DNA of 64,000 nt from Russula earlei (Eukaryota; Basidiomycota; Agaricomycetes; Russulales; Russulaceae): contig JAGFNK010000253.1 of assembly GCA_025769875.1 (NCBI GenBank), positions 1 through 64,000 on the forward strand, read 5' to 3'. Under the pieces are notes generated by a model. It was given only the letters and a program-made list of their open reading frames with translations, was not told the origin of the DNA and searched no databases. A program made the position numbers and the translations under genes. Below are positions 1 through 64,000 of this stretch, one piece after another. The number at the start of each line of letters is the position of its first letter. Within the stretch, counting starts at the first letter, position 1.

Positions 1-330
1 TCAACTGCTATCAGGCAACAAATCCTGAATATCACATACCTTGGAATTCATTAGGTTTGGCAATTAAAAATGAAACGCAATGCAGGCACTTAGGCCCCTT
101 TTACCAACCAAGAATTCCTGAATCTTGAACTTGAACTTAGATTTTGGGATTTTCTGGGAGTGACAGGAATGACAGGTGTGATATAAGTGACATAATAAAC
201 TAATATGAGTCTATTTCAAATATGAGTTATTTTTTGGTGTGATTTGCATTCATGTGCTGGGTTTACATGTGATATGTAAAATATTTTTTCTAACCCCTTC
301 CTTCCACTCCTTCCAAGTGGGGTATTGCAA
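1..330. mobile_element. Remnant end of a PIF/Harbinger-like element
   Basis: Bases ~86-200 repeat the terminal sequence of the element at 37.5-44.9 kb: an AGGCCCC start, then ACCAACCAAGAATTCCTGA, a CTTGAACTTGAACTT stretch and a GACAGG..GTGTGAT motif. The right partner of this end is not seen before 5 kb, so it is a fragment, probably cut by the element that begins near 331. AT-rich with almost no CpG. Confidence 0.55.
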
Positions 331-1186
331 GCATGTCATTATTGTCGTTTTCACGTGACCTTGCACTTGCCATTTTTGGATGTCATTTCAAGTGCAAAAT
401 TAAAACTGCTATATCTCAACAGTTTCTCAACAGATTGCCTTGAAACTTTGACAGTAGATCCTTATATACTGTATCTAGGTGCAGCTAAAATATGGGAGCC
501 TAATATTTAGTTCTTGAAATGTCAATTTTCAGGTGCTGACATGAGTGCAAAACTTTGAACTGCCATATCTCAACTGTTTCTGAATTGATTGACTTGGAAC
601 TTCAACAGTGGGATCTCATGTACTGTATCTAGGTGCAGCCCAAGAGTTGGGGTCTAATTCTTTGTTCTTGAAGTTTCAATTTTTGGGTGCAATCTGAGTG
701 TGAAATCTCAAACTGCCATATCTCAACCATTTCTCAATGGATTGCCTTGAAACTTGGACAGTGGGATCTCATGTAATGTGTCTAGGTGCAGCCAAAGAGT
801 TGGTGTCTAATTATCAGTTCTTGAAGTTTTGATTTTTGGGTGCCCATCTGCATGTGATTTTTCAAACTGTCATATCTCAACCATTTCTCGATGGATTGCC
901 TTGAAACTTGGACAGTAGAACCTCGTGTACTGTATCCAGAGGCAGCCAAATAATTGGTTTCACTTGTTGAATTTTCATGTTTTGGGGTGCTAACCCCAAG
1001 CATGATAAAATTACAGTATCCCTACAGCTGAGCACATGATATGATACAACTATTTATGACATAGTGTGCAAGAAGGGCATGTTCATGGGACCAGACAAAA
1101 ACTGACAGAAGAGCGATAAGACAAAATTGAAATGATAATGCGAGGCGTGTGTCAAGGCAGCGATTGCAATCGCATGTGAATGGGCA
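331..1186 (+). repeat. Left long inverted repeat with ~130-bp tandem subrepeats
   Basis: Inverted copy at 4010-4858. Inside, about four degenerate units of ~130 bp run head to tail, each holding a CATATCTCAAC motif, then GATTGCCTTGAAACTT, then ATCTAGGTGCAGCC. Iterated subterminal motifs of this kind are often transposase binding sites; that role is inferred here. Confidence 0.7.
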
Positions 1187-2031
1187 GGGCCAGAAATGGC
1201 TGCATATGATCCAAGAGGCAATTGATGAATGTGTAGAAAAGCTCAGTATCAAAAGAGCCTTCGATGACATCACAGTGTATGATACCATCATTGAGAGATA
1301 ACGCAGGAAGGACAGAATATCTGGCACATGAAAATCATGAGTTACATGGTGGTTATGGATTGCATGTCACACACCATTGTCCTTGACAGAAAAATGCCTT
1401 GCACATGGCTTTCCTGCCACGAATAGCCCAAGCTCATCCACAGTATGTTGTTTGGCAATCAACAGAACTCTCATCCACAAAGACAAGCTGATTTGGATAA
1501 TAGGTTCCAATACTGTGCAGCAAATGCAGCTCGCTTTTCTTCACTATGCTCAAGTGCAGTGCATGAGAGCTGTCCATCGTGTATCAGAAGTTTGAAATGT
1601 ACATAATGGAAAGTGCGTACCTTCTTCATACTAAAGCCAGCCTTGATAAGTGTCCTCCATATCATTGACACTGATACCAACACCCCACATGTCTCTAACA
1701 GTTCCATACGCAACTCATCAAGATAGAGATCTGGCACACTATTCAGAGTTGTGAGCAGGTGCTGTATGGGTCCAATTTCAATAAAAATGCCTGCTAGTAC
1801 AGATTTTGGGCCACATACCTCGACATCATAGTCACAAAGTGTCCAATGGAGTTGAGGTTTCGAGTGGTGGGAAAGTTTGACACCACCATTTTGCTTGAAG
1901 TTTGTGATGGTCTCTTTCACTTTTTGCTCACTTACATCTGTATACATGGAGATTTCCTCTGCAGACATGGTTGTGTTGAGACAAATGATGATCCATTGCA
2001 CTTCTTCTGAGACTACTTTGCCTTTAGCCAT
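1185..2031 (-). pseudogene. Tc1/mariner-type transposase, inactivated
   Basis: From the ATG at 2031 (MAKGKVV) the minus strand reads a helix-turn-helix region (SAEEISMYTDVSEQKVKETI), a second DNA-binding segment (YLDELRMELLETCG, then VSVSMIWRTLIKAGFSMKK) and EHSEEKRAAFAAQYW. After a likely intron it continues with FVDESS, holding the first catalytic Asp of a DDE_3 domain, a GWAWAIRGRKA-like motif and SVLPALSLNDGIIHCDVIEG. At least one in-frame TGA stands where related proteins have Arg (CGA to TGA), and no intact catalytic core is left. This order is that of the fungal Tc1/mariner homeodomain-like plus DDE endonuclease group. Not functional as read. Confidence 0.75.
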
Positions 2032-2670
2032 GGCAGTGATGGGTGTGTTGAAAAAATTTCCTCTTTGGGAATGAAGACATCTTGACCATCTTGGAGTCAG
2101 ACTCGGACTCCCTGATTACCACCACCCCCAGTCCCCTCTGCCCTCATCCACCATCAACCCTCATCATAGCTTCATCAGCTGCTCCATTCTTAGCCTTGCC
2201 AAGTCATCGCCATCATGGCCCCTGTCCTGCCCACTGCCTGCCTCTCGTCCATCCACACCTGCTTTGTCCACTGTCTAGTCATTTCAGGTCTGTTGGTCAT
2301 TCTGTTGGCCACATGTGCCACCTTGCTGTCTCAGTCCCAGTCACCACAGTCTCAGCCTCCTCAGTCGTCCCCTCTAGCCACCATTACTTTGGTCCAGCCA
2401 GCCCCTACAATGTCAGCTTTGTCTGGCTTCTTCCACCGCTTCAGTCTCACTCACAGCCATCACCTGAGCTCATCCATGCCACCATCTTGGTCTCAACCCC
2501 AACCATCATTTTAGTCTCATGCAACACACATTGTCCAAGAAGGCCCCAGACCTGAGCTTAGTCACTTGCCACCTCAGGAGGAGCAGAAACAGCCTCCACA
2601 CAACCAGTGCCAGAGATGCTGCTGACAAAAGTAATACGCCCCATGCCACCCCTCATGTCGCCTCATCCCC

Positions 2671-3296
2671 ATAGGTCTGAATGTGTCATACAACAGTGTA
2701 GACCATTAGGCATTCAAACATCCCAACAAGGTCCATACCATCATTGATCAAGAGCCATTTCTGGGTATCTCTGTGTCTGATCACTCATCTCTCCCAGACT
2801 GCTATCATTTATGAAGCTGATGAGCCCAACAGATCCCTATGCTGAACTGCCACACAAAACTTCTAGTGTTGCCAATGTACTGAAAATCTCTCGGCATCAA
2901 GTAAGGCAATGCCATCTCTATCTACCTTCCTATGGCATGGCAAGTGGTCACTGCCCTCCTCGTGTGTAGCGCTCATTGGTGCTGTCCACTCTGCTGTGTC
3001 CACTGGCTTCTCTGCAGAGGCACATCATGACCATATCAATGACTGCCAGAGCCGCATCATCCTTATTGCTGATGAAGGGCATCGCAGTGGGAAGACTATT
3101 GCAACCAAAGCAATAGTCAATTCAGCACTCAAGGGCTGCCCGCACATTGAGCACATCCTTGTTCTTAGGTGCACAGGGAACAAAGTTCCATGGATGCAGG
3201 GCCATGACAAGTGGTGGCACAAGGAGACAATGCAGGTCCTCAATTTCTGCACACCAGATATCTTGTCAGCAAAAGATCCACTCTTTATCCTTTATG
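2671..3296 (+). pseudogene. Captured acetyl-CoA synthetase fragment
   Basis: Conceptual translation on the plus strand gives, in order and with frame breaks, GLNVSYNSVDH then AFKHPNK; TAIIYEADEPNRS; AISIYLPMAWQVVTALL; GFSAEAHHDHINDCQSRIIL; ADEGHRSGKTIATKAIV; HILVLRCTGNKVPW; HDKWWHKETMQV; DPLFILY. This is the segment of acetyl-CoA synthetase (acetate + ATP + CoA to acetyl-CoA) just before the TSGSTG..KG nucleotide-binding motif. Stops and frameshifts interrupt it. Intron-like breaks remain, for example GT..AG between AFKHPNK and TAIIYEA, and a GTGAGA donor right after DPLFILY, so it was taken from genomic DNA rather than retrotransposed. The host copy is not in this window. Confidence 0.8.
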
Positions 3297-4009
3297 TGAG
3301 ATGCCTGCTTGCACATACCCATCGGCATGTGTCTGAACTTGCTGCAGAGGAGGGAACCCATGATGTGCAAGTTCCAGGTCTTGCTTGAGACCACACACAT
3401 ACAATACTGTGGTACACTGTGTGGGAGAGCAAAATGAAAAGTTGACAAAATGACAAAGGTATGCAATGTTATTTCTCCCTGCCATATGTACAAAACTCAT
3501 CCTTCCTCCCAGTCACCGCTCTGCTGGCTCACATGTGGCCAGCCACCAACAGTTCAAAACTTGAATGCCACCACTCGCATTCACCTCTTCCGTTGTTGGA
3601 CAGGACCAGGGAAAGCTTCCACGGTCGGTGAAGGGAACCTTCAGCTCTATTTTGAGGGTTATGTTGTGGATGAGCCAGGTGAACGGAGCAAGCTTTCATG
3701 TCCAAGTGTCAACAGCAATTTCCTGGTTTCAGGTAAGTATGATGCACCACATATGGAAGACATTTCCTGATGGCTTGCATAATAAAAAGCTGCATTTTTT
3801 GAAGTGTGAGAGGGGTAAGCAGTGTGAAATGCAACGATCATAGTGCACGAATGCCGCATCACACACAAGAAATGCCAAAAGGTGCCCAACAGCAGCACAC
3901 TGTCACTCACCATGTTGCTCTGACCTAATGAGCCACCCCCCCATTGTTTGTCATCGTTCGCCGCTGCCATACTCAAGGGCTCACAGCCCACCATCACCTT
4001 GCCTCGCCC

Positions 4010-4858
4010 ATTCACACACAATCGCAATCGCTGCCTTGACACACACCTCACGTTATCATTTTGATTTTGTCTTATCACTCTTCCATCAGTCCTTGTCCGG
4101 TCCTATGAACATGCCCTTCTCATGCACTATGTTATAAATAGTTGTATCATATCATGTGCTCAGCTGTAGGGATAATGTAATTTTATCATGCTTGGGGTCA
4201 GCACCCCAAAATGTGAAATTCAACAAGTGAAACCAATTATTTGGCTGCCTCTGGATACAGTACATGAGGTTCTACTGTTCAAGTTTCAAGGCAATCCATC
4301 AAGAAATGGTTGAGATATGACAGTTTGAAAAATCACATGCAGATGGGCACCCAAAAATCAAAACTTCAAGAACTGATAATTAGACACCAACTCTTTGGCT
4401 GCACCTAGACACATTACATGAGATCCCACTGTCCAAGTTTCAAGGCAATCCATTGAGAAATGGTTGAGATTATGGCAGTTTGAAATTTCACACTCAGATT
4501 GCACCCAAAAATTGAAACTTCAAGAACAAAGAATTAGACCCCAACTCTTGGGCTGCACCTAGATACAGTACATGAGATCCCACTGTTGAAGTTCCAAGTC
4601 AATCAATTCAGAAACAGTTGAGATATGGCAGTTCAAAGTTTTGCACTCATGTCAGCACCTGAAAATCAACATTTCAAGAACTAAATATTAGGCTCCCATA
4701 TTTTAGCTGCACCTAGATACAGTATATAAGGATCTACTGTCAAAGTTTCAAGGCAATCTGTTGAGAAACTGTTGAGATATAGCAGTTTTAATTTTGCACT
4801 TGAAATGACATCCAAAAATGGCAAGTGCAAGGTCACATGAAAACAACAATAATGATGG
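4010..4858 (-). repeat. Right long inverted repeat
   Basis: Reverse-complement counterpart of 331-1186, with the same ~130-bp subrepeats. It begins inside sequence matching the 3' part of the transposase region of the left arm (the CCATTCACA..CGCAATCGCTGCC block). Confidence 0.7.
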
Positions 4859-5444
4859 AACCTACAAGACTCATCCATATTTTCCCTATGGATACCCACT
4901 GAACATTCCACACACTCCTTAGTACTGACTTTGAGCCATATAGATACTTTACTTAATGGTTGTGAGTGTGATATTTTAGGTACATACCTACATAAAATAG
5001 TATGTAACCTAAAAACTTTGCCTGCTGCCTCACTGACTTCATGGATTCACAGTGCAGTGATGAATCGGACTTTGAAAATGAAATGGCACGTGTGACCTGA
5101 GTGTACCGACGAATGACTGGGTGGTGACGAAGGTACAGTAATATAGTATTACAACCGTGCAATACAATCAACCATAATGGATGACATTTTCGCCCAATAA
5201 GTTTACCACTGGACTGGGACTGACGGGTGGGATACGATGAGTGTTATATTCCGGGAAAAAAAAAAAAGATGTGCGATGTGCTATGTGATAACAATAAATA
5301 TCAATCGACTCAAGATGTCAGAAAAAAGAGAGGGGACGATACTCCGAGGGCAGATAGTAGGTACAACTACTAGAAAGTGAACGAACGCAACGTAACCACC
5401 CAGAAGAGAGAAAGAAGCTGCAGAAAGCGGGGCAAAGATTCTAC
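4859..5444. other. Intergenic between transposon and HRP1-like gene
   Basis: No supported gene. 4,860-5,190 is AT-rich; about 5,190 onwards becomes GC-normal, with a short A-run at 5,257-5,268. It should hold the 3' untranslated region and poly(A) signals of the minus-strand gene ending at 5,445. Confidence 0.4.
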
Positions 5445-7868
5445 TCATCCGCGCGCATACGGATGAAAGCCGTGCTGTCCACGGTTCGTGACGCGCGCAG
5501 GCCCCGGTCCTTGATTCATCCCAGGACGACCGCGCGCAGTGCCCATCATGCCCATATTTTGTCGTATGCCCATGCCCATGCCCATACCGTTACCCGCCAT
5601 TGCAGCGGCGGCAGCGCTCATCGCGGGCGCGACCATACCTCCCATGCCCGTGGCGTTCCCCCCTGCCATGCCGATCGGGCCCATCCCGAGGCGCATCCCG
5701 CCCACGCCCGCGCCCATTCCGGCCATGGCGTTGCCCATGTTGGCAGCGCTCCCCATTGGGGTCATGCCGGCCACTGGGGCGTTGCCGGTCATTGCGCCCA
5801 TGGTGCCCATACCGAATCGTCCCATGCCCATGCCCATGCCCATCATAGGGTTGAAGCCACTCATCATGCCCATGCCTCCCCCCATCATGGCGCCATAAGG
5901 AGTACCCATTCCGCTCATCATGCGCTGATACATCATGGACATGTCGCCTGCGCCTGCGTTGTTCATTGCCATAAAGGGCATACTGGTGCCCATCGCCGCA
6001 GTATTGCCTCCCGCAACTTGACCGTTATTAAAGTTGTTTGGCGTGACTGCATTCTGTCGTTGTTGATCACGTTGGCTGCGTGGCTGCGCCGTTTTCACTT
6101 CAATCTGGAGGCGTTGAGATGAGGATTGGATCGGAGGCGACGAACGACGAGGCGAAACGCACCTGTTTGTCATCAAGGACGAGTCCAAGCTTACCGACAA
6201 GCTGAGAATCGTTGCTATTATCCTCAAACGTAACGAAGCCGAATCCCTTCGATCGGCCCGTCTCGCGGTCGACCATAACCGTGGCATCGACGACTTTGCC
6301 GAAATTTCCGAAGAAAGCACGCATGGATTCCGCAGTCGTATGGGGTGCTAAGCCCCCGACGAAGTAGCGCGTGTTCCGCAGGTGCTCCTCGCGTGGAATC
6401 GCACGCTTAGGGTCGATCTGTGCGAATCAGGTTTTTGGTCAGAAGGACGGTTGACCGTTCAAGTGGGCAGCACACGGACGGCCTTCCCATCCAGGAAATG
6501 CTCCCGGACCATGACCGCGTTGACCGACGCCGGATCTTCAAAGGTGAGGAAAGCAAACCCGCGCGACTTGCCGTCGTTGTCCCGGACGATCGTACAGGCA
6601 TCGACCTTTCCAAACTCGGAAAAGTAATTTCGCAAGCCCTCTGGTATAAAGAGAAAATCACACGCCACCGCACAATTCAAGTTAGCAAAATGGACATGAC
6701 ATTTGCAAAAGAGGACAAGAGAGTGGAACGAGATGGGGGGGGGGGGGAAAAGTACCATCTGTTGTATCCCAGGATAAGCCGCCGACAAACATCTTGCTGT
6801 AAAGGATGTGGCCGGAAGAGACGTGACGTAAGCGACAGAGGAGATGCAGGGCGGCGTAGGCGTAGGCGTAGCAAAGCGAGATAGCGGAGAACACAAGTAA
6901 GTTTAGTCATCTTTGGTAGCAAGCAAGATATAGATGGAACGGTGGAGAAAGTGAAGGAAGACGGTACACGTGGAGGCGCGATGGCCATCGAAGCTCGCCA
7001 CAACATCGTAAAAGGCACAAGCAAGCAGATGACGACTCGTACGGGTGGACACTACTGCTAAGCAGTAAGCAAGCTGACCGCACAGCGCTTTCTCTCTAGA
7101 TATCGTGAACACTACCAGGGCAACCTAGATCCAGTGAATTGTGGGGGGGAGCGGGGGTCGGGGAGGCCCCAACCCCCCACTTCTTTCAGGTACAACGACG
7201 ATGACGACGCCAAAGACGGATGATACAGCACGAGTCAGAGAACGGAAACACGTACCCTTCGTCCTTCATCTCGGACGGCCTGACAGGTCGCACCTGCCCA
7301 TCAGCGGTCGTCATCGTCGTCACCACCTGCCGTGATCGCGCTGGCGCCCGCGGAGCCGGACGAAGCGGTCCCGCTCGTCTGGTTGAATTGCGCAAGACGG
7401 GCGGCATCGAGGCGCCCTCGTTCCTGGCTCGGCGTCTGACGGTACGACGACGAAAATTGCTCTGCCACCTGCGCCGAGTAGGACAGCGGGACGGCGTTGT
7501 TGTTATTGATGTTGTTGTTGTTATTGTTCCCGCCAACGGAAGTGGTGGGTTTTTGGGGAAGCGATCGGTCAGCGTTGGTTCGTGGTTTAGAGGAGGACAG
7601 AGAGGAGGAAGAGTCCAAGGTCGGGATCGGTTGCGCGGGTTCGAACTCCGGGGCGACTGCGGAGAAGTCTTCTGGTGGCTCGATGAATTCTGCGGCGGGG
7701 TCGTCAGCGTTGGGGTCAGTCATGGCGGAAGGGTGCTCAAGAGCAAAGTCTTCTTCGAATTCGTCGCCATAAAGACCTGTGGGAAAAGTCAGGGGAGGAG
7801 GGAGAGGGGAGAAAGGGGGAGGCACCATCGTAAAGGTTGTCATCTGCAGAAGATTCAACCCTGGCCAT
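5445..7868 (-). CDS. HRP1: HRP1/Musashi-type RNA-binding protein, two RRMs and Met/Gly-rich tail
   Basis: Six exons read by eye: 7868-7826, 7776-7256, 6796-6756, 6640-6480, 6417-6163 and 6104-5445. The start MARVESSADDNLYDG leads into an acidic, Asn-rich N-terminus. RRM1 holds RNP2 (MFVGGLSWDTT) and RNP1 (SRGFAFLTF), and ends LDGKAIDPKRAIPREE, the Hrp1 linker signature. RRM2 holds YFVGGLAP and RNP1 KGFGFVTFED, then IEVKTAQPR. The C-terminal ~200 residues are Met/Gly-rich (MGMGMG repeats), ending HPYARG. Yeast Hrp1 binds UA-rich efficiency elements in pre-mRNA 3' processing (CF IB) and shuttles out with mRNA; that role is inferred by homology. The intron between 6755 and 6641 has a 13-nt C run on the coding strand. 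All exon joins keep frame. Confidence 0.9.
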
Positions 7869-8121
7869 GAGTCGTCGTCGAGGCGAGGACGGGAAAAGAG
7901 GGGAGACGAGTGTTAGGCAGTGCGGGGCTTAATTATTTGGGTTTGAAACAAACAATACCAAATATCTCACGGTCCGTGCGTGACCCACAGACTGCGTACA
8001 CTGACACTGCCTCTCAGGTGGTTAATTGCACAAGTACATATCAAAAAAACTGTGTGTGAATGAGCATTAAAAACGAACATCCAAAGCGTCCTCCACATCT
8101 GAGTTCCCACTCGCCTCACCA

Positions 8122-9224
8122 TCAGTGCACTCCGTTCACCAATGACATCTGCTGCAACAGGCGCTGCGTGCGCTCCGCAACGGCGTCATAAGCGTAGTGC
8201 ACCGGCTGTTGCGGCCAGCCTGGGCGAGGCGAATCCGAGTCCGAATCGCTTATACCGCTGTCATCCGGCGCCGTGTTCTTTGCGTCGCGAGGATCCGTTC
8301 GGTCGTAAAAGATGTCATCTGGGTTGAACGCATCCGCTGCGTCGAGGTTAATGTGTGGTATCATCGAGGGTCAACCGTGCACGACTTACGATCCGTCTCC
8401 TCTGCCTCGACCAGTCGCCTCTTGCCTAGCGCCTTCGCACTCGGTCTAATGGGTGTACGGATCTCCTCTTCCTCCTCATCCTCGTCCTCATCCTCCTCAT
8501 CCCCGCGCTGGACAACGATACCCAAAGGCGGTGGTGTCGGTTTCGACGCAACCCCATTCGACGTCTCGGAAGGCGCCGAGGGGGTATTAGGCATGGCGGA
8601 AAGGAGAGACGGTCGAGCAAACCCGACCCGCTCGGGTGATGGTGTATGGGAACGGTGCGTTACAAGGCCCGGCGAGCGAGGACCGTGCGGTGCTGGCGGG
8701 GGCAGGGCAAGCGACTGTTGTTGTGTCCCATAATTCGCATACTGAACCGGAATTGGGGGTAACGGGTGGGGCGGGCTCGCATGGGGCTGCAAAGAGGCAG
8801 GAATCGACAAATGATGGGGCTGCGGTGAAGGTGAGGGCGACGGCGACGGGCTGCGCGAGGATGAGCCGAGCGATGTAGGAGGTAAATCTAGACGATGCAC
8901 GTAGCCGCGGTCATCTACAACGTTCTTCTGCCAAACAACGTTCAGCTCGCAGTGACGATAGGGGTATGACAGTAAACGTACTGAGCGGTCCAGACGAATT
9001 TCTTGTCGACTGCGCTCCAATGCCTCACGCTCGATACCTATCCGCTCAATGTCGTCATACATCCGCAACACGGATGTCAGCGCCTCATTTGCTTCGAGAA
9101 GCGAGCCGAGTAGCTGCTCTTCGGGCGTAAGCTCCACGGGCGAATCCTCTCCGCTGCTTTGCTTATGGCGATGAGGTTTAGATAGCACATTTTGTCCATT
9201 CGGTCGCTTCGTTGAACGTTGTTG

Positions 9225-9260
<36 letters not shown>

Positions 9261-11278
9261 AGCTTCACGGGCAGCACGCGATCGATCCGCTCCTGCTGTC
9301 GCCCATGGTATTTGCGCGGCAATCAGTTCCTGAGAGTTGAGGCACTTTGTGTACCACTCCTGTGTTGTTGGGACCATCAGCTTCCTGATCTCTAAACTAA
9401 ACAAAGGGACGCGTGCCTTGACGATTTCCTTCTCTCGCAAGTCTTCCGGAGTGGCAAACGCGAGGGCCTCGTTGAGCACTTGTGCGTTCCCTTGTGCAAA
9501 ACGGCATTCTTGGAACAGACGCCGCATGTCCTCTTCAAGGGGTATGACACGCTGCAGCTGACGGTCACCATGGCTAGGTGCCTCGCGCTTCGCACGAGCA
9601 GGCTGCTGTGGTGGCGGTAGAACCACCTGGGTCTGAGTCTGCTGCGTCTGTGTCTGGGTCTGGGGTTGTGGCTGTGGCTGTGTCTGTGGCGGTTGTGATT
9701 GCGTCTGTGGTTGTGGCGGTGGCGGAGCTTGAGGCTGAGTATTCGTCGGGGGCGGCGCAGTTTGAAGTGATTGTGGGTGCATGGGCGGCGGCACATAACC
9801 AGAGGCAAGACTGAGCGCGGTACTTCGCCGTGGTGAAGGTGGGTTGAACATCGCGTCGTCAGGGTCAAAGGGGACGCCCTAGGTTACGTCTCAGTGATCA
9901 AAATGAATTTGACGTGCGAGCATATACCGACCTCGTCGGGCTTTCCGGCTGGCTTGACCTTTCTCCAAAGCGAACGAAAGCTCGACTCGTTTTTGGACGT
10001 GACCCCAGAGCTCGCATATGCCGCTGCCGCGAGGACGTCAAGTAAGCGCTCGCGAACGACAGGTGAGGTGCGCTGCGACATGAGAACATCCTCTAGGGTG
10101 TCCAAGAACTTGCTTTTCGCGCATTGATGCACAAAAAGCTCGGATGAGTTCCGCAACATGACGGCCCAAAGCTACGAGAACGAGATTAGATGCAGATGAT
10201 CCGTGAGGGAAGGTGGGAGCGCGCACCCTTGCCGCTGACAGCTGTTGTGGCGCATCGCCATATCTGAAATTGGATCAAATTGGCAAGGTACGACGGGGAA
10301 AAAGACGGCGGGGAACGCACTTGAACTCTCTCCGAAGGGCCTTCGCCGCTTCCTTGGCGTTAGCCTCTGTGGCCGACGCTCGCTCGCAGACATCGAGAAC
10401 GACTGCCCAGTCTTCGGACGAGGTCGCAGTCAAATAGCCTGAGAAGAAGAATCAGAAATTCCAAGGGCACCACGTTAGACAGATGAGGGGCGAAAAATAC
10501 CGATCATCCTCATGAGGTCAGTGTTGCCCATCCTCCCTCTCGCGGGGGTCCCGGCGGTGGTTGTCACGTTCGCCGGCGCTGGCCCAACTCCAGAAACCAC
10601 CAAGCTTCTTTTCTTCGCGGATGGAGCCCTCGCTGGCTGCGTACATGACCGTTTCGTCGTCGCGGATGGAACGGGCATCGACGTTGGCGGGCGGGGGCGA
10701 GAACTGAGGGTTGAGGGCGTTGAGGATGCTGACGGCGGTGGTGCCGGCGCGGCGATCCTTCTCGCGTTCCCGGGTGTCCTTGTTGTTGTGGGGCGAGCGG
10801 ACGGAGGTGGGCGCGGGGAACGGTGATGGGGTTCGCGCGGTGTTGATTGGCGGGTTGGCGAGGGGCGGCGAAGCCCCTGGAGGGAGTGATGCGAGCGAAG
10901 AGGAGCGAGACGAGGTCAAGGGCAAGATCTTGGGCGGCTCTGGATTGCTGTTGGGGTCTGCGGCCAGGACGTGCCAGTTTTCATCATCGGATGCGGGTGT
11001 CGGGTGATGGGCGTCGTAGGACGGAGGGATGGGACGAATCTGGTGGAGGGGTTGGATCGATGGGTAGTGGGGGTGATGCGCCTGCAACGTCTGGAACTCC
11101 TGGGGTGAGGAGAAAATGGAGGGTGGGTGAAAGAGGGTGTGTAAAAATATCTCAAAAGGCGGGAAAGGGGGATGGGTACCTCTGAAGAGTTGGCGGAGGT
11201 CAGATCTGGAGGGACCTCCCGCGAAGCTGGGGTGACCTTTGCGAGTTTTGGTTTGTCCCTTGTGAACAATTTGCGCAT
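8122..11278 (-). CDS. VHS and GAT domain protein, Lsb5-like endocytic adaptor
   Basis: Starts at MRKLFTRDKPKLAK (11278). A disordered Pro/Ser-rich region follows, then a VHS domain (DLMRMIGYLTATSSEDW, VLDVCERASATEANAKEA, ALRREFKYGDAPQQLSAARL, WAVMLRN), the link KPDEGVPFDPDDAMF, a Pro/Gln-rich spacer, a helical GAT-like region (MRRLFQECRFAQGNAQVLNE; CLNSQELIAAQIPW; LLGSLLEANEALTSVLRMYD) with a polyQ run at ~9225-9258, an acidic patch and the end QMSLVNGVH at 8122. The order VHS then GAT matches yeast Lsb5, which works at cortical actin and endocytosis with Las17 and Ent/Pan proteins. About ten introns. The join near 10,520-10,600 fits only with a ~52-nt intron after GGFW, so it is uncertain. 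The intron at ~9,403-9,347 has a GC-AG border (AAG|gcacgc) but is also readable in frame. Confidence 0.8.
9225..9258 (-). repeat. CAG/CTG triplet run coding polyglutamine
   Basis: A pure CTG run on the plus strand followed by GTT interruptions codes about 14 Gln inside the linker of the VHS/GAT protein, between RSRAAREAQ and RSTKRPNG. Such runs vary in length between strains. Confidence 0.8.
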
Positions 11279-12223
11279 GGTGAAGAAAAGGGAACAGGAT
11301 GAAGAGAGGAAGGAGGAGCGAAAAGGAAACAAGGGGGAAGGGGACAGGTCTGATGTGGGATCGTACGTAGGCGCTGGGCTGGGACACCCGCGCTATCAGA
11401 CCTCCTTTACGCTCTGCACACACGCACACCTCATCCTTGCACCGCCTCCTCCCATTTCACTCCCGCTGTCCCTCTCATCCACTCGCAGTTCGCAGTGCAG
11501 TACTCTACCTAGCTTCGCCTCCTCGTCTATCAAATCGCATTTCATCTCCTCCCCACCTCCCCCCCCCCCTTTTTTTTTTCTTTTTCTTCTTTGTCCGACT
11601 CCCCAAAAACCGTCATTCCGGCTGTGGATCATGACGCTTTGCCGTTTATCCCATGCTTTCCGATTCGTGCGATGCTCTACTCTCCATTGGCCACGTCCGG
11701 TAGGTTGTGAAAGGATGTGAAGGCTAAACCTTCCGGCGGCTCCTTATGCGAAAGTTTCCCCGGCCTCTTTGACACTTCCTACCCTGTTTCCTCCCAGGAT
11801 GGTCGTGTCGTGTGACCGTTCTCTCCGAAATTGTAAAGTTTATGAGCGTTCATCGTGAAAACATGGCTCGTTCTTGGGCCCGATGAGGATCGAGGAGGGG
11901 CGGCCCGCCAAGAACGGCCATGACCGCGGCGGCGGCAGCACCCAGTTTGACACATCATCATATCCAACCGTTGATGCCCAAGGGATTCAGAAGCATCCCA
12001 ACAAATTCGCGTGGAGGCGATCCATCTTGGGAGCTCAGGAGACGGCGCTATTCTACAACCAGAGTGAGGTAACGGGCCCTTCGCTTGCGGCGCGCAGTGC
12101 AATATAAATGGTGATAGGCGACTACAGAATCGAATCGTACAGAGGCAGTAACGAACAAGTGCATGTAACATATCACTCGAAAATACAAGCCAGATCCATC
12201 TCGCTCGCCACCGCATCATCGCA
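11279..12223. other. Intergenic between VHS/GAT gene and NNF1
   Basis: Divides the promoter side of the minus-strand VHS/GAT gene from the 3' end of NNF1. CT-rich stretches at 11,400-11,600 with a C10T9 block near 11,561-11,580 look like promoter or 5'UTR pyrimidine tracts. ORFs here look like frame shadows. Confidence 0.4.
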
Positions 12224-13193
12224 TCACGGCGGGGGTTTAATCGCGCTCTGAGTCTCGGCCACCAACAGGGTCCACGCCTGAATGTCCTCCAAGGGGAGCT
12301 CCTTCCACCTCGCGTAGATCTGTGGTGGCAACGAACGACCAGCCGTAGCTTGACGGTCAGCCCAAAGTCGTGAAGTACAGGACGACGACCGACCTCATCG
12401 AAGAACGCAAAGATCTCGGCCGTCTTGGCGTCCGCCCGTTCCTGCGCAGCCACGTTCTCCCGCGTCTCACGATACAGTTCCATGTTTTCCCTCTCCATCT
12501 ACTTTCGTAGAAAAAAATTTTTTTTTTGAGTGAAGCATTGCGAGCGACCGGGAGGACCAAAAAAAGAAAAAAAAAAAAAAGAGGCCACACGAGAACGGAC
12601 GCACCTCCGACAGTCGTGCACGGAGCGAGTCGCGCTCGCGCTCCAGGGTCGGCACGGTTCGCGCGCGCACGGCCGCGCGGGGTTGCAGATCCGGACGCCA
12701 GATGTCCGCACCTGATGCGCCGGCGGCGGACTCCCCGCCGCGCTGTCGACGAGCCCGGGCCTCGGTCACTGCCTGATGCAAGGTGTCGACGTTCGTTTGG
12801 ACGTCGTATTGCCCGAATAGTTTGTTAGTGTTGTTCTTTTTTTTTTTTTTTTTTTTTTGGGGGGGGGGGGGTGTCAGGGCACGGTACGAGCGGTGGCGGA
12901 ACAAGGACGCACGACGATGTGCGTCTCGATAAAGCTTGAGACGGTGTTGAAGACGCCCTCGGCGCCGTTGGGCTGCTCCTCGCACCAGAGCGGGAAACAC
13001 TCGGAAAAGTCCTGGAAGCTGAAAGGGACGCACAAATGAGCCTCCTGCCGCTGCGGGGAAAGAAAAGGGGTGCGGACGTCCACTTGTGTGCGGCGCGCTG
13101 TATCGCGAGTTGGAGAGCGGCGTAGAACTGGGACCATCTCTTGCTCGGCGCTGGGTTGATGCTGACGGGTGTTTCTTGGTCTTGAGATGCCAT
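12224..13193 (-). CDS. NNF1: Kinetochore MIND/Mis12-complex subunit Nnf1
   Basis: Begins MASQDQETPVSINPAPSKRW at 13193, then FYAALQLAIQRAAHKWT, splices to FQDFSECFPLWCEEQ (the F-x(2)-CFP core of the Nnf1 family), GVFNTVSSFIETHIV, splices to FGQYDVQTNVDTLHQAVTEA, then a coiled-coil-like tail (RTVPTLERERDSLRARLSE, MERENMELYRETRENVAAQE, AEIFAFFDE) and the last exon IYARWKELPLEDIQAWTLL ending KPPP at 12224. Nnf1 links inner centromere proteins to Ndc80 through the MIND complex in the nucleus. Five exons, all joins in frame. One intron (around 12,890-12,836) carries C12 then ~A21 right before its AG, so its acceptor lacks a normal pyrimidine tract; another (~12,593-12,500) has a T run. Confidence 0.82.
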
Positions 13194-14763
13194 GTCGAAG
13201 TGGAAGGGATTGGTTGTGGTTCCTTGGCCCTTGGAACGTCGCGTCGCGGCGCCGGGTTCGCGATCACGAGGTGCCGCCATCGGGCGCTTTACTGGCCTCC
13301 CTCGACACATTGAGCATGAAAATGAATTTTCTACACATGTCCTTTCGCGCAAACTCATATCATTCCCAACGCATACCGGTAATTCTCAAAATATCGCCAC
13401 AGCCGCAGCATCCATCGCCTGAACCGTTGAGTGGAAGAAACCCGGCACCACACAACCAAGAGCACCCCTCTCACTCTCAACCCACTGGCGCGTGGACCGA
13501 TCCACGTTCCGAGTTAAAGAAAAAAAAAGGGGGGACATCGTCCGCGGTCCGCGCCTCCGCGGGCGGTGCGATCGAGCGTACCGGCATGCAGCTTCTTGCT
13601 GAGCGGTTCCTCTGGAGATCAGACGACATGCAATGACGCGCCGTTCACGCGTCCCCGTCGATGTCTGCGACGAAATATCAATATGAGGTGCCCGCAGCGC
13701 TAGCGTTAGCGCCGGCTTTACGCAGCTCGCGGTCGTCGCACTTGGCACGATCACGGGGTTCAAGAACTCCATGCGCCGACGACGATCCCACATGGTCGGC
13801 CTTAGGAAGGGGGGGGGGGAGATAGCGTCGGTTGGTTGGTGGGGATTCATTCGTACGAATGCGATGGACGCGTAGGCGGTGCAGGGGTAGCGGTAGCGGG
13901 CTTCTAGAAGGCGACCTTGTCGCGCCGCGATGACCTCATGGTCAGTGATCACCACGCCACCCTGGGGCGGTGTTGCCGGTGAGAGCGGGTGAGGCCATGT
14001 GAGCCACCCATGATTGTGGCCGCCCGAGTGTTGCCTGCCGTTCGGAAAGGGATGAGAGGTCGCGCGGTTGAGAATAGCAGGAAATGACGGGCCCAGGTCA
14101 GCCTTGGCCAGATCGCGGCCACACCTTTGCACCGGGATCGCCAAAGGGGGCTGGGTGAGATGTCGGCTACTGGGTAGATAGAGACGAAGAGAGCTACGAG
14201 GGTCGCTGTTCACACCGGCATCAGGAGCTCGGGTGAAAAGGCCTCTGCCAGCAGCGGAAGGAGGCCAGGCCTGGGTGCTGCGATGTTCCGTTCGGGTGTG
14301 ACCCTGTAACCGATTTTTCCTGATCGTGATCGATCCTGATCATTAATTGGTATACACGCCACAATTGTGTGGGAGAGATCACGCGGGCAGGCTTATTAGA
14401 CGCCCCGATGTCCTGGTTCGCATCGTATCCGCGGAACCCGACGAGGAAGTGCTGAGTGCTTGTCAAGAAGAGTTGGTGGTGCATCTGTCAATCAAGTGTC
14501 TTACAATCTGGTCGTTCTTGTGGCATTTCGCTCGCTATCCTTTGTCGGTCACCAGGGCGGGATCAAATGAAAAACTAAATTTGGCTTTCGCAGCTCCACA
14601 TTTCGTTTTCTCGTTGCGACCCGGCCGACCGAAGCGCATCCCAAACGAGGACCAGACGAGACCAGGCAGAAAACAGAACAGCAGAAAATGCGTGCAATCG
14701 TGGGACCCGACTTGGTTCCAATCCCTCTTGCCTCCCTTTCCTCTCCTCTCCTCCCATCCCCCC
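13194..14763. other. Divergent intergenic region NNF1 / GH79
   Basis: Two head-to-head genes share this 1.57-kb promoter region. A 275-codon open frame on the minus strand (14213-13386) has no recognisable domain, biased Arg/Pro/Ser content and no start context; it is taken as chance in GC-rich DNA. CT-rich sequence at 14,700-14,760 (CCTCTCCTCTCCTCC) just before the GH79 start is a typical fungal pyrimidine-rich promoter/5'UTR stretch. Confidence 0.4.
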
Positions 14764-17151
14764 ATGTTCTCATCCACTTTCCTTTGGTTCTCCGCTTCCC
14801 TCGTCGCAGCCCAGTACTCGGTCTACCAACCGAAAGACCAGGTCATCTTCGGTGGCACCGCTCTCACCCTCACCGCCGCCACCTCCACCGCCGCCCCCTC
14901 AAACTTCACTGGCGCGGCAGCGTATGATCACACCGTCCTCAATCCTCCCGCCGTTCCCAGCCCCGCCATCCCCACCCACGTCCCAATACAACTCCCAAGC
15001 AGCGGAGGTCTACCTAATCTTTCTTATCCTGTCAATGGCGCTTTCATGGGATTTTCAATCGAAATGTCCGTCGCCCCCCAAATTTGTGAGTCTCCGTCAC
15101 ATACCCCATTCGAGCGTCGTTGACAAACAAGCAATCAAGTGGGCAAGAACAGGTACGCGCTTGCTCCGCAGTTACCACCTCATCTCCATGTCAACCCCCC
15201 CCCCATAGCACCCGATTACTTCCCCCCTTCCTAAATCTTATGGCAAACATCGTCGAACGGGCCGGCTGGGTCCAGGTCCGCGTCGGTGGCAATTCTCAAG
15301 AGATGGCATACATGGTATCCTCTCTACCCAATGCGACAATGCTCGCCAAGGACAACGTCACCTTCGGCGTAACGAATACCCCATCATTGCTGTACACTCC
15401 TGACCTCCTCTACACGATGAGCAACATCTCTCGCCTCACCAACACCCACTGGCACCTTGGTTCGTCTCTCACACCCGCCCACCCATGTCTCGGATCCTCA
15501 TTCCTATAGGCTTCCCGTTTGCTGTCTCGGGAAACGTCTCGCTCGCAATCGTCGAAAATGGTCAGAGCATTCTCGGTGACTATCTTCTTGGCATACAGGC
15601 CGGAAATGAACCCGATCTCTACTCTACCCATGGGCTCAGACCTTCTGTGAGGCCATCAGCATCTTGCTCACCCCTGAGATCGGTCATATTGACGCCTCTT
15701 ATCAGAATTACTCACAATATGACTATTTTGGAGAGATTGGCGCCCTTGTCCAACAAATCGCCAACGACTCGGCCGTCCCGAACAAGAACAATATCCTCGT
15801 CGTGCCGAGCGTACAGGTCTTGTGGTCACCAGAAAGTGTATGGAATACCGGCCTCGTATCCTCATACTCGAGCAGTATCTATGCCCTTGCCGTTGAACGG
15901 TTCGTACAATCCCTCTCTCCCGCTTTCCCCCTCGTTCATTCCTTGTTCAGCTATCCGAATGACAATTGCGCCGCCAAAAACCCCGCCGCCGGACAGGTTG
16001 TAAACCCGCAGGACGTTTTCATCGACTATTTGCAGCACAACATATCTACCAATCTTGTCGCCTCCTACCTCAATTCGACCGCTTTTGCTCACCAGAATGG
16101 CAAGCCCCTCATGATGTTCGAGACCAACTCTGCCTCGTGCTCCGGTTTTCCAGGAATATCCAATTCTTTCGGTGCCGCACTCTGGGGCCTCGACTGGGCA
16201 TTGACGATGGCCTATAATGGCTTTACGTCCGCCTTGTTCCACGTTGGCGGGCAGAACTCGTACTACAACCCTTTCACCCCCCCGCCAACGAATCAGACCA
16301 AATTTGGAATCGAGTGGACTGTTGGGCCCATCTATTACTCGGCCCTTGTGATGGCAGAGGTGATGGGACCACACAACCAGTCCCAGATCTCCGATATCAC
16401 GTCGGACATCAGTACCCCCATGTATGCCATATTCGAGAATGGCGCTCCTACCAAATTGGCCTTGTTCAATTTCGTGACGGACCCGACTGGCGCGTCAACC
16501 TACACTGCCGTCATTTCCATTGGAGGTGGTTCCACGAACCAGAGCAATGCGACGCCCTCACAAGTGCAAGTCAAGTAAGCTTCCCATGTCAATTTCTCCA
16601 CAGCGCAAAATTTTAAACGTTATTTCATTCTTATAGATACCTCTTGGCGCCGTCCGTATCATCCAAAGGTAACTTCACCTGGGCAGGACAGGTAAGCACA
16701 CCTTAAAGCTTAATACCCTCTCTTTCGTGCTCACGGACCTGCCTCGGGCAATTCCTTACAGACTTTGGGCGATGCTCTCAAGTCCGATGGCCGACTGAAT
16801 GGCACGCTGAACGTGACGACGATACAGTGCGACCAGACGGCCAACACGTGTTCTGTCCCTGTACCTGCGCCAGCCTTTGCCCTCGTCTTCCTCACCTCTG
16901 ACTCCTTCAATGCCGTCTCGCCCACGTCGACTGTCACCTTCCCGACCTCGGTGCAGACGCGCAGCCACTTTTACATTGATCCGAACATGCTCGCGACATC
17001 GTACGGCCACACAGGCATGCAGAAGGTCCGCGGCGCGACAAGCTCAGGTCACCTCGTTTCCGGCGCGTCCTCGCTGCACCCCTCGCTGTCGTGCGCGCTT
17101 GCCATCCTCACTGTCACTCTGGCCGCAATTGGCGTCGCCCAGAGGTGGTGA
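14764..17151 (+). CDS. Secreted, probably GPI-anchored glycoside hydrolase family 79 enzyme
   Basis: Start MFSSTFLWFSASLVAAQYSV is a signal peptide. Eight exons: 14764-15085, 15140-15152 (only 13 nt), 15209-15459, 15510-15646, 15706-15899, 15951-16574, 16638-16691 and 16762-17151, all in frame. Signatures: FMGFSIEMS; ILGKNS then FLNLMANIVERAG; VRVGGNSQEM; LGIQAGNEPDLY with the likely acid/base Glu; LMMFETNSASCSGFPG with the likely nucleophile Glu; ALWGLDWALTMAYNGF; FHVGGQNSYYNPF; a beta-sandwich C-terminal part (YLLAPSVSSKGNFTWAGQ onwards). Fungal GH79 proteins act on beta-glucuronic acid or 4-O-methyl-glucuronic acid of cell-wall glycans such as arabinogalactan. The last ~20 residues are hydrophobic (LSCALAILTVTLAAIGVAQR) after a small-residue SGASS stretch, fitting a GPI signal. 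Many NxS/T sites. Confidence 0.9.
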
Positions 17152-18082
17152 CGGTATCGCACGGGCGTGGCATGGCTGCCGGTTTCCGATGTACGACCAA
17201 GCTTAGGTTGCATGCAATGGCTTTTCTTTCTTTTTCACGCTTTCATGAACGAACCTCGCAAGAGGCCGGACACCATACGATCACATATCGTGAGTGCAAA
17301 ATTTTACGAGATATTGGCACCTAAGTGCCGTGATTTCCCAACCCCCACCTATCGGACAGGCGCCACTTTGTACGCTTGCGTACAGCAGCAGTTTTTTCTC
17401 TCCCTCCCCCTACACTCCTTCATTTTCACTTTCTTTCACGTCACTGGGACCTTGCACTAGAGTTGCAGGATTTCTTCCCACCGCGTAGATGACCTGAAGG
17501 ACGCTACGCTTTCGCGGTTGACTTTTCCCCAGCCGTCAGCCTTTTTTTTTTTTTGTAGAATAGGCTCATACTGTCATTACACTCGCCCGCCACACGCAGA
17601 TTCCCAGGGGTCTGATGTCGAAAAGTTCCCATACAGACTCTCACGCATCCTTTTGTCACCATAACTACATCAGTCAGACTAGTAGCAACGCCGCAAATCT
17701 CATTACACGCAATCATTTCTTTTTTTCCCTTCGATTTGTACGCCTCCATTCTATTGCATCCCGAGGGATGGAAACCAAGTGCCACCTTCGAACGACTGGG
17801 CCGAAGGAATCAGATTGATGCGTCGACAACGACCGTGTTGGTTCACAAAATAAAAAAAAACTCGACGACATAATGAACGGGGGGCTAACTTATACGGGTG
17901 AGGCGGATGCGTTGTATAAATCGGAGGAATGACGCGACGATATACACAAAACCCTCCCTCCCGCCACGGCACCGACAAGGGAACCGGGCAGTCCCTCCCA
18001 AGAGAAGGGAAGGGAAGGGAAGGCAAGGAATCAGCCGAAAGAAAATGCGTTAAGCGACGAAAGTAAGCGAACGGTGCTGCCC
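17152..18082. other. Convergent intergenic region
   Basis: 3' ends of the GH79 gene (+) and of the permease gene (-) meet here. No supported gene; T-runs (17,546-17,556) and A-runs (17,853-17,861), and a repeated AAGGG motif at 18,002-18,025. Sites for both polyadenylation events are expected here. Confidence 0.4.
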
Positions 18083-18901
18083 TCAGGGCGCCGTCGTCCC
18101 TTTGTCCTCGTCGTCCACGGAGTCTCCCCTGACCTCGCCATCGCCAACGGCAGGCGCGTCCTTGTCCTTGTCCTCGACAGTGACATAGGCATGAGGCCCA
18201 CGGTAGTGTCGGCGGCCGCTGCAAGGGGTGGGGGGGGGGGGGGGGGGGGGGAGGAGGACACGATGCGTCAGAGACGGCTCGTTCCGTGCTTTTGATGAAC
18301 GCAAGCGAGATATACGTACTCTACAAAGTACCAGATCCTGCGAGAGGACGTGCCCAGAGGCGAAAAAGACGAATCGAAGGGTAGGTCAGCGTCAAATGGA
18401 AGGCGAGAGACGAGAAAAGGGGGGCGGGGGGGCGGGGGTACACCGTGGCACACGGCACGCAGCGCGCGGAAGGGGGCCGTCGACTCACATGGCGAGGAGG
18501 ACGACGCTGGCCGTGATCACCGCCGCATAGTTCATCGTGCCCGTCGTCACCGGCAGGACCGTGGGCAGGGAAAAGATGACGGAGACGAAGAGGGTCCAGC
18601 CGATGCAGGCCAGGTTCGCCGTCCACCCGAGCGCGCCGTCGCCGAGGTAGAACGGCCCGGGCTTGAATCGCACCTCCGGGTGGTGCTGGAACGCGCGGCG
18701 GAGCGCGATCGGGATGATGTACGAGATGTCCAGCGCCATCGCCGTGAGCGAGAAGATGGCGTTCGCCGCGACCGGGGAGGCAAAGTCGAGGAAGCCCGGG
18801 AGGATGCTCAGGACCGTCGTCAGCCATATGGCGCGCAGAGGGGTCCCAGTCCACTTGGAAACGTAGCCAAAGTATCTGTTGTCCGGGAAACCTGCAATCC
18901 A

Positions 18902-18937
<36 letters not shown>

Positions 18938-20954
18938 TGGTTGGTTTCGTGCATTAGTTAGCCAGTGCGCGTCAACGTGGGCGAAGACGAGCGCGCACGC
19001 ACGCACCCTTGTCACGACTGAAGGCATAAACCGTCCTGGAGCAAGCTTGGAGAGCAGTTTGGCAGACGAAGAACGCGGTGAGGCAAACGAACGTCTATGA
19101 AGGATGTAGATTGGAGACACGCCAAGCCTTTTTTTTTTTCGTTACGCACCCAAAGGAAGAGCGCGCCGGCTTTGCCCATGCGCAGGGCCATGATCTGAGG
19201 ACCAGAATGAGTCACGAGGGACGGGGAGAAAACCGAGGGCCATCATATACCTGAAGGAAGGCCGAGCCAGAGGGCCCAGGGAGATCCTCCCTGAGAGCGT
19301 CACCGTGAATGAATGTGCAAGGTAGTTGCGGGGAGACGTACAGCCGACCGGAGCACAGGACGAGGACGATATTAAGCACCCATCCAAGCAGACCTGTTCC
19401 TATGACTGTAGTGCACGGGTTGAGTATTTGGGCTGATATCCTTCGCAAACTGCCCACCCGCGATAAAGATGGCAGCCGGTGCTATGAATCACGATCATTA
19501 GAGCGAGGGAGAACACTTCAAGTCCATCGAACCTACCAGCGTAGGCAGCGCGCTTGACCTCCTCTCTGGAAACAGCGTAACCAAGGCAACCATGAGCAGG
19601 GGACATGGGCGACATACGATATATGTGCAGTCGCATCGTAGTCCTGATCTTTATTCAGTAACTCTGAAGCTCTATATTAAGCCGCTTGAAACGTACTGTC
19701 ATCTAGGGGACAGGCATATCAGTTCACACAAATTTCAGGTGAGTTTTCCGCTCACCGTCCACTGTACGCTCAGTAACCCGAACAAGAACGCCAACCCGTT
19801 ATTCCATCCATTCGTCTGGTTGACGATACCATCCGAACCAAATACGTAGCTCGCACTGTGCATGTCATGGCGGTCCGTCGTTGCTAGCAGGACGATGATA
19901 ATAACTGATTGTCTTCAGTACAGAACAAGGTGGGATAGTAAGGAGGGTTGCCACGCACTCACGGTCGCACCGAGGTTGACGAATACAAATCCCTTTGTGA
20001 AAGTTGCGAGATGACGGGTCGCAAGACAGTTCTTCGTAACCCGACGGTTAACGACCATGTCGTAAGGATTACAACACCATCAAGCGGAGATGACCAAAAC
20101 GTACAAGGATTCCGTGGAGGACCAATAACGCCGCAAAGAGGCCAACGACCTTGCCAGGGGTAACAGCATAGTTGCCATCTTTGGCAACGACGACCGCTGC
20201 CCAGATCATGCTCGAAAGTCCAAATTCGGTAGAGGACAGTCCGGCAACTTGGCCGAGGATGTTGAGCCAACCGACGACCCACCCGACCTCGGACATCGTG
20301 AGCTCACGCGCACTGTGGACCGGCCCGAGAACCACGCACAATCGGCCGGTGGCGCTTAGGCACGAGCTGCGCAGACGCAGTGTACCTGATAAGTGTGAGG
20401 TTCGGACTCGGAGGGGGTTGGCAAGAGAAACGCACAGGCCACCACAAGTGGGAAACGCGCTGACAATTTCAGCGATAGATGACCCTGATTTCATGGACAG
20501 TGAAGAGGGCGAAGTGAGAAGTGGAGAATCACTTGCCTAAAGTGAAGCACATCGTAGCCCCCAAAATCCAACACCAGGTCGCCTAAGAAAATTGCCCTGA
20601 TGGGATCACAGAAGACGGCGTTTTGGTGTTTGTTGACGTACTGATGCGGGGCCGCCCAAGAGCAGCGGGGTATTGAAAGTAGTTGCGACAGACGAGCAAA
20701 GGCCCTGTCCGTCGACGGTGTTGGACTGATCCCGCGCAGGGTAGGACGGGACACACCATGATGCTAAACGCAAAGCTTATCTGTGTAGCACAAGGTTGCC
20801 ACATAAGAACGCAGAAGGGTTGGTACCAGCCACGTACCGTCGCGAGATTGCTGAACTCGCGCTTGAAGGAGGGGATGTACCCCAAGGACTCGAGCTTCTT
20901 GTCATCGTCCGAGTCGTCCTCGTAGTCAGAGGCACCAAACCTGCGATTAGACAT
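18083..20954 (-). CDS. APC-superfamily permease, choline/GABA-type
   Basis: Starts MSNRRFGASDYEDDSDDDK with LESLGYIPSFKREFSNLATI and SFAFSIMG, the entry of the fungal Hnm1/Uga4-like amine permeases. Downstream exons give SIAEIVSAFPTCGGL, VGWVVGWLNILGQVAGLSS, TEFGLSSMIWAAVVV, GKVVGLFAALLVLHGIL, ISEEVKRAAY, GTGLLGWVLNIVLVLCSG, MALRMGKAGALFLWV, GFPDNRYFGYVSKWTGTPLR, AIWLTTVLSILPGFLDFASP, AFQHHPEVRFKPGPFYLG and WYFVDGRRHYRGPHAYVTVE, ending DEDKGTTAP. About twelve membrane helices at the plasma membrane and a soluble acidic tail; it should import choline, GABA or related amines, the substrate not being certain. Over ten introns. One intron ends in a C20-like run (18,231-18,250), another holds an (ATT)12 repeat (18,901-18,937). 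Confidence 0.85.
18901..18937. repeat. ATT microsatellite in permease intron
   Basis: About twelve perfect ATT units lie between the exons coding GFPDNRYFG and the preceding exon of the permease. Confidence 0.85.
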
Positions 20955-22439
20955 GGCGGATGCGGTGGAAGTTTGAGAGACGAGGGACTGGGAGAGAAAA
21001 GAAGCATCGAACAAATTTTTCGGGAGCGAGAAATATTTGTGCTATCAGGAGGTAGGTGTACAAAGGGAGAACTCATGCCATGATGGCTCCACATGTTCCA
21101 ACACCGCGAAGTGCGAGCCGTTACGATAACGATGCAAAGCGCCCATCGACACCGTCGACACGACGCGTTATTGGCCGCAGACGTGTTCCGTTCGATAGAG
21201 AGAGAGAGGAACATTCGAGAGGAGCATCCAAGGGCCGAACACCGCGTGAGGGAGAGCGGTCGATCTGTCTTTACCACACTGGCTTGTTTGACGCCACGAA
21301 CGATTGACTACCTACAAATGAAGTGAACCTTCAGATTCCTAGCAGGCGACTGGCGATCATGTCCCATGTCGCATACCCATGAAACGGCAAACTGAGGACT
21401 GCGTAGCGGGTTAGGAAAACTTTTGCGCCTAAGGAGTTGCTACTTCAATGGGTGGTTTCACTGGCACGGCTCGGGGCATGATATTGCCGGAGTGACCCAT
21501 ATGCTACTTCTCTGCGCTACACAATGCCAACCCACCTGCTGTGCGGATCTGGAGGCGATGACGGCTCAGTCAGTACCCGGTATTAGGATTGTCTCTCCGC
21601 CTCCCTCGGCTCATGCTGAAGAGTCTTCGGGCCATTTGCCCAGGGGTTGTGACAGCAGCGAAACTGTCCCTACGGTGCGCCTGCGAACCCTCTTTATGCC
21701 CCCCGAACCACTAACTTCAAAGACCTACCTCTCTCGCCTTCTTCCACACTGTTCCATCCCTGAGACTCCTCGTTGACGGCTTAAGCACTTACTCTGAATC
21801 TCCTCTGTGTCTCCTCACCCTCTGGAGAGCCTGGAAACTGGCCGAGCGTGGCGATCAGCGGCTTTCGCGAGCCCGTTTACTCCTCGATCCTCGCGGAGTC
21901 GAAATACGTCCCCGTGATCGGACTGTCATCGAGAACCGGCTGAAACAGTGGGTCGACTTTCTTTGCCACGATGCCATACGGTTTCATAGGTTTAGTGCCG
22001 CTGATCTAAGGCAAGGTTTGGAGAATAGAACCCGTTGGACGCAAATCCAACAGGCAAGGTTCTTTTGTGAATGGGCCGAGGGAACGCTACGTGAAACCGA
22101 AGTATGAGTCTCGTGATACTGACTCTCGCTCGGAATAACCGCTCGTCGCTTTGCTTTTGCTTTGAACTTTTGCTCAGGGCATGCTGCCACCGGGTCCTCA
22201 AATTCAGAACGGTCCTCTCTGCCGACAGGTCAATTCGTGATGATTGGCCAACGCTCGACTGCTCACCACTCTTAGCGGATCGCTCTCCGATCTCGCTCGC
22301 ATTCGAGATGAGAAATGGTGAGCTAAGACTTGTTACGGATTATACTCGGCTACTCAATCCTGCCCCCTGTTATCTCTATTGACGTCGAACCGCCTTTTGG
22401 ATTCAAGCTGAACTATTTCATGCTATCACACTCTAACGG
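20955..22439. other. Region without supported gene
   Basis: Upstream of the permease; promoter sequence is expected near 20,960-21,300. 21,420-22,400 holds only short open frames without recognisable domains. The first NACHT-ankyrin-like sequence appears at ~22,440, so 21.8-22.4 kb may be unrecognisable remains of the same broken gene. Confidence 0.35.
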
Positions 22440-23182
22440 AGGCTGCAGCACTCTCCTTAGATTGGATGATCGGATTGACCACGCCTAGATCAGGAGCCTC
22501 TCGCTAGTCAGATACCCTGCTCAATACTGGGTAAGGCATGCACAATCCGAGAATGTGTGGCCACACATTAAGGATGGGATAGCATGTTAAGGATGGGATA
22601 GTCTACTCGATGAAGACAAACCACACTTTGCCGCTTGGCTCTGGATTTACATCAAGGACCGGGGTCTATGGAATAACTACCAAGAGACCTGTGGTGGCCC
22701 CCTTTTCCATGACTCCGGATAGACCGCCTCATCCGGACGATATAAACGCCGTGGGCGGCAGATATGGCACCCCGCTTCTTGCAGCAGCGGCAATAGGAAA
22801 TGTCAAGGTCGCAGCATTGCTATTGAAACGTCTTCCAGTAGATATCAGGTCCGCGGTCATGCGCCGGACTCCACCGCACGAAGCGGCAATTGCAGGGCAA
22901 GTGGAAATTGGGAAGCTGCTGCTGGATCATGGAGACGATGTAGATGCCCGGGGGCGCGGCGACCTCAATCCACTGCACGTGGCGGTGTTGAATGGACATT
23001 TCGAATTCACGCGATTACGGCTGAGCCACGGTGCGAATGTGCATGTGCCTGACGTCTACCGCGAGACACCATCTAAAGGGAGTGGGTTTCGAGAGATTGT
23101 ACACTTACTCGCCGAGTACCGTGCCGGGCCAGCGGCGGCGCCCCCTGGTTTCATCGAAGGCTTGTTTCAGGCTGTTTCGTGA
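22440..23182 (+). pseudogene. Decayed NACHT-ankyrin paralogue, 3' part
   Basis: Translation gives VRYPAQYWVRHAQSENVW, then DEDKPHFAAWLW, matching AGYAAQFWVQHAQFMDV and DGDKPHFAAWLGLYDEE of the neighbouring gene at 24.3-27.6 kb. From 22,740 follow ankyrin repeats (GTPLLAAAAIGNVKVAALLL, RRTPPHEAAIAGQVEIGKLL, NPLHVAVLNGHFEFTRLRLS). The 5' NACHT part is missing. A ~19-bp tandem duplication (TTAAGGATGGGATAG twice, 22,568-22,600) creates a stop and shifts the frame just before DEDKPHF. A 190-codon open frame remains from 22,610, but only as a fragment. Confidence 0.75.
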
Positions 23183-24289
23183 CCCGGCCGTTCATCCTAG
23201 TCCCGTCCCGATGGAAACTCGAATCTTGTAGTCAAGTGATATATACTACGGCGACAACTAAGGCAAATTCCCGACGAGCTGATCACCATGCGCCTGCACT
23301 AATCCTTCAATGCTACGGCGCTCGACGTGACATCGTCTGTTCGTTTCGTTTTTAGCTCTAATCGGGCCCCGCACTTCCTTGGCCTGGCCAATCGCAGCTA
23401 AAAGGGAGGCTCGGTCAGCGTCCAGTGGTTCTACGCCTGTAACATACGGCGAAGAACCAGATCTTGGGGGCGAAAACGGTCAAGGGAACCTCGAGTACAG
23501 ATGATAGAGGGTATCTTGTACACGCTTGGCAAGCCAATGCTGATGATTCGTCTTGTCCCTCGATACATACTCAACGAGAAGACCACCAACGCGAAGTGTG
23601 TCCACATGGCTGCGCCAGTAACCCCGTTCTGCCGTTCTACTCCGCATCTCGACATGGCCCTTCAACGATGCCTAGGGTCCTTGTTAGTGGCGGCGGGCGT
23701 TGCGAAAACGAAGGTACGTGTGAGTACCGGTCGTCTCAGAGATGTTGGGCACCGCATACTGTGGGAGGCAATGTATGCTCAGGGAGAGTGTGTCTCAGCC
23801 CTGAAAACGTTCTGAGATTAAAACTCATCTAGTCAGCCTCTTTGCATATGCAACGATACGACATATATCGCGGTAACAGAGGAACAGAGAGAGGCTATGT
23901 TTCAGGCATGCCGAATACCATCAACACGTGATGAACACGAGAGCCAAGCGCCCGAAGGACAGCCGACGTGGGAGGACGGAAGGTTCCCCTGGAAGAAGAT
24001 TACAAGGGACCCAAAGAGGGAGGAACACTGATGAAAAGCGCCCCGGAAAGGAGACAAGCGGCATTAAGGCCAGCAGGCAGCTGCAAGGCAAGGTCCAAGG
24101 GCAGGCGTGTCGTGGCTTCCCTCCTATGCCTCCTCGTTGTACTCACCCTGTCCTCCCTCGCACACGCACACGAACGCAGCCGTTAAAACAACATGACTTG
24201 GGCGTTTACATCCCTACACACCTCACCTTTGCCTCTCCCCTCAACCCCCATCGCCAGACGTGATCTCGCAACCCCTACCGCTCGTCGTA
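23183..24289. other. Intergenic between the two NACHT-ankyrin copies
   Basis: No recognisable domain. 23,930-24,190 is purine-rich (GAAGG, AGGAC) and then pyrimidine-rich, likely the promoter and 5' leader of the NACHT-ankyrin gene. The open frame 23,464-23,832 has no family signature. Confidence 0.35.
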
Positions 24290-24362
24290 ATGTCGCGTCC
24301 CCCACCACCCGTCACGACGTCGCATCCCCCACCACTCGTCGGGACGTCGCGTCCCACTACCC
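24255..24362 (+). repeat. 27-bp minisatellite in the NACHT gene N-terminus
   Basis: Four head-to-tail 27-bp units sharing CGTC..GACGTCGC.TCCC..CCACC code nine-residue repeats (MSRPPPPVT, TSHPPPLVG, TSRPTTPSS). The repeat overlaps the proposed start codon, so start choice and repeat number are linked. Confidence 0.75.
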
Positions 24363-27300
24363 CGTCTTCCTTAAGGCCTGCACCCCTCTTCAATTTCGCG
24401 CTCGATGCTTACAAAAAGCGAACTAAGAAAGACATTATAATCAATCAATTGCTTCAACCCTGCACATCCGCCAATGATGTTCTCACCTTACTAAGAGATC
24501 GAATTCCCGCACTCAGTCAATTCCAGAGCATCTCAGAGTTGCTCATCCCAACGGTCAACGTTCTCCATACCCTGTCTGCCACCGTTGACCATGATTCCGT
24601 CAAGGTGAATACCAAATCGGTTTCTCTCGGTGACCTCTCTTCTAATATCGATTCCTCAGGGATCCTCAAGTGCGGACGTTATCTTCACTGGATTAATCAC
24701 CCTTTTTTCTGTCCGATTCCTTCATCAATCTCTTGTGCAGGGTTTTTGACTCAGGTTCTGTAGGAGGCCAAAGATGATAGCGCCAGCCAAGACCAGCTTG
24801 ACCAGCTGTTCAGTTCCATTGGACCCCTCTTTCGACAGCTTGAGGCTTACTCTGCGGTCCCACCTACTTCCAAAATGAGGGATTTAGCGGGCGAGATCAT
24901 GGCATCAGTGCTGACAATCCTTGGGATTGTCACAAAGCGAATGAAACGTGGAAAAATCAGTGAGTCGATCCGACGATGGTTTCCTATCTTCCACTCAGAT
25001 TTTGGCTAGAGAGGAATTTGAAGAGGCTCCAAGGAAACTCGCATCTTAAGGATGAGATACACAAATTTACGTGTTTGATACATGAAGAGGTAGGACTTGC
25101 TATTGCGGAGCAGTCGAAGATGGGTAATCGCGAGGTGATACGAGTGGATGAAGGGTTCCAAGGAGTCAGTGGCGACATGGAAGATCTTGGCAGGAGGTCC
25201 GAAGAGTTGGACAACATTGCGCAAGGCGTGGGTGGCAACGAAAGCGACATCAGAAAGAAGGTACGAAGGATCCATGATGAGACACCAGACGTTGGTGACA
25301 AGGTTCACACTGTCCAGGAGAAGGCGCAAGGTCTCGACCGCAAATTACATCTCGTCAACAGTTCGTCACCTCGTAATTCGCTTCGTTTTTCATTCCGAGC
25401 ACTTACATCCGAACACAGGGAATCCACTCCAAGATAGTCTTTTACGATGGCTTTCGCCTCCAGATCCATCCATCAATTATAACACTGCGCGTAAAGCCTG
25501 TCACAACGGTACCGCTAGATGGTTCTTTCGAGGAACTGTCTTCAATCATTGGAAATCCACTCCTTCCTTATTGTGGTTACACGGAAAACGTGCGTTTCTC
25601 ATAACGTTTGACATGTAACATCTCCTCATCGTACCCCTGTTACGAAGCGGGCTCTGGCAAGAGCGTTCTCTGGTTTGTCCTTTCTTGACATGTTCTGCTT
25701 TGTGGAGCTCATGTATTGTCCAAGCTCTTCAATCATACAACATATTTTGACCTTGCGCGAGGATGGAAATGTTTCCTTGGCCTACTTTTTTTTTGACTTC
25801 AAGGTCGTCAATAAGCAAAACCTACAGAACTTGCTTTCCTCCCTTCTCATTCAGCTTTCTGATCAGTCTGACCTATGTCGCGACATACTCTCCGAGCTCC
25901 ATTCTTCTCACGAAGGTGGAAAGCAGAAACCTAATGATCGGGTTATGATAGAACGCCTCAAAGAAATGCTCACCCAATGCCCTACTTATATCATTGTGGA
26001 TGCTCTTGATGAGTGTCCGAGTACGTCCACTGTTCCATCTCCACGGAAGGAAGTCCTTGATCTCGTGAGGGAACTTGTTGGCCTTCAAATTCCTGATGTC
26101 CACATATGTGTCACGAGTCGGCCAGAGCTCGATATTCGGGCTGTCCTTGAACCGCTCACGGAACACCCGGTTTCGCTTCATGACGAAAGTGGTCAGAAAC
26201 AAGATATCGCGGACTATGTGAACTCTTTTGTGCGCTCAGATCCAGGGATACGAAGATGGCGAGAGGAAGACAAGGAACTGATTATAAAGATATTATCCGA
26301 AAAAGTGGACGGAATGTGAGTTTGCTCTTATTTGGCTATAATCGCTCGTGTAACATAATACAGGTTTTCATGGGTGTCCTACCAGTTGAAAGTTCTACCG
26401 CATTTCTCTCCACAACATGTTCGACATTTCTTGGACGAGTTACCGGGCAGCCTTGACGAGACATACGAGCGCATATTACGGGAGATCAGAAAGCCGTATC
26501 AGACGCATGCACGTCGATTACTGCAATGTCTCGTTGCAGCCGTTCGCCCACTCCGAGTCGAGGAGCTTGCAGAAGTCTTTGCACTCCACTTCAATGCAGT
26601 CGGAGATCCAGTCCTTGATCGGCGGTGGGAGGACCAAAAAGAGACAGTCATATCGGCATGTTCAAGTTTGGTGACCGTTGTCAAGGACGGGGATTCACGG
26701 ATCATTCGATTCTCACATTTCTCAGTCAAAGAATATTTGACATCGCACCGACTTTCGCGGTCGAGTGGGGATGTCTCAAGCTATCACATTCGATTGGAGA
26801 CCGCTCACACCATTCTTGCGCAAGCTTGTCTCTGTGTGCTTCTTAGTTTGGACGCTCCCATCGACCACGACAAGATCAAGGACTCCCCGTTAGCTGGATA
26901 CGCCGCTCAATTCTGGGTGCAGCATGCACAATTCATGGATGTGTCGTCACGCATCAAGAACGGAATGGAACGTCTCTTTGATGGTGACAAGCCACACTTT
27001 GCAGCATGGCTCGGGTTGTACGACGAAGAACGCCGCAAGACGTCCATGCCCTCTATGCGCCCCAAAAAACCTGGGGCAGTCCCGCTGTACTATGCGTCGA
27101 GGCACGGATTTTATGACCTGGTAGAAAACCTCATCGTGAAGAATCCACAGGATATCGATACCAAGGGCGGCAACTATAGCACCCCGCTTCACGCAGCAGC
27201 GGCGCAAGGCCACGGTGAGGTTACATCGTTACTACTGGATCATCTCGCAGTGGATACGAGATCCACGTTCAAGCAACGAACCCCATTACACACCGCGGCC

Positions 27301-27567
27301 GAGACAGGGCAAGTGGAAACAGGCCAGCTGCTGCTGGAACGTGGGGCAGAGGTGAATGCGCGGCAGGACAATGGGAGGACTTCATTGCACCTGGCGGTTT
27401 TATTCAATCATCCTGATTTCGTGCGGTTACTACTGCGCCACGGTGCAGACGTGCGTGCTCGTGACCACGACGGTGCAACGCCATACGTAGTCGCCACGAC
27501 ATGGCGGAGGCGGCCCGAGATTATACAAATACTTGCTGAGTATGGTGGCAAGTTGGACATGGAGTAG
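24290..27567 (+). CDS. NACHT NTPase with C-terminal ankyrin repeats (STAND/NLR-like)
   Basis: Pro-rich start MSRPPPPV, then the helical N-domain of fungal NACHT proteins (FNFALDAYKKRTKKDI; SELLIPTVNVLHTLSATV). Further exons give LLRWLSPPDPSINYNTARKA, HNGTARWFFRGTVFNHWKST, LLWLHGKPGSGKSVLC (Walker A, completed by splicing a 25-nt exon at ~25,648-25,672), SSIIQHI, YIIVDALDEC (Walker B), VHICVTSRPELDI, then winged-helix-like PGSLDETYERILREI and ankyrin repeats (TPLHAAAAQGHGEVTSLLLD, TPLHTAAETGQVETGQLLLE, TSLHLAVLFNHPDFVRLLLR) to 27567. Such STAND proteins sense a ligand, oligomerise with ATP and trigger incompatibility or cell death. Two joins, near 24,640-24,765 and near 24,960-25,010, could not be made in frame by eye, so damage or a misread intron in the N-domain is possible. 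Confidence 0.8.
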
Positions 27568-29585
27568 CGTTTGGTGTTACTGTTCTATTACCCGTTTCTG
27601 TGTTATTTAGGCCATAAATGCCAACATGTACAATGATTTCGGTGAAGCCTTCCTGTCCAGTCTTTCATGAGTGCTTGGGTCACCATTGACAGCGTCAATG
27701 GGGTGATTGAATATTAAGGGGTCCAGATGCACCCCACACCTTCTCATCATGTACCAGTTTTCCCACTTGGAATCCAGCAATTATTCATCAGTTTATCGCA
27801 TCTACTGGAAGATCCTGATAACTCCAAGTCAGACGAAGAGCCATGTTCTCACCCTCATCTTTCAATTGTAGAAGAGCACAGTGTAGATAAGACAATATAT
27901 CACAGCAGATCTTTACACTATTCATGAGAGATGTTTTGAAACCCCCAACTTCTTGGACTCACACAATCAGCTTCCTTCCAACACAACCAACCAATTATCT
28001 ACCTTATACCAATTTGACGCTTCAGGAGCCTTGTTCATATGTTGAGATGCTAAAGCAACTAAAGACAGAGACTAGTCCAAAATATGGAGGAGTGCAGGAA
28101 CAGGAGGGCATTGATGCGTCAAAACTATTCATCGAATAGCCCCGGCCTGCCTGGCTCAGCGTTGAGTTGGGCCGGGCCACAAGCCCTCCCAGAGCCAGGT
28201 ACAGCTATATAGGCCCGGCTCTGTTCAGGTTAGGGGGCCCCGGGGCTTGACGACTTTGGGCCATTGGACTGCTCCGAACCTACGGGCTCGCCACGGATTC
28301 ACGATTGTCTAAAGGTCCATTGAAAGGATTCTGAGATCGCACGATAACGGTAGAGACATAGAACACTAATGATGATGACAACGGGGAGAGACTCGGAGAT
28401 CACTATATGCATGTGGTAGACGAAAACGAGAGAAAACATAGGGGAGACTCGAGGTGATATGCATGAGGAGAATGTAGAACGAAAACGGGGTCAAACCATG
28501 TCCCTCTCGAAATACGAACGCGAGGACGCATCAAGTTGTTGCCGTCGGGGTCGAGCCTTTATTAAGTTTAAGGGTGGGGGACCTGACTAAGACTTGAACT
28601 TGAGGTGGTGGCGAAGACGCGGGCTGGGCTGGGTGAGGCGTTGTGACTGGAGTGGCGTGATGTGACGTGGCTCCGTGACCGTCCTGTGGGCCCTCGTCCT
28701 TCAACCCAACCGACCCGTTCGCCGTCGCCGGAGCTGGTTTATTAACCTTCGGTTGTTTTGCTAGCTGGGGTGAATCGAATGGCCCGCTCAAAACATCCCA
28801 AGTGCTGCATGATTTAGATTTAGATTGGGAAACGACATCCATGCTTCGTGGACACTCACCCACGCCAAAGTCGAGAGTACCAACGTTTCACTTTTAAGAC
28901 GTTCTCCAAGAACACAACGTCCTCTCCTTTCACCTTTTGCCAACTACAAACACATTCTTCCTCTTTCCCACAAACGCAAGCGAAATATGCCTTCTGGGCC
29001 CCTCTGGGTATGTATAGATTCGCCTCCTTCGGCACGCCGGGAACCCCAATACTCTTAAAGGCTACCACATCCACGTCAATTCAACGCGAGCTGGGATTAC
29101 TCACTACTCACCTTGGATTGCTTCTTCTCTCGCGTTCTGTCGTGAGATGCTTTAGCCTCGTTAAGCGGAGGAAGGACAAGTACGAGAAACTACTTTGCAA
29201 TGCCGATTAAGTTTTAGGTAAACTCTCTTGCCTTTGAAGCACATATATATGAAGTCTTCCGGCATCGTGCGACGTTAAACTTGATGTGAGACTGGTCGGT
29301 GAGAGGCTCGAAGCTACCGCGCTGATGGGCAATGGGTGATGGTTGGTAACCAGTATACTGGTAGGCAGCCTCATGGCCAACTTGCTTAGACTGATGTACC
29401 CACATCACTCTTGCCTCCCTTTCGCATGTCAACAACCATGCTTGACCCGTGTGTCCGGGAACTCGCGTAGTTCGACAGGTCTTATGTCTGCGCTCATTCT
29501 CCGCCCCTTTCCCTTGCCCAACACAGGACCTCACCATCTCTTTTCTTACAACATTCTCTGAGCCAAGTGCGATTTTAACGGTGAA
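27568..29585. other. Spacer with hAT-like debris
   Basis: 27,720-28,140 is AT-rich with short unrecognised frames. 28,140-28,265 is a GGCCCGGC-rich block like the ends of the hAT-like element at 38.0-39.2 kb. 28,380-28,500 repeats a GGGGAGACTCG..GAGATC-type motif twice. A 110-codon frame on the minus strand (28863-28531; KQPKVNKPAPATANGS) is Pro/Ala/Thr-rich with no known domain and is not called. Confidence 0.4.
28140..28265. mobile_element. hAT-like terminal fragment (GGCCCGGC repeats)
   Basis: Repeated GGCCCGGC, GCCGGGCC and CCCCGGGGCTTGACG strings match the subterminal sequence at 38,010-38,160. No ORF or matching second end was found nearby. Confidence 0.5.
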
Positions 29586-32044
29586 ATGTCATACGGCAAT
29601 ACTCCAACGGCGACTACAGACGTTCCGGGTTCTGCGTTCGTTCTACCCATCATCCTGTTCAAAAAGCGCCTGTCTGACCTCCGCTCGCACCCAAGTTCCA
29701 ATGGATATCAATCCTACCAGTGCTATTCACGTCTTTTACCGCACGTTCCCACACACTTACACGTTGATCAGGAATTCGGCGGAGCAATATGACAATCCTA
29801 TATCATGTCACCTGTGCGGCAGTGAGGCCGAAGGTCGCAACATCGTCCTTTGCTTCGATGGAACCTCAAATCAATTTGGGCAATACGTAGCTCTAGTCTC
29901 AACAAAGTGGAGCCACACCGATTCTCACTGTTCTTCTCGCAGAATACAAATGTTGTGGAGCTCTACTCTAGAATCACGAAGAGCGAAAGGCAGGTCACTT
30001 ACTACAATAGTGGCATCGGAACGTACGCGCGACCATCGTGGCGTTCTTTGGATTATATTACGCAAGTCGCAAACAATAAAATCGACCTTATGATAGCCTG
30101 GTAGGCCATCTATGAATAATCTGTACCCGATCAGCTATTGATTATTCTGCCAGGAATTTTGATGCCAAAGTGCTTGCTGGCTATCGTTGGTTATCTGAGC
30201 AATACCTTCCAGGAGACAAGATATTTTTGTTTGGTAGCTACACATTGCGCATCTCCTCACAAAATGTGTAATGACGTATCATCAGGGTTTTCGCGCGGAG
30301 CATATCAAGTTCGTGCCCTCGCGGGCATGATTAGCAAGGTATCATTATGTGGAACCCTGCGAGGTCGTCTTTCTCAACCGTTCTAGGTCGGGCTCATATT
30401 TCCCGGAAACGATGAGCAAATAGCCTTGTTCGTATATCATTGTTCTTTTCTTCTAATTTCGTCACGTCTCCGTTTAAGTGCATACGAATTATACGCCGAT
30501 CTCAAGCATGACACTCAGAAATTCGATACCTCCGTGAAGCAATCCGACGGCATTGAGTCAGAACGTAACTCTGCGGGTGACGATAAGGCCAACATGGACT
30601 CTTCCGAACGTCTGATGGCTGCACGATTCAAACAAGCGTTCGCAAGGCCAAATGTCAAAGTCCACTTCGTCGGAGTTTGGTAAGTCGGTATGCCACGCTC
30701 AAGGCGAGTGACATACTTAGCTTGCCAACAATAAGGGATACGGTGTCCTCAGTTGGGGTCATACGAAAGAAAAGTCTTCCTTGTACAGATTCGTTCGACC
30801 CTGAACACGTTTGCTATTTTCGACATGCACTTGCACTGGATGAACGCCGCGTCAAGTTCCTACCCGAATACGTCTGCGGAGGTGTCTCTATCCCAAATGA
30901 ATCCAAATTTATCAAGCTGTCCCGCCGCGGTCGAGATGCGCCAGATGCAGCAAACGACGCCCAACAGTTTGATGTAAGCCCTTGAACGCATTCACTGCGA
31001 AACTGAATGGGCTAAAGTGCGGATAGAGCCAGGCTCAGGTGGACGATCCCTCCATCGGTGTTGCCAAGGAGGTATGGCTTGGCAGCCGAGTATAATGATT
31101 TCTCCTACTGAAGATTATGGGGATATAATCAGACTGATTCAAAAGGAAGCGGCTCTTCAACCTCAAGTTTATCTCGCATCAAGGAGGTGTGGTTTGCCGG
31201 TTGTCATTCAGACATGTACGTACTATATGAACGACTCACGATGGTTGACTATACCTTGAGTAGTGGAGGCGGGAAACCAGAAAAATGCAGAACTGAATAA
31301 CACGGCCGTCCCGGTTCTTTGGATGGGCAATGAGGCCTGGATTGCTGGACTTGGATTAGAGCCTTCCAAGGTCGAATGGGAGTGGGAAAAGCTCAAATAT
31401 GCTCGTCCACAGGAATCAGTTAACGCTCATTTGGAAGCTGCTTGAAATATTCCCTTTCAAGCGCATTTCCTACCGTGATAAAGATAGCACCACTTGGTAT
31501 GTTAAGCCAACGCATAGATGGAATACGTCACCGGATATCCCTAGGTTGCCGCATTTGGGGCAAGGTCGGACAATAATGCCTGGTCAGAAAATCCATGCCT
31601 CTGTCGCTTTCATACAAAACTACCAACCCAAAGCCAAATTTTCGGTTGATGTTGAGGGAGGCGATTGGATTCGTATCCTTGGTACGGGTCGGCAAGACAG
31701 TTTCGATTGGACCGATCCAATAAGGGATCTGATGGAATTGGACTTGTTCAATCCTGCGTCCGTGAAACGTCTTGTGGCCTCCATTATCAGGAATAGGAGC
31801 ATCTCCGACATTGAACGCCTCCATTTCTGGGCTTCTCGGAGTATGTGGCCATTGGATTCTTATGTTATGTACACCGCTAATTACTCCACAAGCCGAAGGA
31901 CGGCAGGCAATTTTAAAAGGAGTTGAACTAACAGAACTCCTCAGAATAGCTGACGACAAAAGTGACACGTCCATATCCAAACAGAAGCTCATTCGTGAAA
32001 CGTTGTTCATGTTATTCAAAGGCGGTCAGCATTATATTGTCTGA
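29586..32044 (+). CDS. DUF2235 alpha/beta-hydrolase (Tle1-like fold)
   Basis: Start MSYGNTPTATTD. Exons spliced by eye give EAEGRNIVLCFDGTSNQFGQ, YNTNVVELYSRI, TYYNSGIGTYARPSW, NFDAKVLAGYRWLSEQYLPG, DKIFLFGFSRGAYQVRALAG (nucleophile Ser in GFSRG), KVGLIFPGNDEQIA, KVHFVGVWDTVSSVG (catalytic Asp region), EVWFAGCHSDI then GGGNQKNAELNN (catalytic His region) and VPVLWMGNEAWIAGLGLEPS. This is the full signature of DUF2235, the family of the bacterial phospholipase effector Tle1; phospholipase activity is inferred only. The reading then passes LLEIFPFKRISYRDKD and ASRTEGRQAILKGVELTELL to FMLFKGGQHYI. At ~31,400-31,450 two overlapping frames differ by one base and no GT-AG intron fixes this. TGA at 32,042 may lie in an intron: a GTCTGA donor at ~32,039 would join phase 0 to the exon at 32,116. 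Confidence 0.82.
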
Positions 32045-32115
32045 GTCATCGCAATGAGCAAGGATTAACGGCTCTGTACAAGTAGTGCCAGCGTCTGGGA
32101 TCCAAGGTCCATTTA

Positions 32116-35100
32116 TCTTCTCTCAGCAATCAGTAGCTGATAGATAAACCAGGCTGGAGACTGAATGATAAAATAGGGCGCCTGCTCTTTTGGATGATAC
32201 GACAGATCATTGAGAAGGGTATCCGTATAGGGCGAAGGTCATCGTATGGTATGTATATTTTCCTATTGGGGAACGTTGCACGCACGAACCACTTTTCAGG
32301 AGACGAGGAATTCGATGAGGACACGCTGAAGATCATATCAAGAGACAACAACTATGGTTTACCTGCAGTCCCAACGCACATTTTAAACGGCAAGTAACGA
32401 TGCGAAATACCAAAATCTTATGTCATCAGCCGCTCAAGGAGTACACCACAGAGGGGGTGACCTCACTAACAGATATTGACATTGAACATTATATTCGGAT
32501 CTTCCCAGCTTGACGACTTCGCAGATCGAAGGACCCTGCTGGCGGGGGTTGTATTACTTGCTCGTAAGTCAACTCAACATTGAGATATCAATACGTCATT
32601 TTAGTTTTAGACATCGAGAGAGAATCAATCACCAAGTCATTGGCGTACACAAACCTCCTGGAAGCTATCAAAAGTAGTGACACTACCCCGCCAGAAGTTA
32701 TTTTTAATAATGGATATGATGCTGCGCTCATTGGGCAGCTGTACCTCCTTGGTAATCGTTCAATACGTATTAATTAGATTTGACTAATACTTCAAAGGCG
32801 GAAGAGTAAATCTAAACGACGGTGTTCTATTCGCTTTCAAGTACATCGGAAAGCGGCCCTTCGCATTCGATATGTTTTCGTCCTTACTCACCAAATGTAA
32901 GCTGCCATTCCTGCGATGCTTTCAGTAGTGCTGACGGGCTCACATAGCGGGCGTGGATGACAAACTCAAAGGAGAACTACTTGGCCAACTCGTTGCAAAG
33001 GTTGACACGTCTAAGGAGGATTCCGATGGCTTCTGTGACTATTTACAGGCGTTGACACAACTCATCCGAACTCGACCCAGGGGTATTTGTGTCCAAATCT
33101 TCTAGTTGTTTTATTGACAAGACTGCTAGATATCGCTAAAATTCCGAGAATCACGATTGAGAAGATCGCGAGTCTCGCTGACTCTGACGATTATGGAGTC
33201 AAATGGTGTGGGTTGCAAGCTTGCGTTGCTCTCAAAGAAGAGAAGGAAGGCCAGTCACCGGTCAATAACCTTACGAAATGCGTTCTGAAATTAAGGAAAG
33301 AGTGGAAAGACGCTGGCCCATCGTGGCCTGCAGACTTGTCAACTGATGGTATGAAATCTGACTAGCAGCGTAATTTAAGTACCGAAAGATAGCAGGCGTT
33401 CCACACACAACGGATTTACATGGGAACCTTACGCCTGCCTCGATGGACAGGTATAGGCGATCAGCGCAGGTGAGATCATTGCTGTCTAACCACCAGCAGT
33501 TGCTAACTCTTGATGACCTCAGCTCGTACGTCCATACAAATGTCCTAGCAATGATACTCACCATCTTAAGTAGGAGGTGCAATATGTTCCTTCAATCCCC
33601 TAGAGCAACTCTTAACTTTAGTTTCTATCAAAAACATATGCAGGAATTGAGTAAGTAAAATACAACAAACGTTGGAAGGCTACTTTGTGATATCCCACGC
33701 TATCAATTCCAGGGAATCTTGTCGATCGCATAGTAGTAGGCGAAGGTACCCAGCAGGATCATGATGGATACGAAGTGTGTTACCTCTCTAACGTGACGCT
33801 GGCATCCTAATCGTCATGACGATGTCAGGAGGTAGCTTTCATTGCATTCTCAATTCTCACCGTGGCCATAAATACTCAACGTTAACCCAACCAACGTTCC
33901 AAAATAGATAGTGAGTCATATTCTTGTCTTCTGATTTAGGGTCATCTTATTGCGATGATCACACTAGATAGTAAGTCACTCGCTACGGTGAGGGCTTGTC
34001 TGTCATCCATTTAACAAACGTCGCAACAGGAAGTAAGGTTTAATTTTTCACTCACACGTTAACTCAGAGCCTATCATGTCACCCATGGCAGTTTGTGAGC
34101 TTCACGCTGTACCCTTCCGGATACTAAATACTCAACAAAATCACCTTTGTTTGATAAGATGGTGAGTTTACTCTCAGTCTCGCACCCCAATCGCATCATA
34201 TGCATTGCGTGCTTGTTACTTTAGAGACTTCGGAACATGAGCTTCAACATCAAGGTCATATCTCATTCAATGTCATCATTCGAACGCTTCCAGGACGTGA
34301 GTTTTATCGTCTATCCAACTCATTTTCTGACCTATGCTAATCTCAAGATCTCAGCGAGTGAGTTCCACCCTACTCCCTACTAGCTCCAACCTTAAGATTT
34401 GAACCCTTTCAGGAAGTGAGTTCCACTCTATTTCCCCGTCAATCGAACCTCGCCAAACGCGCACTTTCAGCTTGTGAGTTCCATCTCAGAGTCCCGCTAG
34501 CTCTGACCCGACCAATCGCACGTTTTCAGGTCGTGAGTCCCACTCTACGTCCCGCTAACTGCAACTTCGCCAATCTCACGCTTTTAGGATGTGAGTTATA
34601 CCGTACCTCTTGGTACCTCTGACCTCAGTAATTGCATGCTTCTAGCGAGTAAGTTCGTCCATACGCCCCGCTAACTTCAACCACATCATTTGCACGGTTT
34701 CAGCTTGTGAGTTCCACCCTATCTTCTCTAACTCGAACTTCACCACTTACATGGTTTCAGCTTGTAAGTGTCACCCTACGTGCTAACCCGAACCTCATCA
34801 AACTCATGCCTTCAGGAAGTGAGTTTCACCCTACGCCCCACTAACTCGAGCCTCACCATTCTCACGCTTTCAGCATGTGAGTTCCGCCCTATGTACTACT
34901 AATTTGAAGCGCTCCATTCAGACGCTTTCAGTTTGTGAGTTCCCTCCTTACATCCCGCTAGTCCAACCTTACCCTTTGCATTCTCAGCTTGTGAGTTCCA
35001 CTGTGTGGCTTGGTAACTCCAACCTCACCACTCGCCACTCGCATGGTTTCAGCTTGTGAGTACTATATTCACCATATGTCGTTGAACTTCCGATCTCACC

Positions 35101-36818
35101 ATCCGCACGCTTCTAGCGAGTAAGTTCCGCCGTTACCCCTAACTTCCAACCTTACTGTTCAAACGCTTTTAGGAAGTGAGTTCCAAGTTTTTGTCCCGCT
35201 TGCCCCGACCTTACTATTGGTATCCCTTCAGGAAGTGAGTTCTACCCTATGTCCCGCTAACTCCAACCTTACCAATCGCACGCATTCAGCGAGTGAGTTC
35301 CACCCTACGTCCCACTAATCTCAAAGTCATCATTTGCTCGCTTTCAGCAAGTGAGTTTCACCCTCCGCTCGGCTAACAGCCCCACCGATCCCGATCGCAC
35401 ACTTTCAGGATGTGAGTTTTAATATACATCCTCCTTGCTCTAACCTCACCAATCACACGCTTTCAGGAAGTGAGTTCCACTTGACATACCACTAACCGCA
35501 ACCTCACTCATCAATGTTACGTTTTCAGCAAGTGAGTTTTACCCTACGTCCCACATGACGCGGACCTCACCATCGTCGCGTTCAGTTTGTGAGTTTCCCT
35601 CTACATCTCCTTAAATCGAACCTCACCGTTCGCATGTTTCCAGTTTGTGAGTCCACTGCACGCAATGCTGTAGCAACCTCCGACCTCACCATTCGCACGC
35701 TTTTAGCTCGTGAGTTTAATCATATTTACGACCCACTCGAACCCAACCATTTACACACCTTCAGTTGGTAAGTTTCATTGTATGCGCCGCTACCTCCAAC
35801 CTTACCTCTTTTAGGATGTGAGTTTCCCTGAAGGGCCGCTTCCTCTAATCTCATTGTTGACGCGCCTTCAGCAAGTAAGCTCTTCCATGGTGCCTTGTAA
35901 TTTCGCCCCAACGTTTTCATTAGCCGGTGAGATTGCGACCAGATTCCTGTCCTTGCCTCGAACTGAATGGTCATTAACCCACCAGGTTGTTTGTACCCAT
36001 TCCTTTCCTTTCCCATCCTACGTTGATCATTGGGCTATCATCAGATTGTGAGCTCCGATTCTCCTTCACTGTGTTTATCACTCTACGGAATTTTATTCAG
36101 AAGGCGCGTCCCGTCATTCCCTCTATCTCCTGGTTTAGTCATCGTAGCCATATCAGGATGTGAGCGTTACATCCGATTCTACTGTCGAGTCAGGAACTGA
36201 TATCCCTTTCCAAGTACGTGAGAATTTATCTTCATGCTTTGATTAAGACTAGCACAACGTGTATGGTTTTAGTTGGTGAGTTACTTTCGCGCGTCGTCAT
36301 TCGTTTGTGTTGTGACCATAGCCTCCAAGGTTGTGCGTGATATCCAACCCTTTGATCTCTACATATAATCATTCTGGCCGTAAGTCGGTGTGTTGTTTAC
36401 TTTTAGATGTCTGTGATCTGTGGCAAGCTTGACGAGCCTTTACCGGCCTAGCTGGTACGTTACCGCACATTTAGTTTACAATGATAGCTGAGTTTCCTGA
36501 TTATATTAGCCATCCATTTCCAAGCGATTGGTACGTGCGTCTCCAAAATATACTGCCTCGGCGACTGATTCCCAATTTTCAAGTTTGTAAGCCATCCCTA
36601 AGATGAAGCATGTATGGTACCCTCATTCACTCTTAGATCGTCAGTAGTTACATCCGATCGTGATTTGGCTAAAAGTGATGTTCCTTTGCTATTTGCAGAA
36701 GGTAAGTTTGGGAATTAGAAGGGTCACATGAGCATTTAGCCACGGGAATTGGTAGAAGGTGAGTAGAAATCTCTGGGGATAACTGAGATTGACACCTTTT
36801 CAGATCCTCAGTATGTGA
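32116..36818 (+). CDS. Helical 3' half of the DUF2235 gene (or next gene) with single-codon exon array
   Basis: Exons splice in frame from 32,116: LIDKPGWRLNDKIGRLLFWM, DEEFDEDTLKIISRDNNYGL, HILNEG (through a 5-nt exon AGGGG, 32,452-32,456, after a GC-AG intron), LDDFADRRTLLAGVVLLAL, ESITKSLAYTNLLEAIKSS, GGRVNLNDGVLFAFKYIGKR, GVDDKLKGELLGQLVAKV, DIAKIPRITIEKIASLADSD, GVPHTTDLHGNLTPASM, then 33,443-33,651 (HQQLLTLDDLSSYVHTNVLA; FYQKHMQELR) and 33,713-33,771 (NLVDRIVVGEGTQQDHDGYE). From 33,829 the exons shrink to single codons up to 36,758; the last exon, 36,804-36,818, codes ILSM and TGA. The protein looks like alpha-helical repeats of HEAT/ARM type. No upstream start is convincing, which favours one long gene beginning at 29,586. 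All phases agree except in the degenerate stretch 36,333-36,530. Confidence 0.65.
33829..36803 (+). repeat. Tandem array of >40 introns separated by 3-nt exons
   Basis: Repeating unit ~58 bp: GTGAGTT donor, pyrimidine-rich body with CTAAC branch-like site, ~TTTCAG acceptor, then three variable bases, then the next GTGAGT. Hand-placed triplets: 33829, 33908, 33968, 34030, 34092, 34159; a 30-nt exon 34225-34254; then 34294, 34355, 34413, 34471, 34530, 34588, 34646, 34704, 34761, 34816, 34874, 34932, 34988, 35053, 35117, 35173, 35232, 35290, 35348, 35409, 35467, 35529, 35586, 35644, 35707, 35765, 35815, 35872, 35924, 35986, 36045, 36101, 36157, 36215, 36273, 36330; after a degenerate stretch 36452, a 6-nt exon 36525, then 36584, 36637, 36699, 36756. 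Introns are mostly 53-59 nt (mode 55, range 47-62 in the core). The central units are most alike, the ends diverge. A few borders deviate: GC donor after 36103, AAG acceptors before 36215 and 36330, weak gtttgt donor after 35988. Confidence 0.85.
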
Positions 36819-37506
36819 AATCAACCGACACTTCCGCACGCATATGAATGACTCGCCCGGATAGAGCGTGTGGAGTCGCGACCCGAGCAAGAACAAGGCG
36901 TGGGAAGAGCTGTAGAAAGAGCCCTAGCGAGTTTGTTGGTTGATACCTGCTTGTGCGAGAAGTTGGATATAACGAGCCACCAGGTAGGCAAGTTTCGAAT
37001 GAAGATCGGGGAGCGGTTACAAGAATAAAGGGATCAAACCCGGTGAGAAGTCGCCGCAATGGTTTGAGAAGTTGCGTTCCTGATAAATATACAGAAATGG
37101 AGGGCGGTTGGAAATGGACGGGAGCGAACGATCTGACGGTTTGTTTGAGGGACTTTGGATCTGACAACAATGCGACGTGAAGGGACAGCTGTGATGATGA
37201 TATTTAGCTGGAAAATCATTCTATGCGTTCTGGTTAAAGATGCACGTTCAAGGTGACAAGTCTGCGATGATGTGTTGATGACAATCAACCAACGAAGGTG
37301 TGACCATGTAAGATCTTGATGTCGCAAGTTCAGGGTGCAGTATATTCCTATGCTAATTGTGCATGCTGGTCGGCCCAGAGGGTCAAAGGTTCGGCAGCCG
37401 AGGTTGGGAATTGGAACACGCAAACAACTCTCAATTCGAGATCTACAACCCACGACTCGGGACAACTCATTCAATAAAACAAAGAAACAGAATTGTTGAG
37501 AACTAA
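36819..37506. other. 3' flank of the micro-exon gene
   Basis: No supported gene. The 3'UTR of the gene ending at 36,818 should lie here; the sequence turns into transposon at 37,507. Confidence 0.4.
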
Positions 37507-37601
37507 GGCCCCATTTACCAACCAAGAATTCCTGAATCTTGAACTTGAACTTGGATTTCAGTATTTTCCAGGGGTGACAGGAGTCACAGGTGTGATTACA
37601 C

Positions 37602-38001
37602 GACGGGCAGGAAGGGATAAGTCGACTCCGCTTATAGTCAACTCAGTGGATAATAAAAGTAAAATATTTCAAGTGCTGAGTAGGCTCTGTTGCGGCCACA
37701 AATTATATTACATAAGTAATGACCTTAGTTGAGCACGAAAAATGTGACAAAAAAGGTTAAATATGGAGAGTCTACTCATTCCGGCACAACTTTTACCCAG
37801 GCTAGGGTAAAAGTTGTGCCGGAATGAGTAGACTCTCCATATTTAACCTTTTTTGTCACATTTTTCGTGCTCAACTAAGGTCATTACTTATGTAATATAA
37901 TTTGTGGCCGCAACAGAGCCTACTCAGCACTTGAAATATTTTACTTTTATTATCCACTGAGTTGACTATAAGCGGAGTCGACTTATCCCTTCCTGCCCGT
38001 C
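37602..38001. repeat. Perfect palindrome, two 197-bp arms and 6-bp spacer
   Basis: Arm 37602-37798 and arm 37805-38001 are exact reverse complements as compared base by base; the spacer is AGGCTA. The outer ends (GACGGGCAGGAAGGGATAAG) resemble the right end of the element finishing near 54,710. Likely a very young foldback/MITE insertion. Confidence 0.92.
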
Positions 38002-38003
38002 AT

Positions 38004-39236
38004 GTTAGGGATGTGCCCGGCCCGGCCTCAGGCTGTGAGCCGGGCCAAGCCAGGCCAAAATAGGCTGGGCCAAGCTGGGCCAAAGTGACGGCTTCATGAC
38101 GGCTTTGGCCCGGCCTGTGATTTGAAAAGCCAAAGCCGGGCCGTCAAGCCCCGGCTTTGATCATTTGGGTAATCATCAAACTTTAATTTATCAACTTGAC
38201 ACACCATTGTTCCCTGTCGTTTTTCATCGTCGTATCTGTGCTTCCCTCTCAACCTTCCTTTTTGCTTGAGTCAAGTACATGTACAATGTAAGCCTTGGTG
38301 GCCTATATGTCAATGTGCAATGCTCAGTTGCGTTGGTTGCTTGTAATCCCTTTCCTCAGTCTTAGATCGCTTTGTCCCGCAGCGTACCATGTTGTACACT
38401 GGACTTCACTCATTCCACATGTATAATCTATGCTCTTACTATGCCTCATCATGCTCTCCAGAACATAACGACTCCATAATATATTTGATATTTAAATACA
38501 AAAGTGCTATTCTAAAGTCCTCCTACTGTGAATCCGTGAGTGCGAGGCTATGCGGCGATGATGTTGGGGGCGAGACGCTATGGGCAGCGAGCCCTCGAAT
38601 AGGGCGGCAATGATGATGGGCGAGGCGCTGTGGGCAGCAAGCCCTCGGGTAAGGCGATGGTGACAATGTCGAACGCGTCATACGGGTCTGTGCATAGATG
38701 TGTGGCGGACGTGAGGATGATGCTTGAGGGATGGTCTTGGGAGGGCGCAAGGTGCAGCCGGACGGCAATGGCGTCGTGCCGTAGGTCGAAGTGTGGGGAG
38801 GAGCCATGCTCTGACTTGAAGACTGAAGGGATGAAGGCGTTGAGCGGCAAGGTGAGTGACATCAACGGCGATCGAATTGAGCCATTGTCGTAGTCTGCTG
38901 ACATGGAGTGGGCAACGCGGTGGGGATGACGTCGAGAGTGGGAACGTGAGGAAAGGAGGGTGAGGTGAAAGGAATGACGATAGTTGGAAGGAGGGATGTG
39001 AGTGGGATGAAAGATGAAGGGAAAGTGAATGCATGGTGCGCAAGGCCTGGTACAAGTCATGTGGCCAGCAGGCTCACATACAAAAATCTTATGTACAAAA
39101 GCCGTGGCCTAGGCCGGGCCAAGCCGGAGCCAAGCCGGGGTTGATGGCTTCGGCCCAGCCTGGGGTTTTAGAAAGCCAAAGCTGCCTCGGGCCGAGCCAA
39201 AGCCGGGGCTTTCAGGCCAAGCTGGGCCAGAAAAAC
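38004..39236. mobile_element. Non-autonomous hAT-like element
   Basis: Starts TAGGGATGTGCCCGGCCCGG and ends GCTGGGCCAGAAAAACCCTA, imperfect inverted ends with many GGCCCGGC/GCCGGGCC subterminal repeats at both sides. No transposase; the GC-rich inside (38,540-39,050) holds only a Ser/His-rich unrecognised frame. A clean 8-bp target duplication is not visible. Confidence 0.65.
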
Positions 39237-40029
39237 CCTAGGTGTGATGAAAGGGGCAGATAACTAATATGAGTTTCTTTAATTATAATTATGAGCTCTT
39301 TTCCTGATTTGCAAATTCACTTGTCATGATTGCATATTTGCATGTGTGCATATTCATGTGTGAAGCAACATATGATTTATAAGAAAAAATCTTCTGCAGT
39401 CTTTTTGTGTCAGTCAGATGGTGATGCGGAGAGCATAGTTGTGTGGGTTTGTTGTACATACATACATGAAATTCTATGCTAGTCAACATGTGCCCTTTGA
39501 ATTCTCACATATTGCTCCCACATGTCACCAGCAATTCTGTCTCACCTGTGATTTGCTTGCTCCCTCTCATGCTGTGTCACTGGGCCTTCAGCAAGTTGAC
39601 CAGCCTCCTCCTCATCTTGAGAGCCCATGTGGAGCTCAGCCACATTGTTGAAGGTGGAAATCTCCCTAGGATCATGCTCACAAATAAAATTGTGCAGTGC
39701 TGCAAGTGCAGCTGGGATGTGCACCTGAATTGACATGTTGTAGTTAAGGGGACAATCAAGTAATTGGAACTGTCACTTGAGGATTCCAAAGATGTGTTCT
39801 ATGTCATTGTGAGCTTGAGCATGATGCAGATTGAACAACTCCTCATACATGCATGGCCTGGGATAAATGTCAGTGAGAAAACTTGGGAGACAAGAAACAT
39901 CACCTTGTGTGTCAAGATTCACTGTTGAACAATCCAGTTCAAAAGTGAGGGATAAGTTCAAAGACAAGTTGATAGACATCTAAGATGGCATGGGCAAGAA
40001 GTAGGGTCCAGAGTAGTACCAGATACCAA

Positions 40030-40326
40030 TGTTGTTGGATATACAATCTGTTATATAGATTAATCCACTTCACTGTACCCAAGGCTAGGTAGCTCAGTGG
40101 TTAGAGCACCTGGTATATATCTGGGAGGTCCTGGGTTCAATCCCCAGTCTGGCCATTTTCTTAATTGCACCAGGATAGAGGGAATCATGTGAGTGCATGT
40201 CAACCCCCTCCTCTGAGGTCCCCAGGTTGGGTCACATGTGTTGAACCCACAAGTCAGACCCAAGAGGGTGGCAATGACTAAGCACCTCCTCTGAGGTCCC
40301 TCTATCTGTGGTTGCATTTCACAACA
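40030..40326 (+). mobile_element. SINE/TRIM-like insertion carrying a tRNA-like head
   Basis: Present in this family-B LTR but absent at the same site of the copy at 51,135-52,100. It starts TGTTGTTGGATATACAA and ends CATTTCACAACA, so it could also be a short TG..CA terminal-repeat element. It holds a tRNA-like domain at 40,083-40,155 and two copies of CCTCCTCTGAGGTCCC. Confidence 0.6.
40083..40155 (+). tRNA. tRNA-like sequence, probably a transposon part, not a working tRNA gene
   Basis: 73 nt fold: acceptor GGCTAGG with TCTGGCC (two G-U pairs), D arm GCTC/GAGC, anticodon stem CCTGG/CTGGG with two wobbles, T arm CTGGG/CCCAG with loop TTCAATC, discriminator A. Box A TAGCTCAGTGG and box B GGTTCAATCCC are both excellent. 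The anticodon loop TATATAT lacks U33 in this register, so decoding function is doubtful. Confidence 0.6.
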
Positions 40327-41432
40327 AAAGTGGTATGGTTACTGGTAGCGTTGAGCAACTATGCAGGGAAGAGGCCAGAGTGGTCACAATGGGACAGTCC
40401 TTAAAGCAGTATCCCAGGAATGGAGAGTGCTGTAAACAAATGGACTGTCTGAAGACTGTCTGCTACTTTATTGAGTGCTTATATACTACAAGAGAACTGC
40501 CTAATAGGGAACAAGTCATAATCTTGTTATCAAGCACAATAGATAGATGAGTAAGAGGTCAGAGTATGCTTACTGAGCATGCTCAGTCATGCTCAGTAAG
40601 TTGCTGAGTAAGAAGGCTTCTATTGATGAGTAAGAGCCTTTACTGTCCACATGTTCACTGCTTTAGTGCTCATGCAAAGTGCCTGATTCATTTACTGTTA
40701 GTTAGTTTAGAGCTGGTCATTTGAGGACTTGTAGTTTAGTTCAGGGAGTAGAGTTGCCTATAAGGTCCCTTATATAGTTCCATTAGGGTCCTTAGGGTTG
40801 GCCCTAATACTTCTATTAAGGTCCTTAGTATTGCTTTATAGTTTGCTCTATGGTTATTAGAGTTAGTCTAATAACACGTTGTAGGGTCTTTAGTATCCTG
40901 TTAGTGCCTTTTGTAGAGCACTTGGAGTTGTCCTAAAGGGTTCTTAGAGAGGCTATAATACTGTCCTTTATTGCTAAAATGGTTGCCATTAAGTGGGGCT
41001 TGCTGTATGTCGATTGTACTGAGAATCACTTGTTCGACAATCCATGCGCAATATTGTGGACACCTCTACTCACCCCTTTTGTCCATGTGAACTGAACTGG
41101 GTGGCACCATAGAGGTTGAATTTCCTATACTAAGGAAGGGTCCTTCAAGGACCCTCTCAGGGAAATGGTTCATGACATTGTGTTAGTGTGACCCCATTTG
41201 GCTAGATGGTACCACATGCCTCAATAAGGGGTGAGAAGTACATCTGATGAGGCAAAGCCTCCATCACCAAGATAATACTTTCCCCTTGGGATGAAAAAAT
41301 CAGAAAGTTGTGCATCAAGGAAGAGTGTTGCATCAGCAGTGGAACCCTCCCAACCAGTCAGGAGATAGGTGAAGTGGAGGTCAAAAGAACATGCCGCAAG
41401 GCAGTTCTGTGTGATTACCCCTTTGTGGTTCC

Positions 41433-43095
41433 TGTTATGAACCAAGGCCAAGTTCTGGCCACATATTGACCTATTTTACTCAAGAGAGACCTCTCTCACT
41501 CTGCATTGCCAATCCACTTCTATTTCATGGGCTACTTACTCTTCCTGCAGTATAAGATATTGCTGTTACAAAGGCACTATGACATGACTAGGCACCCATT
41601 CCCTAATCAGGTAATCATCATGTGGCAGCCACATGGCCACTCAGCCACCAAGAACCCAAAACAGTGGCATGAACTTCTATAACTTGTTTGACTCATATGA
41701 CATCATTTAGCTCCAATGACATCATGGCTGACTGAGTGACTCCACACTGACATCATCTGCTCACCAAGCACTCCACACTGACATCATAATGATGTCATTG
41801 CTCCACAATGATCAGTAATATGCTCAGTAAGCCCTAAACCTGACACAAGCAAGTTTATGCCTCTACAGTCCTATTGGATGGTACCAGAGAGTCTAGAATA
41901 GTTCCTGTTCTTTGTGTCAAGACACGTACTGCTGATCCATGTGGACTCAGGAGCAGGTGGGCAAGGGTCGGAACAGATGGTACACGGCGTAGGCGGCGTT
42001 GAACAAGAGGACGAGCCAAATGACTAAGATATACCAGATGGGGACTGGTACGTGTAACTGGAGGCAGAGGCGAAGGTTAGAAGCCAGTGCAGCGAGGGGG
42101 CTTTAAACAAGGCGGTCGTAGAAGAGTACCTTGGGGACGAGAGGAGTCTTTAAACTGAGCGGTCACAGGGGAGTACCCAGGAAGAGGAGAGTATCACAAA
42201 TGGACAGTCTGACGACTGCCATGCTTCATTGGGGCTTATATACAGTGTACAGGGTCGATTACAAAGAACTGGGACTATTCTAGACTCTTTGGTACCATCC
42301 AATAGGACTACAGAGGCATAAACTTGCTTGTGTCAAGTTTCAGGCTTACTGAGCGCATTACTGATCATTGTGGAGCGATGACATCATTATGATGTCACTG
42401 TGGAGCGCTTAGTGAGCCTATGAGGTCACTGTGGAGTCGCTCAGTCAGCTATGATGTCATTGGAGCCTGGATGACGTCAGATGATTTATGCAACAGCTTC
42501 TAAGAGTTTGTGCCGCTGTTTCGGGTCCTTGGTGGCTGGGTGGCCATGTGGCTGCCACGCGATGATTACCCGATTAGGAAACGGGTGCCTGGTCGTGTTA
42601 TAGTGCCTTTGCAATAGCGATATCTTGCACTGCAGGGGGGATAGTCCAGAAAACGGAAGGGAGTTGGTAATGCAAAATGAGAGAGGTCTCTCTTGAGTGA
42701 AATAGGACCATCTACGGTCAGGGCCTGGCCTTGGTTCGTAACACTTTGTAATTGACCATGTACACAGTATATAAGCCCCAATGTAGCATGGCAGTCATCA
42801 GACTGTCCATTTGTGATACTCTCCTTCCAAAGTACTTCTTAGCAACCACTTTGTCTAAAGTCCCCCTCCTCATCTTCAAAGTACTCTTCAAATGACCACC
42901 TTGTTTAAAGCCCCTTGTCACACTGGCCTCTAGCCTTCACCTCTGTCTCCTACAGCATGTACCAGTCCCTATCTGGTACCTCCTCATTGTTTGGCTTGTC
43001 CTCCTGTTCAATGCCATCTATGCCATGTATTGTCTGTTCCAACCTTTGCCCACCTGCTCCTGAGTCCTTAGTGATCAGCAGTATGTGTCTTGACA
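41433..43095 (+). mobile_element. Old solo LTR, family A, split by a younger copy
   Basis: TGTTATGAACC..TGTCTTGACA in plus sense. It is interrupted at 41,915-42,743 by an inverted younger LTR of the same family. Every CpG of the younger copy that was compared is TG or CA here. The flanks (GTTCC and GAATG) do not match, so the insertion site has been rearranged. Confidence 0.75.
41915..42743 (-). mobile_element. Young solo LTR, family A, CTTTG target duplication
   Basis: TGTCAAGACACG..GGTTCGTAACA, 829 bp, with CTTTG on both sides, inserted in reverse into the older copy of the same family. It keeps many CpGs (for example GGCGTAGGCGGCGTTG). Confidence 0.9.
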
Positions 43096-43354
43096 GAATG
43101 CCATTGTGGTCTCTTGTTGCATTGTGCTCTGTGGCAGTGGAGTAACAACCAATGGGAGTGCCATTGATAGCACCCAGGGCATCCTTGAAAAAGGGAAAAA
43201 CTTGGGATTCCCTTGGATAAATGAGTGAAGAGGGGAATCACCATCAGGAAGCTGTACAAAGGTGGTATAGAAGGGGGGGTTGCAAGAACTTCTAGTGTCT
43301 TTTCAAAATATTTGAATATCCATCAGAAAATATATAGAAGGAAACCATGGCATA

Positions 43355-44184
43355 TGTTACGAACCAGGGCCAGGTCCTGGCTGTAGATTGTCCTATTTCA
43401 CTCAAGAGAGACCTCTCTCACTTTGCATTACCGACTCCCTTCCATTTTCTGGGCTATCCCTCCTGCGGTACAAGATATCACTATTGCAAAGGCACTATAA
43501 CACGACCAGGCACCCATTTCCTAATCGGGTAATCATCGCGTGACAGCCACATGGCCACCCAGCCACCAAAGGACCCGAAACAGCAGCACAAACTCTTAGA
43601 AACTGTTGCATAAATCATCTGACGTCATCAAGGCTCCAATGACATCATGGCTGACTGAGCGACTCCACAGTGACCTCATAGGCTCACTAAGCGCTCCCCA
43701 GTGACATCATAATGATGTCATCGCTCCACAATGATCAGTAATGTGCTCAGTAAGCCTGAAACTTGACACAAGCAAGTTTATGCCTCTGTAGTCCTATTGG
43801 ATGGTACCAAAGAGTCTAGAATAGTCCCAGTTCTTTGTAATTGACCCTGTACACTGTATATAAGCCCCAATGAAGCATGGCAGTTGTCAGACTGTCCATT
43901 TGTGATACTCTCATCTTCCTGGGTACTCCCCTGCGACTGCTCAGTTTAAAGACTCCCCTTGCTCCCAAGGTACTCTTCAACGACCGCCTTGTTTAAAGCC
44001 CTCTCGCTGCACTGGCCTCCAGTCTTCGCCTCTGCCTCCAGTTACACATACCAGTCCCCATCTGGTACATTCTAGTCATTTGGCTCATCCTCTTGTTCAA
44101 CGCCACCTACGCCGCGTACCATCTGTTCCAACCCTTGCCCACCTGCTCCTGAGTCCACACGGATCAGCAGTACGTGTCTTGACA
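43355..44184 (+). mobile_element. Solo LTR, family A, GCATA target duplication
   Basis: TGTTACGAACC..TGTCTTGACA, 830 bp, flanked by GCATA on both sides, inside the Harbinger transposase at the codons for SKYM. Contains a GTATATAAGCCCC promoter motif near 43,856. Confidence 0.9.
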
Positions 44185-45186
44185 GCATATGTACTTTGAG
44201 ACTGTGCTTGGTGACCACTGAAAATGCTCTCCAATATTCATCATTGACAGCCCAGTGGAAGCAGCATAGAGAAATATAGCAATCTGTTCTTCAATTTGGA
44301 CATGCCAAGATGATGCAACACCAAAGTCACAGAGAGTCTGATGGAGCTTGTGAAACACATGTTTATGGACCCCAAGTTCATTCCAGATGCGTTCTGGGTG
44401 GCCCATGAGTAGTTCATGGACCCAGGCAGGACCAGTGAGGGCAGAGGTGTGATATGGAATATGAAGAGAAGGACAGGGTTGGAGTATTGACAGTATGGCT
44501 TAGAAGCCATAAAGGGCATAACCTGTAAAATATAAAATCATTAGAAGTTGTTGGTGTTGCCATTGTACCTGCTGCCAATACAGCCTCTCCTGATCAGGGT
44601 AATCAGCCATAGCATTGACCAGGGGATGGACAGGATGACTCAAAATTGGGGGGAAAAGATGGCCATGACTCAGAGGGGTGTAAAAAGTTTTTGGGTGCAT
44701 CACATTACACAACATCACATATGCAAATACATGAACTACAGTTAACAGACAAAAACAACTGATATTAGTTAATCATAATCATATGATATGTCACTGTCAT
44801 CACACCTGTGACTCCTGTCACCCCTGGCTAATCCCAAAATTGAAGTTCCAAGTTCAAGTTTCAAGAAATCTTGGTTGTTGTATGGGGCCTTAAGCATTGC
44901 TAAGCAATTCTCAGATTTTGTTGATGAAGGTGCTCCACATGTCTTCACCTTTGGTGGAGCAAAATCCACCAGTACATAGAGTGAAATATTCGTGGGAGTA
45001 CTGTATCTGCTGTGTAGTGAACCTTCCCAACTCCGATCCTATTGTCCGGTACTGTATCTGGATACTATCACGGAAAGGCAGTAAGAACTAGCGCTTGAGG
45101 TGGGACGGTTTCTGTTACATCATCCGCGACGCTCAGTCTACGTGGTTTGTCATGCGGCCGACTCCCCATGATGGATATAGAAGTCG

Positions 45187-46880
45187 TCATGAGCCCTCTG
45201 GGACGCCTGGATACTGCTCGCAGTCAGTGTGCTCGGGTGCCTCCAATGGCTTAGTCACAACATGGATATGATTAGTCTCGGGCGAAGAGAGGCCGATTCC
45301 TTTGGGCAGCGAGACAAAACTACCGGCCAGAGTCAGCTGATGTTGCGAAGGGCGGGAGGACGGGTCTTACACGTCGCGAGGGCCGAAATCTGTGAGGGAG
45401 CGATACATCCTGGTCGCGGCAATTGACAGAGCGATGAGAGAAGGGATCTCAAACATCTGCAGAGAAGAGGAGTAAGTAAAAGGATGGACGACCTCCTGCA
45501 ACCCGTAACGAAGGTGGGCATACGACGTTGAATACGGCTGATGATTTGACCCGAATCGAGTTGGATCAGCGTACGCCTTTGATGGACCGGAGAGAAGGAA
45601 AAGTACCGTTGAGATTCAACGAATTGAACACCTGCGACATGGGATGAGACGAGCGAAAAGGAAAGGCGCAAGCGAATAGCCAGACGTACCACCGGTATGA
45701 GTCCGGCGATGGTGGCAACCAGGAGCCAAATCAGGCCCTGACGAACGGAGATTGCACCAGCAAATTAAATAATGGAATGTCGAAGCCAGAATCAGAGCGA
45801 CCTTACCTGTGTCCATAGGAGGTGAATCAAACGAGAAGCACTACCATCGTCTTGGCGCCAGCGGAGCAAGGCAACGAGCATGATGAGAAGCATGACTACG
45901 TCGACACAGAGCGTGACAGTCATGTTGAGTCTGCTGACCGATGAGTTGGGCGATACGCAGGTGGTTGATCCAGGGGCTCGTGTACCGCGGAGCTGAGGGT
46001 TGGGTAAGCACCAGCTTTGTAAAGTGAACGAATAGAGATTGATGATTCACCAGTGCGACACCTGAAAGTAAACCACAATTTGGGGATTTTGAGACCATCT
46101 GCAATAGGGGACTTACCATGAATAAGGGTTGAAACATTGGCCACCCATGAACCCAGTGAGATCGCCATTACGATCCTATTTTTGTTCCAAATGGCAATTC
46201 TGGCAACCCCCGTTAACTTATTTCTTTGAGGAGGGTCATCATGCGTACACGCGAATCGCAATCAACAATGAAGCGCCGGCGCTGGCAGTGGAGCCCAAGA
46301 CCTAGGAAGACGGAACGAAAGTGTTGTGTATTCTCTTTTGAGAACATCCAACTGAAGGTGCTCACAGCATCAGAAGTGATCAAGAGCTGGGAATCAGTCG
46401 GTCAGAAGACGATTTATTGAGGCAGACCGGACGCGGGAATCACCTGACAGTCGACTGGCCTGGAATCGTCAAAGGTGATTATGCTACTAATCACCGCCGC
46501 CAGTGTGGCCAGGCGCGTGAGAGAGTACAGCTTTACGAGGTGCAAAAGTCAGTCGGCGGCAAGTACGTAAACACCAAAGAAGCGCCTTTCGGTACAGACC
46601 CATATCGTCCAGCGGTAGGGGCGACGCCCTCTGATCACGCTCCACTCGTAATCGAGTGTATTGAGGAACTCCCAGCTGGACATTACAAGGTCGAGTTATG
46701 TGAAGCCGGGAAGGAAGGGGTGCGAGGCAGAGACGCACATGTACAGACCATAAGCGACGTGCCAGAGCTTCAGTAGCGCCACTGTTGAATGATCGACCAG
46801 TTCGTTAGGTTCCAAATTACCAAGGCGGTGTACGTACAGAACTCGTTCGCAATCACAGTGGGATCGTTGAAGCTCACCAT
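45187..46880 (-). CDS. DUF6533-type multi-spanning membrane protein
   Basis: Starts MVSFNDPTVIANEF; exons give LALLKLWHVAYGLYM, WEFLNTLDYEWSVIRGRRPY, RWTIWLYSLTRLATLAAVIS, FDDSRPVDCQ, then LLVLR-like helices with AIWNKNRIVMAISLGSWVAN, LTLCVDVVMLLIMLVALLRW, GLIWLLVATIAGLIPV, FEIPSLIALSIAATRMYRSL and TDFGPRD, ending PGVPEGS at 45187. WEF..LDYEWSVIRGRRPYRWTIW is the hallmark of the large Agaricomycete DUF6533-like family of seven-helix membrane proteins of unknown role. All joins checked keep frame. It is the only host gene inside the 37.5-54.7 kb transposon island and keeps normal CpG content, unlike its surroundings. Confidence 0.75.
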
Positions 46881-48292
46881 TCCTGCGGATGTAGATGAAA
46901 GGGCAGTGTGGCTGAGTACAGAGCTCTTCAGAACGCCCAGTTGTACGCCTTTATAGACACCCTGAAGCCGCAGATTATATGATACAGTGTCAACTTCGTG
47001 GTCTGCGAGGCGCTTATCTTTTATCGTTCAATTCCATGGGGACGGCCAACATAAAGGTTGAACGGGAAACGATTCCCATCCCATTCGGATATATTGTGAT
47101 ATCCACCTGGCGCGTATGAGCCACCGTACCTTTTCGCAAGACTGACTATCCATTCACTTCTAAGAGAAACCTTATTCATGTAGGATTTGACGTCCAGGGT
47201 TGAGTTCAAAGCAGAGATGTCTAGAGCCCGGGCTAACCAGCAACAGGCCACTCTGACTGACGAGACATAGACGACTAGACCATTGGTGGAGACCCCGAGC
47301 ACAGACTCCAGTGAAACCACTATGAGCATGAGCATCAATCAACGCAGCTTGCATTGATGCCAAGGAAACGCTCCCTTAAAATCGATACTCCGACACTACT
47401 CCGAGACCGGTCGCCACATCGGTCGCTTCGGCATGCCCGTGACCATAGGCGAAACGCTCCCGTGAAATCGATGCAGTTCCAATGATCTGTTTTATGTTTG
47501 GTTGGTGCACCGCCGGCAACTACGGTATTCACCATCACCGACGAGCACGATGTCGCGGTATATTCTTTTATAAGGAATTCATCGCCACTCAGTATTACGC
47601 CGACGATCACACGTATCTTTGATGGTGGTACATCTTATTACTCAATCACGATCCTCAATCTGAAACACCATATCAGCAAATTCATGATGTAGGTAAACAT
47701 ATGAAGAGAAGGGGAAGGGCTCAACATATCATGATTTTCGGTGATGAAGGATTCCACATATCCAATTAGTACACCTTGCCTTTGTTACGTCTCAATCGTT
47801 GGTTCTATCAGTCCTGATTGATAGTATTTCACTCCCCGTTTCCTGGGCAAGCTCGTCACCAGCACGTCAGTCCATGCTAGTACGTTCACGGTTGGCCAAT
47901 CTCATCTTCGGTTATTGTATTGCCGTCAGCGCTTAGGTAGATGGTGGTGATGGCGACTGTGCATACGATGATGCGTATCTTGAAGGCTTGATTAAAGTTA
48001 CGTTTCGATCCGGTCCTTGGGCGTCGTCCTGGTGTGCATGTCGGGCAGGCGTCTGAACGCCGCCTGGAACCGGAGTTCGTGCCGTCCACCATGCACACAC
48101 ACCACAAGTCTCTCTTCGAGGTCCCTCCGATAGCCCCAGCGCGACTGTCTATCCCCATCAAGAGATATATCATATCTCGGGTTTGCCGCACTGTGCGATT
48201 CCCCATGCTACCTAGCGTCATCACTTCGTTCCTTCAAACGGCGTTCCGTCATCCTTAACAATGATATGCTGAAGTGGAGGTAGACTCTACCC
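46881..48292. other. Region without supported gene
   Basis: Short frames only. 47,300-47,500 holds a degenerate direct repeat (GGAAACGCTCCCTTAAAATCG and GCGAAACGCTCCCGTGAAATCG). No domain recognised; base composition is host-like to about 48,260. Confidence 0.35.
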
Positions 48293-48421
48293 TCATTTCA
48301 CTTATGTGCTGTTTATCCATTGAACTTTTCTGATCATACCCTTCCTTACCACTATTCAATTCAAAGAGTGGTAAGGAAGGGTATGATCAGAAAAGAAAGT
48401 TCAATGACATAAGTGAAATGA
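48293..48421. repeat. Imperfect inverted repeat, ~55-bp arms
   Basis: TCATTTCACTTATGT..GAACTTTTCTGATCATACC and ..CCTTACCACT are mirrored after a 13-bp spacer by AGTGGTAAGGAAGGGTATGA..AAGTTCAATGACATAAGTG. The left arm has a ~10-base extra segment. It marks the left boundary of the transposon stretch that ends near 54,710. Confidence 0.75.
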
Positions 48422-48615
48422 TCATCAAAAAGGAATTCTATCAATGCAGCCTTATCCTTGATGGTCCAGTGAACCTTTTCCCAAGGAACATTACCTTGAT
48501 GGGTAATTGCATCATCTGAGATGCAGAGAGACTTTTCAATGAGTGGGTTTGCTAGTGCATAGTGATGATTGCACAGGGCAAAGACAGGGCATTCCTGCAG
48601 ACATTTGGACATCAT
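48361..48615 (-). pseudogene. Fragment of a Myb/SANT-like transposon-associated protein
   Basis: VPWEKVHWTIKDKAALIEFL followed by FDDHFT resembles the W-T-x(n)-L-I-x-F-L start of Myb/SANT-like DNA-binding proteins that accompany Harbinger-type transposons in fungi. Only one helix region is left, so the call is tentative. Confidence 0.4.
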
Positions 48616-49334
48616 GCCTTTATGCCTTTATGTGTCTGCACCTTATGACTGTCTGTCAGAAACCCCAAAATAAAACTTCTGATACCACTGTTCAATTCAC
48701 ACTGACTCTCCACTTATCCAACTGTCCTTCCTCTCCCCCCAAACTCACATTTCTATAAAAGGAAATTCTTAAAAATCTTATGCACATACCATGTTGAGTG
48801 TGAGAATGAATATTTAAAAAACTGGAGAAGCCTTCAAGGGAGCTGACTAGACAACTAGACTTACCAATGGTGGTGGCCTTTCAGTAGTTACAGCAATAGA
48901 TGAGCCAGAGGGTGGCCACATGTGAGGATATTGGTGATGTTGCCAATGGAGTTTCCAGAGCCAACATGCTGGATGTCCCATTTTAGGTTCACTCCTTTGG
49001 GGGTGGATGTTGCATTGTGGTGTCTCTGGGGGCCCACAAGTGAGTAGGAGCAAAACTGTTGGACCAAGACAATTGAGCATCAACCACATACCTGGGTGAG
49101 AAATAAGGCAAGACCCCAGATGTGAAAATGAGGACATCCTCAAGTGTATGTCTGAAGTGAAGGCCTGGGGGTAGAGCAAGGAGTGAAGAACAAAACAGAA
49201 GACAAAATGATGAAGGGACATTCAGGGAGTCTTAGTGGCAGCTCAGACTTCAGTCTTCAAGATGGACACAACACACACCATTTTGCATTGTTCATGCTAA
49301 GTTAAAAGACAACATTGCAATTTTGTAAGAGAAG

Positions 49335-50162
49335 TGTCAAGACATGTACTGCTGATTGCTAAGGACTCAGGAGCAGGTGGGCAAGGGTTGGAACAGACGG
49401 TACATGGCGTAAATGGCATTGAACAGGAGGACAAGCCAAATGACTAGGAGGTACCAAATGGGGATTGGTATGTGTTGCAGAAGGCAGAGGTGAAGAGTAG
49501 AGGCCAGTGCAGCAAGGGGCTTTAAACAAGGCGGTCATTGAAGAGTACCTTGAAGACAAGGGAGGACTTTAGACTGAGCGGTCGCAGGGGAGTACCCAGG
49601 AAGATGAGAGTATCACAAATGGACAGTCTGACGACTGCCATGCTACACTGGGGCTTATATACTGTGTACAGGATCAATTACAAAGAACTGGAACTATCCT
49701 AGACTCCTTGGTACCATCCAATAGGAGTACAGGGGCATAAACTCACTTGGGTCAGGTTTCAGGCTTACTGAGTGTATTACTGATCATTGTGGAGTGATGA
49801 CATCTTTATGATGTCACTGTGGAGCGCTTAGTGAGCCTATGAGGTCATTGTGGAGTCACTCAGTCAGCCATGATGTCATTGGAGCTACATGACATCATAT
49901 GAGTTATGCAATGATTTATAGGAGTTCATGCCACTGTTTCAGGTCCCTTGGTGGCTGAGTAGCCATGTGGCTGCCATGCAATGATTACCTGATTAGGAAA
50001 GGGGTGTCTGGTCGTGTCATAGTGCCTTTGCAATAGTGATATCTTGCACCATGGGAGGAGTAGCCCAAGAAATGGATGTGTGTTGGTGATGCAAAGTGAG
50101 AGAGGTCTCTCTTGAGTGAAATAGGACAATATATGACAAGGATCTGGCCTTGGTTCGTAACA
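49335..50162 (-). mobile_element. Solo LTR, family A, AGAAG target duplication
   Basis: TGTCAAGACATG..GGTTCGTAACA, 828 bp, flanked by AGAAG on both sides. Moderately CpG-decayed compared with the copy at 41,915. Confidence 0.9.
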
Positions 50163-50823
50163 AGAAGTGGGGAGAAGAAACAAAGAGGGAGACATGGAGC
50201 AAGACATGTATGGACTGCATAGAGCAAAACATCATCAAGACAGTGGAGTATAGTGATTGGAGGTGTCACCAACTGGGGGTGGTGTCACTGACAAATTGGT
50301 TCATGTGTGAGATTAGTGTAGGGAGTCAAGTGAGACACTAAGTCCTCACAAGTTTTTGGGGTCTCAGAGATGATATTGCCAAGGCAAATATGTTCCACAG
50401 AGAGGGGAAACAACAAATAAGTCTTTGCATCAAGAAGACTTATGAGTGGAAGGGGTTTCAGATGATTTGCTTGATGTCTTGCAAGCCTACAAGTCCTGAA
50501 GTGATAATCCAGTGATATTTCACAGGAGAACAAGCTTAGAGCTTGTCCTCATCAAGTGACAGGTTTATATACACAGGAGATACTATATCAAATAGTACCT
50601 TGAGGAAATGGTGAGACAATTGAGAGAGAACATGTTGGAACATTGTGGTAAACATGAGTTACAGTATGAGTCATCAAACATGAACTAAACACGAGTCCTG
50701 TCTGGGTAGGCTAGCCTGGTTGCTGGTCCAGTCTGATGTACCAGTTCTTGTGACAGGAGGTGAGTGAAAGTAGTCTGAGGTAAAAGAGAAACAAATGTGA
50801 TTTGTAAGGTGAAAGAAAATAGA

Positions 50824-53302
50824 TGTTGTGAACCATTTCCTGGAGAGAGCCCTTGAAGGACCCTTCCTTATTAGAGGAAAGGGGGCTCTATGGTGCCACC
50901 CTGTTCACACAGCCAAAAGGGGTGAGCAGAGGTGTCCACAATATTGTGCACACATTGTTGCATGATTGATTCTAGGCACAATCAACATACAGCAAGCCCT
51001 ACTTGCTGGTACACTATCTTGCATTAAAGGACAACATTAGAGGCCTTCTAAGGACCCTTTAGGATGACCCTAAAGTTCCCACATTGAAGACTAAGGAGGA
51101 AACTATAGGCCTTAGAATGTGTTATTAGACTAACTGTCATGAACCATTTCCTGGAGAGGGCCCTTGAAGAACCCTTCCTTATGAGAGGAAACCCAGCCTC
51201 TATGGTGTCACCCTGTTCACACAGACAAAAGGGGTGAGTAGAGGTGTCCACAATATTGTGTGCACATTGTCGCATGAGCAATTCTGGGCACAATCGACAT
51301 ACAGCAAGCCCCACTTAATGGCAACCCTTTTAGCAATAAAGGACAGTATTATAGCCTCCCTGAAGACCCTTTAGGACGACTCTAAGTGCTCTACAATAGG
51401 CACTAACACAATACTAAAGACCCCACAATGTGTTATTAGACCAACTCTAATAACCATAGAATGAACTATAAAAGCAATACTAAGGACCTTAATAGAAGTA
51501 TTAGGGTCGACTCTAAGGACCCTAATAGAACTATATAAGGGGCCTTATAGGCAACTCTATTCCCTGAACCAAAACTACAAGTCCTCAAATGACCGGCCCT
51601 AAACTAACTAACAGCAAATGAATCAGGTGCTTTGCATGTGTACTAAAGCAGTGAACACATGGACAGTAAAGACTCTTACTCATCAATAGAAGCCTTCTTA
51701 CTCAGCAGCTTACTGAGCATGACTGAGCATGCTCAGTAAGCATACTCCGACTTCTTACTCATCTGTCTATTGTGCTTGATAACAAGGTTATGACTTGTTC
51801 CCTATTTAGCAGTTCTCTTGTAGTATATAAGTGCTCAATAAAGTAGCAGACAGTCTTCAGACTGTCCATTTGTTTACGGCACTCTCCTACCCTGGGATAC
51901 TCCTTTAAGGACTGTCCCCTTGTGACCATTCTGGCTTCTTCCCTGTGTACTTGCTCGACTCTACCAGTAACTATACCACTCTGGTATTTGCTACTGCTTT
52001 GGACTCTACTTCTTGCCCATGCAGTCTTGGACGTCTATCGACTTGTCTTCAAGCTTACTCCTCGCTCTTGAACTGGATTGTTCAACAGTGAGTCTTGACA
52101 CTAACTCTAATAACCTTAGAACAAACTATAAGGCAACACTAGGGACTCTAACACTGATATTTAAGGTCAACTCTAAGCACTTTAATAGAACCTTATAAGG
52201 GATCTTATAAGGAGCACTTCCTCATTGACAAATACTCCAAGTCCCTCAATGACCAGCCCTAAACTAACTTACAGCAAATGGAACATGGACTTCACATGTG
52301 CATTAGACAGTGAACATGTGGACTTTAAAGGCCCTTACTCATCATCTAGGACCTCCTTACTCAGCAGCTTACTGAGCATGACTGAGCATGCTTACAGAGC
52401 ATCCTCTGATGCCTTACTCATCCCCCATTGTGCTTGAGAACAAGGTTATGACTTGTTCTCTATTTGGTAGTTCCCTTATAGTATACAAGTGCTCAATAAA
52501 AGAAGCAGACAGTCCTTAGATTGTCTATTTGATTGTGGCACTCTCTTTACCAAGGTATTACCAAGTGGTTTGGGGTCTGGAAGATGCTGGACACCTGAAC
52601 TATGGACTGCATTGTTTGCATCATGTGTGTGTCAGATCTTGATTGTTTATGTTCCTTGATATTGCATCTGGAACATGTTGATCACATCTTTCTGAAGATG
52701 TATTGAAGAAGCAATGAATCACATTGATTCTGTTCCAGATGCTCCTGTACTGCTATGTACATTGTTCCCTGATTAGGAAAGTATGTATGACACTGAGATT
52801 GCTACTATGGAAGCACTTAATGCTTCCAGCACCAAGATCATTTACAGTGGAAGCAACTATTGCTTCCATGAGCCATCCTTGCTACTATAGCACCAACCAG
52901 TACTTACAGTAGCAAGAACCTTATCCCTGAGGGCTATATAAAGCCCCCAGTTTGTAGCAGTTGAGCCTTGAGCTTGACTTAGTTTGCCAATCCCAAACAG
53001 TTGACTCCTACCCTGTCTGCACAGCCCCTCTCATCTTGTTGACATACTCTAGAAGGACATAACACTCCTTCCCCTCCATGAGTATCGCTTGCTTGACTCA
53101 AGCATATCTGCATTGGTAGGACGCATTTATAGATGTGACCATTGACCTTATTTGAGGCCCTTTGGAGCCTAAACACAAGGGTACTCCTTTAGGACTGCCC
53201 TTTTTCCATCCCACTGGCTTTATCTCTGTTTACCTTCAATTGACTCATCTCTAGTCTCTCCCTCCACTCTTGAACAGGGTTGTTCAACAGTGAGTCTTGA
53301 CA
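50824..53302 (+). mobile_element. Old solo LTR, family B, split by a younger copy
   Basis: TGTTGTGAACC..GTGAGTCTTGACA, diverged from the family-B consensus and interrupted by the LTR at 51,135-52,100. A further ~550-bp insertion or divergence around 52,560-53,160 (a stretch with several GCTTCCA/TGGAAGC motifs) lies before its right end. Target duplication not visible. Confidence 0.65.
51135..52100 (+). mobile_element. Solo LTR, family B, CTAAC target duplication
   Basis: TGTCATGAACC..AGTGAGTCTTGACA, 966 bp, flanked by CTAAC on both sides, nested in an older LTR of the same family. Promoter motif GTATATAAGTGCTC near 51,826. Confidence 0.9.
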
Positions 53303-54936
53303 ACAGGGCACAAGGTGATGATTTGCAGTTTTTGGTGAAGATATGATACCCAGGCAGTGGGAACATGTGAGTTGGTGAGGTGGGCCAGTGGGCCATTGGC
53401 ATGGCACAGAGTCAGGGATGCAGTGTAAACAATGCAGAGTGGTGGTAGAGCATGAGAAGGGGACTTGTTTAAAGTGCACATGCAAGGGGTTTTTCAAGAA
53501 CAGGGAACATGACACTGATACATTTGCAGGCAATAACAGGCTAATTTATATGTTTTACAAGTATGCTACTTAAGGAATAAAATAGGAGAGTGTTTTTAGG
53601 AACTTTTTGGAGTCAAGAATGGAAGTAAGACAGGAATGAAAATGTATAGTGGAAAGACTTCAGACTTCAACAGAAATAACAGCATTGCCTCTCTATGTGG
53701 CTGATGTGCTTGTTCCAGTTTTGGTGCATGCATGTGATTGAGTTGCACACATTTGCATTTTTCTCAGATACAGAGTCATGGAGCCAGTATGAAATGTTCT
53801 TGCTTTTTGGACATTTTCAGTTTTGATGTGGGTCATACAAGGCCTGAGAAGGGTCACAGCAGAATGTATTTTCCCCTGAGGGGAGTGGAAAAATTTAGGG
53901 GATCAAAAATGATCCCAGGGACATGCCATGTTGTGCTTTCATGCTCCTCTGTATGCACCCCTGGTGGCCCAAAACTGCCAGTTTTAGGGTCAATGAACAG
54001 GGCTGTGTTGGTGGGAGATGGTTGTCAAGGGAGTAGGAGAGGCAGAAGAGGCAGAAGAGTGGGAGAAAAGGTGTTGAGTGGGAGAAGGCAAGGCAGGGAT
54101 GTAGGGATGTGTGCATGAGGAGTTGTTTTCATATGGATCTTGTTGGTGTCAGCAATACCCCTCTACTCACATGACTCTGTGGTCAGCAGAGGATCCACCT
54201 TACAGCATTGGCAGACATGCTGATAAGAACAGTGGGTGCACTATGCTGAAGCTGATTTATGTGAGTTGATAAGTGCACTGGCTTTGAATTGAGCACATAA
54301 AGCATGGAACAGGTTTCAATTTGCTGCATTCATAAAGTCCTTGGCTACTTAGTTGGGGCCTTTTGTTGTTGGCCCTGCCTGACTAGGCCAGTTTGATGGT
54401 TTCAACATGGGTCACATTGCTTGAACTGAGAGGTTACCAACATTTTGCAGCCAGGTTTGCTGCATTTAACAGGAGAATTTCTATTTGTTGTGTTCAGAGA
54501 TCCATGTCATAGTTTCAAAGAGGTTTGTTTTCAATATTTATTCTCACACTCAACATGGTATGGTACATGCATAAGATTTGTAAGAATTTCTTTTTATGGA
54601 AATGTGAGTTTGGGGGGAGAGGTAGGTCAGTTCACTCATCCCATCATCTTTTATTGTCCACTGAGTTGACTATAAGCAGACTTGAATTATCCCTTCCCAT
54701 CATGTCTTGTGAATAAGCCATACAACTATGATAGCAGCAGCCCCGATGTTTACCAGTCATCCAAAATACACACACTGCGTAGGGAACGCAACATCCCGTT
54801 GACTGGATCTGTGATTATTAAATAATTGATTTGATCTGAGGGTCCCGGGCCGGTGTACCAAATGATCCTTAATCACGGTTACTCGCAGTCACCTTTCCTC
54901 ACTCACCTTACACTACACTACTCACACCCCCATCAG

Positions 54937-55941
54937 ATGCCCACTCCAATTCCTGTGATACGCATACCCCCTTCGATGCGACGTCCATTCGACACACCCT
55001 CTATCTCCTCATACTACCATCTCCGCAATGCCGACGTAGAGGAGCCCTCATACAGATTCGCTGTCCTCCAGGAGGAAGATCGTGAGTTTATCCTTCATGG
55101 CGTCGTCATTCGAATCGATTCATATCACGTAACGCATAGGTCGTTGTCGCTGGCGTCTTCCTCTCTGGCTTCTCTTTTTCGGCGTGACGGTTTCAATGCT
55201 CACCCTTCTATTCCTCCTCACCGGCACCGTATATCCTGTCCCCGGTTGGTCGACCCGTTACGGCTCCCGTCCCCTCAGCATTCTCAGGGTCTCTGGGACT
55301 GGGGACTTTTACCGCGCTGGACATCCGCCATCGGCAACCAACGACTCGACACCGCACCCTCTGGCCCCCGTCAGCTATGCAGAACCCTATCGGATACTCT
55401 CCCGATTAACAGGCAGTGGGAACGTCATCGCTCTGTCCACGACTATGAGACGTCCCTCCACAACTGGGCCAGCATCGCTCGTCGACAACAACGTACGTGC
55501 CAGCGGGAGCGCATGCGCCGCCATCGTGGCCGTCGATCATTTGCTGACATACTGTGTCTTGATTTTAACGTTTCCACATAGCTTTCCTTGCTTGTCCAGG
55601 TCCGCATACCTGACACACCACGTGATGCGCGATGTACCATCACGTCTGGGATCACGCTGACGCGACCGCTCGAAACCGCGGGCAAAGCCGCACGAGTCCA
55701 GCTGTGGTCGTTGGCAGGCATGACTTCAGACGGGAGGTCGGGCGAGAATGAGTGGCCGCAGCGCGAGGCGCATGTTTCCAGTTTCGACGTGCGACCGGGC
55801 GAGGCGCCAGTACAGCGCTCCTCAGAGTTCGCATGTCCCGCGTCGCGGTCACTCCAGACGTTCGAGGTTACCTGTGCGGGGGATGACGCATGTTCCGTAG
55901 AGGTGTGGCAAGGATTATTCAGAGTCGAGATTAGAGCATAG
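54937..55941 (+). CDS. Hypothetical type II membrane protein
   Basis: Start MPTPIPVIRIPPSMRRPFDT, then SSYYHLRNADVEEPSYRFAV and LQEEDRRCRWR directly before a membrane helix (LPLWLLFFGVTVSMLTLLFL, LTGTV). Outside follow GWSTRYGSRPLSILRVSGTG, a Ser/Thr-rich stretch and, after an intron, LSLLVQVRIPDTPRDARCTI and a Cys-containing beta-rich tail (FEVTCAGDDACSVEVWQGLF, RVEIRA). Three exons, introns ~55,082-55,138 and ~55,491-55,580, both in frame. The cytosolic 'YYHLRNADVEEPSYRFAVLQEED' type of start is seen in Agaricomycete single-pass proteins of unknown role. No function is proposed. Confidence 0.6.
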
Positions 55942-56159
55942 GTTAGGAGGATGACGGTTGGCCATTATCCTCATCTGTTCGGACGTGCTTCTGATCTGGA
56001 AATGATTCGGAGTCAGCCGTGGCCTCAGTCAGGACTGGGGCCTATTTATTATTCGGAAGATGCCATCCATTCTTTGTAGCGTCAAATGTAACATCATCCG
56101 CAAGGCTCATGCCCATCCTATTTTTACAAGACGCCTTCATCCCACCAGAGATAGAGTCC

Positions 56160-56760
56160 ATGGGAAGCTGTCCGGCGCTTATTTGATCGTCGTGAATATT
56201 CCGTCGGTTGTGCATGAGGCGACGGAATCGAGGTCTCTCATGGTGCCTTTATGTTCATGCTCATGCTCTGGAACGGGCCAGGTAGAGTCAGTTCGCTTTC
56301 CTCTGCTCCGCGATCTTGACACCGGACGGTACGTGCTGATACTCCGATTCTCGGGACACATGTCTTGAAAACTTCCCGATTGGATAGAGACGATTGGTCG
56401 TGGGACGAACCTCTGTTGTGGAAATTGCTTGTTCCCCCCTTCGTGGCCATCTCAAGAGCAAAGCGCAATTTCCAGGACATCCTACACCGCCAGCGAGGTG
56501 ATTGTCAGCGAGCCACCAACAAGCATGAATGAAAATGGGTTCAATCAGCGCTTGATCCATCGGAGGTGACCGCGGGTCATACCCAAAGTTTCCATATCCG
56601 CCGTCTGACGAGGTCTCGCTCGCTAGCCACTGGGGCGGATTGTCGCAAAACTTGGACTTGACGGTCGCGGGCGGGCAATCGAGCAGGACCGCTTGTGGGA
56701 ACAACGTGACTCGCGTGGCGTGGACCTCGCTGCCAACAGGGACCACGTGACCGCAGGATG
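56160..56760 (-). CDS. Hypothetical protein fragment, start uncertain
   Basis: Minus-strand reading with coherent, non-repetitive sequence: EVHATRVTLFPQAVLLDCPP, KSKFCDNPPQWLASETSSDG, GYGNFGYDPRSPP. It looks like part of a secreted or luminal domain with conserved Cys, but the family is not recognised and splice limits are not resolved. The partner exons towards 57,000 are unclear. It may be the remains of a gene. Confidence 0.35.
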
Positions 56761-57354
56761 GCTATTAGTAAGCACCACGATTGGGTAAGCAGAGCCCGTC
56801 GCTGGCAACACCGCCCGTTTGGTCCGAACGACGGATGTGGCATTGTTCTCAAGTGTTTTTGTTCGCCAATTACAATATGTGGACCGACACTCTTTGCTCG
56901 TCTGCTGTGCTCCGAACAATGCCTAGGGATGAAGGGATGCCCCCTCCTTTTACTTTTCACGTTTCCAAGGCGAACGCCGTCTGCCACGAGTTGGCTACTT
57001 AAACTGAACCACAGCAACTCATGGACACCACACCCTACCCTGGCGTCACTCGCTCGCTGCCTGTCTCCATCTTAGACCCTCCCTCTCTCTTCTCGGCCCA
57101 CTGCGTGGTGCTCATTTTCTTCTTCCAGAGGCGACTCTAAGCAGTCCTCCCTCTTTTTTTCATAACCACTCTCGCTCACATACCCTTCTTTCCTCGCCTG
57201 CGCACATCAACCTGGTGTTGATCCCCCTTTGTCCACGACACGAACAGGCATTCTCCTCCAAGTCTCAAAACGCTCACGCCTCTCACGCCGTCACACGCAG
57301 CTCTCACACTTTGTCCGGCCTAGCAATTTTCACATATCCCAACCATAATTCATA

Positions 57355-58319
57355 ATGCTCCCTCCTCGCGGTTGTACGTCACCTTGCTCTTACTCGTCCC
57401 AACTCGAATGGCTCAACCTCGCCCACCAGACATATTCATCGGCTTGAACCTCGCTCGTGTTCTGTCCATCATCGCCTGCTTGCTCGTATTCGCGAGTAGC
57501 TTCGTGACCATGGTCCACGATGTCGAGGCGGTCAACACCCTCCTTCAAGCGGAAAAGTCGAACGCGACCGTTGCAGCGAGCCTGCTTGACTGTGACTATA
57601 TCGCGTATGCTCCGCTCTCCCTCCCACATGTGCCAAAAGCTCAACCTCTCCTCATTTGCTTAGCAAAAGCACGGTCCCCAACCAACCCGCCGGCGAGTTT
57701 TGGGCCGTTCTCAATCGGCTTTTGATCATCTTCCAGATCATCGCGCTCATCCTGTCCGAGTTTGGGTGGCCTGAGGCGTTCTTCGCCCGGTTCTTCCCCG
57801 TCCTCGGTCCCGACTTTGGCCTCGGCCCACTGGGCGTCATGCAGTGCCTGTAAGCCTCCCTCTCCACCCGCCTTCCGCCGTTCTTCCGCTGACGAACGCG
57901 CGCGCCACGCCTCTCACGTCAGAATCGGCGCCGCCATCCTGTCGCATCACGTGGACGACTTTGCGCTCGTCTCTGCGTTCTTCCTGTTTTCCCTTGGCTG
58001 CCTCAACATCCTGCTCGGCCTCATCTTCCGAGAGAAGGCCAAGGCCAAACGCAGCGTGACCTCCTGGCGCGATCACGCTAAGAGCGTCCTGCCACCCCCG
58101 GTCCACCGCGCCACATCTTCGGCGTCCACGCTGTACGGCCCGACGCTCTCCGAGAAGAAGAGCTTTGGCAGCCGACTCAGCGTGCGCTTTGCCGGGTATG
58201 GGTTCGGACGTCAAGGCGAGAAGGAAGCGGGTAAAAAGGGTTTCTTGATCTCTAAGCCTGTCGAGGCGCTCCCTCGCTATGCCGGACCCAACCGGGCGAG
58301 CGTGGGTCTCCCCGTGTGA
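57355..58319 (+). CDS. Fungal four-helix membrane protein (DUF7598-like)
   Basis: ATG at 57355 (MLPPRD); exon 1 is only 16 nt, then IFIGLNLARVLSIIACLLVF, ASSFVTMVHDVEAVN, SNATVAASLLDCDYIA, splice to KSTVPNQPAGEFWAVLNRLL, IIFQIIALILSEFGWPEAFF, ARFFPVLGPDFGLGPLGVMQ, splice to IGAAILSHHVDDFALVSAFF, LFSLGCLNILLGLIFREK, and a basic soluble tail ending AGPNRASVGLPV. Four hydrophobic segments with HHVDDF between helices match a widespread basidiomycete membrane family of unknown role. All three introns join in frame. Next to gpd on the same strand but ~1.1 kb away. Confidence 0.75.
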
Positions 58320-59341
58320 TCGTCGTCGTCTGTGACCGCCATGCCTCTCTTGCATTCACGTGGATGCAACCACCATCACGTCGCTTGGATTCAGCACTAA
58401 AATATTGTAGCATTAGATATTGTAATGAATAACTTTTTTTTCTTGGTTTCCCCGCGTTCCCCCTCCTGAGTTTCGTCGTCTTTGAGACGTTCGCCACCTC
58501 AGGGTAGCGACGGGTAGCCTCGCCAGCGCAAGGGCCTCATCGGTCAAAGCATCACGTCTGAGCGTGTTCGGGACGATGTGGCTGGTGGGGTGGTCGGTGC
58601 AGCCGCTATGTGCCGCGGAAACGGACAATCCGGACCGTGAGTGTAAATAATCCGAATTAGTTATCCTTTATACACAGAAGACTGAGGTCAGTACCACACA
58701 TTCCTTCACATTTCATCAAAGCTAATGGTGTACATAGTTATAACCCTATAACTTAGTTTACTAACCAATAATAGTCTTTTATGCACAAGACTGAGCTCAA
58801 CACAATCTTACTATATATATTATAAGGGCTCGTCGCGCATTAAAAGGCTCGTCCGCGCGCTGACATTATGCTGGTATGACTCGTGCTGTGCGTCCATAAA
58901 GCCGGCACTTGATCCGATGTAAAGGATATCTATCAGCAAGCACGCACGCGGCCCTGCGGCGGGGGGGGGGGGGGGGGCGGATGACGTGAGAAAGAAAAAT
59001 ACTAAATAACTGTAAGGAACGTGCGCGCCTCCCGCGCGATTAGCAAGGATGGCCGGTCCATTCGCTTGCTTCAGTCGGAGGGGTTGCACGCGAAAATGGC
59101 AGACCCCCCCAGACATGAAACTGTTTTCTTTGGCGGTTTTGACGGACCCCTGGGTTCCAGCTGGTGTTTTACACAAACGTCCGACGCGGCATGGGAAGGT
59201 TGATAAGGGATTACGGTTGCCGTAGTGGAGGTCTGCGTGCCTCGAAGAGCCGAGAGCTAGAGAACAGCTGGAGGACGACGGCCTGGATGATGAAACAAAA
59301 TCTAGGCCGAACGCTCCGATCAATGATAATCGCCTCGCTGA
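58320..59341. other. Intergenic and gpd promoter region
   Basis: 3' side of the membrane-protein gene, an AT-rich patch (58,640-58,830) with a repeated ACACAGAAGACTGAG/GCACAAGACTGAG motif, a G18 run at 58,962-58,979, then the gpd upstream region. The 205-codon minus-strand frame 59437-58820 has no domain and is not called. Confidence 0.45.
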
Positions 59342-59348
59342 TATAAAA
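59342..59348 (+). promoter_or_regulatory. TATA box of gpd
   Basis: TATAAAA 94 bp before the gpd ATG, followed by CT-rich DNA (TTTTCCTTTCCCCTCCC) usual for strongly expressed fungal genes. Confidence 0.7.
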
Positions 59349-59435
59349 AGTTCGAGCCACCACCCCAATATCCCGATTCTACTCGTCTTCCCCAAGATCT
59401 TTTCCTTTCCCCTCCCCCACCACAAGAAGATCACC

Positions 59436-60950
<1,515 letters not shown>

Positions 60951-61258
60951 ATCTGGTCGAGGTTGGTGGTCGTGTTGGCACTCTGTTCGGTAGACTTGTT
61001 TGATAAAATTTGTAATCTCACTGTTGTTGTTGACACCAATGCGACGACGGGCTTCCCCCTCCACACGTGACTCTGGAGATGACTGACTTTGACTTGTTGG
61101 TATGCGAGTCTCTCTAGGCTAGGCTACTCGTCCCGTCCTGTTGCTTTCTTTCTGCCGCCACTTGCAGGTCCTGGTCTTCTGTTCGTTTCTTCAGATCGTA
61201 TTGCACACTCACTACAGCCGACGCTCGTTTTTCCAACTCGCTCGTTTCTGCTCAAGCT

Positions 61259-63571
61259 ATGACAGACATACCCAACTATGGGCCTGTCCGCCGCCTGTCT
61301 CCTCTGGGGTCCGCCGACAGCAGAAAGCCTTACTCCAGAACCGGTCTGAAGGGTGTTCTCCGCGCTCTGGACCTGAACTCTGGCGACGCTGCCGTGCCCA
61401 CCACCCCCGACTCGCCGTATTATCCCCTCCACGTCGAGACCCCCCGGCTCGAGGCTCCCAGCCAGCACCCTCGCCGCAGCGCACCCCCCGACGGCCCGCG
61501 CGACGTCCCGGGGTTCCCGACGTTCGAGCAGTACCAGCGCATCGAGGACGAATACCTCTCCTCGCTCTCCGAGCGCAAGCGGCCCAAGGCGCTCGTCTCC
61601 CAGGCGCTCTTCGACAGGATCTTCGCCGTGTTGCAGAACGGCAACGAGGACCGCGCGAGCACCGCCCAGTTTCGCTTCTGGGTCCGCAAGATGTTCGTCC
61701 TCGCCTACCCCCAGACGTCCTTCAGCCACAGCGCCTCCGGACAGACCCCCGAGCCCGTCGTGCTGCACGACAAGCGTCCGGTCGCGGTCAGGGAGCAGCT
61801 CTACGAGGTCCTGTGCTACTGCCACGCCATCGCGCGCCACGGCGGGCGCGACAAGACCTGCGCGACCCTCCGCCTCCACTACTCGTGGGTCCCCAAAGAG
61901 CTCACCGCCAAGTTTGTCAAGTCCTGCCCCACGTGCACGCTCAAGCGCAGCGGCAACCCGGACCTTCTCTCGCGATTCGGCGCCCCCGCGACCATGCCGC
62001 CGCTCTACGCGCCGACGGCCGCGCCCGCGGAACCTGCCGCCTCCCCCTTGTTCCCGGGAGGGCCGAACGACACCCCTCCGGGTCTGAACTTCGTCGTCGG
62101 ATCCGCGAGCTGCGATGACGGCGGCGGCGAGGGTGGCTTCTGTCCCTCGATCTTTGGGACGCCCGATCTCTCCGTCTATCCGAGCCCGACCCTGTCAGCG
62201 GGCAGCCTTGGACCGACGACGCCCTCGCCGTATCTCCCCGGTGGGCTCTTTGGATACCCCGTCGTGTTTGACCCTGGGCACGGCAGCCTCCACTCCGTAG
62301 CCGCATGGGTCCCGTCTCCCGTCTCTCCCTGCATGCCGATGTATGCCGAGGAGATGTGCGCAAGCACCGCAAAGCCACGACAACACCAGCAGCCCGCAGA
62401 CGCGGATGAGGCCATCGACACACGCGGACGGGACCTGCAACTTCACCTGCCCACGCAGAAGGTGCCTATGCACACGCACGCCGACGGACGTCGTAGCGCC
62501 GGCCTATTTCCAGAAGCAGTGACCATGCCGTGCCCCGTCGACATCGACATCGACCCGGCGCTGTTGATGGAAGAGGTTTGCCTGCACCTCGCTTTCGTCG
62601 GGCCCGCGCCGGATGCAGATGCAGACGCGGATATGGAGGCGGACAACGCATGCGAGGGCGGCGCCGATGGGCGGCCTTACCTCAACCTCGCCGCCGCGAC
62701 GGTGTTATCGTCATCGTCATCACCATCACCGTCATCGTTATTGCACGGCAGTGGCCGCCCCGTGCAGCGGCAGCAGCAGGTCGCACCACCCTTCGGCCTC
62801 GCCCTCAGCACCGGCGCTGCGCCCATGATGAGCATGGGCAGCGGTGGCTCGACAGATGGGTGGCAGCGACCCCCACTACCACCCACAGCCGCGGCGGAGG
62901 CGGAGGCGTGCTCGTTTGGCAGCCACGGCGTTCCCCCCCAGCTGGTGCATGCGCCGCTGCCGCTGCCGCCTCGGCCTCCTGCGAGTCGTTCGGGCGCGAC
63001 GATGTCCGCCCCGGCTGCTCCTGCCCTGAGGATATGGACGGATGTGACGGAGTACGCTCCGCCGTGCGGGAGGCATGACGGAGCGCCGGACGACGAGCGG
63101 CAAGGTGCGCGGCAGCGGAGGCAGGAGAAGGCGGAGGGGATGGGGCAGGGTTTTCGGAGACGGGGTGGGACTGCGGGGGCGCACTGGGCGGCCAACGTGA
63201 TGGCGGTGGAGGGGGAGGCGGCCTCGCAAGAAGAGCCGCGATGGGAGAGGCCCGAGGCGTGGCTCGTCCAGTCCGACTCCTACGATGACGCCTGGTGGTG
63301 TGAGGACGCAGACAGCTTTCAGCTTTGGGGTTCCTCGCTCGCACGCATCTTCCAAGGTCAGGGCCCCTCCTGGCCCCTTCCTTCCTTCGTCCATCTCGAC
63401 CTTGCTGTTGCGTTCTCGCGTCGTGGCTGGTACTGGCCACCCCACCATCTCCCCCGTTCCCGTTTGTCCCAAATCTTATCTCTAATTTCTGTCCTCTGTC
63501 TTGTTTGCCTTGTCTCTCTGCCTGCCTGCCTGCCTGCCTGTTTGTCTGTCTGTGCGCATATGGACATGTAG
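61259..63571 (+). CDS. Integrase-type H2C2 zinc-finger protein, probably a domesticated host gene
   Basis: One long frame from MTDIPNYGPVRRLSPLGSAD. Conserved N-part: FEQYQRIEDEYLSSLSERKR, KALVSQALFDRIFAVLQNG, STAQFRFWVRKMFVLAYP; then the zinc-binding domain VVLHDKRPVAVREQLYEVLC, YCHAIARHGGRDKTCATLRL, HYSWVPKELTAKFVKSCPTC with the H..H..C..C pattern of retrotransposon integrases. There is no DDE core, reverse transcriptase or LTR around it, and codon use is GC-rich like the neighbouring host genes. The long C-part is Pro/Ala/Ser/Asp-rich and disordered. Related intact proteins occur in other mushrooms, supporting a recruited nuclear, possibly DNA- or chromatin-binding role (inference). The last ~70 codons after 63,355 read like intron (a GTCAGG donor, pyrimidine tract, TAG at ~63,571), so the true 3' end is open. 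Confidence 0.75.
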   Translation: MTDIPNYGPVRRLSPLGSADSRKPYSRTGLKGVLRALDLNSGDAAVPTTPDSPYYPLHVETPRLEAPSQHPRRSAPPDGPRDVPGFPTFEQYQRIEDEYLSSLSERKRPKALVSQALFDRIFAVLQNGNEDRASTAQFRFWVRKMFVLAYPQTSFSHSASGQTPEPVVLHDKRPVAVREQLYEVLCYCHAIARHGGRDKTCATLRLHYSWVPKELTAKFVKSCPTCTLKRSGNPDLLSRFGAPATMPPLYAPTAAPAEPAASPLFPGGPNDTPPGLNFVVGSASCDDGGGEGGFCPSIFGTPDLSVYPSPTLSAGSLGPTTPSPYLPGGLFGYPVVFDPGHGSLHSVAAWVPSPVSPCMPMYAEEMCASTAKPRQHQQPADADEAIDTRGRDLQLHLPTQKVPMHTHADGRRSAGLFPEAVTMPCPVDIDIDPALLMEEVCLHLAFVGPAPDADADADMEADNACEGGADGRPYLNLAAATVLSSSSSPSPSSLLHGSGRPVQRQQQVAPPFGLALSTGAAPMMSMGSGGSTDGWQRPPLPPTAAAEAEACSFGSHGVPPQLVHAPLPLPPRPPASRSGATMSAPAAPALRIWTDVTEYAPPCGRHDGAPDDERQGARQRRQEKAEGMGQGFRRRGGTAGAHWAANVMAVEGEAASQEEPRWERPEAWLVQSDSYDDAWWCEDADSFQLWGSSLARIFQGQGPSWPLPSFVHLDLAVAFSRRGWYWPPHHLPRSRLSQILSLISVLCLVCLVSLPACLPACLSVCAHMDM

Positions 63572-64000
63572 TATGCCCACACATCCTCCACGCCCTCCTC
63601 TCTCATCCATGGCCGTTCGTTCGCATTTTTTGCAAGTCCATTTTTATTGAAATTATTGCATTCACCCTTGGTGTCCTGGAAAGTATGAAAGGGAGAACCT
63701 GCGAGAGAGAAAAAAAAAAAAAAAAAAGGTTTGTGTGTTCCGTTACTCGTGTGCGGAGGGTGCTTGCTTCAGTTGAAAAAAAAAAAAAGAGGAAAGCAAA
63801 GGATGGGAAGGAGAAATCGTTGTAGTAATTGTCGGAGAAAGACCTGTACAGGGACTGGACCGGACAAGGCACGCAGGCGTAGAGGTAGGTAGGTATTGAG
63901 ACGCGAAATGGAATGTACAGAAGGGGAAGAGAGACATACGCAGAGGAAAAAAAGATTGATTACGCGGGTATAAATTAGGGATCGAGAACCCATGCATCAA
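63572..64000. other. 3' flank of the H2C2 gene
   Basis: Contains two A-runs (63,710-63,727 and 63,776-63,788) and a TGCC tetranucleotide repeat just before it (63,520-63,540). No supported gene. Confidence 0.4.

What the first reader, a model, noticed from the sequence alone, without database searches (positions are those of the whole stretch)
33829..36818. Array of more than 40 introns separated by single-codon (3-nt) exons
Seen: ~58-bp units, each a complete mini-intron (GTGAGTT donor, CTAAC-like site, TTTCAG acceptor) plus three free bases. The frame enters in phase 0 from the ordinary exon ending at 33,771 (TAC GAA|gtgtgt), every triplet is then a sense codon, and the last exon at 36,804 gives ILSM and a stop. 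From 34,355 to 35,292 the codons spell RELVDRLLEHFLLREER, an amphipathic, helix-like peptide in line with the flanking helical protein. The introns are alike while the triplets vary (about 20 different codons). A plain satellite should homogenise both, so the triplets look constrained by coding. An exon of 3 nt cannot be bound by U2AF/SF1 on one side and U1 on the other at the same time, so ordered or recursive splicing would be needed. I know of no described gene with such a run of one-codon exons.
Basis: partly seen in the sequence, partly recalled or inferred. Interest (0 to 1): 0.97.

Follow-up and report, generated by a model that had tools for sequence, protein, structure and literature searches.

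The report
Fungal gene with single-codon exon array
The last stretch of one gene in a mushroom (Russula earlei or a very close relative) appears to be chopped into about fifty exons of one codon each, separated by short introns; it is a very unusual gene structure that still needs RNA proof.

Summary
The host gene is deposited as hypothetical protein F5148DRAFT_1226410 of Russula earlei; that model ends at 33,882, before the array. My model has 54 exons between 33,523 and 36,818, of which 49 are exactly 3 nt, with introns of 45-76 nt and an open frame to ILSM-stop. The motif YAG-NNN-GTRAG occurs 38 times against 0.18 expected (maximum 2 in 200 shuffles); no other exon length of 0-12 nt chains. 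Only the middle 28 introns are alike. Most of the 26 flanking introns are no more like them than the gene's ordinary introns, yet they too frame tiny exons beyond chance. In the core only GT, A4, G5 and AG are invariant. That is what selection on splicing leaves, and a functionless satellite does not. Not supported: an amphipathic helix beyond chance or absence of stops as evidence. No second array was seen in this genome. Best reading: an intron carrying one codon was duplicated in tandem and is spliced out one copy after another. There is no RNA evidence.

The parts
29701..33469 (+). Ordinary part of the host gene: 23 exons and 22 introns of the deposited model (46-62 nt, plus one implausible 19-nt one); DUF2235/Tle1-like alpha/beta-hydrolase domain (PF09994), then a C-terminal region without a Pfam match
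   Evidence: Exact spliced fit of deposited protein P0001; Pfam E=8.9e-71
33523..33525 (+). First single-codon exon (CTC, Leu), absent from the deposited model
   Evidence: Acceptor CAG, donor GTACGT, in frame after the exon ending at 33469
33574..33576 (+). Single-codon exon GAG (Glu)
33644..33774 (+). 7-nt exon (33644-33650) and 62-nt exon (33713-33774), together ELRNLVDRIVVGEGTQQDHDGYE, with a 62-nt intron between
33829..34161 (+). 5' outer zone: single-codon exons GAG ATA ATA GAA TTT ATG
   Evidence: longest chain 5 in 33470-34296 versus shuffle maximum 2 of 1000
34225..34296 (+). 72-nt in-frame piece holding a degenerate unit (donor-like ATGAGC), ending in the strict-pattern triplet GAC; other splicing inside it cannot be excluded
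34297..35923 (+). Core of the array: 28 introns (47-62 nt) separated by 27 single-codon exons encoding RELVDRLLEHFLLREERQDEQFFLLDQ
   Evidence: 27 of 28 introns have z 2.6 or more to the others, the last 1.0; G1 T2 A4 G5 and A-2 G-1 invariant in 28 of 28
35924..36758 (+). 3' outer zone: single-codon exons CCG GTT ATT AAG GAT TAC TTG GTT TCG CTG, a 6-nt exon CGATTG (36525-36530), then TTT ATC AAG AAG; 15 introns (35927 to 36803)
   Evidence: longest chain 6 (3-nt exons only) or 11 (3- or 6-nt) versus shuffle maximum 3 of 1000
36804..36818 (+). Last exon: ILSM and stop TGA
33829..33882 (+). Last exon of the deposited model (EVAFIAFSILTVAINTQR, after a 359-nt intron 33470-33828), which ends the gene before the array

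Best explanation
It is the 3' end of a protein-coding gene of Russula earlei (or a very close relative). About 50 exons of one codon each are separated by roughly 50-60-nt spliceosomal introns; all exons after 33,774 are in phase 0. Origin (inferred): a unit of one intron plus 3 nt of exon was duplicated in tandem again and again, each step adding one codon without shifting the frame, the flanks holding the oldest units and the middle the youngest. Mechanism (inferred): introns are recognised by intron definition. Since U1 on a donor and the factors on the preceding acceptor would overlap across 3 nt, neighbouring introns are removed one after another, and each removal gives the next donor its upstream exon. 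Core donors match U1 almost perfectly inside the intron (GTRAGT), which would make up for exonic bases that do not pair. Shown: the anatomy, the frame, invariance confined to splice-essential bases in the core, tiny exons among introns that mostly do not resemble the core, and no second array in the searched genome. Not shown: transcription, splicing, protein.
For: 38 strict YAG-NNN-GTRAG sites versus 0.18 expected, chain of 29, no chain at other exon lengths 0-12. Only G1, T2, A4, G5, A-2, G-1 are invariant in 28 of 28 core introns, while positions +9 to +24 reach at most 86% consensus; units were picked by this motif, but the chain 34,294-35,924 has no gap, so no unit was dropped. Core intron lengths vary from 47 to 62 nt while the exon stays 3 nt. 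Against the core, the 26 flanking introns score z -1.7 to 3.5, the 22 ordinary introns -1.5 to 1.4, the core introns 1.0 to 12.6; 20 of 26 flanking introns lie within the ordinary range. Yet chains of 5 (5' zone) and 6, or 11 allowing 6-nt exons (3' zone), occur versus shuffle maxima of 2 and 3 in 1000, and at most 2 in other 877-nt pieces of the + strand, 1 on the - strand. The joined gene reads 985 codons with one terminal stop. 47 of 54 array introns fall in the 46-62-nt range of the gene's other introns. Donors exactly GTRAGT: core 27 of 28, ordinary 2 of 22. AAG acceptors, used 6 times in the flanks, also occur at 5 of 22 ordinary introns, one of them the doubtful 19-nt one. GTRAGT donors are also reported as conserved at the 1-nt exon of plant VPS55 (PMC8831610, passages), and one-after-another removal has been proposed for a 1-nt exon (PMC4674806, passages).
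Against: No RNA or protein data. No relative with the array or its peptide was found (8000 candidates scored in each), so coding constraint on the triplets is untested. Conservation of donors in the core can partly be shared descent. 12 of 49 tiny exons rest on relaxed signals that I chose by eye. Branch-point motifs are enriched over shuffles in the core (16 of 28, shuffled mean 5.0, 0 of 300 shuffles as high) but not in the flanks (p 0.29-0.40). Core triplets do not look like the gene's ordinary codons (GC3 4 of 28 versus 51%). Six of 26 flanking introns score above every ordinary intron (one at 3.5), so some residual kinship to the core remains. The deposited model has a 19-nt 'intron' at 31,419-31,437, which may be a frameshift or assembly indel, so the gene might be decaying.
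Confidence: 0.72

Rival explanations
1. A minisatellite of intron origin, skipped as a whole: the array lies inside one 3-kb intron (33,775-36,803) or beyond the true gene end, and its splice-like signals are only inherited.
For: The deposited model ends before the array. Core units are clearly repeats (Tandem Repeats Finder reports two patches, 34,671-34,943 and 35,227-35,552). Core triplets form a one-step-connected set of 11 codons (P 0.026 for random sets of 11 sense codons), as expected of diverged copies.
Against: Splice-essential bases are invariant in 28 of 28 core introns while interior positions diverge. Flanking units keep in-frame tiny exons although most of their introns no longer resemble the core. 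Apart from its 359-nt last intron, the deposited model has no intron above 62 nt.
Confidence: 0.13
2. A sub-case of the best explanation: the array is spliced, but with much exon skipping, so that the protein tail is a mixture of versions; every exon after 33,774 is a multiple of 3 in phase 0, so all combinations stay in frame.
For: 2000 of 2000 random subsets of the array exons keep the frame and the natural stop. Schistosome and tapeworm micro-exon genes are described as making protein variants by skipping short exons divisible by three (PMC5825161, PMC7653826; passages).
Against: No transcript data. Strong donors (27 of 28 GTRAGT in the core) suggest efficient use of each site.
Confidence: 0.4
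3. The gene is a pseudogene or is becoming one; the array is a relic of once functional splicing.
For: The 19-nt 'intron' of the deposited model is likely a frameshift or assembly indel. Core triplets have unusual codon make-up.
Against: Apart from that spot the 77-exon model is open to the terminal stop, and splice signals in the array are intact where other positions have diverged.
Confidence: 0.12
4. Assembly or chance artefact.
For: Only that the assembly is a draft of 1374 contigs.
Against: Units differ from each other (intron interior identity 54%), so a mis-assembly of identical repeats is unlikely; chance is excluded by shuffling.
Confidence: 0.03

Closest known systems
Micro-exon genes (MEGs) of schistosomes and tapeworms
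   Same: Many consecutive short exons divisible by three, so that exon skipping keeps the frame (PMC5825161, PMC7653826; passages). The numerical rule used in PMC7653826 (at least 7 exons, at least half of them micro-exons under 70 nt and divisible by 3, a run of at least 4) fits my model.
   Different: PMC5825161 gives MEG exons as 6-36 bp, mostly in secreted or membrane-anchored flatworm proteins; here exons are 3 nt and form the tail of a fungal DUF2235 protein.
Single 3-nt and 1-nt exons (Drosophila homothorax, Arabidopsis APC11, plant VPS55)
   Same: Exons of one codon or less; one-after-another splicing proposed for APC11; conserved GTRAGT donors noted for VPS55 (PMC7392893, PMC4674806, PMC8831610; passages).
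   Different: Each is one isolated exon, not an array of about fifty.
Bicycle genes of aphids
   Same: Many micro-exons of one phase (PMC9168663; passages).
   Different: Phase 2, about 17 exons on average, aphid effectors; here phase 0 and 3 nt.
[quoted passage not shown] fungal introner-like elements
   Same: Introns arising or multiplying by duplication (PMC4974935, PMC4457414; abstracts).
   Different: Here copies stay in tandem within one gene; the core was found nowhere else in the genome by DNA search.

Membership tests
Micro-exon gene (structural rule of PMC7653826) | At least 7 exons, at least half micro-exons (<70 nt, divisible by 3), a run of at least 4 | tested here: met
   On my predicted model: 77 exons, 50 of them 3 or 6 nt, unbroken run of 3-nt exons 34355-36454
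Micro-exon gene (flatworm families) | Flatworm genes with exons of 6-36 bp, mostly secreted or membrane-anchored products | tested here: not met
   Exons are 3 nt and the gene is from Russula earlei; secretion was not tested
Bicycle genes | Internal exons nearly all phase 2 | tested here: not met
   Array exons after 33774 are phase 0 in the model
Introner-like elements | Similar introns scattered over many genes (recalled, and abstract) | tested here: not met
   1601-base core query matches only itself in the genome; single short diverged copies could be missed
Recursive-splicing ratchet points | Acceptor directly followed by donor, zero-length exon (definition recalled) | tested here: not met
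   0 sites at spacing 0, 38 at spacing 3
Functionless satellite | Divergence spares no class of bases | tested here: not met
   Splice-essential bases invariant, others not
Stwintrons (nested introns) | One intron interrupted by another at a splicing element | not tested
   Seen only in the listing
Spliced protein-coding microexons | Junction reads or cDNA | not testable with these tools
   No transcript data were on hand

The most novel reading that the evidence does not exclude
A coding intron satellite: a protein tail grown codon by codon through tandem duplication of an intron carrying exactly one codon, read by dozens of successive splicing events, with every subset of exons in frame so that one gene could yield very many tail variants. 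It would be a new way for a gene to gain sequence and an extreme test of how short exons can be.
Probability: 0.4. Interest if true: 0.95.

Novelty: new variant of a known kind. Interest (0 to 1): 0.86.

Why it matters
If spliced as predicted, it shows that a spliceosome can join about fifty one-codon exons in a row. It would make intron definition and ordered splicing directly testable, and it would be a genomic record of introns multiplying in tandem. It also shows that gene models can miss such structures: the deposited one ends just before it. [quoted passage not shown]

Tried and rejected
Tested and not supported: an amphipathic helix beyond composition; absence of stops as evidence (P 0.32 and 0.33); a descent link between triplets and neighbouring introns (Mantel r 0.02, p 0.35 downstream; r 0.08, p 0.08 upstream). 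Similar arrays at the six other contigs with DUF2235 hits (L008-L013, 9.0-9.5 kb each): no chain of three or more at exon lengths 1-12. One search listed open frames of those loci; its output was cut and used only to notice that L009 and L012 are alike. Pfam on the tail peptide: two matches below cut-off (best E 0.081). Homologues: none, whose length limit shut out long proteins; four (Russula earlei, Mycena vulgaris, Mycena latifolia, Infundibulicybe gibba); only the R. earlei one. These searches scored 7999, 8000 and 8000 candidates. Kept as a weak, post hoc hint: array peptide RELVDRLL resembles RNLVDRIV of the 7+62-nt exons (permutation p 0.0135), while the same peptide shows no match to the rest of the protein (p 0.92 and 0.66). 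Failed scripts: one search found no path, timed out; one search solved it with a shorter minimum intron. Genome-wide pattern counts (listing stops at 100 places): 207 hits against 489 for the reversed control, 294 against 434, 102 against 255, 100 listed, 15 against 11, all listed. So there is no genome-wide excess of acceptor-3-nt-donor sites; what stands out is the cluster in this array. Arrays with other consensus signals could be missed.
Full report
WHAT WAS GIVEN. I checked the sequence and then its surroundings.

ORGANISM AND GENE. The window lies on contig C253 of a 66.6-Mb, 1374-contig genome. A protein search with a hand-spliced product returned hypothetical protein F5148DRAFT_1226410 of Russula earlei, 900 aa (P0001). 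All 900 residues can be read from the window at 29,701-33,882 by an exact spliced fit (tblastn pieces). Russula earlei is an agaricomycete, order Russulales. The gene has a DUF2235/Tle1-like alpha/beta-hydrolase domain (PF09994, E 8.9e-71) and a C-terminal part without a Pfam match. Further relatives were Mycena vulgaris, Mycena latifolia and Infundibulicybe gibba; the precomputed domains of the last include PF02985 and PF13646, which I recall as HEAT repeats.

THE DEPOSITED MODEL STOPS SHORT. By the fit, P0001 ends with a 359-nt intron (33,470-33,828) and an 18-residue exon (33,829-33,882), before the array. Its other introns are 46-62 nt, apart from one of 19 nt at 31,419-31,437. A 19-nt intron is not credible and may mark a frameshift or assembly indel. 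The 359-nt stretch contains further short introns and exons in my model.

ANATOMY. In my model 54 exons follow 33,469: CTC, GAG, a 7-nt and a 62-nt exon, then GAG ATA ATA GAA TTT ATG, a 72-nt piece, 27 core codons, CCG and further codons, one 6-nt exon, and a last exon with ILSM and TGA. 49 of the 54 are 3 nt. The 54 array introns are 45-76 nt. The joined reading frame is 985 codons including the only stop, at its end. 37 of the 49 fit the strict motif; 12 rest on relaxed signals. Six array introns have AAG acceptors and one has a GC donor. AAG acceptors are also found at 5 of 22 introns in the ordinary part, one of them the 19-nt one.

BEYOND CHANCE. Strict YAG-NNN-GTRAG sites: 38 observed; shuffles mean 0.18, maximum 2 (200 shuffles); longest chain 29; spacings 0-2 and 4-12 give at most 1 site each. 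With relaxed rules (acceptor A/C/TAG, donor GTNNG, sense codons, introns 45-76 nt) the longest chains are 27 in the core, 5 in the 5' zone and 6 (11 allowing 6-nt exons) in the 3' zone. Shuffle maxima are 2-3 (1000 shuffles for the outer zones, 200 for the core). Other 877-nt pieces of the + strand reach 2, pieces of the - strand 1.

SPLICING CONSTRAINT. The 28 core introns have mean interior identity 54%. Only G1, T2, A4, G5, A-2 and G-1 are invariant in all 28. The units were picked by a motif that asks for these bases, but the chain is gapless from 34,294 to 35,924, so no unit was left out. Against the core, ordinary introns score z -1.5 to 1.4 (22), flanking introns -1.7 to 3.5 (26; 6 of them above 1.4, highest 3.5 at 33,775-33,828), and core introns 1.0 to 12.6 (27 of 28 at 2.6 or more). 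So most flanking introns are no more like the core than ordinary ones, yet they delimit in-frame tiny exons. Whether they are old diverged copies or separate intron gains, tiny exons persisted after, or without, intron similarity. I take this as the main argument against a functionless satellite. Donors are exactly GTRAGT in 27 of 28 core introns, 4 of 11 and 3 of 15 in the flanks, and 2 of 22 ordinary ones. The branch-point motif CTRAY is enriched in the core (16 of 28, shuffled 5.0), slightly in the ordinary introns (7 of 22, p 0.04), and not in the flanks (3 of 11 and 3 of 15).

WHAT THE TRIPLETS DO AND DO NOT SHOW. Triplets are less alike than intron interiors (mean pairwise identity 37% versus 54%), and their column entropies of 1.43-1.56 bits lie in the upper range of intron columns. 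Core triplets comprise 11 codons for 8 amino acids; 5000 random samples of 28 ordinary codons gave means of 22 and 14 and minima of 15 and 9. GC3 is 4 of 28 versus 51% in the ordinary exons. This suits shared descent, with or without constraint beside the donor. No stop occurs, but only about one would be expected per zone (P(0) 0.32 and 0.33). Amphipathicity is not significant. A short resemblance RELVDRLL/RNLVDRIV is a weak, post hoc hint (p 0.0135).

UNIQUENESS. The core matches only itself in the genome. TTTCAGNNNGTGAGT occurs 15 times, 11 in the array and four singly elsewhere (reversed control 11). TTCAGNNNGTRAGT occurs 102 times (reversed control 255); of the 100 listed, 17 are in the array and no others cluster. 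The six other contigs with DUF2235 hits, fetched as L008-L013, show no chain of three or more. The C-terminal region has no other copy in this genome by the protein search.

MECHANISM, INFERRED. Tandem duplication of an intron plus 3 nt adds one codon and never shifts the frame. Splicing would proceed by intron definition with neighbouring introns removed in turn, as proposed for a 1-nt exon in Arabidopsis (PMC4674806, passages). All exons after 33,774 are multiples of 3 in phase 0, so any subset stays in frame (2000 of 2000 random subsets), while retaining a single intron gives a stop or frameshift in 47 of 50 cases.

COMPARISON. Isolated 3-nt and 1-nt exons are known (PMC7392893, PMC4674806, PMC8831610; passages). 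Micro-exon genes and bicycle genes have runs of small exons, given as 6-36 bp and as phase 2 respectively (PMC5825161, PMC7653826, PMC9168663; passages). PMC7653826 notes that micro-exons coding for a single amino acid occur widely. Ten paper searches showed me no gene with an array of one-codon exons in their listings; they cover only open-licence papers and only the words used. Introner-like elements and intron gain by tandem duplication (PMC4457414, PMC4974935; abstracts) are the nearest evolutionary parallels that I saw.

VERDICT. The structure is real, absent from the deposited protein model, and very unusual. The splicing reading is well supported by the sequence and unproven by RNA.

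Noticed in passing
window 31419-31437: The deposited model fits only with a 19-nt 'intron' here; probably a frameshift or assembly indel.
   Followed up: partly
window 32452-32456: The fit of the deposited model includes a 5-nt exon after a GC-AG intron, so another tiny exon is already part of this gene's annotation.
   Followed up: no
window 396-957 and 4232-4795: Two arrays of a 154-bp repeat in opposite orientation about 3.3 kb apart, enclosing open frames; looks like the ends of a mobile element (impression, not tested).
   Followed up: no
window 25612-27567: Open frames resembling a NACHT-type ATPase followed by ankyrin repeats (NLR-like; by eye only).
   Followed up: no
window 41717, 42388, 43636, 49807: Four short arrays of a related 31-bp repeat containing TGACATCAT or its complement.
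   Followed up: no
L009 (C15) and L012 (C676): Very similar DUF2235 regions on two contigs, so the assembly may hold both haplotypes in places.
   Followed up: no
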